From the NCBI GenBank assembly GCA_016871175.1, contig VFZL01000006.1:62001-126000 (forward strand): a stretch of DNA of 64,000 nucleotides, in the 5' to 3' direction. The position numbers were made by a program, and so were the translations under genes. The notes under the pieces were generated by a model that did not search any database, was not told the origin of the DNA, and saw nothing but the letters and a program-made list of their open reading frames with translations. Shown in pieces: positions 1 to 64,000 of the stretch (its first letter is position 1; every line of letters begins with the position of its first letter). The DNA comes from Acidimicrobiia bacterium (GTDB taxonomy: Bacteria > Acidobacteriota > Vicinamibacteria > Vicinamibacterales > CAVVIG01).

Positions 1-1804
<1,804 letters not shown>

Positions 1805-2013
1805 GACACCGACTACCTCATCTGACCATAACTCGTGAAGAGTGTCAAACGAGCAACACGACGTAATCCTCGCGGATACAGGGAGTTATCGATCGTATCG
1901 CCGTCATGAGTCGACAGCCTGCCACAGACGCACACCAACGGCGGCGACTCGTGGGCCAGCCGACACCGAAATCCGCAGTAGACGGCTTGGGTCGCCAGAG
2001 CGCGTAACGCCGA

Positions 2014-2796
2014 TCAGCCCGCGCCGAAGAGCGCCTCGAAGTTCCGCGTCGTGAGGCGGTCGATCTCCTCGACCGTCACCGCGTGCACGGAGGCGAGTGT
2101 GGCAGCGACGCGGGGAACGTGAGCCGGTTCGTTGCGCTTCCCGCGGTGCGGCACCGGCGCCAGGAACGGGCTGTCGGTCTCGACCAGCAGACGATCCAGC
2201 GGCACGCCTCTGATGACATCGCGCAACCCGCCGGCCTTTGGGAACGTCACGATGCCGGCCACCGACACGAACAAGCCGAGGTCGAGTCCGGACTGTGCGA
2301 GCGCTGAGTCTCCGGTGAAGCAATGGAGCACGCCCCGCACCTGACCCTGTCCGCTCTCGCGCAGGATCGCGATGGTGTCGTCATCGGCTTGGCGCGTATG
2401 GATGACGATCGGCAGGTGAAGCTCCCGAGCCAGGTGGACCTGAGCGCTGAAGACATCCCGCTGCACGTCACGCGGCGAGAAATCGTAATGGTAGTCGAGT
2501 CCGATCTCCCCGATCGCGCGTACCGCTGGCATCCGCGCACACTGCGCGCGAACGACGGCAACCGCACGGTCGGGGTCGCGCTGGTACTCGTGCGCCATGT
2601 GCGGGTGGACGCCGACCGCGAAACGCACGCGATCCCACAGCTCGAGCAACCGAGCGGCCTGGCTCTCCTCTGCCGAATCGCCGGCCGAGAGAATCACGAG
2701 CGCGCGATCCAGTCCGGCCGCGCGCGCCCGGTCCACGACCGCGGTCAGATCGGCCCGGAACACCTCATCTGCGAGATGGCAGTGACTATCGATCAC
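2014..2796 (-). CDS. tatD: TatD family metal-dependent hydrolase/DNase
   Basis: A 260-residue TatD-family TIM-barrel hydrolase; relatives are Mg-dependent 3'-5' exonucleases involved in DNA repair. The N-terminal metal-binding HxH is seen in DSHCHL (residues 3-8). GEIGLDYHYD (glutamate ligand), the histidine strands PIVIHTR and VLHCFTG, and the terminal ETDSPFLAP aspartate motif are all in order. Length is normal for the family. The start is GTG; an upstream SD is not obvious. It lies 48 bases after metG, and the metG-tatD pairing is common in bacteria, which supports one transcript. The precise biological substrate is unknown. Confidence 0.93.
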   Translation of the reverse strand: MIDSHCHLADEVFRADLTAVVDRARAAGLDRALVILSAGDSAEESQAARLLELWDRVRFAVGVHPHMAHEYQRDPDRAVAVVRAQCARMPAVRAIGEIGLDYHYDFSPRDVQRDVFSAQVHLARELHLPIVIHTRQADDDTIAILRESGQGQVRGVLHCFTGDSALAQSGLDLGLFVSVAGIVTFPKAGGLRDVIRGVPLDRLLVETDSPFLAPVPHRGKRNEPAHVPRVAATLASVHAVTVEEIDRLTTRNFEALFGAG

Positions 2797-2844
2797 GTTG
2801 GCAGCGGTTCGGGGTTCCCGCCTTCAAGGGTTCTTGAACGCGCG

Positions 2845-4878
2845 TCAGCGGACACGCGCGCCTGGCGCCAGCGGTTGGTCGAAGCCGACCAGCACCGGCT
2901 CGCCCCCGTCGAGGCTGCCGGCCAACACCATGCCGTTCGACTCGATCCCCATCAGCTTCGCAGGCTGCAGGTTCGCAACCACGACAATCGTCCGACCGAC
3001 GATCGATTCCGGCTCGTAGGCTTCTGCGATGCCGGCCACGATCGTGCGCTGATCTGCACCCGTATCGACATGGAGCTTCAGCAGCTTCTTCGACTTCGGC
3101 ACTCGCTCCGCCGTCAGGACCTTCGCGACGCGCAGCTCGACCTTCATGAAGTCGTCTATTGAGATCTTCTCCACCTGAGCCGCCACGCGGGCCGTTCCAG
3201 GAGGCTCGGGAGCCGGCGAGGCAGCTATCACTGCTGACTCAACCGTAGGGACGGCGGGCACGGCGCTCGTCTGGGTCGAGACCGCGGGAGCCGACGAAAC
3301 CGGGGTATCGGTGCTCATCTGTCGTAGGTCCTCCACACTCAGTTCGATTCTTGGGAAGAGCGGCACGGTCTCGCCGAGCACAGTGCCCGCCTTCAGGGTT
3401 CCTGGCTCCAGTCCGCGCCACCCGTCCGGCGACGGCGTCAGGCCCAACATGGCCAGTGTCCGCTCAGCCGTCACCGGCATGAAGGGACGGAGCAGCTCCG
3501 CCACGATCCGTAACGTATCCGCGGCCACATAAAGCGACGCCGCCAACTCCTCGTGCCGATCGGGCGCCTTGGCGAGTTTCCAGGGCTCCCGCGTGACGAG
3601 ATACCGGTTCGTCTCGGCGATGACCTCCCAGGTGTCACGCAGTGCCACGCTCAACTGAAAGCTTCGAATGGCCTCGACGACCTGCGTGATGAGCCTCGCG
3701 GTCGACTCGCGGAGATGTGCCTCTTCCGGACGCGCGAGAAGCGCCGCGGCCGGGGCCGGCACCCGTCCCTCGCACGCGCGGTGAATCAACGTGGTCGCGC
3801 GGCTCACGAGGTTGCCGAAGTCGTTTGCCAGATCGGCGTTGTAGCGCGTCAGAATCGCCTCGTCGGCAAAGTTCGCGTCCTGTCCGAAGACCATCTCGCG
3901 AAACATGAAGTACCGCAGCGCATCGAGACCGAAGCGCGCAATGTACTCGTGCGGCCTGGCGACGTTGCCCTTCGACTTCGACATCTTCGCCCCGTCCATC
4001 AGCCACCACCCGTGGCTGACGACGCGCCGCGGGAGCGGCAGATCGGCGGCCAACAGAAACGCCGGCCAATAGATCGCGTGCTGCCGCACGATCTCCTTGC
4101 CAATGAGGTGCACGTCCGCGGGCCAGTACCGCTCGAACGTCGCTCGCCTCTCCGGCTCGAGGGCGCCGTAGCCGACCGCTGTCATGTAGTTCGTGAGCGC
4201 ATCGAACCACACGTACATCACGTGGGCGGGGTCGTCTGGCACCGGAATCCCCCACGTGAACGACGTCCGACTGACGCTCAGATCCTCGAGCCCCGCCTCG
4301 AGGAACGCGATCATCTCGTTTCGGCGGATGGCGGGTGTGACGAAGTCTGGCTGCCGGTGATAGTGCTCGAGCAGCGCCTGCTGGAACGCGGACAACCTGA
4401 AGAAGTAGCTCTCCTCCGAGATTTTCTCGACCGCATTTCCGCAGATCGGGCATCGTCCATTCACGAGCTGCGTCTCGGGCACGAACACTTCGTCGACCGT
4501 GCAATACCAGCCCGAGTACTGCCCCTTGTAGAGGTAGCCCCGGTCGCGCACACGACGCCACAGTGCTTGCACCGAGGCGTAGTGCCTCGCCTCGGTGGTC
4601 CGGATGAAGTCGTCGTTCGAGGCGTTGAGCAGCGGCAGGAGCGCACGAAACTTCTCGGCCACCGCATCGGCAAACGCAGGAACGCGCAGGCCGGCCCTCT
4701 GAGCCGCCCGCTCCACCTTCTGTCCGTGCTCATCGGTGCCGGTCAGGAAGAATACGTCCTCGCCCATCAGCCGGTGCGCGCGGGCGACCGCATCGGCCAC
4801 CATGGTCGTGTACGCATGGCCCAGGTGTGGTTCGGCGTTGATGTAATAGATCGGCGTGCTGATGTAGAAACGGGTCAC
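2845..4878 (-). CDS. metG: Methionyl-tRNA synthetase with C-terminal tRNA-binding domain
   Basis: Charges tRNA-Met with methionine. The 677-residue protein has the class I HIGH motif as HLGH near the N-terminus, a zinc-knuckle region containing CPIC, a KMSKSKGN loop near residue 300, an anticodon-binding helical domain, a proline/alanine-rich linker, and a C-terminal EMAP/tRBD domain (about residues 575-677, beginning FMKVELRVAKV). The GTG start is chosen because the conserved TRFYISTPIYYIN follows directly. Its GTG also overlaps the larC stop as GTGA. An upstream ATG would add 32 basic residues lying inside larC. Translational coupling to larC is likely. Identification is confident. Confidence 0.96.
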   Translation of the reverse strand: MTRFYISTPIYYINAEPHLGHAYTTMVADAVARAHRLMGEDVFFLTGTDEHGQKVERAAQRAGLRVPAFADAVAEKFRALLPLLNASNDDFIRTTEARHYASVQALWRRVRDRGYLYKGQYSGWYCTVDEVFVPETQLVNGRCPICGNAVEKISEESYFFRLSAFQQALLEHYHRQPDFVTPAIRRNEMIAFLEAGLEDLSVSRTSFTWGIPVPDDPAHVMYVWFDALTNYMTAVGYGALEPERRATFERYWPADVHLIGKEIVRQHAIYWPAFLLAADLPLPRRVVSHGWWLMDGAKMSKSKGNVARPHEYIARFGLDALRYFMFREMVFGQDANFADEAILTRYNADLANDFGNLVSRATTLIHRACEGRVPAPAAALLARPEEAHLRESTARLITQVVEAIRSFQLSVALRDTWEVIAETNRYLVTREPWKLAKAPDRHEELAASLYVAADTLRIVAELLRPFMPVTAERTLAMLGLTPSPDGWRGLEPGTLKAGTVLGETVPLFPRIELSVEDLRQMSTDTPVSSAPAVSTQTSAVPAVPTVESAVIAASPAPEPPGTARVAAQVEKISIDDFMKVELRVAKVLTAERVPKSKKLLKLHVDTGADQRTIVAGIAEAYEPESIVGRTIVVVANLQPAKLMGIESNGMVLAGSLDGGEPVLVGFDQPLAPGARVR

Positions 4879-6215
4879 CGTTCGCGTCCGAGTTCTCGCT
4901 CGCCGTAGCTGCGCACGGCGAGCGCTTGGATGTCCTTCACCGACCGGCCGTGCGTCGCGGCCAGCTTCGCGCAATCCTCGAATTCAGGTGACACGTTCAC
5001 CACCCGTCCCTCGCGCCGGGCAACCTTGAACCGGATCACACCCAGCGGCGTGGTCACCGGAACCAGCTCCCGCTCCAGCCGCTCGCGCTCCATCTCACTG
5101 ACCCGCAGGCCGAGCGTTGTGGTCTCCGCGAAGATGATATCCGCCAATGCACGCCGACAGTCAGCCGTCGCCACAACCGTCAGCAGCGTGCCCGGGCGAT
5201 TCTTCTTCATCTGAACCGGCACGTAGAACACGTCGAGCGCCCCGGCCGCATACAAGCGATCCATCACGACCCCGAAAATCTGCGGGTTCATGTCATCGAT
5301 CTCGCATTCGAGCACGACCACCCGCTCGAGAGTGGACGCCGCGTCAGACGAGCCGACCTCCCGACCGACCATGAGCCGCATCACGTTTGGGGTCTCAGGG
5401 TGGTCTCGTGCACCGGCACCGTATCCAACATGATCGACCCGCATCGCCGGTATTGGACCGAAGCTGGTCGCGTACTCCGTCACGAGAAGTGCACCGGTCG
5501 GCGTCACCAGTTCCTTTTGCACCTGGCCGGCGTACACGGGCGCGTCACCCAGCAACCGCACGGTGGCCGGGGCTGGCACTGGGAACACGCCATGTGCCGA
5601 GCGCACCATCCCACTGCCCACGTTCAGCGGGGAACAGACGATCCGGTCGGCGTTCCACCACTCCATCGCGAACACGGCGCCGACGATATCGATGATGGAG
5701 TCCAGGGCTCCCACTTCGTGCAGATGGACCCGCTCCACGGGCATGTCGTGGATCGCGGCCTCAGCCTCCGCGAGCCGCTGAAACAAGGCCTTGGCCCGCA
5801 ACCGCCCTGCCGCAGACAGCGCGCTCCGTTCGATCACCCCGACGATCTCAGGGAGGCTGCGGTGGGGGTGGTGATGACCCGCTGGGGTGCCCTGCTCGTG
5901 ACTGTGGCCGTGCGCGTGCGCGTGATGATGAGTCTGCCCGCGGTCGTGAGGGTGATCGGGCTCGTGGCGTGGGGCGTGGTCCCGATGATGGTGCTCGTGA
6001 TGTTCGAGGTGCTCGACGACATCGAACTTCGTCGCCGACACGCCGCAGCGCAGCACACGCGTGGCCGACACCGCATACCCCGTCTGGGCTTCGAGCGCCA
6101 AGCTGCCCAGCGCCGCCTTCAGCGCTGCCAGCGGCAACCCGGCGTCCAGGCACGCACCGAGCAGCATGTCGCCCGACACGCCCGAAAAACAATCGAAGTA
6201 GATCACCCGGGACAT
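4875..6215 (-). CDS. larC: Nickel-pincer cofactor biosynthesis protein LarC with histidine-rich insert
   Basis: LarC is the CTP-dependent nickel insertase that completes the nickel-pincer nucleotide cofactor of lactate racemase-type enzymes. The 446-residue protein opens with FDCFSGVSGDM and carries a histidine-rich stretch at residues 69-118 with 21 histidines in 50 positions, presumably for metal capture. Conserved blocks such as VHLHEVGALDSIIDIVG and ELVTPTGA follow. The reading frame is continuous, so no frameshift is needed, unlike the larC1/larC2 arrangement in lactobacilli. Its ATG shares one base with the radC stop (TGATG) and its stop overlaps the metG start. No larA, larB or larE lies in the window, so its client enzyme must be elsewhere. 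Confidence 0.92.
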   Translation of the reverse strand: MSRVIYFDCFSGVSGDMLLGACLDAGLPLAALKAALGSLALEAQTGYAVSATRVLRCGVSATKFDVVEHLEHHEHHHRDHAPRHEPDHPHDRGQTHHHAHAHGHSHEQGTPAGHHHPHRSLPEIVGVIERSALSAAGRLRAKALFQRLAEAEAAIHDMPVERVHLHEVGALDSIIDIVGAVFAMEWWNADRIVCSPLNVGSGMVRSAHGVFPVPAPATVRLLGDAPVYAGQVQKELVTPTGALLVTEYATSFGPIPAMRVDHVGYGAGARDHPETPNVMRLMVGREVGSSDAASTLERVVVLECEIDDMNPQIFGVVMDRLYAAGALDVFYVPVQMKKNRPGTLLTVVATADCRRALADIIFAETTTLGLRVSEMERERLERELVPVTTPLGVIRFKVARREGRVVNVSPEFEDCAKLAATHGRSVKDIQALAVRSYGERELGRER

Positions 6216-6883
6216 CAGAGTCGTCCGTTCTCCTTGAAGCTCCAGTAGCTGACGTCCCCAAGCACGATATGGTCGACGACGTCCACGCCGATCAACGCGC
6301 CGGCCGCCACCAGCCGATTCGTCAGTTGCTGATCGTCCTCGCTTGGCGCGGGATCGCCCGAGGGGTGCGTGTGGAACAGCACCACCGCCGCCGCTGACCC
6401 GATGAGGGCCTCCCGAAACACATCGCGTGGCTCCACGATGGTCCGGTTCAGCGTCCCGGCCGCGACGACGGCCGTCTTGATCAGCCGGTGCTTCGCGTCG
6501 AGCAGCAAGAGCCCGAAGAGCTCGGTCGGTCGCGATCCATAGACCGGCATGAGCACCTGTGCCGCATCGCGCGGCCTGCGAATCGGAAGCCGCGCCGCCG
6601 CCGCACGGGTGAGCGACCGCCGGCCGAGTTCGAGAGCCGCCGCCACCTGCGCGGCGCGTGCCCTCCCGATCCCGACGACCCTGGCCATCTCGTCCAGGTC
6701 CGCTCACACGAGTCCGTGAAGGCCGCCACACGCCTCGAGCAAGGCGTTCGCCACCTCGAGCGCACCGCTGCCGCCGGCGCCGGTGCCAATCACAAGCGCG
6801 ACCAACTCGTTGTCGCCCAGCGCCGCCGCACCGTGTCGGCGTAGCTTCTCGCGCGGCCGATCGTCGGGCGACAGACGTTGCAT
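6215..6883 (-). pseudogene. radC: radC (JAB/MPN-domain protein) interrupted by an in-frame TGA
   Basis: The full span encodes 222 residues, the usual RadC length, but codon 60 is TGA (6704-6706). Before it is the helix-hairpin-helix lead, with LGDNELVALVIGTG. After it the same frame continues as ADLDEMARVVGIGRARAAQ and on to an intact metalloprotease-like JAMM motif, HTHPSGDPAPSEDD. The displaced residue is probably arginine (CGA to TGA is one transition). The C-terminal part could start again at an internal ATG at 6688 and yield 157 residues containing the whole JAB domain. A sequencing error or a recent nonsense mutation would look the same. The stop overlaps the larC start. RadC's cellular role is poorly defined. 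Confidence 0.88.
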
Positions 6884-6943
6884 CGTACTACACCGGTCAC
6901 ACTCCGTGTCCCGAGACGCCCCGCGCCTCGCGTGAGCCCGACG

Positions 6944-6949
6944 TATACT
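6944..6949 (+). promoter_or_regulatory. -10 box of the lipoprotein gene, leaderless spacing
   Basis: TATACT lies seven bases before the ATG at 6957. A transcript starting about seven bases after the box would begin at or next to the ATG, so the mRNA is probably leaderless. No clear -35 hexamer is seen. The same geometry recurs at many operon-first genes here. Confidence 0.5.
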
Positions 6950-6956
6950 GACGAGA

Positions 6957-7532
6957 ATGTCCCGACTCGGGTTCGTCCTCCTGGGCCCCGCCTTGGTCCT
7001 CATCGTGGCGTGCGGCGGTCAGCCGCCGGAAAAGGAGATGCAGCAAGCCGAGGGCGCCATCGAGGCAGCGCGAGCCGCGGGCGCGCCCGAGTACGCGGCC
7101 GATGAGTTCGGGGCCGCGGTGAAGGCGCTCGAGCGTGCCAGACGAGCGGCCGTCGATCGCGACTACCGGCAGTCGTTGAACGACGCGCTTGACGCGCGAG
7201 ACCGCGCAAAGACGTCGGCTCGCCAAGCCGCGGACAACATGGCCGCCGCGCGGGTGGACGCCGACCGCTCCGTGGCCGCGGCTGCCGCATCGCTAGAGGC
7301 TGTCCGCAAACGCCTGAAGGACCTGGACGCGCGAAGAGCGGGACGCGGGCCGGCCTCGACGCGGCGGTCGCTCGATGCATGCGCCGAGCGTGTGCAAGAA
7401 GCACGCACAGCCTTGAACAAGCGGCAGTACGCGGTGGCCGCCCAGACCGCAAACGCCGCGTCGAAAGCGATTATCGAGATCGGCGCCGAGTTGGATGCGC
7501 GGGTGGCGCCGGCGCCGCGTCGCGGCTGCTAG
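6957..7532 (+). CDS. Lipoprotein with DUF4398-like helical repeat
   Basis: A 191-residue exported lipoprotein. A hydrophobic signal ends in a lipobox (LIVAC, Cys19), followed by GGQPPEKEM. The rest is alanine/arginine-rich, strongly helical, with repeated segments of the type AAxxALExARxAAxxxDY. This resembles DUF4398 and related tetratricopeptide-like lipoproteins of the Gram-negative envelope. The start is supported by a TATACT box seven bases upstream. It is divergent from radC. The function is unknown; a structural or envelope-stabilising role is only a guess. Confidence 0.8.
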   Translation: MSRLGFVLLGPALVLIVACGGQPPEKEMQQAEGAIEAARAAGAPEYAADEFGAAVKALERARRAAVDRDYRQSLNDALDARDRAKTSARQAADNMAAARVDADRSVAAAAASLEAVRKRLKDLDARRAGRGPASTRRSLDACAERVQEARTALNKRQYAVAAQTANAASKAIIEIGAELDARVAPAPRRGC

Positions 7533-7579
7533 CGATCGGCACGCAGATTTTGCCGCCTGTCGCGCCGCAACGCTGAACG

Positions 7580-8434
7580 TTACTGCACGCCGACGTGTCG
7601 GTTCGGGGGCAGGGCCTCGACCGATGACGCCAAGGGTGTCGGCCGCAGCCACTCCCCTTCACAAAGGACCTCGGCCCAACCCGTCAGGAACACCGTCTCG
7701 TCCCCCCACGCGACGCGTTGCGATCCGCCCGGTGCGATGACATCCGCCTCTCGAGCGGCCCCTCCGTGAGACGCTGCGGCCACCAGGGCTGCGCAGGACC
7801 CGGTACCTGACGATTGGGTCGGTCCGCACCCGCGTTCCCAGACGAGGATCCGCAGACGGTCTGGCGCCTCGACCTGCGCGAACTCCACATTCGTACGGTC
7901 GGGAAACGCCATGTGCCGCTCCAACGCGGCGCCGAGGCGGAGAAACCGATCGCGATCGGGCAGCGGACCCAACACCACGCACTGCGGATTCCCAAAGCTC
8001 AAGACGACCGCCTCCACGACCTCGCCCTCGACCTGAAGCGTGGTCTGGCGGACGTTGGACGGCAGGCCCATCGACGCTCGGAAGAGCTGACGCGCGCCGT
8101 CGCGCGCAAGGCGAACCAGGTGTTTCGGCCCGGCCGCGGTGTCGACCGTCACCTCGCGATGCGCATCCACTTCACGCAGCAGGACCAACGCGCCGAGGGC
8201 GCGAACACCGTTGCCGGACACCTCCGCGATGCTCCCGTCTGCGTTGAGAAGCTCCATCGAGACCCTGGCGCCGTCGCACGCATACACGATGAGCCCATCG
8301 GCCCCGACGCCGGTGTGCCGATCGCACATCTCGAGCGCGAGCGCGGAGAGCGACAGGCTTGACACGGCCGATCGCGACACGTAGAGGAAGTCGTTCCCAT
8401 ACGCATGCGCTTTGGCGAACCTCAACGCGCTCAT
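7580..8434 (-). CDS. Diaminopimelate epimerase family protein lacking both catalytic cysteines
   Basis: A 284-residue DapF-fold protein; DapF interconverts LL- and meso-diaminopimelate for lysine and peptidoglycan. The N-terminal AKAHAYGNDF, the NADGS segment, GNPQCVV and WERG are recognisable. However, the first catalytic cysteine site (normally CGNG) reads VSGNGVRA with Ser73, and the second (normally CGTG) reads QSSGTGSC with Ser209. The acidic residue after ERGxG is proline. Cys-to-Ser changes abolish epimerisation in well-studied DapF enzymes, so this may be a divergent lineage or a paralogue with another isomerase role. The ATG overlaps the methyltransferase stop as ATGA, which fixes the start. 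Confidence 0.82.
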   Translation of the reverse strand: MSALRFAKAHAYGNDFLYVSRSAVSSLSLSALALEMCDRHTGVGADGLIVYACDGARVSMELLNADGSIAEVSGNGVRALGALVLLREVDAHREVTVDTAAGPKHLVRLARDGARQLFRASMGLPSNVRQTTLQVEGEVVEAVVLSFGNPQCVVLGPLPDRDRFLRLGAALERHMAFPDRTNVEFAQVEAPDRLRILVWERGCGPTQSSGTGSCAALVAAASHGGAAREADVIAPGGSQRVAWGDETVFLTGWAEVLCEGEWLRPTPLASSVEALPPNRHVGVQ

Positions 8435-9189
8435 TTTCGACAGAACGCGAGCAAGTGCCATCCGAATCGCCGCGTGAGCGACCGAGGCAGCGCGTTGAAC
8501 GTGCCTACGAAACACGTGTTGAAGATCATCCCCTTGAGACCCTTGTGCAGGCGCGAGTGCACGGGGAAGCGTTCCGGGACGATGCGAACGTCAGCGAAGT
8601 TGCGGACCAAGCGGCGCAGCTCCCCGATTGTGAGCTTCAAGAGCACGGGCGCATCCTCATGCTCGAGCTTCTGCTTCATCACCGCTGAGAGCGCGTTCAG
8701 CCACGAGACACGGTTGTAGACCTGGAAGATGGCTTCGCCGCCTGGCTTGAGTACACGTCGGCACTCGTCCACCAACCGTTGGGGGTTCGCGGTGTACTGC
8801 ACGACGCCGTGCGCGAAGACCAAATCGAACGTGTCGTCCGCAAATGGCAAGGCCTCGCCGTCGGCGACGTGAAACTCGCCGATGAGCCCTTGCTGGGCGA
8901 AGTTTTTCCGCGTCAGGTCGATGGCGGACGCCGCGAGATCGACTCCGATGACCCTCGCACCGCCCTTCGCGAAACGCACCAGATCCACACCCGCACCGCA
9001 GCCGACCTCCAGCACCTGTTTGTCGGCGTAGCGACCGAACGGCACCAGACGCGGCAGATGGTGCAGCTTCTCGAAATGGTAGTGATCGAGGTCGTCGAAG
9101 AAGCCGCGCGAGCCCACTGGATGCCGCGTGATCTCCAGGTCGTGAATGTGCCGGTCCCAATACGCGCGGACGTCGTCGATGGTCGCCAC
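8431..9189 (-). CDS. Class I SAM-dependent methyltransferase
   Basis: A 252-residue methyltransferase with a Rossmann-type SAM site (VLEVGCGAGVDL, about residues 60-71), the acidic ribose contact VIGVDLA, and the post-I strand FDLVFAHGVVQYT. This is the methyltransferase 11/25 pattern, and the substrate cannot be told. The N-terminal YWDRHIHDLE resembles SAM methyltransferases acting on small molecules or lipids. The GTG start lies eight bases after a TATAGT box on this strand (9198-9203), and the stop overlaps the DapF-family start. The two genes therefore form one transcription unit, divergent from glpD. Confidence 0.85.
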   Translation of the reverse strand: MATIDDVRAYWDRHIHDLEITRHPVGSRGFFDDLDHYHFEKLHHLPRLVPFGRYADKQVLEVGCGAGVDLVRFAKGGARVIGVDLAASAIDLTRKNFAQQGLIGEFHVADGEALPFADDTFDLVFAHGVVQYTANPQRLVDECRRVLKPGGEAIFQVYNRVSWLNALSAVMKQKLEHEDAPVLLKLTIGELRRLVRNFADVRIVPERFPVHSRLHKGLKGMIFNTCFVGTFNALPRSLTRRFGWHLLAFCRK

Positions 9190-9197
9190 GGGCGACC

Positions 9198-9205
9198 ACT
9201 ATACT
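9198..9205. promoter_or_regulatory. Overlapping divergent -10 boxes between methyltransferase gene and glpD
   Basis: On the plus strand TATACT occupies 9200-9205, ten bases before the glpD ATG. On the minus strand TATAGT occupies 9203-9198, eight bases before the methyltransferase GTG. The 26-base intergenic space leaves almost no leader for either transcript. Both promoters would occupy the same DNA and could be mutually exclusive. Confidence 0.5.
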
Positions 9206-9215
9206 ATCCGCGTCC

Positions 9216-10862
9216 ATGACTCGCGACGTCGCGCGACTGAGCGTCGGCACGTACGACCTTCTCGTGATCGGCGGTGGCATTTACGGGCTCATCATCGCGG
9301 CGGACGCGGCCATGCGCGGACTGTCGGTCGCGCTGGTCGAGCGTGACGACTTCGGGAGCGGCAATTCGTTCAATCATCTGCGCACCATCCACGGGGGCCT
9401 GCGCTACCTCCAGCATCTCGATCTGGCCCGCGCGCGAGAATCGATTGCCGAGCGGCGAACCCTCGCGCAGATCGCCCCGCATTTCGTCAGGCCGCTACCC
9501 TTTGTACTCCCGCTCACCAGCCTGTTGCGCGGCCCCTGGGTGATGCGTGCCGGGTTTCTCGTGGATGCGATCGTCGCGCGCCATCGGAATGCGGGACTCC
9601 CTACGTCGCACCACCTTCCGGCCGGTCGCGTCCTCGACGCCAACGATGCCAGCCGTCAGATCCCCGAGGTGCGCGGGGGCCGCCATCCGGCGGCTGTCTG
9701 GTACGACTACGTCGTGACCGAAGCCGACCGACTCACGCTGGCATGGGCGCTGCTCGCGGCCGAACACGGGGCGACGCTCGTCAACCACGCGACAGCCACC
9801 ACGCTCCTGCTCGACGGCCGCCGCGTCGCCGGCGCGCAAGTGGTCGACTCAACCGACGGCCGAACCTGGGACGTGGCTGCTCGCGTCACGGTCAACGCGA
9901 CCGGGGCGGACATCGACAGGCTCCTCGCGCCCGTTCGACTGCCCACCGCCACGCCGATGATCCGAGCGATGAATCTGGTGACGAGTCTCGATGCAGGCGC
10001 CTCGGCTGTCGGGGCCACGACGGGCGGGCGGGCGCTCTTCTTGGTGCCGTGGCGCGGACGCGCGCTCTGCGGCACCTGGGAGTCCAGCCGCACCGTCCAG
10101 CCGGAAGCGGTCATGCCTGCTGACTGGGAGGCCGATGTCTCCGGGTTCCTGCAAGCGATCACCGCGGCCTTTCCGCGCGCAGGTGTGACACGGCAGCACG
10201 TGACGCTCGTCCATCGCGGCGTCGTTCCAGCGCGTGTCGATTCGCAGGGTCGCGTGACTCTGGAAGGACGCCAGCGGTTACACGACCACGCCGTCGGGTC
10301 GACGTCGTTGGCGGGTCTGATCAGCGTCGCGGGCACGAAGTACACCACTGCGCGCGCCACGGCCGAAGCGGCGGTGAATCTCGTGATCGCCAAGCTCGGA
10401 GGCCGAGCCGCATCGCCCTGTCGGACGTCCACTGAGTCGCTGCCGACGATGTCGAGGCACGCCGTCGGGCGCGCTGGCACCGATGGCCGAACGGCCCCCA
10501 CCGCGCCAGGCCGAAGGGGCCCCGCCCCCGATGTGCTCGCCGAGTTGGTCGCCGTGTTCGGCTCGGAGCACCTTGCCGTCCTGTCGGCATGCGCGGAACG
10601 TCCCGACCTCGCCCATCGCCTGTCAGACACCGCGCCCGTCATTGGCGCCCAGATCGTCTGGGCAGTCAGACATGAGATGGCCGTCACGCTCGCGGACGTC
10701 ATCCTTCGTCGCACCTCGCTCGGCGCGCTCGGTCATCCGGGCACGACGGCCCTCTCGCGCGCTGCTGCGGTCATGGCGTCAGAGCTCCAGTGGGACTCAG
10801 CTCGTGTCGCCCGCGAGATCGCAGGCGTGGAGGGCTTCTACAAGAGTCGGTCAGCCCGGTAA
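9216..10862 (+). CDS. glpD: FAD-dependent glycerol-3-phosphate dehydrogenase
   Basis: Oxidises sn-glycerol 3-phosphate to dihydroxyacetone phosphate at the inner membrane, passing electrons to quinone. The 548-residue protein has the FAD-binding dinucleotide fold (DLLVIGGGIYGLIIAADAA), the second FAD motif VALVERDDFGSGNS, and the family block HLRTIHGGLRYLQHLDL. It ends in the DAO C-terminal helical domain. Length is normal. There is no glpF, glpK or glpR nearby. The start is the ATG close behind the TATACT box. It is convergent with the outer-membrane barrel gene. Confidence 0.92.
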   Translation: MTRDVARLSVGTYDLLVIGGGIYGLIIAADAAMRGLSVALVERDDFGSGNSFNHLRTIHGGLRYLQHLDLARARESIAERRTLAQIAPHFVRPLPFVLPLTSLLRGPWVMRAGFLVDAIVARHRNAGLPTSHHLPAGRVLDANDASRQIPEVRGGRHPAAVWYDYVVTEADRLTLAWALLAAEHGATLVNHATATTLLLDGRRVAGAQVVDSTDGRTWDVAARVTVNATGADIDRLLAPVRLPTATPMIRAMNLVTSLDAGASAVGATTGGRALFLVPWRGRALCGTWESSRTVQPEAVMPADWEADVSGFLQAITAAFPRAGVTRQHVTLVHRGVVPARVDSQGRVTLEGRQRLHDHAVGSTSLAGLISVAGTKYTTARATAEAAVNLVIAKLGGRAASPCRTSTESLPTMSRHAVGRAGTDGRTAPTAPGRRGPAPDVLAELVAVFGSEHLAVLSACAERPDLAHRLSDTAPVIGAQIVWAVRHEMAVTLADVILRRTSLGALGHPGTTALSRAAAVMASELQWDSARVAREIAGVEGFYKSRSAR

Positions 10863-10869
10863 GCCGGGT
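10854..10869. terminator. GC hairpin between convergent genes (possible bidirectional terminator)
   Basis: GCCCGG-TAAG-CCGGGT forms a six-base stem (last pair G-T) with the glpD TAA in the loop. It sits between glpD and the convergent barrel gene. No T-tract follows on either strand, so intrinsic termination is uncertain. Confidence 0.35.
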
Positions 10870-10890
10870 GGGTCTGGTCGGGTGAAGGCT

Positions 10891-11760
10891 CTACAGAGAG
10901 AAAGCATTGAACACGTACGTGAAGCCGACGCCGACGCCGATCCGCGGGTCGACATCGTGCAGACCGAACAGGATCCGACCATCGAAGCGGATGGCGCCGC
11001 GCGTGTAGCGGGCCCCCAGTGCCGCGACCCCGCGGGTTTCCGTGCCTGGGTACGGTCCACCACTGCGGGTCGACACTCGTCCGTTGACCTCGCCCACGAT
11101 CTCTGACTCGTTGGTGATCGCACGAGCCAGCGAGAGCCCGTACGTCAGCACATCATTCTGCCGATTCCCAACGGTGGGGTCCGCTAGGATCGCGAGTCCG
11201 CCATTGGCCACCACCCGGACAGATTGGACCGTCTTGCCGACGATCGCCGACGCGAGGAAGTCCGTCGTGTCGAGCCCGAGACCGCTTTCGTTGGACGCGT
11301 TGGGCAACTTGGTGGCCACGCGCAGGGTGACCGCAGGGTTCCCCACTCCTTCAGCCACCAGACGGACCTTGGTACCGATCACCAAGTCGCCGGAGTCGGA
11401 CGTGGTGGTCCCGGTCGCCGTCACGAGGTTGGCGAGCGGCGCCGGACTCCGTCTCGCGATCGCCAGTCGGTCGTGCAGCGGCATGTCGAGCTGCAGTTCC
11501 GCGATCGAACTGATGCCGACGCTCACGCCGATCACGGGGAGGCGCGCCAATCGGCCTTCCAGGCCGGAGACCGGGTATTCCTGCCGGCGAAGCACCTCGA
11601 TGCCGGCTTCGATGAGCACGCGGCCCGCACCGATCGGCTCCGGGTCCTCAGTGACGAGCGGTCGTTGCTGCGCAAGCGCGGACACATTCGACAGGATGAT
11701 CGTCGCGGCGACCACGCCCACGAACCTACGCGACGCGCGCCACGCGTTTGACCGGGCCAT
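10891..11760 (-). CDS. Outer-membrane beta-barrel protein (transporter-like)
   Basis: A 289-residue exported protein. It has an N-terminal basic region and hydrophobic signal ending near ALAQ, then RPLVTEDPEPIGAGRV, a typical opening of predicted outer-membrane transporters annotated as MetA-pathway or DUF-type barrels. Alternating hydrophobic/polar strands fill the rest, and the C-terminus is FTYVFNAFSL, which has aromatic residues near the end but not as the final residue. Length fits a 12-14-strand barrel. It begins 15 bases after dtd and is probably the last gene of the ttcA-dtd unit. Substrate unknown. Confidence 0.72.
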   Translation of the reverse strand: MARSNAWRASRRFVGVVAATIILSNVSALAQQRPLVTEDPEPIGAGRVLIEAGIEVLRRQEYPVSGLEGRLARLPVIGVSVGISSIAELQLDMPLHDRLAIARRSPAPLANLVTATGTTTSDSGDLVIGTKVRLVAEGVGNPAVTLRVATKLPNASNESGLGLDTTDFLASAIVGKTVQSVRVVANGGLAILADPTVGNRQNDVLTYGLSLARAITNESEIVGEVNGRVSTRSGGPYPGTETRGVAALGARYTRGAIRFDGRILFGLHDVDPRIGVGVGFTYVFNAFSL

Positions 11761-11775
11761 CGATGATCTGCCGCT

Positions 11776-12243
11776 TCAAAAGCCTCGTCGGCTGTCCAGT
11801 AGGACGGTGACGGGTCCGTCGTTCACGAGGGCGACCTGCATCGTCGCCTGGAACTCGCCAGTCGCCACCTGCACGCCCGCCTCGCGCAGGTCGCGCACCA
11901 CGTCCTCATAGAGTGGACGGGCCGCCGCCGGAGGTGCCGCCGTGTCGAATGAGGGCCGGCGACCGTAGCGGCAGTCACCCGCCAAGGTGAATTGCGACAC
12001 CACCAGCACCGCGCCACCTACGTCCACGACCGACTTCGTCATGCGCGCGGCGTCGGCCGGATCCGGAAAGACACGCACGCCTTGGATCTTGTCCGTGATG
12101 TAGCGCACGTCTTCGGGTCCGTCGTTCACCTCGACACCCACGAACGCCAGCAGCCCGCATCCGATGCGACCCACCTCTCGGGCCGTCGCTTCGTCGGTCA
12201 CCGTCACCAATGCGGAGGACACGCGCTGCAGGACGGCTCTCAT
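11776..12243 (-). CDS. dtd: D-aminoacyl-tRNA deacylase
   Basis: Hydrolyses D-aminoacyl-tRNAs (and Gly-tRNA-Ala) to protect translation. The 155-residue protein shows MRAVLQRV at the N-terminus, the active-site VSQFTL motif and the Gly-cisPro motif NDGPVTVLLDS near the C-terminus. Length is exactly that expected for the homodimeric family. The ATG overlaps the ttcA stop as ATGA, so an upstream extension into ttcA is excluded. Probable unit: ttcA-dtd-barrel gene. Confidence 0.95.
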   Translation of the reverse strand: MRAVLQRVSSALVTVTDEATAREVGRIGCGLLAFVGVEVNDGPEDVRYITDKIQGVRVFPDPADAARMTKSVVDVGGAVLVVSQFTLAGDCRYGRRPSFDTAAPPAAARPLYEDVVRDLREAGVQVATGEFQATMQVALVNDGPVTVLLDSRRGF

Positions 12244-13073
12244 GCGGGGAACGACGAGCCGACGGGCTCGGTCGCGGTCGGCACCGCCGCGACCGCGATC
12301 CGCCGGCGGAGCTCCGCGGGCGGATTCAGGCGCGTATCGAGGAGATGCCGCGGCGCGACGTTGCCCAGCGCGCGCAGCATCGATTGCTTCACGCCTGGAT
12401 GCTCGATCTCCAAGTCCATCAGCATTCTCTTGATGCGCTGTCGCTGCAGGCTGAGGTCGCCGCAGGCGGAACAGCAGCAGCCGATGATCGGCAGGTCGCA
12501 CTCCTTCGCGTACTGGCGAGCCTCGTCCTCACCCGCATACACCAGCGGCCGGATGACGACGTGCTTCTTGTCATCAGAGACGAGCTTGGCAGGCATGGCC
12601 TTCAGCGCGCCCGCGAAGAAGAGATTGAGCAGCAGCGTCTCGATGAAGTCGTCCGCGTGGTGTCCCAACGCAATCTTGGTCGCACCCACCTCGTTGGCGA
12701 GGCGGTACAGGACGCCGCGCCGCATCCGGGCACAGAGCGAGCACGGCGTGTCAGTCGGACTCAAGAGATCGTCGATGATGCCCCCAATCTCCGTCCGCTC
12801 GACGCGGCATTCCCAGCCACGCTCGGCGCACGTCTGCACGATCAGGTCGTCTCGGTACTCCTCGTAACCTGAGTGGACGTTCACGGCCACCAGGGAGAAC
12901 CGAATCGGCGCGCGCTGTCGCAACACGTCGAGGATCTGCAGCAGCGCCCAGCTGTCCTTGCCGCCCGACAAGCCGACCATCACGCGATCGCCGTCCTCGA
13001 TCAGTTGGTGATCGACGATCCCCTTGGTGACCTTCTTCGCAAGACGTGCCTCGAACTCCGTCCGATACGCCAT
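12240..13073 (-). CDS. ttcA: tRNA 2-thiocytidine synthetase TtcA
   Basis: TtcA thiolates cytidine 32 of certain tRNAs using ATP and a [4Fe-4S] cluster. The 277-residue protein has the PP-loop GLSGGKDS (about 34-41), the iron-sulfur CSLC motif in the middle, the following LGHHADDFIETLLLNL block and a later GCCCSACGD segment that can supply the third cluster ligand. Length is slightly shorter than E. coli TtcA. The start is an ATG exactly six bases after a TAAGAT -10 box (13080-13085), so a leaderless transcript is likely. Confident. Confidence 0.93.
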   Translation of the reverse strand: MAYRTEFEARLAKKVTKGIVDHQLIEDGDRVMVGLSGGKDSWALLQILDVLRQRAPIRFSLVAVNVHSGYEEYRDDLIVQTCAERGWECRVERTEIGGIIDDLLSPTDTPCSLCARMRRGVLYRLANEVGATKIALGHHADDFIETLLLNLFFAGALKAMPAKLVSDDKKHVVIRPLVYAGEDEARQYAKECDLPIIGCCCSACGDLSLQRQRIKRMLMDLEIEHPGVKQSMLRALGNVAPRHLLDTRLNPPAELRRRIAVAAVPTATEPVGSSFPA

Positions 13074-13079
13074 CGTGTG

Positions 13080-13085
13080 ATCTTA
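13080..13085 (-). promoter_or_regulatory. -10 box of ttcA, leaderless spacing
   Basis: Read on the minus strand, TAAGAT is separated by exactly six bases from the ttcA ATG. No -35 hexamer is evident. This places the transcription start at or next to the start codon. Confidence 0.5.
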
Positions 13086-13205
13086 CTACCTCCGCCACTC
13101 TGCCGCCTCAGTTCAGTCTCGGCGCGGGCAGCCGCGCCAGGGTCGTTCGCAACGCGGCGGTAGGGAGTCGCGCGCACGGGTCGCGACCAGGCCTTCGGCG
13201 CGCCG

Positions 13206-14051
13206 TTAGCGCGCTGGGACGTCGACCGCCAGACAATCACGAATCGCCTCGCGCAGACGATCCTGTGTGGCCGCAGGCACCACAGGCACCGCGGACGCCT
13301 GGCACATCGCCAACACCTGACGCACGGACTCGCATGCGGTCCGGCACGAGGGACACCCTTCGATGTGCGCTTCCATCGCGGCGCAGTCTCGAGCCGACAG
13401 GTCCCCTTCGAGGTGCCGGGACAACGCCGCCACGACATCGGGGCAGCGATGCCTTCGCGGCGCCGTGGCCACGCCTTCCCGGAGCGGAGCCAGGGCGGCA
13501 CGCAGCGACACGCGTGCGCGATGCAACCGGCTCTTGACCGCGGCCACGCTCAGGCCCAAGGCCCCGGCCGCCGCGGGGGCGCTCAGCCCTTCGACGTCGC
13601 GCAGCAGCAGGACGACACGCTGCGCGGGCTCGAGCGAACGGGTCGCGGCTTCGAGCGTCGTGCGTTGTTGATTTGACAGCGCAGTCACCTCAGGGCTCGG
13701 CGCAGAAGACGCCAGTCGGTTGCGATCGGCGCCGTCGAGACGGTCTAGCGAGACGACCTGCCGTGGAGCCGACACGCGCCGCCGCCGTCGCTTCGCGCAC
13801 GCGTGGTGCGCGATGGCGTACAGCCAGGTCGACAGTGACGAATCCGCCCCGTAGGTCTTGAGCGATCGCACCATCGCGAGCAGCCTGTCCTGGACGACAT
13901 CGCGGGCATCTTCCTCGTCGTGACACATCGTCATCCCAAAGCGGTACACGTGTGGCGCGAAACGCGTCACCAGCGCCTCGAGTGCGTCGCGATCTCCCGA
14001 GCGAGCAGCATCGAGCAAGGTCCGTTCAGCCGGGGCGTGCGCATCAGCCAC
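13206..14051 (-). CDS. ECF RNA polymerase sigma factor with fused C-terminal zinc finger
   Basis: A 281-residue ECF sigma factor. Region 2 is recognisable (DARDVVQDRLLAMVRSLKTY, then STWLYAIAHHACAKRRRR). Region 4 includes LEPAQRVVLLLRDVEGLSAPAAAGALGL, and VAAVKSRLHRAR is the DNA-recognition helix. The extra 85 or so C-terminal residues carry an H-x3-C-x2-C zinc-binding motif (His229, Cys233, Cys236), as in zf-HC2 anti-sigma domains. A tail normally found in a separate anti-sigma is therefore fused to the sigma, and no separate anti-sigma gene is adjacent. The GTG start lies six bases after TATGAT (14058-14063). Target regulon unknown. Confidence 0.9.
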   Translation of the reverse strand: MADAHAPAERTLLDAARSGDRDALEALVTRFAPHVYRFGMTMCHDEEDARDVVQDRLLAMVRSLKTYGADSSLSTWLYAIAHHACAKRRRRRVSAPRQVVSLDRLDGADRNRLASSAPSPEVTALSNQQRTTLEAATRSLEPAQRVVLLLRDVEGLSAPAAAGALGLSVAAVKSRLHRARVSLRAALAPLREGVATAPRRHRCPDVVAALSRHLEGDLSARDCAAMEAHIEGCPSCRTACESVRQVLAMCQASAVPVVPAATQDRLREAIRDCLAVDVPAR

Positions 14052-14057
14052 GTCTCA

Positions 14058-14063
14058 ATCATA
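14058..14063 (-). promoter_or_regulatory. -10 box of the ECF sigma gene, leaderless spacing
   Basis: TATGAT on the minus strand is separated by six bases from the GTG start codon, predicting a leaderless transcript. The box resembles the housekeeping -10 rather than an ECF-type promoter, so autoregulation is not evident. Confidence 0.5.
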
Positions 14064-14123
14064 TCGAGGCTACCCGCGGCACGGCGCCACTCCCGCCAGG
14101 TCCGACGATCAGTCCCGCCGGCT

Positions 14124-14312
14124 CTATCCCCGCAGACCGGCCTTCCGAAGGATGGCCATCATCGGGCACCAGCCGGAGAATGCGGACTGGAACAGATTCA
14201 GCCCCACGAAAACCGTGAACTACAGGAAGCCAGTGTGCACGTTGAGGTCGAGAAGCGCGCTGGCCGCCACGAATGCGCCAGCGATCAATCGAAGGGCAGG
14301 TTCGACAGTCAT
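14124..14312 (-). pseudogene. DUF2892 membrane protein gene interrupted by an in-frame TAG
   Basis: The 62-residue reading frame matches small DUF2892 (YgaP-like) membrane proteins. It begins MTVEPALRLIAGAFV and ends in the family hallmark [14 protein letters not shown]. Codon 31 is TAG (14220-14222), between the two predicted membrane segments, followed by [16 protein letters not shown] in the same frame. A normal family member would have an aromatic residue there. The start has an AAGGA ribosome site upstream. Such proteins often accompany rhodanese or efflux genes, and the neighbour here is a broken RND pump. Either a real nonsense mutation or a base-call error. Confidence 0.8.
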
Positions 14313-14477
14313 GACTCCACATCCTTTCTCGAGGTCAGCGGAACGGACAGCGGAAGATGGTCGCCGCGTACAAGATGCCGCCGCGACGGCTCCGGTCACG
14401 GCGCCGGGCCGAGGCCGCAACACGGTCACGCCGACCACGACTGGAGCCGGGAGGGCTACCCAGGCGTGGTGTGGTGA

Positions 14478-17290
14478 TCACCCTGCCACTTCGACCGGCG
14501 TGTTCGCAGCCACCGCGTCGGGGCGTGCGTCGCGCCGATGGGCCATGTAATAAAGGACCGGCACGGCCATGCGCGAGAGCAGCAGCGAAGCCGCCGCGGT
14601 CAACGCCGTCGGGCGGAAGCGCACGGCCCCCGCGTCGACCACGGCCTGTTCGAGCGAGAGCCCTTCCTTGCGTCGGAGCTCGATGAAATCGACCAAGATG
14701 ATCGAGTTCCGGACGACGATGCCAGCGCCCGCAATGAAGCCGATCATCGACGTCGCCGTGAAGAAGGCTCCCATCGCCGCGTGCGCGGGCGGAATGCCCA
14801 CGAGTGAGAACGGGATCGCCGCCATGATGATCAGGGGTATCGTAAACGACTGGAACCAACCGACGACGAGCAGGTAGATGAGCACGAGCACGGCCGCGAA
14901 CGACAGGCCGAGATCGCGGAACACCTCGATCGTGATGTGCCACTCGCCGTCCCACTTGATCGCGTAGCGCGTCGAATCGAAGGGCTGGCTCGCGTTGAAC
15001 ACCTCGAGGCCATAGCCCTCGGGCAGCCGGATGGCCCCAATCGCCTGGTTCATGCGCGCGATGGCGTACACCGGGCTCTCGTTCTCGCCAGCCAGATCGG
15101 CGGTCACATACGTCACCGGCTGCAGGTTCTTGTGATACAGGCTCGCCTTCTCGTGCGTTGGCTCCGTCCCCGTCAGCTCGCCGACCGCTACAGGCGCCCG
15201 GCCATGCAGCCGGAGCGCGCGGATGTCGTCCAGGGTCTGCGCCCGTGGCAGGCGGAGCACAATCGGCACATCCTCGCGTGCGGATTCCGCGTGCAGCAGG
15301 CCGACGATCTCGCCACCGCTTGCCATCCGGACCACCGCGGCGACCTGCGACGCGGCCAGGCCGCTGGCCGCGGCCTTCTCGCCATCCACGACGAGGCCCA
15401 CCTTGGGTTGTTCCGCCTCGACGTACCAATCGGTGTCCACCAGCCGGCCGTCTTCTCGAAGATGGCCTTGACATCGGCGGCAATGGCCTGCCGGCGCGTC
15501 GGATCCGGCCCGTACACCTCCGCCACCATCGTCTGCAGGACGGGCGGCCCCGGCGGGACCTCGGCCACCTGAATCGTGGCGCCGAGTCGCCGGGCCATCG
15601 GCGAGAGTCGGTCGCGCACGCGCCTGGCAATGTCGTGGCTCTGGAGGGACCGGTCTGCCTTCGGCTTCAGACTCACCTGCAGATCGGCCTGATGCGGTGC
15701 CTGGCGCAGGAAGTAATGACGGACCAGGCCGTTGACGTTGTATGGTGCGGCGGTGCCCACGTAATGCTGTACGTCCACGACATCCGGATCGTCGAGGGCC
15801 GCGGTGGCGATCGTCGCGGTGACACGCGCCGTCTCCTCGAGCGCCGTTCCCTCAGGCATGTCGATCACGACCTGGAACTCACTCTTGTTGTCGAACGGCA
15901 GCATCTTGACGCTGACGATGCCGAGCGGCACGAGAGCAGCGGAAGCCAGGAGCAGCACCGTGACGGCGCCGAGAAAGAGCTCGCGCCATCGGCCTGAGCC
16001 GATCAGCGGATTCATCACGCGCCGATACGCGCGCGTGAGCACGTCCTCCTCGCCGCGATCGTGGTGCGCGTGCGGCTTCAGCAACCGAATCGCCGCCCAC
16101 GGCGTGACGACAAAGGCGACGATGAGCGAGAACATCATGGCGCCGGAGGCGCCAACGGGGATCGGGCGCATGTAGGGACCCATGAGCCCGCCGACGAACG
16201 CCATCGGGAGGATCGCCGCGACCACGGCCAGCGTCGCAAGAATCGTCGGATTGCCGACTTCGTCGACCGCCACAAGCGCCGTGTGCGCCAGGCTGGTGCC
16301 GTCGTGCGCACGCATACGCGCGTGGCGGACGATGTTCTCCACGACCACGATGGCATCGTCGACGAGAATGCCGATCGAGAAGATGAGGGCGAAGAGCGTG
16401 ATGCGATTCAACGTGTAGCCATACACGTAGAACATGAAGAGCGTCAGCGCGAGCGTGACGGGAATGGCAATCAGAACGACGGCTGACTCTCGGCGGCCGA
16501 GGACGAGCCAGATGAGCGCCGAGACCGACAGCACGGCGAGGAACACGTGGTACAGGAGCTCGTTGCTCTTCTCGGCCGCCGTCTCGCCATAATCGCGTGT
16601 GACCGCGACCTGCACGTCGCCTGGGACCAGCGTGCCCTTCAGCGTGTCCAGCTTCGCGAGCACGCGATGGCCGACATCGATGGCGTTCGACCCTTTGCGC
16701 TTGGCGACGCTGAGCGTGACCGCGGGTGCAGTACCTGATTCGCGCGACTGGAACCGGACATACGACGTCGGTTCCGCGTCGCCGTCGGTCACGCTGGCAA
16801 CGTCGCTCACGCGGAGCATCCGGCCGCCGACGGACTGCACGACCACATCGGCGACGTGGAACACATGGTTCAGCCGATCGCCGGCTTCGAGACTCGCGAC
16901 GGTTCCGCCCGAGACGGGGCCGGCGAGGGTCGTCCGGGCGTTGGTCCGCGCGAGGGCGCGCTGGACGGCCAGCGGATCCACCCGTTCGGCAGCCAGCCGT
17001 GCGGGATCGAGCATCACCGCGACCTGACGCGGCCGTCCGCCGATGAGCGTGACGGCAGAGACGTCCTGCACCTCGGCCACGCTGTCGCGCAGCTGGGCGG
17101 CCAGTCTCCGCAGCTCGTCGTCGCCGTAGCGCATGGACCAGAGGGTCACCGCGAGGATCGGCACGTCGTCGATCGAGCGCGGCTGCACGAGCGGACCAAT
17201 CGCGCCCGGTGGAATACGGTCGTCGCTCGCCGCGAGCTTCTGGTTGAGCCGCACCAAGGCGGCCTCCTCGGGCTCGCACGCGGGATCAGT
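14478..17290 (-). pseudogene. RND efflux pump permease (CusA/AcrB type), multiply disrupted
   Basis: About 935 codons of an inner-membrane RND transporter, whose intact relatives have about 1,040-1,080 residues. Three lesions are visible. The 5' part encoding roughly the first 100 residues is absent; recognisable sequence starts at EPEEAALVRLNQKL just after an in-frame TGA. One base is missing near 15,440, in [12 protein letters not shown] followed in another frame by [13 protein letters not shown], where GGCCTGG would restore the frame. About 30 residues are missing in frame near the end: TALTAAA jumps to [14 protein letters not shown], omitting the last-but-one membrane helix. Intact blocks include FSIGILVDDAIVVVENI and [13 protein letters not shown]. 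Not functional as read. Confidence 0.9.
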
Positions 17291-17399
17291 CGAGGTTCAA
17301 TTGGCTGCTCTGTAAGCTGCTCTGCGCGGCCCGCAACGACGTTGACGTGAAAGCCGCAAGTACAGCAAGGAGCACAGTCCGAACAAGATGCGGCGTCAT
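17286..17399 (-). pseudogene. Signal-peptide remnant fused to the broken RND gene
   Basis: A 37-codon frame starts with an ATG behind a GAGGGG ribosome site and encodes a clear Sec signal (MTPHLVRTVLLAVLAAF, cleavage near LRAAQ). It stops directly at the point where RND coding sequence begins in another frame. Efflux operons usually run periplasmic adaptor and TolC-type channel before or beside the pump. This is therefore most simply the 5' end of such an exported subunit joined by deletion to the RND gene. The identity of the lost gene is an inference. Confidence 0.5.
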
Positions 17400-17558
17400 G
17401 ACAGACCCCTCTGGTGACCACAGTCACCGAAAACCGCGGCGGCGCAGGTCGCGTGCGTGTCAGGCACGCCCACGCCGTCCTAAGTTGTTGGGAAACCGGG
17501 CTACTGAGGCCGTGAGGACACGGTCTGGCGTCAGACCGCGACCGGCCCCACCAGAGGT

Positions 17559-17945
17559 CTAGATCCTGAGGGGCGCGGATAGCGGCCGATCGTGGGTTGG
17601 GGGTGCGAGCGCGCGAGGCGGCCCGACAGAACCCATCGTCTTGGACTCACCCGCGGCAGAAGGTGGGACCAGGACGGCGTGATCAGGCGAGCCCGTGCGT
17701 CGGACCTCTTCCTTCACGGCCGCGAGGCCGCTGAGCGTCTCGTCTTGACAGTCGCCGGAGGCGTAGACGCTGGCACGGGCGTCGGCGCCGTCGTGATGGC
17801 AGTCACTCTTGGCCGCGGCGTACTGATCGCACCAAGCCTTGCAGAATGCGGAGATGCTCGGTCCCGTCGCAAGCGTCAGAACGATGGCGAAGACCGTCGC
17901 TCGATACATGACGACCTGCCGTGCACGTCGCAAGAAGGACGCCAT
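17559..17945 (-). CDS. Cysteine/histidine-containing exported protein beside the efflux locus
   Basis: A 128-residue protein I cannot assign to a named family. After a basic start it has a hydrophobic export signal (VFAIVLTLATGPSISAF). It continues with CKAWCDQYAAAKSDCHHDG and later GDCQDE: four cysteines and two adjacent histidines that could bind a soft metal or form disulfides. The C-terminal half is proline/alanine-rich and low in complexity. It precedes, on the same strand, the RND remnant, as expected for a small accessory protein of a metal-efflux operon. This role is inference. The reading frame is intact. Confidence 0.6.
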   Translation of the reverse strand: MASFLRRARQVVMYRATVFAIVLTLATGPSISAFCKAWCDQYAAAKSDCHHDGADARASVYASGDCQDETLSGLAAVKEEVRRTGSPDHAVLVPPSAAGESKTMGSVGPPRALAPPTHDRPLSAPLRI

Positions 17946-18184
17946 CTGCGGAGATCAACTGCTGTCAGCCGGGTTGGTCGGACGTCTCGGCGCGCGGTTG
18001 GACCCGTCACCGGGAGTCCGGCAGTTTCGCGCCTGGCCGCCGAAAATCCACGAACCTCGCGGCGTCCAGGGCCTGACCGTGCCGTTCCGACGTTCTCAGG
18101 TCATCGGCGTCGAACTCGTGGCCTTGGTCCGCACGAGCCGGCTCGCAGAAGGCGGAGCCCCATCTGCTCCGCCCGACGCATTCG

Positions 18185-18955
18185 TCAGGCGTCCCTCACG
18201 GAGACCACGCGTGCCGGGATGCCGACCGCGACCGCACGGTCGGGAACGGCCTCGCGCACGACTGCGCCGGCGCCTACGATCGCACCGGCACCAATCCGCA
18301 CACCGTCGAGGACCTTCGCGCCGGCCCCGAGCCACGCTCCGTCGCCCACATCCACGCCCCGGGAGACACGCCCTTGCTCGAGCACGGACACACCCGCGTC
18401 CGAGACGTCGTGATCGCCGCCGATGACGTAGGCGTAGGCCGCCATCAAGACCTTCCGCCCGATGCGCACGCGGCTGGCCGAGAAGACCTCACAGTTGAAC
18501 CCGATGTTCGCGCCGTCCGCGAGCTCGATATCGCCGTTCTTGCAGGACAGAATGCTGTTGCGGCCGACGAAGACGCCGTGCCCGATGCGGATGCCCGTAT
18601 TCGACTCGCCCTTGGCATCGAGCAGACAGTTGTCGTCGATAACGACGTTGCTGCCGATATGAATCTTGTGCGGATGTCTGAGCACGACGTTCTGTCCAAA
18701 GACAACGTGGCGTCCGCACGATCCGAGCAGGAGCGGATAGAGCTTCTGACGCAACGCCAGGCCAAGCGCTCCAGCGCGCGCCTGTGCGACACCAATCACT
18801 ACCTCGTACTTCAGAAGAGCGCCGAGGCCAGAACGTCCGACCACGAGCGCCGCGTACTTCTCTCGGCTGGACCGACCCGTCGCGAAGAGCTGGTCCTGCA
18901 CGCGCGGAATGGTCGGCGCGCGGTCGGACTGCGGGGTCACCTCAGAGCCAGCCAT
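18185..18955 (-). CDS. Left-handed beta-helix (hexapeptide) acyltransferase
   Basis: A 256-residue acyltransferase of the LbH/hexapeptide family (WcaF/maa-like). After about 85 helical residues there are many imperfect [LIV]-G-x4 turns (IHIGSNVVIDDNCLLDAKGE, IGHGVFVGRNSIL, VGDGAWLGAGAKVLDGVRIG). The usual closing segment AVAVGIPARVVS follows. This family O-acetylates sugars of surface polysaccharides, which suits its place at the end of the glycan arm. The start MAGSEVTPQ is chosen because it overlaps the previous gene by only 14 bases. A longer start would run deep into that gene. Confidence 0.85.
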   Translation of the reverse strand: MAGSEVTPQSDRAPTIPRVQDQLFATGRSSREKYAALVVGRSGLGALLKYEVVIGVAQARAGALGLALRQKLYPLLLGSCGRHVVFGQNVVLRHPHKIHIGSNVVIDDNCLLDAKGESNTGIRIGHGVFVGRNSILSCKNGDIELADGANIGFNCEVFSASRVRIGRKVLMAAYAYVIGGDHDVSDAGVSVLEQGRVSRGVDVGDGAWLGAGAKVLDGVRIGAGAIVGAGAVVREAVPDRAVAVGIPARVVSVRDA

Positions 18956-19922
18956 GCGTGCGATACCACTTGAGTGTTCTGGTAATGCCGTCTCGCAGCG
19001 GCACCGAGGGTGCGTACCCGAGCTCGGTTCGGGCCCGCGTGATGTCGAAGGCACGACTCTTCGTGTAGAAGTCGACGCGACGGCGGTAGATGGGTGGTTC
19101 GATGTCGAACGGCGCGCAGATGGCTTCGCAGATGCCGCCGGCCAGCCAGAACGGAAAGACCGGCAGATAGAGCCACGGGGGCCGCACGTTGGCCGCGTCC
19201 GCGATGCGCGCGACCAGCTCGTTGAGCGTGGTCACCTCTGGGCCGGCCAGGATGTACGTTCGGTTGGCAGCTCGCGGATGTGTTCCGCACAGAATCAATC
19301 CGTCGACGAGATCGTCGATATACGTCAGATGGTAATAGATGCGGCCGTTGCCGAGCATCGGGAATCGCTGGCGCGCGACCCCGCGAAACAGCTTCAGCAG
19401 CCGTCGATCGCCAGGCCCGTAGATGCCCGTCGGCCTCACGATGACCACATCCATGTCGTGGCGAGCGGCCGTTTCGCGCGCCACTTCCTCCCCACGGAGC
19501 TTCGTCTCCTGATAGCGGTCGCCTGGCCGCAGCGGGGCGTCCTCGTCGGCGGGCGGATGCTCGACATCGCCGTGCACACCCACCGTGCTGCAATGAACGA
19601 CGCGGCGGACGCCGTGGGCCGCCGCGGCTTCGATGATCTGCTCGACGGCCGTGACGTTGACCGCACGATAGACGTCCTCGGCGACGCCGGCCTGACGGTA
19701 CACGGCCGCAATATGAAACACCACATCCACGCCACCAGTCGCGCCCACCAGATCGGCGCGCGCCGCCAGATCACCCCTGACGAGCTCGACGCCCGCCTGC
19801 TGCAGGTCCGCGGCCTGAGCCGGGTTTCGCACGAGCGCCCGCACAGTCCAGCCGCGTGTCACGAGCGCCCGCGCGAGATGTCCGCCGGTGAAGCCGGTGG
19901 CGCCGGTGACTAGAGCTCGCAC
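18942..19922 (-). CDS. NAD(P)-dependent sugar epimerase/dehydratase family protein
   Basis: A 326-residue extended short-chain dehydrogenase. It has a glycine-rich nucleotide motif TGATGFTGGHLARAL at the N-terminus, the HIAAVYR block, a catalytic Tyr-x3-Lys (YQETK) and RPTGIYGPGD. Relatives include dihydroflavonol-reductase-like enzymes and nucleotide-sugar epimerases; the substrate is not clear. The GTG start (VRALVTGATG) overlaps the end of the upstream methyltransferase gene by 13 bases. Any earlier start would give a long non-homologous arginine-rich tail. Member of the leftward glycan arm. Confidence 0.85.
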   Translation of the reverse strand: MRALVTGATGFTGGHLARALVTRGWTVRALVRNPAQAADLQQAGVELVRGDLAARADLVGATGGVDVVFHIAAVYRQAGVAEDVYRAVNVTAVEQIIEAAAAHGVRRVVHCSTVGVHGDVEHPPADEDAPLRPGDRYQETKLRGEEVARETAARHDMDVVIVRPTGIYGPGDRRLLKLFRGVARQRFPMLGNGRIYYHLTYIDDLVDGLILCGTHPRAANRTYILAGPEVTTLNELVARIADAANVRPPWLYLPVFPFWLAGGICEAICAPFDIEPPIYRRRVDFYTKSRAFDITRARTELGYAPSVPLRDGITRTLKWYRTHGWL

Positions 19923-20665
19923 CGCTCCGCCACGAGCGTCACAGGCGAGCCGAACCACTTGAGCAGACCGATCCGATCGAGCCGCCCCTCCACGGCCAGC
20001 GTCGCGCGGGGCGAGCCCAGCGCCTTGTGGAGGGCGATCGGCAGCACGAAGAGGCGGTGCACCGAGCGGACCCGGAAGCCGCACCGACCGAGGACCGCCG
20101 CGATCTCCGCGTCGGCGAACACGCGATACGGCTCGGTGGCACGGCCGAACGATGCGGCCACTCGCCTCGTCGCCGATTGAATACGGGCCACGCTCCGCGC
20201 GGACGGGTAGTCGAGGATCACGAGCTGATCGGCCACGCGACACAGCTCGCCGATGCACTCGGTCCAGCGCGGCGTGTGCATGATCACTCGCAAGCTCATC
20301 GCGACGTCGAACGACCGGTCGCGGAACTCCAGCTTGTGCGCGTCGCCAATCGTAAAGGTGGCCGCCGCGCCCTGATCGCGCGCGCGCTGACGCGCCACCG
20401 CCAGCATTTCTTCCGACGCGTCGACACCCACCACCTTGGCACCGCCGCGCGCCATGAGAAGCGCCGCTCGGCCCGTCCCGGTGCCGACGTCGAGGATCGG
20501 CCGCCCCCGTATTCGACCGACGAAATTGGCCAACACGCGCGCCTGCGTGGCGGCCACCAACTCGCCGATCGGTCCGCCGAAGCGTCGATCGTCGAACGTA
20601 CGGGCGGTCTCGGGGTCGGCGTACACCGTGTAGCTGTAGTGATCCCGCGGCGCTGAGTCAGTCAC
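19910..20665 (-). CDS. Class I SAM-dependent methyltransferase (glycan cluster)
   Basis: A 251-residue methyltransferase with SAM motif I ILDVGTGTGRAALLMA, motif II VVGVDASEEML and the acidic FTIGDAHKLEF site. It then has FDVAMSLRVIMHTP and a variable C-terminal half. The GTG start overlaps the preceding glycosyltransferase stop as GTGA. Placement between a glycosyltransferase and a sugar epimerase suggests methylation of a sugar or of the lipid carrier, but the substrate is not determined by sequence. Confidence 0.85.
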   Translation of the reverse strand: MTDSAPRDHYSYTVYADPETARTFDDRRFGGPIGELVAATQARVLANFVGRIRGRPILDVGTGTGRAALLMARGGAKVVGVDASEEMLAVARQRARDQGAAATFTIGDAHKLEFRDRSFDVAMSLRVIMHTPRWTECIGELCRVADQLVILDYPSARSVARIQSATRRVAASFGRATEPYRVFADAEIAAVLGRCGFRVRSVHRLFVLPIALHKALGSPRATLAVEGRLDRIGLLKWFGSPVTLVAERCEL

Positions 20666-21918
20666 ACGGAGTCCTTCACACGCAGGCCGTCGGGCTCGTT
20701 GGCGTTGCGTGTGATCGCGGGCGTGGCGGGCCAGCCGAGCGCGGCGCACGCGTGACGGGTTTTCTCGAGATACGCCTCGTAGCTGTACTTCGTCTCGGCG
20801 AGGGCACGCGCACGCTGCCCCAACCGCTCCGCGTGGGCCGGATCCTCGATCGCACAGAGGATGCCGCGCGCAAACGGCTCGGCCGTCGGCTCCGTCAGGA
20901 TCGCCGTTTCATCGGACAGGACTTGCGTGTGCGTCAGCAAGCGCGTCGCGACGATGGGCCGTCCGGAGCGCAGGTACTGATAGATCTTGAGGGGCGTGTT
21001 CGTGCCGCGCGAACGAGGAGACACGAGCGCGTCGCACGCGAGCAGGTACGCTGGCATCTCCGACGCGGGGCGCTCGCCTGCGAAGATCGTCGCCCCGCCG
21101 ATGCCAGCCGCAGCGGCGTTGGCACGCGCCTCCTCGATCTGGGCCGGCTTGCCGCCCGCCAACAGGAGGCGGGCATCAGGACGCGCTCGAGCGACGATGC
21201 GCATGGCCGCGAACAGCAGATCCAACCCTTGATACGCCTCGAACGTCCCTGTGTACAGGACGACCGGGGTCGACGCGCTCAGCCCGTGCGCCGCGCGAAT
21301 GGCCGCAGCGTGCTCCGACGTTGCGATGTCCTCACCGGAACCGGGGGCGTTCTCGATCATGATCACGCGCGCCGCAGGATCGATCGCGCGTACCGTGTCG
21401 ACCAACGCCGGGCAGATCACGATGGTCACGTGAGACCAGCGGATCATCACACGCTCCATCGATCGAAACGCGGCCGTGAGCAGTCGGCTCCCGCTGAACG
21501 CGAAGTTCGAGAGCTGCTGCGGGAGGCTCGAGTGCATGTCGTACAGATGGGGCACGCGCAGGAGCTTGGCCACCAGGACGCCGATGAGACCACCTTCCTC
21601 GTGTGAGTGCACGACGTCGTACGACCCGACCGCGGCACGCCGGATGACGCTCAGCGTCAGCACGGCGTCGAGCGGGAGCTTCGCGAACGAGGGACCAATC
21701 TTCACCCCTCGGATGAACGGCGGCCGCAGCGCGCGAAAGACCCGCAGCCCGGGCATCGACACCTGGCTCCCGAATGGATACGTGACGAGATCCACCTGAT
21801 GGCCCAGCTCGGTGAGCGCTCGGATGCGGTGGAATTCGCTGAAGGGCGTCCCGCGCGGCTCGAAGAACGGCTGGGGCGCAATCATGAGAATGCGCATGCG
21901 ACCGGATGATTTTCGCAC
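20662..21918 (-). CDS. GT4-family glycosyltransferase
   Basis: A 418-residue retaining glycosyltransferase of the GT-B fold. The N-terminal domain begins RILMIAPQPFFEPRGTPFSEF with the GTPFSE donor loop. The C-terminal domain has VVLYTGTFEAYQGLDLLFAA, LLLAGG and the acidic motif ending in LKIYQYLRSGRPIVAT. It transfers a sugar from a nucleotide-sugar donor to a lipid-linked or glycan acceptor. The GTG start sits six bases after TACTAT (21925-21930). An internal ATG (21897) seven codons later is an alternative. First gene of the leftward arm. Confidence 0.88.
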   Translation of the reverse strand: MRKSSGRMRILMIAPQPFFEPRGTPFSEFHRIRALTELGHQVDLVTYPFGSQVSMPGLRVFRALRPPFIRGVKIGPSFAKLPLDAVLTLSVIRRAAVGSYDVVHSHEEGGLIGVLVAKLLRVPHLYDMHSSLPQQLSNFAFSGSRLLTAAFRSMERVMIRWSHVTIVICPALVDTVRAIDPAARVIMIENAPGSGEDIATSEHAAAIRAAHGLSASTPVVLYTGTFEAYQGLDLLFAAMRIVARARPDARLLLAGGKPAQIEEARANAAAAGIGGATIFAGERPASEMPAYLLACDALVSPRSRGTNTPLKIYQYLRSGRPIVATRLLTHTQVLSDETAILTEPTAEPFARGILCAIEDPAHAERLGQRARALAETKYSYEAYLEKTRHACAALGWPATPAITRNANEPDGLRVKDSV

Positions 21919-21924
21919 GAAACC

Positions 21925-21930
21925 ATAGTA
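21925..21930 (-). promoter_or_regulatory. -10 box of the GT4 gene, leaderless spacing
   Basis: TACTAT on the minus strand is followed by six bases and the GTG start. On the plus strand the same stretch gives CATAGT (21924-21929), a possible -10 for the divergent flippase-like gene, so two promoters may overlap. Confidence 0.45.
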
Positions 21931-21950
21931 CAGTCGCCCTACCGTCCTTC

Positions 21951-22952
21951 ATGCTTGGTGCCGTCCCTTCGACCACAACAACACGTGACCGCTTGACGAT
22001 GGTCCTTCGCGTCGTTGTCAGCGTCGGCCTGCTGGCCGTGTTGCTCGCGCGCGTGGACCGGGCTGCACTCTGGGAGAGTTTCCGGGAAGCCTCGATCCCC
22101 TGGCTGATGGCGGCGCTCGGGATCTACTTTGCCCACATCGTCACCGTCGCGTGGCGGTGGCACCTCTTGCTCGGCGCCCAGAACGTTCGGGTCCGACGAC
22201 GGACGCTCCTCTCGTCGTTGCTCGTGTCGTACTTCTTCAACAACTTCCTGCCCAGTAACATCGGCGGCGACGTGATTCGCATCCGTGACACCGCGTCTCC
22301 GGCCCGGTCGCGCACCATCGCCACGCTGGTCATTCTGGCCGACCGCGTGCTCGGCGTCATCGGGCTCTTCCTCGTCGCCGCGATTGCGTCGACCATCACG
22401 TTCGAGATGCGCGGCACGGCGGGCGCACCGATTTTGCCGCACTGGCTGTGGGCCCTGCTCGTCGTGGGCACCGTGGCCGTCGCCCCCGCTGTGGTCGCGC
22501 CGGCACTCATGGGACGACTGCTGGCGCCGCTCACGCGGTTCCACCCGGAGTGGGTCGGCAGCCAGATCGAGACCCTCACGGCGACGCTCCATCGCTTTCG
22601 GCAGCACCCAGCGATTCTCGCTACCTGCTTCACCGGTGCCGTCCTCGTCCAGACGCAGTTGGTCATCTACTATCTGGCCGTGGTGTACGCGCTGAACCTG
22701 CCGGTGGCCGTGTGGGACCTCGCCGTGATCGTGCCGTTGTCGCTCGTGGTGCAGATGCTCCCGGTGTCCGTCAACGGGTTTGGCTTGCGTGAGGCGACGT
22801 TTTCACTCTACTTCTCGCGCCTCGGCCTCCCCGTGCACCAGGGCGTGCTCATCTCCCTCGTCGCCGCGGGGCTGGCCATGCTCTTCTCCCTGAGCGGTGC
22901 CGCCGTGTACATGGCGCGCGGCCCACAGCGACAGCTCATGGCCGACAGCTGA
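21951..22952 (+). CDS. Flippase-like integral membrane protein (UPF0104 / LPG synthase N-terminal type)
   Basis: About 333 residues with multiple hydrophobic helices, matching the lysylphosphatidylglycerol synthase transmembrane family (AglD/MprF-like). WRWHLLLGAQNVRVR, then SYFFNNFLPSNIGGDVIR and the late QMLPVSVNGFGLREA are family hallmarks. Members are thought to flip lipids or lipid-linked sugars. An upstream ATG at 21906 would extend the protein by 15 residues, but those would lie across the divergent promoter. The gene is convergent with the GT-C-like gene. No amino-acyltransferase domain is attached. Confidence 0.82.
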   Translation: MLGAVPSTTTTRDRLTMVLRVVVSVGLLAVLLARVDRAALWESFREASIPWLMAALGIYFAHIVTVAWRWHLLLGAQNVRVRRRTLLSSLLVSYFFNNFLPSNIGGDVIRIRDTASPARSRTIATLVILADRVLGVIGLFLVAAIASTITFEMRGTAGAPILPHWLWALLVVGTVAVAPAVVAPALMGRLLAPLTRFHPEWVGSQIETLTATLHRFRQHPAILATCFTGAVLVQTQLVIYYLAVVYALNLPVAVWDLAVIVPLSLVVQMLPVSVNGFGLREATFSLYFSRLGLPVHQGVLISLVAAGLAMLFSLSGAAVYMARGPQRQLMADS

Positions 22953-22973
22953 TGCCGACAGCGACGGCATCAG
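22949..22973. terminator. Palindromic hairpin containing both stop codons of convergent genes
   Basis: CTGATGCCG-ACAGCGA-CGGCATCAG is a perfect nine-base stem with a seven-base loop. The left arm holds the TGA of the flippase-like gene and the right arm, on the other strand, the TGA of the GT-C-like gene. It can fold in either transcript and probably works as a shared terminator. T-tracts are short, so the strength is unclear. Confidence 0.6.
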
Positions 22974-24865
22974 TTCCTCGCCGCGCGTGACGCCTGCATC
23001 GTCACGAGGACCGCGAGGTTACGGTGGTCCCTCGATGTCGGATCCAGGAGCCGCGGTGTGAAGCCGCTCGACGAGATCGCGGTCAGCAGGTACGCGTAGC
23101 TGTTGAGTCCGCGGACGCCGCTCGCGGGAACGTCGAACGTCACCGGCGTTTTCGGCTGCAGCACACGTGTCACGGTTTCCTTCCCCATCGACATCGAGAA
23201 CGTCGTGTGGATCGGCGAGTACGCCGTGACCGTCAAGCGATCGATCACGTCCTCGCACCGGACGACGATGTCGGCGCGGCCGTCCCCCGCCACCCACATC
23301 CCCGCCGGCTCCGGGGGAAACGCGTGCTGATCGAGGAAGTACAGGATGAGCTGAGGGTCCGCGCCGTACGGGATCCGTCCCCGCAGGCTCGTGTCGAGCA
23401 TCACCGGCAAGTCGTTGGCCATCGTCAACTCGACCGGCAAGCGCCTCACGAAGCCGCGCTGCGTCGCTTCCCAGGTGAACTTCGCCGACACGAACGGATT
23501 CACGATCATCTTCGCCGTGAAGAGTGCGCCTCCGACGAAGGCGAGCACCGCGGATCCGGCCCATGTGAGCGGCGGAACGATGAAAAAGAGCGCCGGATAG
23601 ACGGACAGGAAGTAGCGATTGCCTGGTGGGCCGCCTCCCCCGCTCCACGTGTACGGCAAGAAGAGCAGAAGCAGCACGGCCGACCCTGCGATCCCGAGCA
23701 GATTCAGCAACCGCCACGCCACGAAGCGCTCTCGACTGCGCGCCCAGAGCACGATCGCCACCGCGCCCGGAAAGAAGTACGGGATGAACCCGAAGTGCCG
23801 GCCGACGAGGAAGTACTTGACGTTCAGACCGAATCGCGTCGCGAGCTCGGCGGGGTCGAGCACCACGGCCGCGTCCGAGTCGTTGGTGGTGACGAGAGCA
23901 CGGCGGTCCCATGCGTTCTGGGGTGAGCCGTCGAACGGAAAGCGCTCGTAGAACGTCGCGCGGTCGCCACCCTGGTAGTTGAACTCTCCCGTAATGAGCG
24001 CGTTCCAAAGAAAGAAGCCGCTGGTCGCCGCCGCGAACACGGTACCGACCAGCAGCCCCCGCAGCCACTGCCGACGCCACCACAACGCCAGCACCATGGG
24101 CACAGCAAGCGGCGCGTTGGTCGGCTTCATGTAGGCGGCGATGCCCAACAGGATCGCCGCCGCGACCTCGGCTCCGACCCCGCGGAGCCATCGCGGCACC
24201 GGATTCGCGACTGCCTTGTACAGCCATAGGAAGTACGCGACGAAGACGAGCGCCAGGTTGAAGATCTCGGGGGTGAGAAACACCAGGTAGACCGGCACGA
24301 CCGACACGCCGAAGAAGGCCAGCACGAACGCCAGCGAGGCGGCAGGGGGCGAGGTGGCCCTCAAGAACAGGTAGCCACAGAGGCAGACCACCGCCAACAG
24401 CAGGACGTGGAAGATGAGGAACCCGTTCAGCCCGAAGATGCGAACAAACGGTGCCGCAACGATCGAGTACGCCATCGCCTTGGCGAAGTAGAGCCGGTCC
24501 GTCCGCGGGTCCTCGCGGGAGTTGAACACGCGCACGAAGGGCGGCGTCCCACGCACGCGCAGCCGAAACTGCTTGCCCTTCTTCAGAAAGATGCCTTCGG
24601 GACCCTGCTTATAGAGCCCCCAGAATCGGTCCAGATCGCGACGCTGATACGACAAATCACCGTCGTACGCCACGCTCAGCGTCATGGCCACGTAGGTCGA
24701 CTCGTCGCCCTTGACGCCGTAGAGCGATCGCACGACGTCCACCGAAATCGCGGCCGACAGTGCGATGGCCAGCAGCACCAGGCCGACGACCGCTGCGCCG
24801 CCGCTCTCGCGCGCGCCGAGCGCCGCGCGCGAGCGCAGGCTGGCCGCTGGGCTCACCGAAGACAC
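22970..24865 (-). CDS. Polytopic GT-C-like membrane glycosyltransferase
   Basis: About 631 residues with ten or more predicted membrane helices followed by a C-terminal soluble domain of about 180 residues. Near the first periplasmic loop is KGDESTYVAMTLS, which has the acidic DE pair typical of GT-C enzymes that use polyprenyl-linked sugars. YFAKAMAYSIVAAPF and a GGPPGNRYFLSVYP segment also fit this superfamily. The GTG start (VSSVSPAASL) lies six bases after TATGAT (24872-24877). An ATG 12 codons further upstream is possible but would sit across that box. Acceptor and sugar unknown. Confidence 0.75.
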   Translation of the reverse strand: MSSVSPAASLRSRAALGARESGGAAVVGLVLLAIALSAAISVDVVRSLYGVKGDESTYVAMTLSVAYDGDLSYQRRDLDRFWGLYKQGPEGIFLKKGKQFRLRVRGTPPFVRVFNSREDPRTDRLYFAKAMAYSIVAAPFVRIFGLNGFLIFHVLLLAVVCLCGYLFLRATSPPAASLAFVLAFFGVSVVPVYLVFLTPEIFNLALVFVAYFLWLYKAVANPVPRWLRGVGAEVAAAILLGIAAYMKPTNAPLAVPMVLALWWRRQWLRGLLVGTVFAAATSGFFLWNALITGEFNYQGGDRATFYERFPFDGSPQNAWDRRALVTTNDSDAAVVLDPAELATRFGLNVKYFLVGRHFGFIPYFFPGAVAIVLWARSRERFVAWRLLNLLGIAGSAVLLLLFLPYTWSGGGGPPGNRYFLSVYPALFFIVPPLTWAGSAVLAFVGGALFTAKMIVNPFVSAKFTWEATQRGFVRRLPVELTMANDLPVMLDTSLRGRIPYGADPQLILYFLDQHAFPPEPAGMWVAGDGRADIVVRCEDVIDRLTVTAYSPIHTTFSMSMGKETVTRVLQPKTPVTFDVPASGVRGLNSYAYLLTAISSSGFTPRLLDPTSRDHRNLAVLVTMQASRAARN

Positions 24866-24871
24866 GTCGAC

Positions 24872-24877
24872 ATCATA
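24872..24877 (-). promoter_or_regulatory. -10 box of the GT-C-like gene, leaderless spacing
   Basis: TATGAT on the minus strand is followed by GTCGAC and then the GTG start codon, the same six-base spacing seen at other first genes. It supports the later GTG start over the upstream ATG. Confidence 0.45.
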
Positions 24878-24896
24878 ACGGCTGTCGCCTACGCGG

Positions 24897-24902
24897 TACA
24901 AT
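24897..24902 (+). promoter_or_regulatory. -10 box of the DUF4214-methyltransferase gene
   Basis: TACAAT lies ten bases before the ATG at 24913, leaving at most a few leader bases. No -35 element is evident. Confidence 0.4.
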
Positions 24903-24912
24903 CTCGACGTTC

Positions 24913-26124
24913 ATGGCCGCCGAGCCCGCCACCGTCTGCCTCATCGATGACGTGTTCTGGATCATCCTCGGCCGTGCGCCATCGGTGATCGAGGCGCGAG
25001 AAGAGTCCCGTTCGCTCACGCCAGACTCGATGCGGACGCTACGGCTCCGGCTCCTGGCGTCGCCCGAGTTCCTGCAGATCCGTGACGCCTGGCGGGAGGG
25101 GCGAGACCCGTACGCGGATCCCCACAGAGTCGAGCGCGGGCTGTCGTCGGTGGGCACGCCGACCGAGTTCGTCTCCCGTGCGTACGAGTGCCTCCTGGGA
25201 CGTCCGGTGGACGCGGGCGGACTCGCCCACTACGTCGACGCGATCGCGGGCGGTGACACCCGCCGGCAGATCCTCCGCGCGCTGGGCTCGTCCGACGAGT
25301 TCGACCGCCATCATCTGGAGCTGGCGCCGCAGAGCGATGTGCTGTTGCACGACACGCAGCTGTGCGAGCTCGCGAATCCCGCCAAGTGGGACAACCCCGA
25401 GTGGGTGTCCATCCTCCGCAGCCTGGGGCTCTCCGACGACAAACGCTCGATGCATCGCAAGCCGTACGAGTTCGCGCAACTGGTCTACGGCTGTCGGCGA
25501 CTGGGCGTGTTGCGCGAGGACGCTCACATCGTGAGCGTCGGCGCCGGGCACGAGTTGGTGCTGTACTGGCTCGCGAACCACGTGCGCCGCGTCGTCGCCA
25601 CCGACATGTACGAAGGCGTGTGGCAAGACGTCCAGGGCCGGGAGGGAGACCCCGACGTCCTTCGTCGACCGGAGGACTACGCGCCGTTCACCTACCGAAA
25701 GGACCATCTCGCGTTCATGCGGATGGACGGCCGTCACCTCGAGTTCGCCGACGGCACCTTCGACGTCGCGTACTCGCTGTCGTCTATTGAGCACTTCGGC
25801 GGCCTGCCGGGTGCCGCCGCCACGGTCCACGAGATGTCGCGCGTGCTCAAGCCGGGCGGCATTCTGGCGCTGGCCACCGAGTACGTGTTGAGCGGCCCTC
25901 CCCACGACGAGACGTTTCAACCCGGGGAGATCGCCCAGCTCATCGACCAACCGGGCCTCGAGCTCGTACAGCCGATCGACGATCGGGTCTACCAGCGCTA
26001 CACCTACGCCGCGATCGATCTCTACCGCAATCCGTACCAGACGCCGCACATGGTCGTGCGTTTCAACGACACGGTCTTCACGACGGTCATGATCTTCCTC
26101 CGCAGGGCGCGGACAGACCGCTAG
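24913..26124 (+). CDS. DUF4214 repeats fused to a SAM methyltransferase
   Basis: A 403-residue fusion. The first 135 residues hold two DUF4214-like repeats: about residues 10-55 (DDVFWIILGRAPSVIEARE ... LASPEFLQI) and 85-132 (FVSRAYECLLGRPVDAGGL ... LGSSDEF). DUF4214 modules are common in surface-layer and adhesin-type proteins. The rest is a methyltransferase with IVSVGAGHELVLYWLAN, VVATDMYEG, FDVAYSLSSIEHFGG and RVLKPGGILALATEYVLSG. This pairing resembles methyltransferases that modify glycans on extracellular or lipid-bound carriers. It heads the rightward glycan arm. Substrate unknown. Confidence 0.82.
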   Translation: MAAEPATVCLIDDVFWIILGRAPSVIEAREESRSLTPDSMRTLRLRLLASPEFLQIRDAWREGRDPYADPHRVERGLSSVGTPTEFVSRAYECLLGRPVDAGGLAHYVDAIAGGDTRRQILRALGSSDEFDRHHLELAPQSDVLLHDTQLCELANPAKWDNPEWVSILRSLGLSDDKRSMHRKPYEFAQLVYGCRRLGVLREDAHIVSVGAGHELVLYWLANHVRRVVATDMYEGVWQDVQGREGDPDVLRRPEDYAPFTYRKDHLAFMRMDGRHLEFADGTFDVAYSLSSIEHFGGLPGAAATVHEMSRVLKPGGILALATEYVLSGPPHDETFQPGEIAQLIDQPGLELVQPIDDRVYQRYTYAAIDLYRNPYQTPHMVVRFNDTVFTTVMIFLRRARTDR

Positions 26125-26173
26125 GAGACGGGTACCGCACCGGTGTCAGTCGCGCTATGCTGAAGACCACGGC

Positions 26174-27322
26174 ATGAGTGTTCCCTTCGGCGAGCGGGGC
26201 GGCGCGCTGCGCGGCGCTATCGATCTCGTGTGCGGACGGCTGCCGCGCTTCGTGTTCGGAGGCCCCGTCGGCGCCCTGGTTCCCGTCTTTCACTTTCACG
26301 ACGAACCGCGCGCGGCGCTCGAGCCCGCCTTGCTGTACCTGCGGGAGAACGGCTATCGGACGCTGGCCGCAGACGATCTGGCGGCCGTGGCCCGCGGCCA
26401 GCGCTCGCCGGGCGAACGTGAGGTGGCCCTCTGCTTCGACGACGCCTGGGCGACCGTGTGGACGGATGCGGCGCCGCTGCTGCGTGCGTCTGGATTGCAG
26501 GCGATCGTCTACGCCATTCCGGGTCGGATCGCAGAGGCCGTGCATGTCCGGCCCCAGGTGGCGGCGGCAGGCACACAGCCCGCCGAGGCATCACCCTTCA
26601 TGACCTGGGTCGAGCTCCGCCACTTACACGCCGAAGGCACGATCGACGTCCAATCACACACCTGGACCCATGCGCGCGTGTTCACGTCCGCGACGGCCAC
26701 CGACTTCGTGCAACCGGGTTGGGAGCGGCTGCCGGCCCTGAACCGTCCGCTCTTGCAGACCTCGCCGGCGCCGCGGTTCGTGGAGCCCTCCGATCTGGGC
26801 GCGCCGCTTTACGAACACCGCTCGCGGATGTCCGACGGCCGTCGCCACCGGGTGTCGCTTCACGCGCACGCCGAGTGTGTCAGGACGGTGCGCGCCGAAG
26901 GAGGGGCCGCCTTTTTCAGCCGGCCTGATTGGCGGATCCGGCTAGAGGCGATCGTGCAGCGCCATCGCGCGGACCACGACGAGGAAACGGCCGACGAGCA
27001 ACGGCGCGCCATCGAGGACGAGTTGGATCGATCGCGGAGCGAGCTGAACGCGCGCTTGGGGACCACGGCCGTGCGTCATGTCTGTTTTCCGTGGGGCGTC
27101 GCCGGCGCGATCGCATCTGAGGCCGTCCGACGCCTTGGCTTCGACAGCGCCATCGCCAATCGGTGGTCCGGCGTCTTCGCCGTGCGCCCGGGCGACGATC
27201 CGTATTGGCTCAAGCGGCTCCCGAATCGCTACATCACCGCGCTGCCGGGTCGCGGACGCCGCACGCTCGTCAAGCGATTGGCGGACCGCCTCTCGCCCGC
27301 CCCGGCCGGGCGACACGCGTGA
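26174..27322 (+). CDS. Polysaccharide deacetylase (NodB-homology) family protein
   Basis: A 382-residue carbohydrate esterase 4-type protein. The first NodB motif is ALCFDDAW, with the two aspartates that serve as catalytic base and metal ligand. The central VQSHTWTHARV supplies the HxxxH metal site. A long insertion follows before the C-terminal FPWGVAGAIASEAVRRLGFDSAI. It presumably removes acetyl groups from the cluster's glycan or its lipid-linked precursor. No signal peptide is seen, suggesting action at the cytoplasmic face, which is unusual for CE4. Its stop overlaps the next GTG start as GTGA. TATGCT at 26156 may be its -10. Confidence 0.82.
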   Translation: MSVPFGERGGALRGAIDLVCGRLPRFVFGGPVGALVPVFHFHDEPRAALEPALLYLRENGYRTLAADDLAAVARGQRSPGEREVALCFDDAWATVWTDAAPLLRASGLQAIVYAIPGRIAEAVHVRPQVAAAGTQPAEASPFMTWVELRHLHAEGTIDVQSHTWTHARVFTSATATDFVQPGWERLPALNRPLLQTSPAPRFVEPSDLGAPLYEHRSRMSDGRRHRVSLHAHAECVRTVRAEGGAAFFSRPDWRIRLEAIVQRHRADHDEETADEQRRAIEDELDRSRSELNARLGTTAVRHVCFPWGVAGAIASEAVRRLGFDSAIANRWSGVFAVRPGDDPYWLKRLPNRYITALPGRGRRTLVKRLADRLSPAPAGRHA

Positions 27323-28056
27323 GCACGGGTGGCGTGGTGACCCACGTCGAGGCCAATCCGCCCCAGGGACCGGCGCAGTTCGGCAACCTCGACGCGAACC
27401 TGCGGTTCATCAACCAGACCGGGGTGCTTCGGCCCGGCGTCCGCGTCCTGGAGATCGGCTCCGGAACAGGTACACTCCTCAGTCGGCTGCGCGGACGGGG
27501 AGTCGATATCACCGGCGTCGATGTCAACGCCGACCTCGTGGCCGAGGCGCGCCGCTGGCACGGCGAGCTTCCGATCCAGCAAGTACAGGGTACCAGCCTC
27601 CCCTTCCCGAGCCGTTCGTTCGATGTCGTCATGAGCTTCGACGTCTTCGAGCACATTTCTGACAGTGACGCACATCTACGCGAGGTGCGCCGCGTGTTGC
27701 GGCCGGGCGGCACGTACCTGATTCAAACACCGAACAAATGGACGAACGTCGTGTTCGAGACGATCCGGTGGCGAAGCTTTACGCGGTTCCGTGAGGATCA
27801 TTGCTCGCTCCACTCGCTCGCGGAGCTCCGGGCGCGCCTCGCACGCCACGGGTTCCAGGTTCGCGTCTTCGACGTCCCGGTGGTGAACGAGTTCTTTCGC
27901 AGCAAAGTGCAGCGGTACATGGGCTGGCCCGGCACGGCGCTCCTGACGCTCGTCAACCCCGATCGGCTGCCGGCTGCGCTGCGGACGAATTTTTACGTGG
28001 TTGCCACGGTCGGCGTGCCCGCTCACGCCACCTCGCCCACACCCGGATCATCATGA
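27319..28056 (+). CDS. Class I SAM-dependent methyltransferase (rightward glycan arm)
   Basis: A 245-residue methyltransferase with VLEIGSGTGTLLSRL (motif I), ITGVDVNADLV, FDVVMSFDVFEHI and VLRPGGTYLIQTPNKW. This is the pattern of UbiG/UbiE-like and glycan-cluster methyltransferases. The GTG start is fixed by its overlap with the deacetylase stop, and its end overlaps the GT2 gene as ATGA. This makes a translationally coupled chain of four genes (deacetylase, methyltransferase, GT2, flippase). Confidence 0.85.
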   Translation: MSTGGVVTHVEANPPQGPAQFGNLDANLRFINQTGVLRPGVRVLEIGSGTGTLLSRLRGRGVDITGVDVNADLVAEARRWHGELPIQQVQGTSLPFPSRSFDVVMSFDVFEHISDSDAHLREVRRVLRPGGTYLIQTPNKWTNVVFETIRWRSFTRFREDHCSLHSLAELRARLARHGFQVRVFDVPVVNEFFRSKVQRYMGWPGTALLTLVNPDRLPAALRTNFYVVATVGVPAHATSPTPGSS

Positions 28057-29111
28057 GTGCGCGTGCCGACTTCCCCGCCGACGTCGAGGTCGCCATCGTC
28101 TCGCACAACAACCTTGAGACGTTGGCAGCGACACTCCGTTCGATTGCCGATGCTGGATGCGCGAACACCGCGATTATCGTGGTCGACGTCGCGAGCACCG
28201 ACAATACGGGCGCGTACCTGACCGCCGAGTGGCCGGGCGTCCGCGTCATCCGGCTGGAGAAGAACGACGGTCCCAGCCCGGGTCGTAACGCTGGGATCAA
28301 AGCCGCACGCTCCCGTTTCGTGCTGTTGATGGACGCGGACGTCGTGATCGCGCCGGAGGCCACGCAACGGCTGCACGCCGCGATGATGGCCGACCCCAAT
28401 GTGAAAGTGGGCAGCCCGATCGTCGTGCACCAGAGTCGACCCGACACGATTCAGTATGCCGGCGGGGCGCTCCATTTCATCTGTGAGGCGGTGAACCCCT
28501 GGTTGGATCGGCCGCTCGCCGAGCGCGGAGCTGAGCCGGCCGACATCGGGGCGGCTCCCACCTGCGCCCTGCTCCTCGACCGGGAGACCGCGATCGACAT
28601 TGGCCTCTTCGATGAACGCTACTTCATCGGCAAGGAGGACGGTGACTTCACCCACCGCGTGAAGATGGCGGGTTACTCGATTCTCGAGCTCCCCTCGGCC
28701 CTCGTGATGCACCGCAGTCGACCGCGCGGCACGTGGCTCTTCTACTACCAGATTCGCAATCGTTGGCACTTCATCCTCAAGAACTACGAGTGGCGCACGA
28801 TCCTCTGTCTGATTCCACCGCTGCTCATCCATGAGCCGCTGCAAGCGGCGCTGTTGATTCTCAAGGGGCATGGGGTCGTCTACTTCAAGGCACTCGCGGG
28901 CCTCTTCGCCCTCTTGCCGTCGCTCCCGCGCGATCGCGCCCTCGCCACGCGCATCCGACGCCGGCACGATCGCGATCTGTTGGTCACCGGTCAGCTCATC
29001 GTCCGCGAGGATCTCGCCGGCCATGCGGTGTTGCGTTCCGGCAAAGCGCTGTACGAGCGGGCCTTGAACGGGTACTGGAACCTGATGAAGCGAACGGTGC
29101 TGGCCTGGTGA
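28053..29111 (+). CDS. GT2-family glycosyltransferase (rhamnosyltransferase-like)
   Basis: A 352-residue inverting glycosyltransferase of the GT-A fold. It has VEVAIVSHNNLETL at the start, then VVDVASTDNT, the DxD metal motif as LMDADVV, and the acceptor-side EDGDFTHRVKMAGY (ED motif). C-terminal hydrophobic segments (ILCLIPPLLIHEPLQAALLIL) suggest membrane attachment. The ATG overlaps the previous stop, and the end overlaps the flippase GTG. It adds a sugar to the growing lipid-linked oligosaccharide. Donor unknown. Confidence 0.88.
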   Translation: MSARADFPADVEVAIVSHNNLETLAATLRSIADAGCANTAIIVVDVASTDNTGAYLTAEWPGVRVIRLEKNDGPSPGRNAGIKAARSRFVLLMDADVVIAPEATQRLHAAMMADPNVKVGSPIVVHQSRPDTIQYAGGALHFICEAVNPWLDRPLAERGAEPADIGAAPTCALLLDRETAIDIGLFDERYFIGKEDGDFTHRVKMAGYSILELPSALVMHRSRPRGTWLFYYQIRNRWHFILKNYEWRTILCLIPPLLIHEPLQAALLILKGHGVVYFKALAGLFALLPSLPRDRALATRIRRRHDRDLLVTGQLIVREDLAGHAVLRSGKALYERALNGYWNLMKRTVLAW

Positions 29112-30367
29112 CGGACGCGACCACGCCCACCCCGGTCAATGCTCCCAGCGCAACGAGTGCCCCGCGCAGCGTGCTGCAGAACCTGGCGTTCGCCGGAGCC
29201 TCCGGCGCAAGCGCGGGACTTCTGCTGCTCCTGTTCGTGATCGCCGGCCGGGTCCTGGGCGACGTGGAGTTCGGCAAGTTCTCGTTTGCACTGGCGCTCG
29301 GCACGATCTTCGAAACGCTGATGGACTTCGGCCTCCATCAGGTGACCATACGAGAGGTCGCGCGCGACAAGTCGCGTGCGTCGGCGGTTCTGCACCACAC
29401 GCTCGGGATCAAGCTCCTCTGGACCGCCGCCGGACTCACCGCGCTTCTCATCACGGCGACGCTCTTGCGACAGGAGTGGGACGTGCGGATGGCGTGCTAC
29501 CTGATCGGCGGTGCGCTGGTCGCGCGTTCCTTCATGTTCACGATCCGCGGCGTGCTGCAAGGTCTCGAGCGCTTCGGCTGGGACAGCATCGTGGTCCTGG
29601 GCGATCGTGGACTCCTGCTCCTGTTCGGCGCCGCAGTCCTCTGGTCCGGCTACGGGTTGCTCTGGCTCTCCGCCGCATTCGTCCTGGCGCGTGGCGCGGC
29701 GCTGGTGTTGGGCGCGTGGCTGACGCAGGCGCAGCTTGGCGGCGTCGGCGTGAAGTACGATCGCGACGTCTGGCGAGACCTGCAGCGCAGCGCCGTCCCG
29801 TTCGGCCTGTTTCTCGTCGTGCTGAATCTGTACTCCTATATCGACAGCGTGATGTTGGGCGTCATGAAGGGGGACGTCGAAACCGGTATCTACGGGGCCG
29901 CGTACAAGGTCTATGAGGGCGTCGGGTACTTGCCAGGGGTCATCGCGTCGGTGCTGACGCCGCGGCTGTCGAGCCTCTATGTGACGGACAAGGCGGCACA
30001 CCGTCGACTGGTATACGGCGGACTGGCGGGGTCCGTCGGCCTCGCGATCGTGGTGACCGTCGTGGGCTATGCCCTCGCTGAGCCGGCGATGCGGCTGTTG
30101 TTCGGCGAGAGCTTCGTCGTGTCGGCGCAGCCGTTCCGCATCCTCTGTATCGGCCTCGTCTTCGTCTTCGCGATCTGGACGCTGCACGCGACGGCGATCT
30201 CCGCCAATCGCGAGCGACTGCTTGTCAGGGCCGCGTTGATCGGCCTGGCCGTCAACGTCGCCGTCAACGTGTACACGATTCCCAGCATGGGCGCGAACGG
30301 CGCGGCACTGGCCACCGTGGTCGGTGAATTCGTCAGCCTGCTGGTGTTGGTGGTGGGGCTGCGGTAG
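29108..30367 (+). CDS. Wzx-type oligosaccharide flippase (MOP superfamily)
   Basis: A 419-residue polytopic protein with the usual Wzx pattern. GRVLGDVEFGKFSFALALG in the first helices, DFGLHQVTIREVARD, paired helices across the whole length and VPFGLFLVVLNLYSYIDSVMLG are typical of polysaccharide flippases. It exports the undecaprenyl-linked repeat unit across the inner membrane. The GTG start overlaps the GT2 stop as GTGA. A Wzy-type polymerase is not obvious in the window, so the two GT-C-like proteins may finish the glycan instead. Confidence 0.88.
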   Translation: MTDATTPTPVNAPSATSAPRSVLQNLAFAGASGASAGLLLLLFVIAGRVLGDVEFGKFSFALALGTIFETLMDFGLHQVTIREVARDKSRASAVLHHTLGIKLLWTAAGLTALLITATLLRQEWDVRMACYLIGGALVARSFMFTIRGVLQGLERFGWDSIVVLGDRGLLLLFGAAVLWSGYGLLWLSAAFVLARGAALVLGAWLTQAQLGGVGVKYDRDVWRDLQRSAVPFGLFLVVLNLYSYIDSVMLGVMKGDVETGIYGAAYKVYEGVGYLPGVIASVLTPRLSSLYVTDKAAHRRLVYGGLAGSVGLAIVVTVVGYALAEPAMRLLFGESFVVSAQPFRILCIGLVFVFAIWTLHATAISANRERLLVRAALIGLAVNVAVNVYTIPSMGANGAALATVVGEFVSLLVLVVGLR

Positions 30368-30369
30368 CC

Positions 30370-31899
30370 ATGCGACGCGGGCTGTTTCTTCTGCTCTTCC
30401 TGTCGTACGCGTACTTCTACCAGGCTGGCGGATGGAATCAGAACTCGCGTTTCGCGCTCGTGCGCGCGATCACGAACGACTGGTCTCTCCGCATCGACGC
30501 GTACCAAGGCAACACAGGCGACAAAGCCTTCTTCGAGGGACATTACTACTCCGACAAGGCGCCGGGGCTTGCCCTCATGGCGTTACTTGTCGTTGAGCCG
30601 GCGCGCCTCGTCTACCAAGCTGTCGGCGGCGACCCAGAGACGTTCAGCGGCCTCGCCCTGCTGTCGTGGCTTGCCACGGTCTTCACGGTCGGGCTCTTCA
30701 CGGCCTGGGCCGGCGTCGTGCTCTTCGACCTCGTGCAAGAGTGGGGCTTCGGTACGGACGCCGCCCTGTTCTGTGCGCTGGTCTTCGGGTTAGCGACGCC
30801 GATGTGGTTTCTGGCGACCATCTTCATCGGCCACGCCCTGTCGGCCGCGTGCCTCGTCATCGCCTTCGCCGCCGCCTACGGCGTCAGCGCCGAGCAGACA
30901 CGAGCGCCCGTCCGTCCATTGCCGTGGTCCGCCCACTCGGAACAGCGCGACCGGCTACATGGCCTCGTTGTCGGACTCGGCTCGGGATGGGCGACCGTCA
31001 CCGAATTCCCGGCGGCGGTGCCAGCCGTCATCCTTGCGCTCTGGGTTGCCGCGAGCGGCCTTCGACTCGGCCGAACCCGCGCAACACGGATCGTCGGGTG
31101 GATGGCCGGAAGCGCGCTGACGTGCGCTGCTGTGTCGATGGTCTACCAGTACCTCTGCTTCGGAACGCCGTTCCACATCGCCTACTCGAGCGAGCAAGGC
31201 GACTTCGGCGGTATGCAGCGGGGCCTCTTCGGCATCACGCGACCCACGTGGTCCGCGATGTCCCAGATCCTCTTCAGTGAGTACCGTGGATTGTTCCCGT
31301 TGTCTCCGTTGATGTTCATCGCACCCGTCGGCCTCTGGCTGCTCTGGCGCCGGGGCGGCACTGTGCGCCAGGCGTCTGTTGTGGCCGCCGTGATCGCGCT
31401 CTACTACGTGCTCTTCAACTCGAGCTATCACTACTGGGAAGGCGGCTGGTCGCTCGGCCCCAGACACCTCTCGCCTGCGCTGCCCTTCCTCTGCCTCGGC
31501 CTCGGGCCGATGTGGCACGGCGCACGCCGCACCGCCCGCTCCGGCCTGCTGGCTGCCGCGATGTTGAGCGTCTTCATCTCGCTGGTGGCCGTGTCGACGA
31601 TGGTGCAGCCACCAGCGAACGTGTCACGTCCGTTCCGTGAGCTGATCTGGCCCGCGTTCAGAGATGGCGATCTCGCGCTCAACACGCAGACGATGGTGCA
31701 TCACGCTGTAGATGCGTCGTTGTGGCGCACGCACGAGGATCCGAAGGCGGCGTTCAACCTCGGGATGCAGGTCGGGTTGACCGGTCACACCAGCCTTCTC
31801 CCACTTCTGGCTGGCTGGCTTCTGTGCGGCGCATGGATGTGGCGCCACCGCGCGAACCAGGTGGGCGCCGCGAGAGCGCCGACGGCCGATGTCCATTGA
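30370..31899 (+). CDS. Polytopic membrane protein, GT-C glycosyltransferase-like
   Basis: A 509-residue membrane protein with about ten helices. Near the first loop is FFEGHYYSDKAPGLALMAL, a pattern found in mannosyltransferase-like GT-C proteins of Acidobacteriota and Actinobacteria. The later HYWEGGWSLGPRHLSPALPF loop is also typical. It starts two bases after the flippase stop and closes the coupled rightward arm. A transfer role from a polyprenyl-linked sugar is inferred from the superfamily. An alternative is an O-antigen-ligase-like function. Confidence 0.72.
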   Translation: MRRGLFLLLFLSYAYFYQAGGWNQNSRFALVRAITNDWSLRIDAYQGNTGDKAFFEGHYYSDKAPGLALMALLVVEPARLVYQAVGGDPETFSGLALLSWLATVFTVGLFTAWAGVVLFDLVQEWGFGTDAALFCALVFGLATPMWFLATIFIGHALSAACLVIAFAAAYGVSAEQTRAPVRPLPWSAHSEQRDRLHGLVVGLGSGWATVTEFPAAVPAVILALWVAASGLRLGRTRATRIVGWMAGSALTCAAVSMVYQYLCFGTPFHIAYSSEQGDFGGMQRGLFGITRPTWSAMSQILFSEYRGLFPLSPLMFIAPVGLWLLWRRGGTVRQASVVAAVIALYYVLFNSSYHYWEGGWSLGPRHLSPALPFLCLGLGPMWHGARRTARSGLLAAAMLSVFISLVAVSTMVQPPANVSRPFRELIWPAFRDGDLALNTQTMVHHAVDASLWRTHEDPKAAFNLGMQVGLTGHTSLLPLLAGWLLCGAWMWRHRANQVGAARAPTADVH

Positions 31900-32013
31900 G
31901 TCTACGCCGATGATTCAGACTCGTCCCATCGGCGTCGATCGCGAGTCAGCGCCGCCACACTCAGCGTCAGGCTCTGGTGCGACGCTTGAGCCAGGACTTC
32001 AGAGTGACTGCGG

Positions 32014-32019
32014 TATGCT
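32014..32019 (+). promoter_or_regulatory. -10 box of the glycoside hydrolase gene, leaderless spacing
   Basis: TATGCT is followed by six bases and the ATG at 32026. The 126 bases between the GT-C-like gene and this start hold no other feature apart from short inverted repeats near 31,900-31,940. Confidence 0.5.
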
Positions 32020-32025
32020 GCGAGC

Positions 32026-33072
32026 ATGCTCGCCGGACTTCAGCTGACGACGCTCACGCGCGTTGGAGCGTGCGGTGTGTTGGCTTTGCTGCTGCCTGTG
32101 AACGCATCGGTCGCGCAGACGCTCGCGGTCGACGGGGATCACTTCAACGTCGACGGAGTCGCGCGATTCTTGGTGTTCGTGTCCTATTTTCACGGTCTGG
32201 ATCGGCCCGAAGCGACGCTGTCCGCGGATCTCGACTGGTTCACTTCGAAGGGCGTCAACGGCATACGGGTCTGGCCCAACGTGTCACAGCCGCCTCTCAT
32301 GAAGGATGACAGTGACCTCAACGCTGCCGCGTTGGCGAAGCTCCGGTTCCTCATGAGCGAGGCGGCAGGTCGGGGGTTGATGGTTGATGTCACCTTCACG
32401 CGCGAGCATGTGGCGGGCGAGTTCACGATGGCTGAGTACCGGCAAGCCATCACCGCATCCGTCAGCGCGCTACGGGACCATCCCAACGTCCTCTTCGACC
32501 TTCAAAACGAGTGGAACTGCTGGTCCGACCGGTCCGGGATGACCAGTGCGGCACTGTCCGATATCCGAGCCGTCGTCAAGGCCGCCCGCCCGGCGGCGGT
32601 GGTCACGGTATCGAACTCATGCCACCCATACGCGGATGCCGGCAAGAACGCGTTCGATGTGCTCTCCTATCATGGGCCCCGCGACTCGGCGGGCACGTGG
32701 GCCACAGAGACGATCCGTCTCGTGCGAGATCTGAAGGCGCAACTGGCGCCCACGCCTCGGCCCGTGCGGCCCGTTTATCTCCAGGAACCCAACCGATTTC
32801 GGTACGCCTTCGACACGGCCGGCTACTACGACAACAATGCCTCGCACTACTGGACGTCCGTGAAACACGCCAAGCTCGAAGGAGCAGCCGCGTGGACATT
32901 TCACACCGCGGCCTGCTTCAACTTGTCCACGGCGACGCCATTTTCGTCGCTGCTGCTTGCCGGCGAACGAACCGTGCTGGACCAGCTAGCAGCGGAGCTG
33001 GCCACGCAGCCCGTGTGGGGCGTGCAGCGACCTGGACGGCAGAGTCCGCCCCGTATCGCGCATTCGCCCTGA
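32026..33072 (+). CDS. Exported glycoside hydrolase, GH5-like TIM barrel
   Basis: A 348-residue protein with a Sec-type signal (GVLALLLPVNASVAQ) and a (beta/alpha)8 cellulase-type fold. The acid/base candidate is in VLFDLQNEWNCW (Asn-Glu of clan A). The nucleophile candidate is the Glu in PVYLQEPNRF. RVWPNVSQPP and VTVSNSCHPY resemble GH5/GH39-type enzymes of soil bacteria. It probably trims or turns over a beta-linked polysaccharide outside the cytoplasm. It follows the glycan arm but has its own promoter. Specific family assignment is tentative. Confidence 0.75.
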   Translation: MLAGLQLTTLTRVGACGVLALLLPVNASVAQTLAVDGDHFNVDGVARFLVFVSYFHGLDRPEATLSADLDWFTSKGVNGIRVWPNVSQPPLMKDDSDLNAAALAKLRFLMSEAAGRGLMVDVTFTREHVAGEFTMAEYRQAITASVSALRDHPNVLFDLQNEWNCWSDRSGMTSAALSDIRAVVKAARPAAVVTVSNSCHPYADAGKNAFDVLSYHGPRDSAGTWATETIRLVRDLKAQLAPTPRPVRPVYLQEPNRFRYAFDTAGYYDNNASHYWTSVKHAKLEGAAAWTFHTAACFNLSTATPFSSLLLAGERTVLDQLAAELATQPVWGVQRPGRQSPPRIAHSP

Positions 33073-33112
33073 CGGCCCACCGGCGACATTGACGTGGTTC
33101 GAGTTGGCGGAG

Positions 33113-33541
33113 TCAGGGCAGGGCCTCGATATCGGCCAGATCCTTGGGCCGCCCGGTCGCGCGCTTGTTGCGGATGAAGTCTTCTCGACTGATCACCGAC
33201 ACCGCCGCACTTTCCACGTCCACTCGTCTCGGCCACGCGTCGTCGAATTGCACGCCGCTGACGCCGGTCAGGATGTCGACACGCGACGGTGGCACGCCGA
33301 TCTGAAAGACCGTGTCCGACCTGGTCAGATCGTCGAGCGTGAGATCGTCAAGCGGCGCACCGAACACGGTGAGCGCCTGCATGACGCGACGGGCATTGGC
33401 AGGTGTCGGTCTGACCCAGATGTCGAGGTGGCCGGTCGCCCTGCGCGTACCGTGGGCCGCCAGCGCGTGCGCGCCGAGGATGAGAAACTCAGCGCCCGCC
33501 TCTGAGAGTGCGGACAACATCTCGGCGAAGTCGCGGTTCAC
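33113..33541 (-). CDS. Nucleotidyltransferase-like protein (AbiEii/DUF6036 type)
   Basis: A 142-residue small nucleotidyltransferase-fold protein. The characteristic segment is FLILGAHALAAHGTRRATGHLDIWVRP: GG/GS-like loop with aspartate in HLDIWV. RVDILTGV follows with a further Asp, then FIRNKRATGRPKDLADIEAL, the conserved C-terminal helix. Proteins of this type are often annotated as nucleotidyl transferase of toxin-antitoxin-like pairs. Its first 53 bases overlap the upstream small gene, indicating tight coupling. A mobile or defence role is inferred from context only. Confidence 0.75.
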   Translation of the reverse strand: MNRDFAEMLSALSEAGAEFLILGAHALAAHGTRRATGHLDIWVRPTPANARRVMQALTVFGAPLDDLTLDDLTRSDTVFQIGVPPSRVDILTGVSGVQFDDAWPRRVDVESAAVSVISREDFIRNKRATGRPKDLADIEALP

Positions 33542-33692
33542 GGAATCCTGGCTCCTTGAACGCCCATGCTTGCAGCGTGAGCTGCCACACCATCGCGACC
33601 CGCGCCGATGGGCTCAGCCTATCGAGATAGGGGTCGCGCCGTTCATCGGCCAGCGTCGTCTTACGAACTCGATATTCCGAGCGATCGCGCAC
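33489..33692 (-). CDS. Small protein paired with the nucleotidyltransferase
   Basis: A 67-residue protein, rich in charged residues, with the conserved-looking run MVWQLTLQAWAFK followed by EPRLRRDVVRTLRGGR. Similar short proteins precede AbiEii-type nucleotidyltransferase genes in many soil bacteria. No named family is assigned. The GTG start lies six bases after a perfect TATAAT (33699-33704). The 3' end overlaps the nucleotidyltransferase start by 53 bases in a different frame. The pair may be a two-component stress module. Confidence 0.62.
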   Translation of the reverse strand: MRDRSEYRVRKTTLADERRDPYLDRLSPSARVAMVWQLTLQAWAFKEPGFREPRLRRDVVRTLRGGR

Positions 33693-33698
33693 CGCCTG

Positions 33699-33704
33699 AT
33701 TATA
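33699..33704 (-). promoter_or_regulatory. Consensus -10 box of the small-protein/nucleotidyltransferase pair
   Basis: A perfect TATAAT on the minus strand is followed by CAGGCG and the GTG start codon, again a six-base spacing. It marks the pair as a separate leaderless transcription unit. Confidence 0.55.
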
Positions 33705-33725
33705 GGCCTCGGAATCGGGGCGCCA

Positions 33726-34343
33726 TCACCGCGTCAACAGCGCCGGCCAGTTCTGCACGATGGTCAGGCCGCCGGCGGTACCTCTGGGAACAATGGCGAG
33801 GATGCGCTGCCCGTCCGAGGTTCGGTCAACGCCCTCTGCGGTCGAACGTCTGCCAGCCCCGGACCAGCGTCAGGTTGGTCGCAGCCCCCCGTTCGTCAAG
33901 ACCCGCACCTCGGCTGTCCCCGGATAGGCACGCTCAAGCGCCGTACGGCGGTCGCGGTTACGGTCAACTCCGATGTTCGCTCAAGCCCATGTATTGTTCG
34001 CGACGTTCAGGGTCTTGATGGGTCCATCCATTCGGTCCAGCAATCCCACCACCGACCCGCGAAGACTCCCGTACGCATTCAGAACCTGCGTGACGCGGTT
34101 CTTTCCCGGCCCGTGGTGGTTGGCGGCATAGAGTGTCGCGTTCGCAAGCGACATGGGCTCGTGGCGAACCGCACCGGGATTGGCGGCTCGAATCGCATTG
34201 GGGGTAGAGATGTAAAAGGCAATCGCCGTTCTGTCGACCAGGTTGTTCATGAGTTCCTCAAAGCTGCCGAGAACGGTGTTCTTCCATGCTCTCGTTGCGC
34301 CGCCGATTCTGCGCACCTCACCGGGCGCGAAGCCCGTACACAC
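33726..34343 (-). pseudogene. Decayed coding region of unknown identity
   Basis: Between the small-protein gene and the J-domain gene about 850 bases lack an intact gene. One frame from 34343 gives 120 residues, with protein-like composition (AIRAANPGAVRHEPMSLANA and VTQVLNAYGSLRGSVVGLL), to a TGA at 33981. The same frame continues as NIGVDRNRDRRTALERAYPG. A shift then gives LTLVRGWQTFD, and a further shift ends EGVDRTSDGQRILAIVPRG ... IVQNWPALLTR before a stop. The closing segment resembles the end of Acidobacteriota PD40/kinase-type proteins (DGQRFL ... VVLNW). I do not recognise the rest. Low confidence that all parts belong to one gene. Confidence 0.35.
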
Positions 34344-34540
34344 GATGCCGTGCTACCTCGATCGGGCTAACGCGTTGCCGATAAGCTGCGGGCGCCGCAA
34401 ACGACCGGCAGCTTCATCGGCCTGTTAGACCGCCTTTGATTCCGCGTTCAGTCATGGCTGCAACCGTTTCTGGGCGCAGACGGGACGCAGGCGACATCCT
34501 ACTGGTTTTCTTCTTTGGAGCGAGACACATCCCGAGCGCG

Positions 34541-35882
34541 TCACGCCCACCAAGACGGCGTGCCAGTGATGCGCGCGCGGTGCTGTCGTGTCTCCACAAC
34601 GAGCCCGCTGCTCGTCGACAAGACGCGACGGAGCGGGTCCTTGGTCTCAACGGAGCCCACGCGCCGCCCCTCCGGGGTGTACCACGTCACCGCGTTCGGC
34701 TCGAGCAGCGCGAAGCCGCGGTCGCCGACCACGACGTCGCTCGCCCCGTACACGTCGACGAGTGCCTCGAGGCGGTCTCCGGCGAGGACGTAGAGCCGGG
34801 TGTCCGTCAGGATATGGAGGTGCTCCCCGGCGTCGGAGATGTGCCGTGGTACGGAGCCGATGTCATAGACGCGCTCGGGAGTTCCTTGGGGGGAGACTAC
34901 GACCACCTTGCCCGAGTACCCGGCGAGAAAGGCGCGACCGTCCTTCCCGAGGTTGGCGGCGTAGATCCAATCCGAGGCGAAGCTCTCGCTCACGCCCATG
35001 CTGATGGTGAGCTCCATATCGACTGCCCCGCCGCGCCCGTCCGGCACGGAGACGCCGGAGGTGAAGAGCACCTGCTCGTAGCTTACCCGCTCGACCTCGC
35101 GGCCGGAGAGCCGGGAGAGATCGGACCCCGTGAGCAGCTCCATCGCGGCGCCCAGCTCCTGGAACCGGGCGGTCGCGCTCGGGTCGCCCGGGTTCCGGTC
35201 AGGGTGCCACCGCATCGCGAGCGCCCGGTACTGCTTCGTGATTTCGTCGGGGGTGACCGGGAGCTCGAGCTGCATCAGCTGGAGCGCCGCCTTGACCTCG
35301 GCGCTTGTTCCCGTGCGCTCCGATCGGTCGGCGACGACCCGCGTCCACCCCTCCTTGGACGGCATCCGGAAGGCCCACACCACCTGACCGGTCGCGGCGC
35401 CGAGACACCACGCCTCGTCCACGACGGTGACGAGGTAGCGGCTCCGGTCGGAGGAGATGGCGACGGTCCGCGTGTGGCTCTTTAGCTCGTGCGGGCCGAT
35501 GCTGAAGCGGTCTGCCTGGGCGCGGTACTCGGGGAGGTCCGCCAGCGACTCCTCGATGAAGGGCGCGAGCGCCTCGGTGTAGCCGTGGAGCATCCCCTCG
35601 CGCGAGAGGAAGAGGATCCCGGTCCCGTCAGCGTTGACGTCCGACCGGTAGACGTCGTGAGCGAGGCCGCGCTCAGCGATCACCTGGCCCTCGCGGTCCG
35701 TCACGCGCAGGACGGAGGCGGCGTATTCGAAGCCCTCCCGCTTCCTCTTGGTTGCCCCACCAGCCAGCCCCATGGGCCCGCGGCGACGACTGCACCGGCC
35801 GCGCGTTCGACGACGTCGAGGGTGCGGCCGCGCGTGGCGCGTCCCCACCGAGGCCGAACAGGCGCTTGAAGAAGCTCATCAT
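34541..35882 (-). pseudogene. J-domain protein with beta-propeller-like repeats, frameshifted near the 5' end
   Basis: The gene starts MMSFFKRLFGLGGDAP (ATG 35882). It runs to AHGAGWWG in that frame and continues one frame over as ATKRKREGFEYAASVLRVTD. Removing one G from the GGGG run near 35,756 joins them as AGWW-ATKRKREGF. The rest is intact: beta-propeller-like strands, then a J-domain with the HPD motif (RALAMRWHPDRNPGD), then more strands to the stop. The J-domain suggests recruitment of an Hsp70. It lies inside the accessory region. Whether the shift is biological or a homopolymer error is unresolved. Confidence 0.72.
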
Positions 35883-36484
35883 CAGGAAGCCGGATCGAGC
35901 AGAGGGGTCGGCGGGAGAGGCGAAACCACAGGGGACGACATCACCGCCTCCCGCGGACAGGCCACATGTAGGGTCCTCCAGACGTTTCGCGGCCCGTGGA
36001 GACGCTCGGAGATGTCAGAGGGCGTATCCGTCACGGCTCCAAGAGGGTCGGTCTAACGGATCGGGCCTCAGCTGCGAGAGCCCGGGCCGCCCAGGTCGCA
36101 CAGAAGCCCGATAGCATCATGCCAGATCGAGATCGTAGGAAGCTTTAGCGGGGGTCCGGGTTAACCGAACGCCCCTTATCGGACCCACCCGCCCCTCCCG
36201 CTCCCTCCTGTTCCCCCTTCGACAGCGGCTGGCCTCCTGCTGATTTCGGGCGTGCTGTTCATCGACTGGCGCGCGCTGCTCGGACGCAAGACGCTGCGCG
36301 TGAACTTTGCGATCTGGAACCGATGGCGCCGCGGCATGCTACACTTGCAGTGCCTTTCTGACAGCTGCGCTTTCGGTTTTCCGCATCAGATCCGAGTTAT
36401 CCTCGTCTCTCCTGCGTTCCCGCTGAGCATTCCGCTCGGGCCTGCCATCAGATATCGCGCATCCCTGGGATGCAGGAGTGTTCA
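35883..36484. other. Non-coding stretch upstream of the RRM gene
   Basis: About 600 bases without a supportable gene. Weak frame hints occur near 36,240-36,345 (ISGVLFIDWRALLGRKTLRVN), which could be the tail of a lost gene but match nothing I recognise. The last 130 bases are pyrimidine-rich and end in the palindrome and ribosome site of the RRM gene, so part may be its leader. Confidence 0.4.
36459..36473 (+). promoter_or_regulatory. 15-base palindrome abutting the RRM gene ribosome-binding site
   Basis: GCATCCC-T-GGGATGC is a perfect inverted repeat that ends exactly where the AGGAG ribosome site (36474-36478) begins, seven bases ahead of the ATG. As RNA it could form a five-pair hairpin with a CCTGG loop. 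As DNA it could be an operator. Position next to the ribosome site suggests control of translation of the RNA-binding protein. Confidence 0.45.
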
Positions 36485-36793
36485 ATGAGCACAAAGCTCT
36501 ACGTTGGTAATCTTCCGTACGAAACGACCGAGTCCGATTTGCAGGCGCTATTCGAGGCGTCCGGCCAGGTCGCGTCGGTCAACATCGTCCGCGACCGGGC
36601 CACGGGCCAGGCGCGCGGCTTTGCCTTTGTCGAAATGGGTGATGCCGCCGCCGCGCAGCAGGCGGTCAGCGACCTCGACAAGCACGCCTACGGCGGCCGC
36701 AACCTGACCGTCAACGAGGCGAGGCCGATGGCGCCGCGCGGCAACGGCGGCGGCTTTGGCGGCGGCCGCGCGCGACGCGAATCGCGCTGGTAA
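36485..36793 (+). CDS. Single-RRM RNA-binding protein
   Basis: A 102-residue protein with one RNA recognition motif: RNP2 is KLYVGNLPYE (residues 4-13) and RNP1 is ARGFAFVEM, with the usual beta-alpha-beta-beta-alpha-beta order. A short glycine/arginine tail follows (GNGGGFGGGRARRE). These Rbp proteins bind single-stranded RNA and are often cold-induced. The ATG is chosen for its AGGAG ribosome site. The start five codons earlier lacks one. A DEAD-box helicase gene follows after 15 bases, a recurring functional pairing. Confidence 0.93.
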   Translation: MSTKLYVGNLPYETTESDLQALFEASGQVASVNIVRDRATGQARGFAFVEMGDAAAAQQAVSDLDKHAYGGRNLTVNEARPMAPRGNGGGFGGGRARRESRW

Positions 36794-36808
36794 GCCCGGC
36801 GCGTCGTT

Positions 36809-38179
36809 TTGCCTTTCACGAATCTTCACCTGCACCCGGATCTCCTCAAGGGGATCCGGGAGCTTGGCTTTTCTCGCCCTACTCCAATTCAGACGGAGGC
36901 CATTCCGCCGGCGCTCGACGGCCGGGACCTGCTTGCCTCCGCGCAGACCGGCAGCGGAAAAACGATCGCGTTCCTCCTGCCCATCCTGCACCGGCTGATG
37001 GATAAACCGCGGCGGACGACGCGCGCGCTCATCCTGACACCGACGCGGGAGCTGGCAGCGCAGATCCTCGAGGAATTCAATGCGCTCGCCGTGCACACGC
37101 CGCTCACCGGCGCCGCGATCTTCGGCGGTGTCGGCATGGGACCGCAGGAGCACGCCTTCCGCAGCGGCGTCGACGTCATCGTCGCGACGCCCGGCCGGCT
37201 GCTCGATCACGCCACGCGTCCGTACGCGAAATTGAGCGGCCTCGAATATCTCGTGCTCGACGAGGCCGATCGCATGCTCGACATGGGCTTCCTGCCGGAC
37301 ATCAAGCGAATCCTGCGGCACATTCCGAGCAAGCGGCAGACGCTCTTCTTCAGCGCGACGATGCCGCGGGAGATTGCGGCGCTGGCGTCGGAGATGTTGA
37401 GGAATCCGGTGACGGTTGCGCTGCAGCGGCAGGCGGCGCCGGCGGTGGGCATCACGCAGGCCGCTTACCCCGTACCGCAGCCGCTGAAGCCGGCGCTGCT
37501 CGTCGAACTCGTGACGCGCGGCATTATGGCGCAGGCGCTGGTGTTCACGCGCACGAAGCATCGCGCCAACCGCCTGACGGAGAGCCTGGTCCGCAGCGGC
37601 ATCAATGCCGAGCGCATTCATGGCAACCGATCGCAGGCGCAGCGGACGCTGGCGCTCGCGGGCTTCAAGAACGGGCGCTATCCCGTCCTGGTCGCCACCG
37701 ACATTGCCGCGCGCGGCATCGATGTCGAGGCGCTGACCCACGTCATCAACTTCGACGTGCCCGCGGCGCCGGAGGATTACATCCATCGCGTCGGCCGCAC
37801 CGGCCGCGCGGCGATGACCGGCGAGGCGTTCACATTCGTGTCGCCGGACGAGGAATCGAACCTGCGCGTCATCGAGCGGGCCCTGGGCAAGACCCTGCCG
37901 CGGGTGACGCTACCGGACTTCGACTACAGGACACAGGCCGCGCAACTCGAGGTGCCGCTCAAGGAGCGCATCGCCGCCATTCGCCAGCGGAAGCGTGAGG
38001 AGCGCGAGCGCGCCGCGGTCAACGCGGCGCGGCGTGCGGCTGGTGTGAGGGACTCGCGCGGGCATCAGCACGATGCAGGGGTAGAAGGTGTGAAAGGCAG
38101 GACGCCTCCGCGTACGCGGAGCCATCGCGGGCCGAGCTCAGGGCGCTTCCGGCCGCGGGGGCCACGGCGCAGGCCCTGA
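36809..38179 (+). CDS. rhlE: DEAD-box RNA helicase, RhlE type
   Basis: A 456-residue ATP-dependent RNA helicase. The motifs in order are the Q motif GFSRPTPIQTEAIPP, Walker A ASAQTGSGKT, PTRELAAQI, TPGRLLDH, LDEADRMLDMGF (DEAD), SAT, VLVATDIAARGIDVE and HRVGRTGRA. The C-terminus is a basic, arginine-rich tail likely to bind RNA. It unwinds structured RNA in ribosome assembly, decay or cold adaptation. The start taken here is TTG, 15 bases after the RRM stop, and gives the expected MPFTNLHLHPDLLKGI N-terminus. Its ribosome site is weak. Coupling with the RRM gene is likely. Confidence 0.93.
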   Translation: MPFTNLHLHPDLLKGIRELGFSRPTPIQTEAIPPALDGRDLLASAQTGSGKTIAFLLPILHRLMDKPRRTTRALILTPTRELAAQILEEFNALAVHTPLTGAAIFGGVGMGPQEHAFRSGVDVIVATPGRLLDHATRPYAKLSGLEYLVLDEADRMLDMGFLPDIKRILRHIPSKRQTLFFSATMPREIAALASEMLRNPVTVALQRQAAPAVGITQAAYPVPQPLKPALLVELVTRGIMAQALVFTRTKHRANRLTESLVRSGINAERIHGNRSQAQRTLALAGFKNGRYPVLVATDIAARGIDVEALTHVINFDVPAAPEDYIHRVGRTGRAAMTGEAFTFVSPDEESNLRVIERALGKTLPRVTLPDFDYRTQAAQLEVPLKERIAAIRQRKREERERAAVNAARRAAGVRDSRGHQHDAGVEGVKGRTPPRTRSHRGPSSGRFRPRGPRRRP

Positions 38180-38199
38180 CCCGCGTCGGTAACGTCTCC

Positions 38200-38367
38200 T
38201 CATCGCGCGGGTAATACCTCGTACCGCGCCATCATGCCCGCCTCCATGTGGTCGTCCAGGTGGCAATGAAAGAGCCACAGGCCAGGACTGTCAGGAACCA
38301 TGTCGACGGTTTCCGTCGCCATCGGCAAGAGAGGAATCGTGTCCCTGCGCGTGCCGTGGGAGAACAA
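38200..38367 (-). pseudogene. C-terminal fragment of a multicopper oxidase
   Basis: Fifty-five codons ending at a TGA encode LFSHGTRRDTIPLLP, then VDMVPDSPGLWLFHCHLDDH and MEAGMMARYEVLPAR. HCHLDDHMEAGM is the type 1/type 3 copper ligand motif at the end of multicopper oxidases. Upstream the frame loses similarity and no start or other copper motifs are seen. This is therefore an isolated tail, probably left by an insertion or deletion. It lies between rhlE and phage remnants. Confidence 0.82.
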
Positions 38368-38582
38368 ACGCGCCCCGGGGCGCTGCCGGCAACCAGGCGG
38401 GCGTCGGGATCTTCATCCTGCGCCCAGCGCTGCGACATGGCCACAGATCTTCGCGCGTGGACGTATCGATAAACGCGCGAGAAACGCGCCCCAGAGGCCT
38501 CCAGAGGCGCGACGGCACCGGGCTTGAGGGGTATCCCCGGCCGGCACTCCGGGCCGCCCTAACAGCCGGGAAGGGGGAAAGA

Positions 38583-38808
38583 ATGCCCGGAACGAGTCGC
38601 AGCGGACGACGGCCGCAGCCGGCGGCGCTTCGCGCGCTCAAAGGCGCACGGACGCGCGCGGCATAAGCACGAGCCGCACTTCGAGCCGAAGCTCCCGCCG
38701 ATGCCGTCCTTCGTCGAAGCCGATCCGATCGCCGCGGGGTACTGGCGGCTGGTCCGGCGGCATTCGGACTGCACGTTGCCGCGTGGGCCTACTGCGGCCA
38801 CCATTTGA
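38583..38808 (+). pseudogene. Phage terminase small subunit (P27-type) fragment, frameshifted
   Basis: It starts with an ATG behind AAGGGGGAAA. Frame one gives MPGTSRSGRRPQPAALRALK, the basic, arginine-rich opening of P27-family terminase small subunits, and stops at 38666. A one-base shift gives HKHEPHFEPKLPPMPSFVEA, then DPIAAGYWRLVRR, which matches the following family block (EP-P ... P-A-A--W). The coding sequence then degenerates by 38808. The terminase recognises phage DNA for packaging, so this marks a dead prophage or related element. Confidence 0.65.
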
Positions 38809-39187
38809 CCGACGGATCATTATCCCGCAGGTCTTCTTCCGGGCGGTCGCCACTGGACGCGGCGGGCCGAAGAGCCCGCGAAAGATCATCGCATTCGGCA
38901 AGACGTGGCGTCGGGCGTGCGTGAGCGCCGGTCAGCCGGGGCGGATCCCCCATGACCTCCGCCGGTCAGCCGTCCGGCGATTTGTTCGGGCGGGTATCAC
39001 CGAGTCCGTGGCGATGGCGCTCGCCGGCCACAAGACGCGCTCAGTATTCGCGCGTTACAACATCACGTCAGAGGCCGACCTGCGGGACGCGGCGGAGAAG
39101 CTCGATGCGATCGACCGTGACAGTATCGTGACAGTCACCGGCCAGGCCGGACCGTGCCGGGGGACAATCGCGAGATTTACTCAGTAA
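38783..39187 (+). pseudogene. Tyrosine integrase, C-terminal catalytic fragment
   Basis: The frame encodes the last third of a phage-type tyrosine recombinase. Similarity begins near QVFFRAVATGRGG. The catalytic set is present: the HxLRR box IPHDLRRSAVR, then MALAGHKTRSVFARYN, containing the second conserved histidine and the nucleophilic tyrosine. The N-terminal arm-binding and core-binding domains and the first catalytic arginine are missing. The gene ends three bases from the 3' end of tRNA-Cys, the classic position beside an attachment site. It cannot recombine DNA alone. Confidence 0.82.
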
Positions 39188-39190
39188 AAC

Positions 39191-39264
<74 letters not shown>

Positions 39265-39374
39265 GACTGAGGACTTGCGGTGGTCCGCTCCGCCTAAGGG
39301 CTCCGGCGAACAGCCTTCGCCGGCGTTGTGGACTCGCCAGCCGAAGCTCCCTCGCGTGCCTGGGGAGCGAAGGC

Positions 39375-39449
39375 TGGAGCGGGAAACGGGATTCGAACCC
39401 GCGACTTCGACCTTGGCAAGGTCGCACTCTACCACTGAGTTATTCCCGC
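39375..39449 (-). tRNA. tRNA-Gly (GCC)
   Basis: A 75-base cloverleaf on the minus strand. The acceptor arm pairs GCGGGAA with TTCCCGC, then TCCA with encoded CCA. The anticodon loop TTGCCAA gives GCC, and the T loop GTTCGAATC is normal. It is upstream of tRNA-Cys on the same strand, so both are probably processed from one transcript. Confidence 0.97.
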
Positions 39450-39463
39450 TCGACCGAACCACC

Positions 39464-39492
39464 ACGGTACCACACGCGCGGTCCAGCTTCAA
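39464..39492 (-). promoter_or_regulatory. Sigma-70-type promoter of the tRNA-Gly/tRNA-Cys unit
   Basis: On the minus strand TTGAAG (39492-39487) and TACCGT (39469-39464) are separated by exactly 17 bases. The predicted transcript start is just ahead of the tRNA-Gly 5' end at 39449. This is the clearest two-hexamer promoter in the window. Confidence 0.55.
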
Positions 39493-39514
39493 GGCGCCGA
39501 GACCTCCCCCACAC

Positions 39515-39537
39515 GCCCGCATACGGAACGTGCGGGC
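39515..39537 (-). terminator. Hairpin downstream of galT
   Basis: GCCCGCA and TGCGGGC form a seven-base stem with a nine-base loop, just after the galT stop and before the tRNA promoter. No T-run follows on the minus strand, so it may be only a transcript-end structure. Confidence 0.4.
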
Positions 39538-39544
39538 GCCACGG

Positions 39545-40561
39545 TCACCCGCGGACCGGCTCCAATCGGGCATTTCGCAGCACGTCGGCCGCCTCCTCAG
39601 GCGAGGTCGGATTGATGTAGAACCCCGTCCCCCACTCGAATCCCGCCGTGCGCGTGAGCTTCGGCATCAGCTCGACGTGCCAGTGGTAGTAGTCGCCGAC
39701 CTCCTCCGTGAACGGCGCGCTATGGATGAGGAGGTTGTAAGACGGGTGCTCAAGTGTTCGGTTCATCCTCGCCAAGACCGACCAAAGCATCCGTGCGAGA
39801 CCCTCATACTCAGCGTGCGAGGCGTCCTCGAAGCGCGCGCCGTGGCGCCGAGGCAGCATCCATGTCTCGAACGGAAAACGCGGCGCGTAGGGCGACAGCG
39901 CGATGATATCCGCGTCCTCCTGAATCACGCGACGCTCGGCTGCAATCTCCTGCCGCAGGATGTCACAGAAGACGCATCGCTCCTTCGCACCGTAGTGCTG
40001 CTTGGCTCCGTCGAGCTCCTCACGCACGAAGTCTGGCACGATGGGGAGCGCAATGAGTTGGGAATGCGAGTGCTCGAGCGACGCGCCGGCCGGCGCGCCA
40101 TGGTTCTTGAAGATGAGAATGTAGCGAAACCGCCGATCCCGCTTCAGGTCCTGAATCCGTTCGCGAAACGCCCACAGGACCCGCTCGATCTCCCCCTCGG
40201 TCATCGTCGCGAGTGTCTTCGCGTGGTCGGGATGCTCGATGACGACTTCGTGCGCGCCGATGCCGTTCATGCGGTCGAACATCCCCTCCCCTTCGCGGTC
40301 CAGGGAACCTTCCACCTGCAGCGCGGGGAACTTGTTCGGGACCACACGGAGATCCCAGCCGGGGGTGTTCGCGCCCGATCCGTTCTGTCGAAACGCGAGA
40401 ATCTCTGGGGGTGTAAGGTCCTCCCGCCCAGGGCAAAACGGGCAATAGGCACCAGAGACGACGGCGGACCGCTCGATGCGGAAGTCGTTGGGACGCTTGC
40501 GCCGTCTGGTCGAGAGAATGACCCAGCGGCCAGTGACAGGATCCTTGCGCAGCTCAGGCAC
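39545..40561 (-). CDS. galT: Galactose-1-phosphate uridylyltransferase
   Basis: Transfers UMP between UDP-glucose and galactose 1-phosphate (Leloir pathway). The 338-residue protein has the N-terminal zinc-binding CPFCPG, a second CVFC pair and the active-site histidine triad in EHSHSQLIALP, where the middle histidine is uridylylated. PFETWMLPRRH and HWHVELMP complete the family pattern. Start is GTG with VPELRKDPVTGRWV, the usual N-terminus. yraN is 25 bases upstream on the same strand. UDP-sugars made here could feed the glycan cluster. Confidence 0.94.
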   Translation of the reverse strand: MPELRKDPVTGRWVILSTRRRKRPNDFRIERSAVVSGAYCPFCPGREDLTPPEILAFRQNGSGANTPGWDLRVVPNKFPALQVEGSLDREGEGMFDRMNGIGAHEVVIEHPDHAKTLATMTEGEIERVLWAFRERIQDLKRDRRFRYILIFKNHGAPAGASLEHSHSQLIALPIVPDFVREELDGAKQHYGAKERCVFCDILRQEIAAERRVIQEDADIIALSPYAPRFPFETWMLPRRHGARFEDASHAEYEGLARMLWSVLARMNRTLEHPSYNLLIHSAPFTEEVGDYYHWHVELMPKLTRTAGFEWGTGFYINPTSPEEAADVLRNARLEPVRG

Positions 40562-40586
40562 AGTGGCGACGGTTCAGGAGGCCATT

Positions 40587-40988
40587 CTACCCCGCGGCGT
40601 CGAATGCATTCCGAATGAGCTCGATGCGCGGCGCGCCACTGGCGATTTCGATGGCCACCACGTCGAATCGACACGGCCGGTCGAGGAGATGGTGGCGCGC
40701 GAGGTAGTCGCGCGCGGTCGCGGTGAGCCGGTGTCGCTTGCGGGGGTTGATCGCCTCAGCGCCAGCCCCGAACGCCCCACCGTCTCGCGCCTTCACCTCG
40801 ACGAACACCACCGACGGGCCATCCGCAGCGACGATGTCGATTTCGCCACTCCGTCGACGGTAGCGGCGCGCAAGAATTGCGTACCCTTGTCGCTCGAGCT
40901 CCTGAACGGCCAGCTCCTCGCCGATTTCACCGAACCGAACACGCCCGCGTCCCACGAGCGAATCGCGAAGCAAGCGGCGAGCCACCAT
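40587..40988 (-). CDS. yraN: UPF0102 (YraN) family nuclease-fold protein
   Basis: A 133-residue YraN protein, a predicted Holliday-junction-resolvase-like endonuclease fold of unclear function. FGEIGEELAVQELERQGYAI, then RYRRRSGEIDIVAADG and VFVEVKARDGG carry the acidic D-ExK metal site. The family length is about 120 residues. It lies between an aminotransferase gene and galT, 15 bases after the former. Confident family assignment. Confidence 0.93.
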   Translation of the reverse strand: MVARRLLRDSLVGRGRVRFGEIGEELAVQELERQGYAILARRYRRRSGEIDIVAADGPSVVFVEVKARDGGAFGAGAEAINPRKRHRLTATARDYLARHHLLDRPCRFDVVAIEIASGAPRIELIRNAFDAAG

Positions 40989-41003
40989 CGAACGCCGCCG
41001 CGG

Positions 41004-42333
41004 TTACTGCCGGGCCACCTCGCTCAGGCTCTCGTCGAAAATGGCAATCGCCGCCTCGGCCTGCGCACGCGTCAGGACCAGCGGTGGACAGAATCGGATG
41101 GCGTTCTTGCCCGCGCCCAGGATCAAGAGCCCGCGCTTGAACGCGGCGTTGACGACGGCGTCACACTCGGTCGTGGCCCGCTCTTTCGTGACGCGATCCC
41201 GCACGAACTCCACGCCGACCATGAGACCGCGCCCGCGGACATCGCCGATGAGCGGGTGTCGCTCCATGAGCACCTTAAGCCCCGCCATCAGGTGCCCGCC
41301 GACCTCAATGGCGTTCGCCATCAACTGGTCGCGGAGCAGCTTCAGCGTCGCAAGGGCCGCCACACACGACACGGGATTCCCACCAAACGTCGAGGCATGC
41401 GTGTCGGGCGGCCATGTCATGAGGTCCGCGCGCGCGACGGTGACGCCCAGCGGGAGCCCTGACGCGATCCCCTTCGCCATCGCGACCACGTCGGGCTTCA
41501 CCCCCGGTGTGCTCGATGGCGAACATCGCGCCGGTGCGACCTAGTCCGGACTGGACCTCGTCGGCGATGAGGACGATCCCATGCCGGCGTGTGAGCTCAC
41601 GCAGTCGTCGCATGAACACATCCGGTCCCACGACGTATCCACCCTCGCCCTGGATGGGCTCGACGATGACGGCGGCCACTTCGTCCGGCGACAGCAGGTG
41701 AAGGAAGAGCTGGTGTTCGATGAAGTCGAGGCACTCTGCCGCGCAGGTTTCCGGCTGAAGCTTCATCGGACAGCGATAGCAATCGGCGTACGGCGCATGA
41801 AATATGCCCGGCACGAACGGGCCGAACCCTCGACGCTGCACCGTCTTGCTCGCCGTCACCGACAGCGCGCCCATCGTTCGACCGTGAAACGCGCCGAGAA
41901 AGGCGATGACATTCGGCCGTCCTGTTGCGTAGCGTGCCAGCTTCAACGCGGCCTCGACGGCCTCGGCGCCCGAGTTCGAGAAGAGCCCTCGCGCCCCACC
42001 CTCCACCGGCGGCGCAGCCGCCAGTTCCTCCGCGAGCCGGACCTGCGGCTCGTAGTAGAAGTCCGTTCCCGACATGTGGAGGAACTTACCGGTCTGCTCA
42101 TGGATCGCGCGCACGACGTCCGGGTGCGAGTGCCCCGTTGAATTCACCGCGATTCCCGCCGCGCAATCGAGAAACAGGTTGCCGTCGACGTCCTCGACCA
42201 TGGACCCGAACCCGCGCTCGATCACGAGGGGATAACCGCGCGTATACGAAGGCGACACGACTTTCGCATCACGCTCGATGAGCGCTTTCGCCCGAGGACC
42301 AGGCAGCGTGGTCTTGATGGACGGCTTATCCAT
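41004..42333 (-). pseudogene. Class III aminotransferase (acetylornithine/4-aminobutyrate type), one-base frameshift
   Basis: A PLP-dependent aminotransferase of about 442 residues. Frame one gives MDKPSIKTTLPGPRAKALIE through LFSNSGAEAVEAALKLARY to DEVQSGLGRTGAMFAIEHTG. A run of five C on the plus strand (41501-41505) then shifts the frame. The second frame resumes KPDVVAMAKGIASGLPLG with the PLP lysine, and continues to the stop. Removing one base restores a normal full-length enzyme, ACC GGG GTG AAG. Exact substrate (GABA, acetylornithine, 2,2-dialkylglycine-like) is unclear. The start is one base beyond the cysS stop, so the gene belongs to the cysS unit. Homopolymer error is the simplest explanation. 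Confidence 0.88.
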
Positions 42334-42334
42334 G

Positions 42335-43753
42335 CTACTTCCTCTTCCACCGCGTCCCGGACGACGAATCCTCCAGGAGCACGCCTCGAGCGGCCAGGTC
42401 CTGGCGAATGCGGTCCGCCTCGGCGAAATCCCGACGACGACGGGCGGCATGCCGCTCCTCGATGAGGCGGTCGATCTCCTCGACCGGAATCGGCGGTTGG
42501 TCGTCTTCGGCGCGCCGAAGCGAGAGCACGCCGAGCACGCGGTCGAAGCCTCCGAAGGCTTCATGGATCGCGTCGACGTCAGCACGTCCGACCCGCCCGC
42601 TATCAATTGCCGCATTCAGCCACCGCACCAGCTCGAACAGCGCGCCCAGCGCGCCGGCTGTGTTCAGATCGCTCCGCATGGCGTCACCAAATTCCTGCTG
42701 GGCCTGCGCGACTCGTGAGCCGACCTCGGGATGAGCGCCCTCCGCGGTGACCGTTGCCAAGCGGGCCAGAAAGTCCGTCAGGCGCCGCATCGCTTCTTCG
42801 GCTTGCGCGAGGCTCGACCAGGTGAAGTTGAGCGGCTTTCGATAGTGCGCCGACAGGAGCAGATATCGCACCGCCGAGGGCCTGAACCCCTTCGCGATGA
42901 CGTCGGGGATGGTGTACGTATTGCCGAGCGACTTCGACATCTTCTGCTCGTCGACATTCAGATGCTCGACGTGGAACCAGAACCGCACGAACGGTTTCCC
43001 GGTGGCGCACTCGCTCTGCGCGATCTCGTTCTCGTGATGAGGAAAAACCAGATCCACGCCCCCCGTGTGAATGTCGATCGGTGGCTCGCCGAGGAGACGC
43101 AGCGCCATAGCCGAGCACTCGAGGTGCCAACCGGGCCGCCCGGGCGGATCCACGACCGTCCAAGATGGCTCGTCGGGCTTGGTCGCCTTCCACAGCACGA
43201 AGTCCCGGGCGTCATCCTTCGCGTAGTTGTCGGCGTCGACGCGCGCACCCGCCTTCATCCCCTCATGGTCGAGACGGGCCAGCTTGCCGTAGTCGGGCAT
43301 GGTGTTGATCTTGAAGTAGATCGATCCGTCACTGCGATAGGTGTGGCCCTTGGCGTCGAGCACGGTAATCAGGTCCGCCATCGCCTGAAGGTTCTCTGGA
43401 TCCGTCGCTCGCGGCATCGCCTCCACCGGCTCCAGTCCGAGCGCTCGGGCATCGTCGAGAAACGCATCGACGTACTGGGTCGTATACGCTCGCAGATCCT
43501 GACCCGACCGCTGTGCTCCAACGATGGTGCGGTCGTCCACGTCCGTGAAGTTCATCACGTGTCGAACGTCGAATTCCATCAAATGGCGGAGGGTGCGGCG
43601 CAGAATATCGGTGCAGATGAACGAGCGGAAGTTGCCGATGTGTCCGCGGGCGTACACGGTCAAGCCGCACGTGTACATGCGAACGGTGTTACCGGGACCA
43701 GGCGTGAAGGGCTCCTCGGTCCGGCTCAGCGTGTTGTATAGGCGCATCATCAT
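42335..43753 (-). CDS. cysS: Cysteinyl-tRNA synthetase
   Basis: Charges tRNA-Cys. The 472-residue protein has zinc ligand Cys in YTCGLTVYARGHIGNFRS, the HIGH motif as HIGN, HTGGVDLVFPHHENEIAQSE (further zinc ligands) and KMSKSLGN near residue 270. Length is normal. Three successive ATG codons begin the frame; the exact one is unclear, and MRLYNTL is the conserved start. The aminotransferase ATG lies one base past the stop. Confident. Confidence 0.96.
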   Translation of the reverse strand: MMMRLYNTLSRTEEPFTPGPGNTVRMYTCGLTVYARGHIGNFRSFICTDILRRTLRHLMEFDVRHVMNFTDVDDRTIVGAQRSGQDLRAYTTQYVDAFLDDARALGLEPVEAMPRATDPENLQAMADLITVLDAKGHTYRSDGSIYFKINTMPDYGKLARLDHEGMKAGARVDADNYAKDDARDFVLWKATKPDEPSWTVVDPPGRPGWHLECSAMALRLLGEPPIDIHTGGVDLVFPHHENEIAQSECATGKPFVRFWFHVEHLNVDEQKMSKSLGNTYTIPDVIAKGFRPSAVRYLLLSAHYRKPLNFTWSSLAQAEEAMRRLTDFLARLATVTAEGAHPEVGSRVAQAQQEFGDAMRSDLNTAGALGALFELVRWLNAAIDSGRVGRADVDAIHEAFGGFDRVLGVLSLRRAEDDQPPIPVEEIDRLIEERHAARRRRDFAEADRIRQDLAARGVLLEDSSSGTRWKRK

Positions 43754-43760
43754 GCGCGCA

Positions 43761-44036
43761 TCAACCGATCGGGCGAGTGGTATGCCATAGCTGGTGGGTG
43801 CCGTCGCTGACGGCCACGTCGAGTGAGCCGTCCCGGGCCTGGAATCGCAATTGGTAGTCGCCGCCTCGCGTCCGCCTCTCCGCCTGCGCGACGGCCGCTG
43901 CTAATTGACGGGTGAGCTCCGCGCAACGTTCGGGTGCGCCGCACACGTCACAGACGCGAGACACAACGGCGTGCAGAAGCGTCGGAGACACCGGGGGCGC
44001 CATGGTCACGGCCACGTAGAACGCTTTCGGTGACAC
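43761..44036 (-). CDS. Small hypothetical protein with CxxC-x5-C motif
   Basis: A 91-residue protein between cysS and ribF with no family that I recognise. It has CDVCGAPERC, which could bind zinc. A helical middle (ELTRQLAAAVAQAERRTRGG) and a strand-rich end (YQLRFQARDGSLDVAVSDG) follow. The GTG start at 44036 lies eight bases after TAGAAT (44045-44050). An internal ATG at 44003 is the alternative. Codon use resembles its neighbours. Function unknown. Confidence 0.55.
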   Translation of the reverse strand: MSPKAFYVAVTMAPPVSPTLLHAVVSRVCDVCGAPERCAELTRQLAAAVAQAERRTRGGDYQLRFQARDGSLDVAVSDGTHQLWHTTRPIG

Positions 44037-44047
44037 TGAGCAAAATT

Positions 44048-44986
44048 CTACAGTGAAAGGCGACTGAAGAGCATCCGCGCACGGTCGCCGTCGGCCGCGA
44101 TCTGGGCTCTCAACGCTTCGATCGACTCGAACCGACGTTCGTCTCGAAGGCGCTGCACGAAGCCAATCCGGAGCGTCTGTCCGTAGAGGTGCTCATCCAG
44201 ATCGAAGATGTGCGTTTCGATCGACACCCGGCCGGACGTGTCGACGGTGGGCCGCAGCCCGATATTGGTCACCGACGCGTGCACCGCGCTGCCCAACGTC
44301 GCCGTCGTCGCATATACGCCATCGGGCGGGAGCAGCTCGTTGGCGGTGGTCAGATTGGCGGTCGGAAATCCCATGCTCCGGCCTCGCTTGACGCCCTCCA
44401 CGACCACCCCGTCGACGTAGTACTGGTGGCCGAGCAACGCGCCAGCCTCGTCCACTCGCCCCTCGCCCAGGAGCCGACGGACGCGCGTGCTGCTGACCAC
44501 AAAGTCCTTGTAGCGAATGGGATCGATCTTCTCGGCGCGAAATCCGTAGCGACTGCCGAGCGTCCGCAGCAATGAGAAGTTGCCGGCCCGATCGTGTCCG
44601 AAGAGGAAGTTGGCGCCGACCCAGACGTCGGCCACTCGCAACCAGTCGACGAGTACTCGCTGCACGAACGTGTCGGGATCCCATCGTGACAGATCCGGCG
44701 TGAAACGGACGATCGCCGCTCCCTGGACACCAGTTCCTTCGATCGCCTCCAGCTTCTGCGCGGTGCTCATGATGAGCGGTGGGGCCTTGTCCGGCCGAAC
44801 CACACGCGGCGGGTGCGGGTCGAAGGTCATGACGATGGGCGTGGCGCCGCGTTCGGAGGCGACGCGGCAGACACGCTCGAGAATCTTTCGGTGACCACGA
44901 TGCACGCCGTCGAAGTTTCCGAGGGCCAGCACGGGCTGCGCCCACCGCGGAGGGCGGGGATCATCAGGGAAATGGATAACGTCCAT
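44048..44986 (-). CDS. ribF: Bifunctional riboflavin kinase/FMN adenylyltransferase
   Basis: Makes FMN and then FAD from riboflavin. The N-terminal adenylyltransferase domain shows LALGNFDGVHRGHRKILE with the HIGH-like HRGH, and a later ISSTRVR-like motif (VVSSTRVRRLL). The C-terminal kinase domain follows, with RGRSMGFPTANL, TNIGLRPTVD and ETHIFDLDEHLYG. Length 312 is normal. Its ATG shares one base with the preceding MBL hydrolase stop (TGATG), so the two genes are coupled. Confidence 0.95.
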   Translation of the reverse strand: MDVIHFPDDPRPPRWAQPVLALGNFDGVHRGHRKILERVCRVASERGATPIVMTFDPHPPRVVRPDKAPPLIMSTAQKLEAIEGTGVQGAAIVRFTPDLSRWDPDTFVQRVLVDWLRVADVWVGANFLFGHDRAGNFSLLRTLGSRYGFRAEKIDPIRYKDFVVSSTRVRRLLGEGRVDEAGALLGHQYYVDGVVVEGVKRGRSMGFPTANLTTANELLPPDGVYATTATLGSAVHASVTNIGLRPTVDTSGRVSIETHIFDLDEHLYGQTLRIGFVQRLRDERRFESIEALRAQIAADGDRARMLFSRLSL

Positions 44987-45795
44987 CAGGCCGACACGAT
45001 CAGCCCATCATAGGCCAACTCGACACCGGCGGGCAGCGACGAACAGGTCGCAGCGTGCGGCAGGTCGTGGCACATGTGCGTGAAGTACGTGCGGCTCGGC
45101 GACAGCCTCGCGACCACCGCCAGCGCCTCGTCGACGTTGAAGTGAGTTGGATGCTTCCGGCGCCGAAGTGCGTCGAGGATCAGCACCTCGACACCCTGGA
45201 GTAACGGCCACGATGCGTCGGGGATGGCGCTGCAGTCGGTGAGATACGCGAATCGGCCGACGCGAAACCCAAGCACCGGACGTTGCCCGTGCCAGAGGGG
45301 CACCGGGACAATCTCGACTCCACCCAGGCAGAACGCGCCGCCAATTCGAAATGCCACCAACCGCGGGATGCCCCCGGCAGGCTCCGTCGACATCGAGAAG
45401 ATGTAGGCGAACGTGCGTTTGAGGTCACTCAGCGTTTGTGCGTCGGCGAGGAACGGGATCGGTTGCTGTTGCAGCACGTTGAAGCGACGGACCTCATCGA
45501 GACCGAGGATGTGGTCGGCGTGGCTGTGCGTGAACAGAATCGCGTCCACCCGCCGGACCCCGTGAGCCAGCGCTTGCGACCGCAGATCGGTGGACGTATC
45601 GACCAAAATGGATCGCACGCTGGCCGCGCAGGCGGACCCCAGGGTCTCGTCGGGCGGTGTCTCAATCTCGATGAGAATCGACGGTCTGGTACGCCGATCG
45701 CGCGGATCGTCAGATCGACAGACGGCGCACTCGCACCCGATCATCGGGACGCCGTGTGACGTGCCACTCCCGAGAACGGTCACCTTCAGGTTCAA
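44986..45795 (-). CDS. MBL-fold metallo-hydrolase, PhnP-like
   Basis: A 269-residue metallo-beta-lactamase-fold enzyme. VTVLGSGTSHGVPMIGCECAVC contains the GTSxGxP and CxxC pattern of PhnP-type phosphodiesterases, followed by RTRPSILI. The zinc site is FTHSHADHILGLDEVR (HxHxDH). YLTDCSAIPD and a final FTHMCHDLPH add the remaining ligands. PhnP acts on cyclic phosphates. The true substrate here is not known. It overlaps DUF1844 upstream by four bases and ribF downstream by one. Confidence 0.88.
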   Translation of the reverse strand: MNLKVTVLGSGTSHGVPMIGCECAVCRSDDPRDRRTRPSILIEIETPPDETLGSACAASVRSILVDTSTDLRSQALAHGVRRVDAILFTHSHADHILGLDEVRRFNVLQQQPIPFLADAQTLSDLKRTFAYIFSMSTEPAGGIPRLVAFRIGGAFCLGGVEIVPVPLWHGQRPVLGFRVGRFAYLTDCSAIPDASWPLLQGVEVLILDALRRRKHPTHFNVDEALAVVARLSPSRTYFTHMCHDLPHAATCSSLPAGVELAYDGLIVSA

Positions 45796-46052
45796 CGATT
45801 CGCTTCCCCAGCCGCCCGTGCGTAGCGAAGGCGGAGCTCGTAGAGCACCTGATCGAGTACCTGCCGCTCCTCCGCCGAAAGGTTTCCCTTCGTCTTCTGC
45901 TCGAGCAGAGACAGGATCTCGATCATCTGCGACGCGCCTTCGAGGTTCGGTTCCGTGCGTGCACCCGTCTCAGGATTCGACATGTCACCGAAATGAATCG
46001 CCGCGGAGCTCGCGAGCGAGAGGACGAACGTCGTGAACGCCAAGCCTGCCAT
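45792..46052 (-). CDS. DUF1844 protein
   Basis: An 86-residue protein of the DUF1844 family, characteristic of Acidobacteriota and some deltaproteobacteria. FTTFVLSLASSAAIHFGD, NPETG and LLEQKTKGNLSAEERQVLDQVLYELRLRY are family hallmarks. No function is established. It is first in a unit with the PhnP-like hydrolase and ribF. A TATTAT box (46061-46066) lies eight bases before the start and overlaps the divergent mazG promoter region. Confidence 0.85.
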   Translation of the reverse strand: MAGLAFTTFVLSLASSAAIHFGDMSNPETGARTEPNLEGASQMIEILSLLEQKTKGNLSAEERQVLDQVLYELRLRYARAAGEANR

Positions 46053-46059
46053 GCAGCTT

Positions 46060-46067
46060 GATAATAT
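46060..46067. promoter_or_regulatory. Divergent overlapping -10 boxes between DUF1844 gene and mazG
   Basis: The AT-rich GATAATAT stretch reads TATTAT on the minus strand, eight bases before the DUF1844 start. On the plus strand it reads GATAAT/TAATAT, 11-13 bases before the mazG ATG. Both promoters must share the same 26-base gap. Confidence 0.45.
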
Positions 46068-46078
46068 GACATCCCACC

Positions 46079-46897
46079 ATGTCGAATGCAGCCGACGAGT
46101 TCCAACGTCTCATCGCCATCGTCGCCCGCTTGCGCGCCCCCGATGGGTGTCCGTGGGACCGCGAGCAGACGATCGACACCCTGAAGCCGTATGTGCTCGA
46201 GGAGACGTACGAGGTCCTCGAGGCGATCGACGCCCACGACCACGCGGCGTTGCGCGATGAGCTTGGGGATTTCCTGTTCGAGGCAGTCTTCGTCGCCCAA
46301 CTCGAAGCCGAGGCTGGCCATTTCACGATTGCCGACTCGGTCAAGAGCGTGGCCGACAAGCTCGTGCGGCGTCATCCGCATGTCTTCAAGCGCGAGCAGG
46401 GCGAGCCGGGACTCGACACGGCGCACCAGGTCCGCACGCGCTGGGAGGAGATCAAGGCTCAGGAGCAACGCGACCAGCCCAAGCCCAAGACGCTGCTGAG
46501 TGGTGTCCCGGAAGGACTGCCCGCTTTGCTGCGGGCCTACCAGATCGGTGTGCGGTGCGGTTCCGTGGGATTCGACTGGGCGAAAGCAGCCGACGTGAGT
46601 GTGAAGATCCAAGAGGAGGTCGACGAGGTGCGCGAGGTCCTGGCCACCGCTCCGATGGATCTCGCGAGAGCGGAGGAAGAGATCGGCGACCTCCTGTTTG
46701 CGATCGCCAACTTGGCCCGAAAGCTCTGCGTCGAGCCCGAGACGGCCCTCCGGAAGGCTAACGCCAAGTTCACCAGGCGTTTCACGGCCATGGAGACGCG
46801 AATCGCGGGCACGGGCCGCAAGATGCCCGACATGAGCCTCGACGAGCTCGAGGACGAGTGGCGGCTCGTGAAAGCCCAGCGAGCCGAGCGTCGCTGA
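46079..46897 (+). CDS. mazG: Nucleoside triphosphate pyrophosphohydrolase MazG
   Basis: Hydrolyses NTPs to NMPs and pyrophosphate, cleaning damaged nucleotides and lowering (p)ppGpp. The 272-residue protein has two tandem MazG domains. The first contains LRAPDGCPWDREQTIDTLKP, then EETYEVLEAI and ELGDFLFE (ExxE..ExxD metal motif). The second contains KIQEEVDEVREVLAT and AEEEIGDLLFAIANLAR. Length matches E. coli MazG. It is not linked to mazEF here. Convergent with comEC. Confidence 0.95.
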   Translation: MSNAADEFQRLIAIVARLRAPDGCPWDREQTIDTLKPYVLEETYEVLEAIDAHDHAALRDELGDFLFEAVFVAQLEAEAGHFTIADSVKSVADKLVRRHPHVFKREQGEPGLDTAHQVRTRWEEIKAQEQRDQPKPKTLLSGVPEGLPALLRAYQIGVRCGSVGFDWAKAADVSVKIQEEVDEVREVLATAPMDLARAEEEIGDLLFAIANLARKLCVEPETALRKANAKFTRRFTAMETRIAGTGRKMPDMSLDELEDEWRLVKAQRAERR

Positions 46898-46908
46898 TGT
46901 TCATCAGC
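46893..46908. terminator. Palindrome spanning the stop codons of mazG and comEC
   Basis: GCTGATG-TT-CATCAGC is a perfect palindrome. As RNA a five-pair stem with a TGTTCA loop is possible in either transcript. The TGA of each convergent gene lies in an arm. It may be a weak bidirectional terminator. Confidence 0.35.
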
Positions 46909-48089
46909 AGCCAACGCCCACCTCAGAGTACACTGTCGAGCCTCCGTTCACCGTGTGGACAACGAGGTCCGCCCCGTCCGTGTCGATGCTGATTCCTCCG
47001 TCGCGGTCGGTCCGGTACATGGCAGCACCGACGGACTCATACCGCGCGAGCACGGCCGGAGCAGGATGACCGAACGGGTTGTTGCGACCGGCGCTCACCA
47101 CTGCAATCGTGGGCCGCAGCTGTGAGAGCCAGCGCTCGCTGCTCGAAGATGCACTGCCGTGGCGTGCAACCTTCAGGACGCGTAATCGAGCTGGCTCGAA
47201 CTGCCCACCGATCTCGGCTTCAACGTCTCGGCCGATGTCACCAGGCAGAACGATCGACACGTCGCGCCAGCGCAGCTCGATCACGATCGAATCGTTGTTC
47301 CGCGGATCCTGACGCTCCCAATCTGGCCGCGTTGGATGGTGCACGATGACTCCGACTCCGTCGATCGAGGTCTCGTCCGCCCGCTGTATGGTGGTCCAGC
47401 GGGCACCCACCGCATCCGCCACGAGCCGGATCGCCTGCAGCGTCGGCGAGCGCGGCGCTCTTGACGGAGCCAATCAGCGTGATGCCTCGACGGGCCAGGG
47501 CGCGTTCCTCGTCAAGGGCGCCCGCATTGCGGTAGGTCGTCGGCCGCCGCAGCCACGTCGGCATCGCGACGGTGCGACCCGCCCGCCAGTGGTGAGCAGC
47601 CGCGGCTGCCAGCTCCCCGGCTACCGCAATCCGTACCCCGCCTCGTACAGCGCGAACCCCGCGGTCCTCCATCCACGCGCTGTGCCGTGCGCTGCCGCGG
47701 GCCAGGATCCGGATCGCGGTCACGTCCAGCTCGAGGACCACCGACTCGTCGCCAACCGCCGCGTCGGTGGCCAGCGCCCCGGTGACGATCGCTTGCAGTC
47801 CCTCCGCGTCACCCGACGCGACCGTGTCGTCGAACGCCTGCCGTAGGGGCGGTCGTAAGGCGCCCTGCACCGCGTGCACCGCCAACAATCCGCCGCCGCC
47901 GACGAACGCCACCGCCACGCCCGCGACGACGACGCGCGCCCATGCGCCCCGCATGCCAGCACAGACCGCCGACAACCCGAGCCAGAGCAGCGCCAGAGCC
48001 ATGGGCTGCACGAACAACTCGGAGAGCGCAAGTCCACTGGCGATCCCGCCAATCAACGAGACTACGGGAGCGAGCGTGGCCACGCGCAT
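46904..48089 (-). pseudogene. comEC: comEC DNA-uptake channel gene lacking its central membrane domain
   Basis: ComEC forms the inner-membrane DNA channel for natural transformation and is normally 700-850 residues. Here the N-terminal DUF4131 part is present (MRVATLAPVVSLIGGIASGL to GITLIGSVKSAA, about 210 residues). The C-terminal end of the MBL-like domain is also present, in another frame (LQAIRLVADAVGARWTTIQR, DSIVIELRWRDVSIVLPGDI, LKVARHGSASSSS). The whole Competence domain and the HxHxDH start of the MBL domain are missing. The junction lies around 47,410-47,470. The missing part would be about 450 codons. Such a protein cannot form the channel. Confidence 0.87.
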
Positions 48090-48242
48090 AAGCGTGGCCA
48101 GAGCAAGAAATGGAGCACGGGCGGCCTACAGTGTCCGCGCGTGACGCAATCACGTATCGCCCTGATCGACAGCGGGATGCGGCCGAGTCGTCTCGTCTCG
48201 CGAGTCGGATCCGCCGACGAAGTCGCAGAATCTGCCGACGCC

Positions 48243-51200
48243 CTAGGCCCTGCTGGTGGCGATTCCTGCGTGGTACTCCTGCAGCGCACGCGCTCCGACG
48301 CCTTGCTGCCGCATCGCACGAATCGCGCTGACGGCGGCCGCCGCACCCGTCAGCGTGGTGATGCAGGGCACACCGTGCATCATCGCAGCGCGTCGTACGG
48401 CACGATCGTCGAAGAACGATTCGCGCCCGAGCGGCGTGTTCACGATGAGATCGATTTCCCGGTTGACGATCTCATCGGCGACGTTCGGTCGCCCTTCGTT
48501 CACCTTGTAGACGATGTCGACATCAAGTCCGTACGATCGGAGGAACGCCGCCGTGCCTCGCGTTGCCAGGAGGCGAAACCCGAGCTCGGCCAAGTCACGA
48601 GCAATCGGCAGGACGTTGGGCTTGTCGTCGTTGTTCACGCTCAAGAACGCCGTGCCAGCGTCGGGCAACCGCTGGCCCACCGACAACTGAGCTTTCGCGA
48701 ACGCCACACCAAAGGTGTTCGCACCGCCCATCACCTCGCCCGTGGACTTCATCTCAGGACCAAGGATGGTGTCGACGCCTGGGAACCGGACGAAGGGAAA
48801 CACCGGGCTCTTCACGAAGACACCGGACACCTCGATGTCCTTCGTCAGCCCGAGTTGTGCCAACGTCTTCCCCGTCATGACACGCGCGGCCACCTTTGCC
48901 AGCGGCACACCGCTCGCCTTGGACAGATACGGCACGGTCCGGGACGCGCGCGGATTGACCTCGAGGACGTACACCACATCGTCCTTCGTGGCATATTGCA
49001 CGTTCATCAGTCCGACGACCTTGAGCGACTTCGCGATGCGGCGCGTGTACTCGCGAATCGTGTTCAGGTGTCGCTCGGGACAGATGAACGGCGGGACCAC
49101 GCACGAGCTGTCGCCGGAGTGAATCCCCGCTTCCTCGATGTGCTCCATGATGCCGCCGATGATGACCTCCCCGGTCGCATCGGCCACGGCGTCCACATCG
49201 AACTCGAACGCGTCCTCGAGGAACTTATCGATGAGAATCGGATTCTCGGGTGACGCGTCGAGCGCTTGCGTCATGTAGCGATCGAGCGTCGCCATGTCGT
49301 AGACGATCGCCATGGCTCGTCCGCCCAACACATACGAGGGGCGCACCACGACCGGGAACCCGATGTTCGAAGCGACGTTCCGCGCCTCGTCTCGGGTTGT
49401 CGCCGTACCGCTGACCGGCTGCGGAATGTCGAGCTCCTGGAGCAGCGCCGAAAAGCGTCGTCGGTCCTCGGCCAGGTCGATGGAATCCGGCGAGGTCCCG
49501 AGAATCTTGACACCCGCCGCCTGCAGCGCCAACGACAGCTTCAGCGGCGTCTGTCCGCCGAACTGCACCAAACACGCCACCTCTCCGCCAGCGCTGCGCT
49601 CGGTCTCGATGACGTCCATCACGTCCTCAAACGTCAGCGGCTGGAAATACAGACGATCGGCCGTGTCGTAGTCGGTCGACACCGTCTCCGGATTGCAGTT
49701 GATCATCACGGTCTCGAATCCTTCTTCGCGAAGGGCGAAGGCCGCGTGACAACAACAATAGTCGAACTCGATGCCCTGGCCGATTCGGTTCGGCCCGCTG
49801 CCCAGGATGACGATCTTGTGGCGGCCGGTCGGGTTCGCCTCGCACGAGGGCTCGTAGGAGCTGTACATGTACGGCGTGAACGACTCGAACTCCGCGGCGC
49901 AGGTGTCCACTCGCTTGTAGACCGCTTTGAGGTTCTGCGTCTGCCGCCACGTGCGGACCGCGGTCTCCGCTGAGCCGGTCGCCAGCGCGATCTCCGCGTC
50001 ACCGAAGCCCGCTCGCTTCAGCCGCCGCATGTCCTCGTCCTCGAGACGCGCCAGACCGAGCTTCTTGGCGCCCTTGCGGAGCTCCGCGATTTCAGCGAAC
50101 TGGCACAGGAACCACGGATCCATCTTCGTGAGCTCGTGGATCTGCTCCACCGCCCAGCCGCGAGCCAACGCCCGGAACACGTCCCACATCCGACGGTCGT
50201 GCGGCACCGACAGCCGCTTGCGAAGCGCCGCGTCGTCCTCGTTCGCAGCCGCCCTGGCGGCCGCTCCGCGCGGACGCGGCATGGTGGCCGCCGCGGCCGC
50301 GTCCGCCTCGGCGTCCGAGAAGAGTAGGCCACTCTTGCCCAACTCGAGCGAACGGATGCCCTTCATGAAGGCTTCCTTGAAGGTTCGCCCGATGGCCATC
50401 ACCTCCCCCACCGACTTCATCTGTGTCGTCAGTGTGCGGTCGGCCTGCGGGAACTTCTCGAAGTTCCAGCGGGGGATCTTGACCACCACGTAGTCGATCG
50501 TCGGCTCGAAGGAGGCCGGCGTGACACGTGTGATGTCGTTGGGGATCTCGTCGAGGTGATAGCCCAGCGCGAGCTTGGCCGCGATTTTCGCAATCGGGAA
50601 CCCGGTGGCCTTCGAGGCCAGCGCAGACGACCGCGACACGCGCGGGTTCATCTCGATCACGATCATGCGACCGTTAACCGGGTTGACCGCGAACTGGATG
50701 TTGGAGCCACCGGTCTCGACGCCAACCTTCCTGATGATCAGCCGCGCCGCGTCCCGCATGCGCTGGTACTCTTTGTCGCTCAACGTCATGATCGGCGCCA
50801 CGGTGATGCTGTCGCCCGTGTGCACACCCATGGGGTCGACGTTCTCGATCGTGCAGATGACCACGAAGTTGTCCGCGACGTCGCGCATCACCTCGAGCTC
50901 GAATTCCTTCCACCCGATGACCGACTCCTCGACCAACACCTCGTGCACCGGGCTCATGTCGAGACCGCGCTGCACGATGTCTCGAAATTCCTCGACGTTG
51001 TAGGCGATGCCGCCACCCACGCCGCCCAGCGTGAACGATGGCCGGATGACGAGTGGAAAGCCCAGCGACTGAGCCAGGACGTTGGCTTCGTCGAAGGTCT
51101 TGACCACGCCGCTCTGCGGGACGTCGAGACCGATCGACCGCATCGCGTCCTTGAACAGTTGTCGGTCCTCCGCAATCTTGATCGCTTCAATCGACGCCCC

Positions 51201-51548
51201 GATCAGCCGGACGTTGTACTTCTCCAGGACGCCGGCCTGTGCTAGGTCGACCGCCAGGTTGAGCGCCGTCTGGCCTCCGACCGTGGGCAGCACCGCGTCG
51301 GGCCGCTCGCGCGCGATGATCGATTCGAGCACCTCCACCGTCAGCGGCTCGACGTACGTCCGGTCGGCCAGCTCGGGGTCGGTCATAATCGTGGCGGGAT
51401 TGCTGTTGACGAGCACCACCTCGAGTCCTTCCGCACGCAAGGCCTTGCACGCCTGCGATCCGGAGTAGTCGAATTCGCAGGCCTGACCGATGACGATCGG
51501 GCCCGACCCGATCACCAGGACACGCTTGATATCGGTTCTCCGTGGCAT
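48243..51548 (-). CDS. carB: Carbamoyl-phosphate synthase large subunit
   Basis: Makes carbamoyl phosphate from bicarbonate, ammonia and two ATP for arginine and pyrimidine synthesis. The 1,101-residue protein has the duplicated ATP-grasp domains ([19 protein letters not shown] in the first half and [17 protein letters not shown] in the second). It also has [20 protein letters not shown] and [20 protein letters not shown], and ends with the MGS-like allosteric domain ([20 protein letters not shown]). An alanine-rich insertion near residue 400-415 lengthens it slightly. It starts three bases after the carA stop. Confident. Confidence 0.97.
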
Positions 51549-51551
51549 CGC

Positions 51552-52712
51552 TCAGCCGCGCCCCTCAATCAACTCGATGAAGTCCGTAAACAGGTAGTCG
51601 GCGTCGTGCGGACCGGGCGACGCCTCCGGGTGATACTGCACCGAAAAGGCCGGCCGCGACCGGTGGCGCAAGCCCTCCACCGTTTCGTCGTAGAGATTGA
51701 TGTGCGTCACGGCCACGTCCTCCGGCAGGGTCGACGGGTCGACCGCGAAGCCATGGTTCTGGGAGGTGATTTCGATCCGCCCGGTCTCCAGCTTCTTGAC
51801 CGGATGATTGGCGCCACGATGGCCGAACTTCAACTTGTAGGTCGCGCCTCCCATCGCCAACCCAAGGATCTGATGCCCCAGGCAGATGCCGAAGGTCGGG
51901 ACATTGGCCGCAACGATCGCCCGTGCGTTCTCGATCGCGTATGACAGCGGCGCAGGATCCCCGGGGCCGTTGCTCAGGAAGACGCCGTCCGGCCTGGTCG
52001 CGAGGACCTCGGCCGCCGGCGCTGTGGCCGGGTACACGCGCACGTCGCAGTTGTGAGCCGTCAGCCGCCGCAGGATGTTCCACTTCATCCCGTAGTCGTA
52101 GGCGGCGATCTTCAGGCGTCGCTTCGCGAGACGGCCAGGCTCGACAGTGAACTCTCCCACGTCCTCACGGGGCCAGTCGAACGCCGCCTCGGTCGTCACG
52201 CCTCGGACGAGATCCGATCCTTCCATCTGCCGGACACCAGCCGCACGGGCCACCAACGTGTCCGGATTGAGACCCCAACCGGTCGCGATCACACCGCGCA
52301 TCACGCCGATAGATCGCAGCCGCCGTGTCAGATCCCGCGTGTCGATGCCCGCGATCGCCACGATGGCGTGACGGATGAGATAGTCGCGCAGCGTCCCATC
52401 GGCTCGCCAATTGCTCGCCACCGGGGATTCCTGGCGGATGACGAATCCGGCCGCCCGCACACCTCGCGACTCGACATCTTCGTCCGACACACCGTAGTTC
52501 CCGATCTCCGGGCACGTCATGGTCACGATCTGTCCGGAGTAGGACGGGTCGGTGAGAATCTCCTGGTATCCGCTCATGCTGGTGTTGAACACCACTTCAC
52601 CCTGCGCCTCGCCTTCAGCGCCAGCGGCGAAGCCGCGGTACCACGTGCCGTCCTCTAGGGCGAGCACGGCTTCCGTATGGTTGTTCGTGCTTGGTCGTGG
52701 GTATTTGGTCAC
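51552..52712 (-). CDS. carA: Carbamoyl-phosphate synthase small subunit
   Basis: The glutaminase subunit that supplies ammonia to CarB. The 386-residue protein has the N-terminal [19 protein letters not shown] and [19 protein letters not shown]. The class I amidotransferase domain follows with [20 protein letters not shown], the nucleophile [13 protein letters not shown], and HxE in [13 protein letters not shown]. Start is GTG. There is no attenuator or ARG-box that I can recognise in the 40 bases upstream of the gene. The kinase-like gene ends 39 bases before it. Confidence 0.97.
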
Positions 52713-52751
52713 GTTGTCGATGGTTCCGGGTCAGTGGTCGTTGGTCGCGCG

Positions 52752-55027
52752 CTACTGCTCGAGTGCGGCTGACACGCGGCGGTTCTCGCCTGCGGCGAGC
52801 TCCACCAGCCGCGACCATCCGCGGAAGCCCTCGAGCTCCAGGAATAGGGTGTGCTGGCCCACGCGCACGTTGTCGATCGTTGCGGGCGTCGTGCCGACGC
52901 GTCGGCCGTCGATGTAGATGGCGGCCCCGGAGGGACGCGAATCGACAATCAACACGCCGGCCCCACCGGTCGTCGCCGGCCGCGCCCCGACGACTTCGGC
53001 TCCACCCTCCGGCGTCGGACGTCCGCGCGGCGGCGTGAGATCGACCACGATCGACTGCGCGGGCTGTGAGGCGGACACCGTGACGCGACGTTCCTCCGGC
53101 CCATAGCCGGTCCGCGTCACCCTGACAGTATGCGATCCGAACGCGAGGGCCCGGAGCGTGAGGGGTGTCGCCCCCACGTCCTTGCCGTCGAGCTGTACCC
53201 GCGCTCCCGCCGGCGAGCTGCGTACCAGCAGCCGTCCCGATCGTCTGGGCGCCGATGGCGACGCGGCCGTTGCGGTTGCGCTGGACCGTGCCGGAGCGCG
53301 GTCCGCGCGTTTCGACGTGCCCGTGGACTCCGCACCACGGCGCGACTCCGCAGCGTTCGCCGTACTCGCAGGCGATTCGACACGGTCGGGGGCCAGTGTC
53401 GGCGCTGGCGCCGCGCCCGTGGTCGCGGTAGCAGCGGCCACTGGAGACGCCACACTCGGACTGGGCGGCTGCGCGGGTTGTGACGCGACGGTCGGCGCCG
53501 GCGGCGCGGACGTGGCGGTCGTGGTCTCTGCGGCCGGCGTCCGGGCCAGAACGTCCTCCCCACTGTCACGGCTGCTGAAGATGAAGAAGCCAACCGCGAT
53601 GCCCATGATGAGCCCCACCATCCACGCGAGCGGGATGGGCCAGACCGAGGAGGTCGCCGGTGTCAGGCCTGCCGGAGCCATCGCCGCTGGCGCACTCTGG
53701 GGACCGAGCGGGACGTCTGACAGTTGGCCGACGGCCGTGGCCCCGCCTGCCGTGCCGGCGGTGAGGGCCGTGCCAAGCGACGCCCGATGCCTCCCCCGCT
53801 CGCGGCGATCGGCGGTTGCGACCCGCCGGTCCGACCCATCTGCGCGGTGCGTCTCCAGACTTCGCTCCTCCCTCGTCACGACCGTGGCCTCCACGCTCGT
53901 GTCGGCCTTGAGGGCACGGTCAAGTTCGACGTCGACGTCGATGTCGGCCGCCGTCAGGCGATTGGCCGGAATCTTCCAGTCGGGGTTTGGGCGATCGCGG
54001 CGGCTCGGGGGCGTGGCGAGCGTCAACTCGCTATCGTCCTCGGCGCTGAAGGCGATCAACGGCCCGTCCAACGTGGCGGAGTCGCTCGACGCAGGGACGT
54101 CGCCAGGCAGCAGTGTCTCAGCCACGCCGCGGACTGGCTCGTCGAGCGGCAGACGGGCCTCGACCGGTGGCGGTGTCGGAGCTGGCGTGGACACGGCGTC
54201 AGGCGTGCGCAGAAGGTCGGCCACAGACTTGAGCGCTTCGGCAAACGCCGCGGCCGTGTCGTACCGGTCCTCGGGGCGCTCAGCCATCGCCTTCCTCAGA
54301 ACCTGGCCGAACGCGTGAAGCTCTGCCTTGGACCCGCCGAGCAGCGCGTCGAGTGCGGCCGGTCCTGCTGGCGCCCGGCCCGTGAGAATCTCCGTCGCGA
54401 GGAGGGCCAAGCTGTAGATGTCGGCACGACGGTCCCAGGCCGCCCCGTTCACGCGCTCGGGTGCGGCGTACGGCGCACGGGCCGGAGACGCCAGGCCGAT
54501 CACCTCCAGGGCTTGCGCGACGCCGAAGCCAGCGACACGCGAATCGTCGGCGGTGAGCAGCAGATCGCGTGGATGGAGCGAGCCGTGGTACACACCCTGG
54601 GCCGCAGCGGCGTCGAGGGCCCCGGCGACCTGCGTCACGACGCGCGCGGCGTCTGGAGGCGAGGTAGCGCCGAACTCACGTATGACCGCGTCGAGCGAGT
54701 CAGCCGCGGCAAAGTCCTGCGCGAGGTACGGTAATCCGTCGGCCAGGCCGGCCGCGACGGGCGCAGCCACCCCCGGATGGGTCAGGTCAAGGCCGACAAG
54801 ATCCTGGAGGCGAGCGACCAGCGCGTGTGCCTGCGCGGGCTCCAGGTTGAGTGCAAACACTTTCACCGCGACGAGTCGACCCTGGTCTGGATCGTACGCG
54901 CGATACACCGGCCCCAGCGCGCCTGACCCTGTTTGATGCAGCACGCGGAACGGGCCGAAGGCATCGGGCGATGCGGCACCGGTGTTTTCAGGCAGTTCAG
55001 GTGCTCCTCGAAGGAAGGCGCACGCAT
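52752..55027 (-). pseudogene. Membrane pseudokinase with two PEGA domains, one-base frameshift near the start
   Basis: About 758 residues. The ATG (MRAPSFEEHLNCLK) is joined to the main frame (NTGAASPDAFGPFRVLHQTG) if one A is added to the AAAA run near 54,985. The kinase-like domain has VAVKVF but no HRD (it reads HGSLHPRDLLL) and no DFG (it reads VAGFGVAQ). It keeps APYAAPERV and DIYSLALLATEIL. It is therefore a pseudokinase even if translated. A membrane helix lies near residues 460-485 (PLAWMVGLIMGIAVGFFIF). An alanine/proline linker follows, then two PEGA repeats (LLVRSSPAGARVQLDGKDVG and LIVDSRPSGAAIYIDGRRVG). Likely a surface-sensing scaffold. It may be functional if the shift is a sequence error. 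Confidence 0.85.
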
Positions 55028-55230
55028 CGTAACACCTGCCCGCGGCGCATTCAATGCGTTCGCGCAGGTTTCGCGTCGCACTCGCACACCTTCGCGACAA
55101 CCACGCCCAACCAGCCGAACGTGCGCGCGGCTGTGACCGACTCCGCTCGCTTAACGCTGACCAATCAAGCGCATAGCGGTGCCTTGCGACCTTGACAGTC
55201 CCATAATCGCTCTGCGAGAGTAGGCCATGG

Positions 55231-56898
55231 GTGCGGTCCAACTCAAGCGAAGCAACCGCAGTGTCGGGCGTCGCGCCGACTCGCGTGGCAGTCGATGTCC
55301 GCCGGTTCCCGTGGGTTCGCCGGTTTGCGACCGACTATACCTACGACTTTCGCGCTGTGGCGCCGTTCTTCGCCGGCGACCCGGCCGAGTTCCGCGCCTG
55401 GTCCGAGGCCATCGGGCGGACGCAAGCCCATCCACGCCGTCCCGCTGACATCGCCGCCATCATCGCCGCGCAGCAAGCGCGACGCGGCGCTCCCGACGCC
55501 GCCAGAGCGGCGGCCCGGTTGTTGAGCAACCCACAAACCGTGGCCATTCTCACCGGCCAGCAAGCGGGTCTCTTCGGCGGACCACTCTTCACCCTTCTGA
55601 AGGCGCTGACGGCGCTGAAGCTCGCCGCGCACGTGACGCGAGAGCATCACGTGCCCGCTGTGGCCGTGTTCTGGATCGACGCCGAGGACCACGACTGGAA
55701 CGAGGTCCGGAGTTGTACTGTTCTCGATGAGGCGCTCGAGGCCAAGACCCTCTCGCTGCCGTCCCGCGCCGGTGACGATCCGACGCCGGTGGCTGCGATC
55801 GAGCTCGACACCGCCGTAGTGACTGCCCTTGACGAGCTCGAACGGACGTTGGGCGCCACCGAGTTCCGTTCCGAGATCCTCGCCGGTCTGCGCCGCGCCT
55901 ATGCGCCAGGCGTCAGCATGACGGACGCATTTGGCACGTGGCTCGAGCACGTCCTCGGACCGCGCGGGCTGATCGTCTACGACTCGTCGGATCGCAACGC
56001 CAAGCCGCTCGCCAGCCGGATCTTCGCGCGCGAGCTGGCTGCCCCGGGCGAAACCGCCCGCCGCGCGGCCCAAGCTGGAACGGACCTCGTGGCCCGTGGC
56101 TACCATTCCCAGGTCCAGTCGCAGGCCGACACACTCGCCCTCTTCCATCTTGGCCGCGGGCGGCGCCCGATTCGCGCGCAGGGCCCGGACCTGCTCATCG
56201 GCGACGAGCGCGTGACCAAGGCGCAGCTCGAACGAGAAGCCCGTGAGCGGCCTGACGGCCTCAGCCCCAACGTCCTCTTGCGCCCCGTCGTTCAGGACAC
56301 GGTCTTCCCGACTGCCTGCTACGTGGCCGGTCCGAACGAGCTGGCATACCTCGGTCAGTTGCGCGGGGTGTACCAGCACTTTGGGGTGCCCATGCCGCTC
56401 GTGTATCCGCGCGCGAGCGCGACGCTGCTCGATTCAGGCGCGATGCGCTTTCTTGCGAGGTACGGGGTCCCGCTCGAAGGACTTCAGCCGCAGGACGACT
56501 CGGCACTGAACGCGCTCTTGGCGGCGCAGATTCCGGCCACCGTGGAGGCGGCGTTCAGCGCCGCCTCCCGCACGGTCGACGCGCAGATGGGGCATGTGAT
56601 CGACGCGATCCCGGTCATCGATCCCACGCTGGAGCAAACCGCCCGCACGACGCTCGGCAGAATGCAGAACGATCTGCACACGCTCCACAACAAGATGATC
56701 AACGCCGCCAAACGGCGCGATGAGACGCTCCGACGGCAGTTTGCCAGCACACGCGCGCGCGCCTTTCCTGGTGGTGACGCCCAGGAGCGCGCGATCGGGT
56801 TCGTATCGTTCCTCAACCAGTACGGTCCGTCGCTTCTCGAGCGCCTGGACGCTGAGCTGCCCCTCGATCTCGGTCGCCACTGGGTCATCTCAATCTGA
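55231..56898 (+). CDS. bshC: Putative cysteine ligase BshC (bacillithiol synthesis)
   Basis: BshC adds cysteine to glucosaminyl-malate in the last step of bacillithiol synthesis, with some doubt about the mechanism. The 555-residue protein is collinear with the family: VAILTGQQAGLFGGPLFTLL, VAVFWIDAEDHDWNEV, then FPTACYVAGPNELAYLGQL and YGVPMPLVYPRASATLL. A long coiled segment follows, and then the end with SFLNQYGPSLLERL. The GTG at 55231 is used as start, and a CATAAT at 55202 may be its -10. It is divergent from the kinase gene and three bases upstream of the penicillin-binding protein gene. BshA and BshB are not in the window. Confidence 0.88.
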   Translation: MRSNSSEATAVSGVAPTRVAVDVRRFPWVRRFATDYTYDFRAVAPFFAGDPAEFRAWSEAIGRTQAHPRRPADIAAIIAAQQARRGAPDAARAAARLLSNPQTVAILTGQQAGLFGGPLFTLLKALTALKLAAHVTREHHVPAVAVFWIDAEDHDWNEVRSCTVLDEALEAKTLSLPSRAGDDPTPVAAIELDTAVVTALDELERTLGATEFRSEILAGLRRAYAPGVSMTDAFGTWLEHVLGPRGLIVYDSSDRNAKPLASRIFARELAAPGETARRAAQAGTDLVARGYHSQVQSQADTLALFHLGRGRRPIRAQGPDLLIGDERVTKAQLEREARERPDGLSPNVLLRPVVQDTVFPTACYVAGPNELAYLGQLRGVYQHFGVPMPLVYPRASATLLDSGAMRFLARYGVPLEGLQPQDDSALNALLAAQIPATVEAAFSAASRTVDAQMGHVIDAIPVIDPTLEQTARTTLGRMQNDLHTLHNKMINAAKRRDETLRRQFASTRARAFPGGDAQERAIGFVSFLNQYGPSLLERLDAELPLDLGRHWVISI

Positions 56899-56901
56899 GC
56901 C

Positions 56902-59307
56902 ATGGCACGAAGGCCGGCCGGTTCGCGGAAATGGGGCCTACGGGTCCGGATCGCGGCCGTCTGGAAGCGCCGATGGGTGCGCGTCGCCGCCGTGCTGCTG
57001 ACGATTCCGCTCGTGATCCTCGGAGCTGCGCTGACCTACTCCTACATCACGATCGCACGCGTGATCGACGCGCGCCTGCATGGTGAGCGTGAGCGTGTGC
57101 TGCCCCGGGTCTTCGCGCGCCCACTGGAGCTGCGTGTCGGCCAGTCCCTTAGCGGCGACCAGCTCGTCGATCGACTCAACGAGCTCGGGTACGCGGAGCG
57201 GGAGATGCCGGCGAAGCCTGGCGAGTTCGCGGTCACGCGGGAAGCCATCACGATTGTGGGGCGAGCCGAGGCGCTGCAAGGCAAAACCATTACGGTCTCC
57301 TTCGTGCGACCCACGCCGGCGTCCCGCCAGCGCCCTGGGCGCAAGCCTCCCCCTCCACCCAAGCCCACCGATCGCGTGGAGTTCCTTCAGCTCGGTGGGG
57401 GCCGGCAGGAACGGATCGTGCTGGATGCGCCCATCCTGACTGCGCTCATCAGCGGCGAACGCGAGAAGCGGCGACCGGTCGCGCTCTCGGCCATTCCCGA
57501 CCGCGTCACGCAGGCCGTTCTCGCCATCGAGGATCGCCGGTTCTACGATCACCCCGGTGTGGACATCATCCGCAGTGTGGGCGCGATCGTCACCAACCTC
57601 CGCGGCGACACGCCGTATCTGGTCGGCGGCAGCACGATCACGCAGCAGTTGGTCAAGAACTTCTTCTTGACCTCCGAGAAGTCCTACAAACGCAAGCTGA
57701 TGGAACAGTTCATGGCGCTCGCCCTCGAGCGCCGGGCGTCGAAGGACGAGATTCTCGAGCTGTACCTGAACGACATTCCTCTCGGCCAGCGCGGCTCGTT
57801 CTCCATCCGCGGCGTTGCCGAAGCGTCGCGCCTCTTCTTCGGCAAAGACGTCAGCAACGTCTCGCTCGCAGAGGCCGCCACGATCGCCGGTGTCATCCAG
57901 CGACCGTCGGCCCTCAACCCGTTCAACAACCCGGACGAGTGCCGCGAGCGGCGGAACGTCGTGCTGCAAGCCATGGCCACCGCCGAATACATCTCTCAGG
58001 AAAGCGCGGATCAGGCGATCAAGGAGCCGCTGGTCATCGTGCAGCGGGCTCTGGAATCCGAAGCGCCCTACTTCGTCGATTACGTCGGGCAGCAGCTCGC
58101 CGAGCGGTATCCAGGCTTGACGACGACGACCGACGAGGCCGTCGATGTCTACACGACGCTGGATCTCCACTATCAGCGCCTCGCGCTCGACGCCGTCCGC
58201 GATGGTCTGGCGAACGTCGACAAGCTGCTCGCGCGCCGCAAGCTGAAGGAGCGCGCCGAAGCCGCGCTCGTCGCCGTCGATCCACGGACGGGCGACATCC
58301 TGGCGATGGTCGGCGGCCGCTTCTACAACCGCTCGCAGTTCAACCGTGCCGTCACCTCGCGCCGGCAACCCGGATCGGTCTTCAAGCCCTTCGTGTTCCT
58401 CGCGGCATTCGAGCGTGCCCAGGAGACGGAAACGACCGACATGTCACCGGCCTCCATCGTGGACGACAGCCCCTCCATCTGGGAGACCAACGAAGGGCCG
58501 TGGGAGCCGGCAAACTACGAGGACGAGTACGACGGTCCGATCACATGGCGCCGCGCACTCGCCCGCTCACGTAATCTGGCGACGATCAAGGTTGCCGAGC
58601 AAGTGGGGTTCGATCACGTCTCCGCCTTGTGGCGGCGCATGGGACTGGGCACACCCCCTCGCACGTATCCGTCGATTGCGCTCGGCGTCTTCGAGGCGAC
58701 GCCGCTGGAAATTGCCACCGCGTACACCGTGTTCCCCAACCAGGGCACGCTCAGGCCCCTGCGGTCACTCTGGCAAATCACCCGCGCCGGAAAGGCGCTC
58801 GGGCTGAAGCCACCTGCGCCGAGGCCCGTCGTCCGACCCACGAGCGCGTACCTCGTCACGAGCATGATGCGCAGCGTACTGAACGAGGGCACCGGCGCCG
58901 GCGCACGCGGCCTGGGTTTCACGCTCGACGCGGCCGGCAAAACCGGAACGACCAACGATCTCCGCGATGCGTGGTTCGTCGGGTTCACGCCGGAGCTGCT
59001 CACGGCCGTCTGGGTCGGGTTCGACGACAATCAACCGCTCGGCTTGTCGGGCGCGAGAGCCGCCCTTCCGATCTGGGCCCAGTTCATGCGTCGAGCGCTC
59101 GCCGGGCACACGAGTCAGGGGTTCCACGTACCCGACGGCATCGCCTTTGTTGACATCGACCCCGAGACCGGCAAGCTCGCCAGCACCGATTGCCCGAGGG
59201 TAATCGCGGAAGCCTTCCTCGAGGGCACCGAGCCCACGGAAACGTGTGATCTGCATCGCCGGTCAGCCACGTCACCGGCTTGGCTCACCGACGGGCTTGG
59301 GCGATAA
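56902..59307 (+). CDS. Bifunctional class A penicillin-binding protein (PBP1B-like)
   Basis: Polymerises and cross-links peptidoglycan. The 801-residue protein has a short cytoplasmic basic tail and one anchor helix (about residues 33-55). A UB2H-like domain follows (RVFARPLELRVGQSLSGDQL), then a glycosyltransferase 51 domain with catalytic Glu in AIEDRRFYDHPGVD (about residue 207) and GGSTITQQLVKNFF. The transpeptidase domain has the serine motif GSVFKPF (near 491), RSRN (near 554) and KTGTT (near 679). The UB2H-like segment suggests PBP1B type with an outer-membrane activator. It follows bshC by three bases. Confidence 0.95.
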   Translation: MARRPAGSRKWGLRVRIAAVWKRRWVRVAAVLLTIPLVILGAALTYSYITIARVIDARLHGERERVLPRVFARPLELRVGQSLSGDQLVDRLNELGYAEREMPAKPGEFAVTREAITIVGRAEALQGKTITVSFVRPTPASRQRPGRKPPPPPKPTDRVEFLQLGGGRQERIVLDAPILTALISGEREKRRPVALSAIPDRVTQAVLAIEDRRFYDHPGVDIIRSVGAIVTNLRGDTPYLVGGSTITQQLVKNFFLTSEKSYKRKLMEQFMALALERRASKDEILELYLNDIPLGQRGSFSIRGVAEASRLFFGKDVSNVSLAEAATIAGVIQRPSALNPFNNPDECRERRNVVLQAMATAEYISQESADQAIKEPLVIVQRALESEAPYFVDYVGQQLAERYPGLTTTTDEAVDVYTTLDLHYQRLALDAVRDGLANVDKLLARRKLKERAEAALVAVDPRTGDILAMVGGRFYNRSQFNRAVTSRRQPGSVFKPFVFLAAFERAQETETTDMSPASIVDDSPSIWETNEGPWEPANYEDEYDGPITWRRALARSRNLATIKVAEQVGFDHVSALWRRMGLGTPPRTYPSIALGVFEATPLEIATAYTVFPNQGTLRPLRSLWQITRAGKALGLKPPAPRPVVRPTSAYLVTSMMRSVLNEGTGAGARGLGFTLDAAGKTGTTNDLRDAWFVGFTPELLTAVWVGFDDNQPLGLSGARAALPIWAQFMRRALAGHTSQGFHVPDGIAFVDIDPETGKLASTDCPRVIAEAFLEGTEPTETCDLHRRSATSPAWLTDGLGR

Positions 59308-59308
59308 T
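59303..59308 (+). promoter_or_regulatory. -10-like box of xdhC, leaderless spacing
   Basis: GATAAT overlaps the stop codon of the penicillin-binding protein gene and lies seven bases before the xdhC ATG. It would permit separate, leaderless transcription of xdhC. Confidence 0.4.
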
Positions 59309-59315
59309 TCCTGAT

Positions 59316-60155
59316 ATGAATCAGGAAGTGTTCGCGGCGGTGGCGGAGGCGCTCGAACGCGGCGAACCCGCGGCGCTGGTGACCATCGTGTCCACGGTGG
59401 GATCGACACCTCAGCGGATCGGCGCGAAGATGTTGGTGTTCGGCGACGGACGGACGGTCGGAACGATTGGCGGCGGCTGCTACGAGAACGACGCCTTCTG
59501 GAAGGCACGAGAAGCCATCGGTCACCGCCAACCCCAGATGGTCCGCTACGAGCTGTCGGATGACTTCGCGCAGGAGACCGGGCTGATCTGCGGAGGCCAG
59601 ATGGAGGTCTACATCGAACCGATCGAGCCCTCGCCGGCGCTGTACGTGATCGGGGCCGGCCACGTCGGCTATCAGCTCGCCCACATGGCGCAAACCGTCG
59701 GGTTCAAGGTGCACGTGATCGACGACCGGGAGAAGTTTGCGAGCCGGGAGCGCTTCCCGGACGCTGAAGAGGTCGTGGCTCAAGACATTCCGACCTGGCT
59801 CGGACAGGCTTCGATTCCCGCTCACGCCTACGTCGTCGTCGTCACGCGGGGGCACACCAACGACCTCGACGCGCTGCGCGCGCTCGCCCCGCGCGACTTC
59901 CGCTACCTGGGCCTCATCGGCAGCCGAGCCAAAGTGGCTCGAATCTATGACGCCTTGCGGGACGAGGGCATGCCCGCCGATCGACTCACTCGCGTCCATG
60001 CCCCCATCGGGCTGGACATCGGTGCGGTGACGCCTCAGGAGATCGCCGTCAGCATCCTCGCGGAGCTCATCGCGGTGAAACACGGCAAGATTACGAGCCG
60101 CGACGCGACCGACCTGTCGATGCAGTGGAACAATCTGAAGGTGAAGGCCGGCTGA
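59316..60155 (+). CDS. XdhC/CoxI family protein
   Basis: XdhC binds molybdenum cofactor, helps add its terminal sulfur and inserts it into xanthine-dehydrogenase-type enzymes. The 279-residue protein has the N-terminal XdhC-CoxI domain (EPAALVTIVSTVGSTPQRIG, GTIGGGCYENDAF, LICGGQMEVYIEP). A Rossmann-fold C-terminal domain follows (LYVIGAGHVGYQLAHMAQ, VIDDREKFASRERFPDAEEV, YLGLIGSRAKVARI). No molybdenum hydroxylase genes are in the window, so the partner enzyme is unknown. The ATG lies seven bases after a GATAAT box. Confidence 0.88.
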   Translation: MNQEVFAAVAEALERGEPAALVTIVSTVGSTPQRIGAKMLVFGDGRTVGTIGGGCYENDAFWKAREAIGHRQPQMVRYELSDDFAQETGLICGGQMEVYIEPIEPSPALYVIGAGHVGYQLAHMAQTVGFKVHVIDDREKFASRERFPDAEEVVAQDIPTWLGQASIPAHAYVVVVTRGHTNDLDALRALAPRDFRYLGLIGSRAKVARIYDALRDEGMPADRLTRVHAPIGLDIGAVTPQEIAVSILAELIAVKHGKITSRDATDLSMQWNNLKVKAG

Positions 60156-60167
60156 GCCTAGTCGCGG

Positions 60168-60173
60168 TATAAT
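60168..60173 (+). promoter_or_regulatory. Consensus -10 box of the hrcA-grpE-dnaJ operon
   Basis: A perfect TATAAT three bases ahead of the CIRCE-like operator. The predicted start lies inside the operator, so the repressor would block initiation directly. No good -35 hexamer is visible at 16-18 bases upstream. Confidence 0.65.
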
Positions 60174-60175
60174 GC

Positions 60176-60202
60176 CTAGCAGTCGTCGTCGCGGACTGCT
60201 AG
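60176..60202 (+). promoter_or_regulatory. CIRCE-like heat-shock operator
   Basis: CTAGCAGTC, nine spacer bases, GACTGCTAG: a perfect inverted repeat with the exact CIRCE geometry. Each nine-base arm matches the consensus arm TTAGCACTC/GAGTGCTAA at seven positions, and the changes are symmetrical. It is located between the -10 box and hrcA, so HrcA autoregulation of the operon is expected. It also lies in the 5' leader of the mRNA, as elsewhere. Confidence 0.82.
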
Positions 60203-60241
60203 CGCGGCCGCACGTAGACGGAAGGTGTTGACGACCTCAGG

Positions 60242-61279
60242 ATGATGGACAACGACCGCGCCAGCCGCATTCTGGCCGCCCTCGTTCGGGAGTACATCGC
60301 CTCTGGCGAGCCGGTTCCCTCATCGCTGCTCGCGAGCCTGGCCGGCGTCGGCGTCTCTTCGGCGACCGTTCGAAACATCCTGGCACGTTTGGAGGACGAA
60401 GGCTTCGTCCAGCAACCGCACACGTCGGCCGGCCGCATTCCGACCGACCGCGGCTATCGGTTCTATGTCGACCTGCTGCTCGAGACCCGTCGGTCGGCGC
60501 GTACGAGGCAGGCGGTCGAGGCACAACTGCGGCGTGATGCCGCTAATGGCGTGCTCGTGGACGACATCCTCACGCACGCGTCCCACGTCGTGTCGCAGGC
60601 CTCTCGCCACGTCGGGTTCGCCGTGCGGCCCGCCCACGTGACGGCCGTGTTCGATCGGGTGGAGTTCGTGCCGCTCTCCTCGACGCGCGTGCTCGTCGTG
60701 CTCATCGCGCGTGGCGGGCACATCGTCCAGAAGGTCATCGACATCCACAAGCCTCTCGGAGCGGTCGAGCTCCACCAGGCGGCCAATTATCTCAACGACG
60801 AGTTCCGCGGGTTGCCTCTCTATCGGGCGCGTGAAGCGGTGCTCGCACGAATGACGGAAGAGCGGCTCCTCTACGACGAGCTCCTCGAGCGTGCGCTGCG
60901 CCTGGCCACCTCGACGTTCTCCGATCTTCCCGCCGAGTCGGGTTTCTACGTGGACGGTGCGGCCTCGCTGCTCGAGCAGCACCACGGGCTCACGCTCGAA
61001 ACCTTGCATACGCTGTTACAGATGATTGAAGAGAAGCAGCGCCTGATCCGGTTGCTCAACGAATACATCGACGGCCAGGGTCTGACGGTGGTGATCGGCG
61101 CCGAGCATCTCGAGCCGAGCCTGCGACCGTTCAGCCTCGTGGCGTCGACCTTCGAGGCCGCCGCCGGCACCGGAACGGTCGGCGTGATCGGACCGACGCG
61201 CATGCGCTACTCTCGCGCGATTACTGTCGTCGATGCCGCAGCGCAGGCAGTCACCCGCGTGCTGCGCGCGCAGAACTAG
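60242..61279 (+). CDS. hrcA: Heat-inducible transcription repressor HrcA
   Basis: Represses class I heat-shock genes by binding CIRCE, and is itself kept active by GroEL. The 345-residue protein begins with the winged-helix region (RASRILAALVREYIASGEPV, then VSSATVRNILARLEDEGFV and HTSAGRIPTDRGYRFYVD, the family hallmark). The central inserted dimerisation domain contains VLIARGGHIVQKVIDI. The C-terminal GAF-like part ends VGVIGPTRMRYSRAI, the conserved HrcA tail. The start is the first of two ATG codons. Operon with grpE and dnaJ; dnaK is absent from the window. Confidence 0.96.
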   Translation: MMDNDRASRILAALVREYIASGEPVPSSLLASLAGVGVSSATVRNILARLEDEGFVQQPHTSAGRIPTDRGYRFYVDLLLETRRSARTRQAVEAQLRRDAANGVLVDDILTHASHVVSQASRHVGFAVRPAHVTAVFDRVEFVPLSSTRVLVVLIARGGHIVQKVIDIHKPLGAVELHQAANYLNDEFRGLPLYRAREAVLARMTEERLLYDELLERALRLATSTFSDLPAESGFYVDGAASLLEQHHGLTLETLHTLLQMIEEKQRLIRLLNEYIDGQGLTVVIGAEHLEPSLRPFSLVASTFEAAAGTGTVGVIGPTRMRYSRAITVVDAAAQAVTRVLRAQN

Positions 61280-61290
61280 ACACGCACACC

Positions 61291-61812
61291 ATGGCTCAAG
61301 AACCCAATGAAGCCCCCGCGGGTACGCCCGCGGCCGACGATGCGTCGCTCGCTCGGGATCCGGTAGATGCCGCGGCTCACGTCGCGCTGAAGGCCGAGCG
61401 GGACGATCTCTACGATAGGCTGCTCCGGAAGACCGCGGAATTCGACAACTACAGAAAGCGTGTCGAGCGCGAACGGCGCGACCACGCCGACCAGTCGGTC
61501 ACCGATCTGCTGCTCGAGCTCCTGCTCGTCGTGGACGATTTCGACCTGGCGGTCGGTGTCGAGACGGCGGACTCGTCGTACAAGAAGGGCGTCGAGCTCA
61601 TTTATGCCAAGCTCGGCGATCTGTTGCGTCGCCAGGGCGTCACCCCGATTGAAGCCGTCGGTACGGACTTCGATCCGAACATGCACCAGGCCGTCGCCCA
61701 CGACGGGAGTCCCGAACACCGAGATGGCGAGGTCATCGCCGAGCTTCGCCGCGGCTACCGGCGAAACGCTCGGCTCCTGCGTCCGTCGATGGTAAAGGTG
61801 GCCAAGGCGTGA
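61291..61812 (+). CDS. grpE: Nucleotide exchange factor GrpE
   Basis: Releases ADP from DnaK. The 173-residue protein has an acidic, alanine-rich disordered start, the long coiled-coil helix (KAERDDLYDRLLRKTAEFDN then YRKRVERERRDHADQSVTDL), and the beta-wing domain with GVTPIEAVGTDFDPNMHQAV and GYRRNARLLRPSMVKVAKA, the usual conserved end. It starts 11 bases after hrcA and overlaps dnaJ by four bases (GTGA). Confidence 0.96.
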   Translation: MAQEPNEAPAGTPAADDASLARDPVDAAAHVALKAERDDLYDRLLRKTAEFDNYRKRVERERRDHADQSVTDLLLELLLVVDDFDLAVGVETADSSYKKGVELIYAKLGDLLRRQGVTPIEAVGTDFDPNMHQAVAHDGSPEHRDGEVIAELRRGYRRNARLLRPSMVKVAKA

Positions 61813-62954
61813 GCAAGCGCGATTACTACGAGGTCCTCGGGGTCCCTCGCAACGCGAGCGATGCGGACTTGAAGAGCGCGTATCGCAAGCTGGCGCTGAA
61901 GCACCACCCGGACCGGAACCCCGGCGACAAGAAGGCCGAGGAAGCGTTCAAGGAGGCCGCCGAGGCGTACGGCGTCCTCGCGGACGCCGACAAGCGTGTT
62001 GCGTACGATCGGTTCGGACACGCGGGGGTGCGGGCGAATGCCGGCGGCGGTCCCGGGTTCGACCCGTCCGTGTTCAGTGAGTTCGGGGACTTCGCCGACA
62101 TCCTCGGCAGCATGTTCGGATTCGGCGATGCGTTCGGCGGTCGCCGTCGTGGTGGACCACAGCGCGGCGCCGACTTGCGCTACGACCTCGAGATTTCCTT
62201 CGAGGAGGCCGCCACCGGCACCGAAACGGCCATCCAGATCCCACGGCAGGAAACCTGCGACACATGCGCGGGTTCAGGCGCCGCGCCGGGCAGCGCGCCG
62301 TCCACCTGCGGGCAGTGCCGAGGCCAGGGCCAAGTGCGCTTCCAACAAGGGTTCTTCACCGTGGCTCGGACGTGTCCCGCGTGCCGCGGCACGGGAACGA
62401 CAATCTCGAAGCCTTGCCTGTCGTGCCACGGGGCAGGCCGTGTCACGAAGGAGCGCAAAATCACCGTCAAGATCCCTGCGGGAATCGGGACGGGACAGCA
62501 GCTTCGACTCCAGGGCGAGGGCGAAGCCGGCAGCGCTGGCGGGCCCTCAGGGCATCTCTACGTCGTCGTCCACGTGCAAGAGCACGAGTTCTTTCGACGA
62601 GATGGCATCAACCTCTACTGTGAGATTCCTGTCAACTTCACCACGCTCGCGCTCGGCGGTGAGATCCTCGTTCCCACGCTCGACGGCCAGGAGGTCGTGA
62701 AGGTGCCGGAAGGGACCCAAACCGGCACGACGTTGCGCATCAAGGGGAAGGGGCTCCCCGAGATCGGCGCGCGGCAACGAGGCGATCTTTACGCAACCGT
62801 GCAGGTCCAAACGCCCAAGAAGCTCAACAAGGAACAGCGGCATCTACTGGAGCAGCTTTCCAAGCTTCTGCCGAAAGAGCGATTCGAGCCCCGCGCGCAG
62901 GACAGCGAGGACGAGCGCAACCTCTTCGACCGCGTCAAGGACATGTTCGGATAG
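61809..62954 (+). CDS. dnaJ: Chaperone DnaJ (type I J-domain protein)
   Basis: Delivers substrates to DnaK and triggers ATP hydrolysis. The 381-residue protein has the J-domain with HPD in LKHHPDRNPGD, and a Gly/Phe-rich linker. Four zinc-binding CxxCxGxG repeats follow (CDTCAGSG, CGQCRGQG, CPACRGTG, CLSCHGAG), then the two C-terminal substrate domains. The GTG start overlaps the grpE stop as GTGA. Length is normal. Confidence 0.97.
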   Translation: MSKRDYYEVLGVPRNASDADLKSAYRKLALKHHPDRNPGDKKAEEAFKEAAEAYGVLADADKRVAYDRFGHAGVRANAGGGPGFDPSVFSEFGDFADILGSMFGFGDAFGGRRRGGPQRGADLRYDLEISFEEAATGTETAIQIPRQETCDTCAGSGAAPGSAPSTCGQCRGQGQVRFQQGFFTVARTCPACRGTGTTISKPCLSCHGAGRVTKERKITVKIPAGIGTGQQLRLQGEGEAGSAGGPSGHLYVVVHVQEHEFFRRDGINLYCEIPVNFTTLALGGEILVPTLDGQEVVKVPEGTQTGTTLRIKGKGLPEIGARQRGDLYATVQVQTPKKLNKEQRHLLEQLSKLLPKERFEPRAQDSEDERNLFDRVKDMFG

Positions 62955-62963
62955 CGCGGCCTG

Positions 62964-63575
62964 ATGGCGCTCCCGAGGCTCTCACCTGACACCAGCCTGG
63001 GCTTGACCATTGTTGGTCTGTGGCTCGTCATCGCGCTCGTTGTCGGCGCGTCAGGGGTGCTGCCACCCATGCATCCACCCGTTGCCGTCATCATCATCTG
63101 TCTCACGGTATTCGCATTGGTGCTGGCGCTTCGCGTGTCGCCCGTGCGCGAGTGGGTCGCGGCCCTCGATCCGCGATGGCTCGTGTCCTTTCATCTGACG
63201 CGCTTCGTTGGTTTCTACTTTCTCGTGTTGTACGACCGCGGCGAGCTGCCGCGAGGCTTCGCCCTCTACGGCGGCTGGGGCGACATCATCGTCGCGACGC
63301 TGGCTGCGCTGCTGTTGCTCTTCGTGCCGGGCCTCGCCACCGCGCGCGATCGCGGTGTGGTCGGTGTGTGGAACGCGCTCGGCCTGATCGACATCCTGGC
63401 CGTGGTCGCGACCGCCGTGCGGTCGGGAATCGCTGATCCGACGTCCATGGCGGCGCTGCTGCGCTTGCCGCTCAGCCTTCTCCCGACCTTCGTCGTGCCG
63501 ATCGTGATCACCACGCACGCGCTGCTCTTCTTGAGGCTGCGCTCTGCGCGTCCGGTCCGCTGGCGCGCGGCGTGA
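62964..63575 (+). CDS. Integral membrane protein of unknown function
   Basis: A 203-residue protein with about five to six hydrophobic segments (LTIVGLWLVIALVVGASG, VAVIIICLTVFALVLALRV, FVGFYFLVLY, IIVATLAALLLLFVP, WNALGLIDILAVVATAV, LPTFVVPIVITTHALLFL). No motif identifies a family I can name. It starts nine bases after dnaJ and is followed by prmA, so it may be co-transcribed with either. The reading frame and codon use look genuine. Confidence 0.68.
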   Translation: MALPRLSPDTSLGLTIVGLWLVIALVVGASGVLPPMHPPVAVIIICLTVFALVLALRVSPVREWVAALDPRWLVSFHLTRFVGFYFLVLYDRGELPRGFALYGGWGDIIVATLAALLLLFVPGLATARDRGVVGVWNALGLIDILAVVATAVRSGIADPTSMAALLRLPLSLLPTFVVPIVITTHALLFLRLRSARPVRWRAA

Positions 63576-63578
63576 ACC

Positions 63579-64000
63579 GTGGCGCGCTATCCCGCTCTTC
63601 GTGTCTCCGGCCTCGATGAGGGCCTGGCACTCGCAGTCTCCGACGACTACTCGCCGGTGGCGGCGCAGTCCTCCAACGACGGGTACACGATCTTCTTCGT
63701 GACGAGCGCCGCGCGTGACGCCGCTGCCACCGCGATGGCGTCCCTCTTTCCCCAGACCAGCGTCGAGTCTCTCGAGGTGGACGATGAGGACTGGGCGCGA
63801 CGGTCGCAGGAAGGGCTCCCGCCGATCACCGTCGGGCGCGTGACGATCAGGCCGGCTCGTGGGGACGGGATGACCGAGGCGAGCCAGCAGCGACCCGGGG
63901 CGCCCGGATCGTTAGAGCTTGTCATCCTGCCCTCCATGGGCTTCGGGACCGGGCACCATGCGACCACGCGCCTGTGCCTGGCGGCTCTGCAGCGCCAGCC
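63579..64000 (+). CDS. prmA: Ribosomal protein L11 methyltransferase PrmA, N-terminal part (cut by window edge)
   Basis: PrmA trimethylates ribosomal protein L11. About 140 N-terminal residues lie in the window. The substrate-recognition domain (MARYPALRVSGLDEGLALAV and following alpha/beta) is present, then the linker and LPSMGFGTGHHATTRLCLAA, the conserved catalytic-domain entry (usual form GxAFGTGxHxTTRLCL). The GTG start follows the membrane protein stop by three bases. The SAM site proper lies outside. Placement after dnaJ is the common grpE-dnaJ-prmA arrangement, which supports the identification. Confidence 0.85.
   Translation, partial: MARYPALRVSGLDEGLALAVSDDYSPVAAQSSNDGYTIFFVTSAARDAAATAMASLFPQTSVESLEVDDEDWARRSQEGLPPITVGRVTIRPARGDGMTEASQQRPGAPGSLELVILPSMGFGTGHHATTRLCLAALQRQ

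Follow-up and report, generated by a model that had tools for sequence, protein, structure and literature searches.

Diaminopimelate epimerase, DapF, is the standard example of an enzyme that works with a cysteine pair; drugs are aimed at it, and its annotation relies solely on similarity. The groups that hold a DAP analogue in the Anabaena enzyme are named in a structural report (PMC12039745), and the Cys/Cys enzyme is reported to be inactivated under oxidation by a disulfide (PMC5296763). Catalytic serines are described in the proline racemase superfamily, which has the same fold: a 4-hydroxyproline epimerase carries a Ser/Cys pair and a dehydratase a Ser/Thr pair (PMC4113996).

The window analysed here is a stretch of 64,000 nucleotides from an Acidimicrobiia bacterium that GTDB places in the Acidobacteriota, order Vicinamibacterales (assembly GCA_016871175.1, contig VFZL01000006.1, positions 62,001 to 126,000). 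It contains a dapF homologue on the minus strand, which the original prediction had not specified, with its ATG at 8434 and a stop codon ending at 7580; the start overlaps the stop of the upstream methyltransferase gene by four bases (ATGA). The features are as follows, in window coordinates.

7580 to 8434, minus strand: dapF homologue of the Ser/Ser form, 284 amino acids (translation, TIGR00652, PF01678; sole match in the genome)
8216 to 8218, minus strand: codon TCC of Ser73, at the position of the first catalytic cysteine (alignment and codon reading)
7808 to 7810, minus strand: codon TCA of Ser209, at the position of the second catalytic cysteine (alignment and codon reading)
7982 to 7984, minus strand: codon CAG of Gln151, at the position of the histidine of GNPH (alignment and codon reading)
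8431 to 9189, minus strand: SAM methyltransferase gene upstream of dapF (Pfam Methyltransf_11)

The central claim of the original prediction, that serine replaces both catalytic cysteines, is confirmed by alignment and by the codons: Ser73, in the motif NADGSIAEVSGNGVR, and Ser209, in WERGCGPTQSSGTGSCAA, align (phmmer) with the cysteines of EMCGNG and LACGTG in the Anabaena DapF 9mro. A third change had escaped it, GNPH to GNPQ at Gln151. Glutamine occupies this position in 51 of 53 loci of the order and histidine in two; the change is secondary, as Ser/Ser proteins with histidine are common outside the order, for which reason we also reject the joint loss of a Cys-His pair. The prediction had further reported a local acidic residue turned into proline. 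GPT does stand where GET is expected, but it is no anomaly and no lost acidic residue, because nearly all Cys/Cys DapFs read from cyanobacteria and melainabacteria have GPT. In WERG, both the Glu and the Arg that bind substrate are preserved.

Profile searches place the protein firmly in the family. It scores 187 bits against TIGR00652 (cut-off 114.65), its only Pfam match is PF01678 (DAP_epimerase), the proline racemase superfamily's own profile does not recognise it, and its 46.4 bits against the bifunctional DapF/glutamate racemase NF038284 are below the cut-off of 350. It has the DAP-binding residues of the solved structures, and Ser73 and Ser209 where two catalytic cysteines are expected. 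The PROSITE cysteine active-site signature, as given in PMC8225329, does not match it, nor any of the 105 proteins of the main Ser/Ser set, 100 of which match once serine is permitted; among Cys/Cys loci of other phyla, 48 of 50 fit the signature. Judged by its sequence, the protein is homologous to DapF but lacks the cysteines that define the family, and for that reason we do not class it as a canonical DapF.

The rest of the substrate site is well preserved. Among 120 Ser/Ser proteins, the counterparts of Anabaena Asn13, Asn66, Gly76, Asn197, Glu215 and Arg216 are invariant, those of Asn77, Asn164 and Gly225 are kept in 118, 113 and 117, and that of Thr226 in 106, the other 14 having serine. 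Gly74, Asn75, Gly210 and Thr211, which hold the reacting end, are also kept. Because these 120 proteins, a few of them from duplicate loci, were selected for having both serines, the two serine columns could not vary; the trees described below show that this selection is not the whole reason. The intact contacts make a different substrate, which the original prediction had allowed for, less likely. Its claim of a conserved fold is borne out by a confident AlphaFold2 model (pLDDT 94.0, pTM 0.89), whose best solved match is 9mro (TM 0.83) and in which the two-domain DapF fold is predicted.

To work in nature, an enzyme with two serines would have to differ at other positions too. The columns that separate 105 Ser/Ser proteins from 20 Cys/Cys proteins of other phyla include position 82, which is Ala in 99 of the former and Lys, Arg or Gln in 16 of the latter, and position 104, with Lys or Arg in 96 and Ile or Val in 14, respectively. 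We also considered substitute cysteines. Cys37 is kept in 103 of the 105 main-set proteins, but it is not new, because it is also invariant in a 29-row alignment that includes Cys/Cys DapFs. Cys214 (81/105) and Cys152 (68/105) are not constant.

The serine pair is genuine and extends far beyond this single gene. Within the order, 53 of 60 genomes have a DapF match, our own genome included, and all 53 are Ser/Ser; with the named record L043, the same two serines are present in 54 of 54 loci read. Chance or sequencing error is excluded by this recurrence. That the serines come from gene decay or from a mistake in sequencing or assembly is vanishingly improbable: they recur identically in many other families too, are encoded by TCN or AGC codons, and are refuted as artefacts by independent assemblies. 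Cysteine codons, which resequencing might have restored, do not reappear, since the same serines are found in many separate assemblies.

We extended the survey to a draw of 149 phylum genomes, of which 139 have a DapF match and 123 had their loci read; the 26 unclassed genomes comprise 10 without a match and 16 whose loci were not fetched. The 123 divide into 71 with only Ser/Ser, 47 with only Cys/Cys, three with Cys/Ser and two with both, one of the 71 (G159) having one further, unread DapF match. The top TIGR00652 match in the draw is itself a Ser/Ser protein (L169). Most Ser/Ser genomes (64/71) have GNP, as the window protein does, and the other seven have Val, Ile or Leu at the Asn that contacts the distal carboxylate. 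This second kind (L255, L256, L258, L264, L269, L294, L296) has Phe at the following position. Thirty-five phylum loci, for example L172, L195 and L216, are Cys/Cys with GVP for GNP at the same Asn; as 12 of their 35 genomes have strong LysA, the substrate of these proteins deserves attention. Family f37 has a Ser/Ser copy in three genomes, G120 (L189 and L285), G131 (L231 and L283) and G159 (L233); the first two also have a Cys/Cys copy, which has diverged. Farther away, the DapF of a Faecalibacterium MAG (L051) carries Ala in place of the first catalytic Cys (AGNC) but keeps the second.

On a 194-row tree built with the three motif residues masked, the division between Ser/Ser and the rest takes three changes. 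In a quick tree of family representatives, the main Ser/Ser group forms one side of a branch, with 39 of 39 rows Ser/Ser (SH-aLRT 92) and no reversal; Ser/Ser proteins of the GVP type and the copies from f37 fall elsewhere. A careful 62-row tree needs two changes for the main group, one change being enough in 12% of bootstrap trees; a single origin is therefore not established. The Ser/Ser state is clustered and stable on these trees. At the 105 main-set loci all four TCN codons occur at both sites, with AGC in three at site 73. The gene is under purifying selection (dN/dS 0.09-0.18, NG86, 11 pairs). Its neighbours in 16 loci of the order, two of which (L041 and L155) are the same contig, include homologues of metG in 15, radC in 14 and tatD in 14, and a methyltransferase homologue adjoins it in nine; this conserved neighbourhood, dtd-dapF-radC-metG, reflects the vertical descent of a housekeeping gene. 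Facing dapF in the window (6957-7532, plus strand) is a 191-amino-acid lipoprotein-like protein with no Pfam match, homologues of which lie near dapF in some loci of the order.

A whole-genome search returned the window protein as the only DapF match. The canonical Cys/Cys copy that would have made it a paralogue was not found in this assembly, which is rated 96.82% complete in 85 contigs and so leaves some chance of a copy in the missing part. The same genome has Asd, DapA, DapB, DapC, DapD, DapE, LysA and MurE over their NCBIfam cut-offs; the succinylase route to LL-DAP is thus encoded, along with LysA and a MurE of DAP type. Other members of the order, for example at L153 and L168, have adjacent DapB, DapA, DapD and DapE homologues. 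The genome's own dapC-dapD-dapE cluster (L149:6390-9580, contig C10) is of proteobacterial type, with a DapD 70% identical to that of Escherichia coli, unlike most order-mates seen, in which a more distant DapD lies beside dapA; the cluster was possibly acquired from outside. An operon with a desuccinylase is no proof of function: an M20 DapE-related protein lies within about 300 bases in six of 20 Ser/Ser neighbourhoods (20 genomes), and none of the six passes the DapE cut-off.

LysA is over the cut-off in 57 of 60 genomes of the order, and MurE has DNPR in 23 of 23 read. The by-passes that the original prediction had suggested receive no backing. Ddh is over the cut-off in none of the 60 genomes, our own included, and in one of the 149 of the phylum draw, a Cys/Cys genome. 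DapL makes LL-DAP, after which an epimerase is still required; its plant type is over the cut-off in one of the 60 genomes, its TIGR03540 type, searched in our own genome, is below it, and in the phylum DapL passes in four of 149, three of them Cys/Cys and one Ser/Ser. The pathway as encoded needs an epimerase step. Strong LysA matches (E up to 1e-80) occur in 49 of 64 GNP-type Ser/Ser genomes, none being found in the other 15, in 12 of 35 GVP-type and none of seven GNP-type Cys/Cys genomes, and in none of the seven genomes with the non-GNP Ser/Ser type.

We favour serine chemistry because the protein is the only DapF of its genome, the DAP contacts are kept, selection is purifying and the pathway is present without a known by-pass; the catalytic serines of the proline racemase superfamily are a precedent (PMC4113996). 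This was one of the options of the original prediction and fits best, and we infer it. The best-supported reading, at about an even chance, is that the protein works like DapF; we hold as evenly balanced the fuller proposal that it is a working epimerase, the lineage's only one from LL-DAP to meso-DAP, in which two hydroxyls would replace the thiol/thiolate pair. On binding LL-DAP the two domains would close up in the manner of ordinary DapF; one serine, placed where its helix begins, would take the alpha proton and the other would return one on the opposite face, and the meso-DAP formed would feed MurE and LysA. Such an enzyme could not be switched off by a disulfide between the two cysteines of ordinary DapF, and this freedom could be the benefit of the Ser/Ser state. 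Somewhat short of an even chance, in our estimate, is the wider proposition that many Acidobacteriota, and the whole order as read, have a cofactor-independent Ser/Ser epimerase that has no catalytic thiol, is proof against oxidation and would deprotonate an unactivated amino-acid alpha carbon via hydroxyls. We know of no characterised Ser/Ser enzyme of such a kind, and a search of titles and abstract openings, with most subscription journals outside its coverage, returned no paper on a Ser/Ser DapF or on Acidobacteriota DapF.

Chemistry argues against a working epimerase. Three papers report that pKa and desolvation make cysteine the favoured residue (PMC8142540) and that Cys-to-Ser mutants of related racemases are nearly inactive (PMC8225329) or greatly reduced in activity (PMC11602996). 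The protein might therefore bind DAP with catalysis lost, serving to sense DAP or to support another protein, with meso-DAP made by an unrecognised racemase, PLP-dependent or another cofactor-independent one. The distribution of DapF also fits badly with a working epimerase: seven of the 60 genomes of the order (G004, G006, G013, G032, G042, G047, G053) have no detectable DapF, as if it were dispensable there, and all seven have LysA over the cut-off. Searched with PF01678 at E up to 1, they give only weak, unrelated-looking matches; they are rated 66 to 100% complete, and the absence in G042, rated 100% complete, is hard to put down to gaps. Against lost catalysis stand the serines themselves, present at both sites throughout the order loci and the main-group rows rather than as a drifting mix, the retention of the four residues around the reacting end, and the fact that searches for Ddh, DapL and DapF identified no second enzyme. 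We regard this alternative as unlikely. By motif reading, two of the DapF-less genomes, G053 (L301) and G032 (L304), have proteins resembling proline racemase relatives.

Distinctly unlikely, in our view, is a different reaction, an elimination or one-sided exchange, on DAP or a DAP-like diamino acid. A Cys-to-Thr exchange is reported to have made a proline racemase relative a dehydratase (PMC8142540), which the natural Ser/Thr relative also is (PMC4113996). The Ser/Ser genome G149 (L171) apparently matches Chloracidobacterium validum, reported to require lysine and to be missing lysine genes (PMC12816986); such an auxotroph fits badly with a working epimerase, as do the f37 genomes with Ser/Ser plus Cys/Cys copies, the 15 GNP-type Ser/Ser genomes in which strong LysA was not found and the M20 neighbours of dapF that miss the DapE cut-offs. 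G149 nevertheless has a LysA-family protein over the cut-off. The pathway's need for an epimerase with no other candidate found in the DapF, Ddh and DapL searches, and the greater frequency of strong LysA with GNP-type Ser/Ser than with GVP-type Cys/Cys, speak against a changed reaction. Very unlikely is that meso-DAP is not needed at all, with LL-DAP in the walls, a LysA that accepts LL-DAP and an old epimerase free to change. The literature searched contained no wall chemistry for the order, and DNPR in MurE alone does not tell LL from meso; however, the known LysA acts on meso-DAP and LysA is near-universal in the order, and one would not expect every DAP contact and a low dN/dS to persist in a gene that is free to change. 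A working epimerase remains our preferred explanation, and the original interpretation is overall partly supported.

Should the Ser/Ser form prove active, a pair of hydroxyls would be carrying out a reaction for which a thiolate is held necessary, and a thiolate would then not be indispensable in this enzyme class; DapF inhibitors aimed at thiols would not act on this form, and the enabling residues could be sought by comparing Ser/Ser with Cys/Cys forms. If it is inactive, many of these bacteria would use an unrecognised meso-DAP enzyme or do without meso-DAP.

Compared with known systems, the protein shares with DapF (TIGR00652; the Anabaena 9mro, Haemophilus influenzae and Corynebacterium glutamicum 5m47 enzymes) its family score, fold, DAP contacts and place in the pathway, and differs from ordinary DapF in its two serines, in Gln for the His of GNPH and in lacking the PROSITE signature. 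Acidimicrobiia DapFs (L089, L096-L099) likewise have Ser at the first catalytic site in five of five read, but all five keep the second Cys and the His, and they form a separate clade (support 99/97). The 4-hydroxyproline 2-epimerase (Ser/Cys) and the trans-3-hydroxyproline dehydratase (Ser/Thr) are described as having the same overall fold and a serine as catalytic base (PMC4113996), but act on other substrates with one Ser of two residues; identity to the listed proline-racemase-type structures is 13-18%. Finally, the DapF crystal mutants C73S and C217S (2q9h and 2q9j, by their titles) have Ser at one catalytic site and are man-made, whereas the window protein has it at both, naturally.
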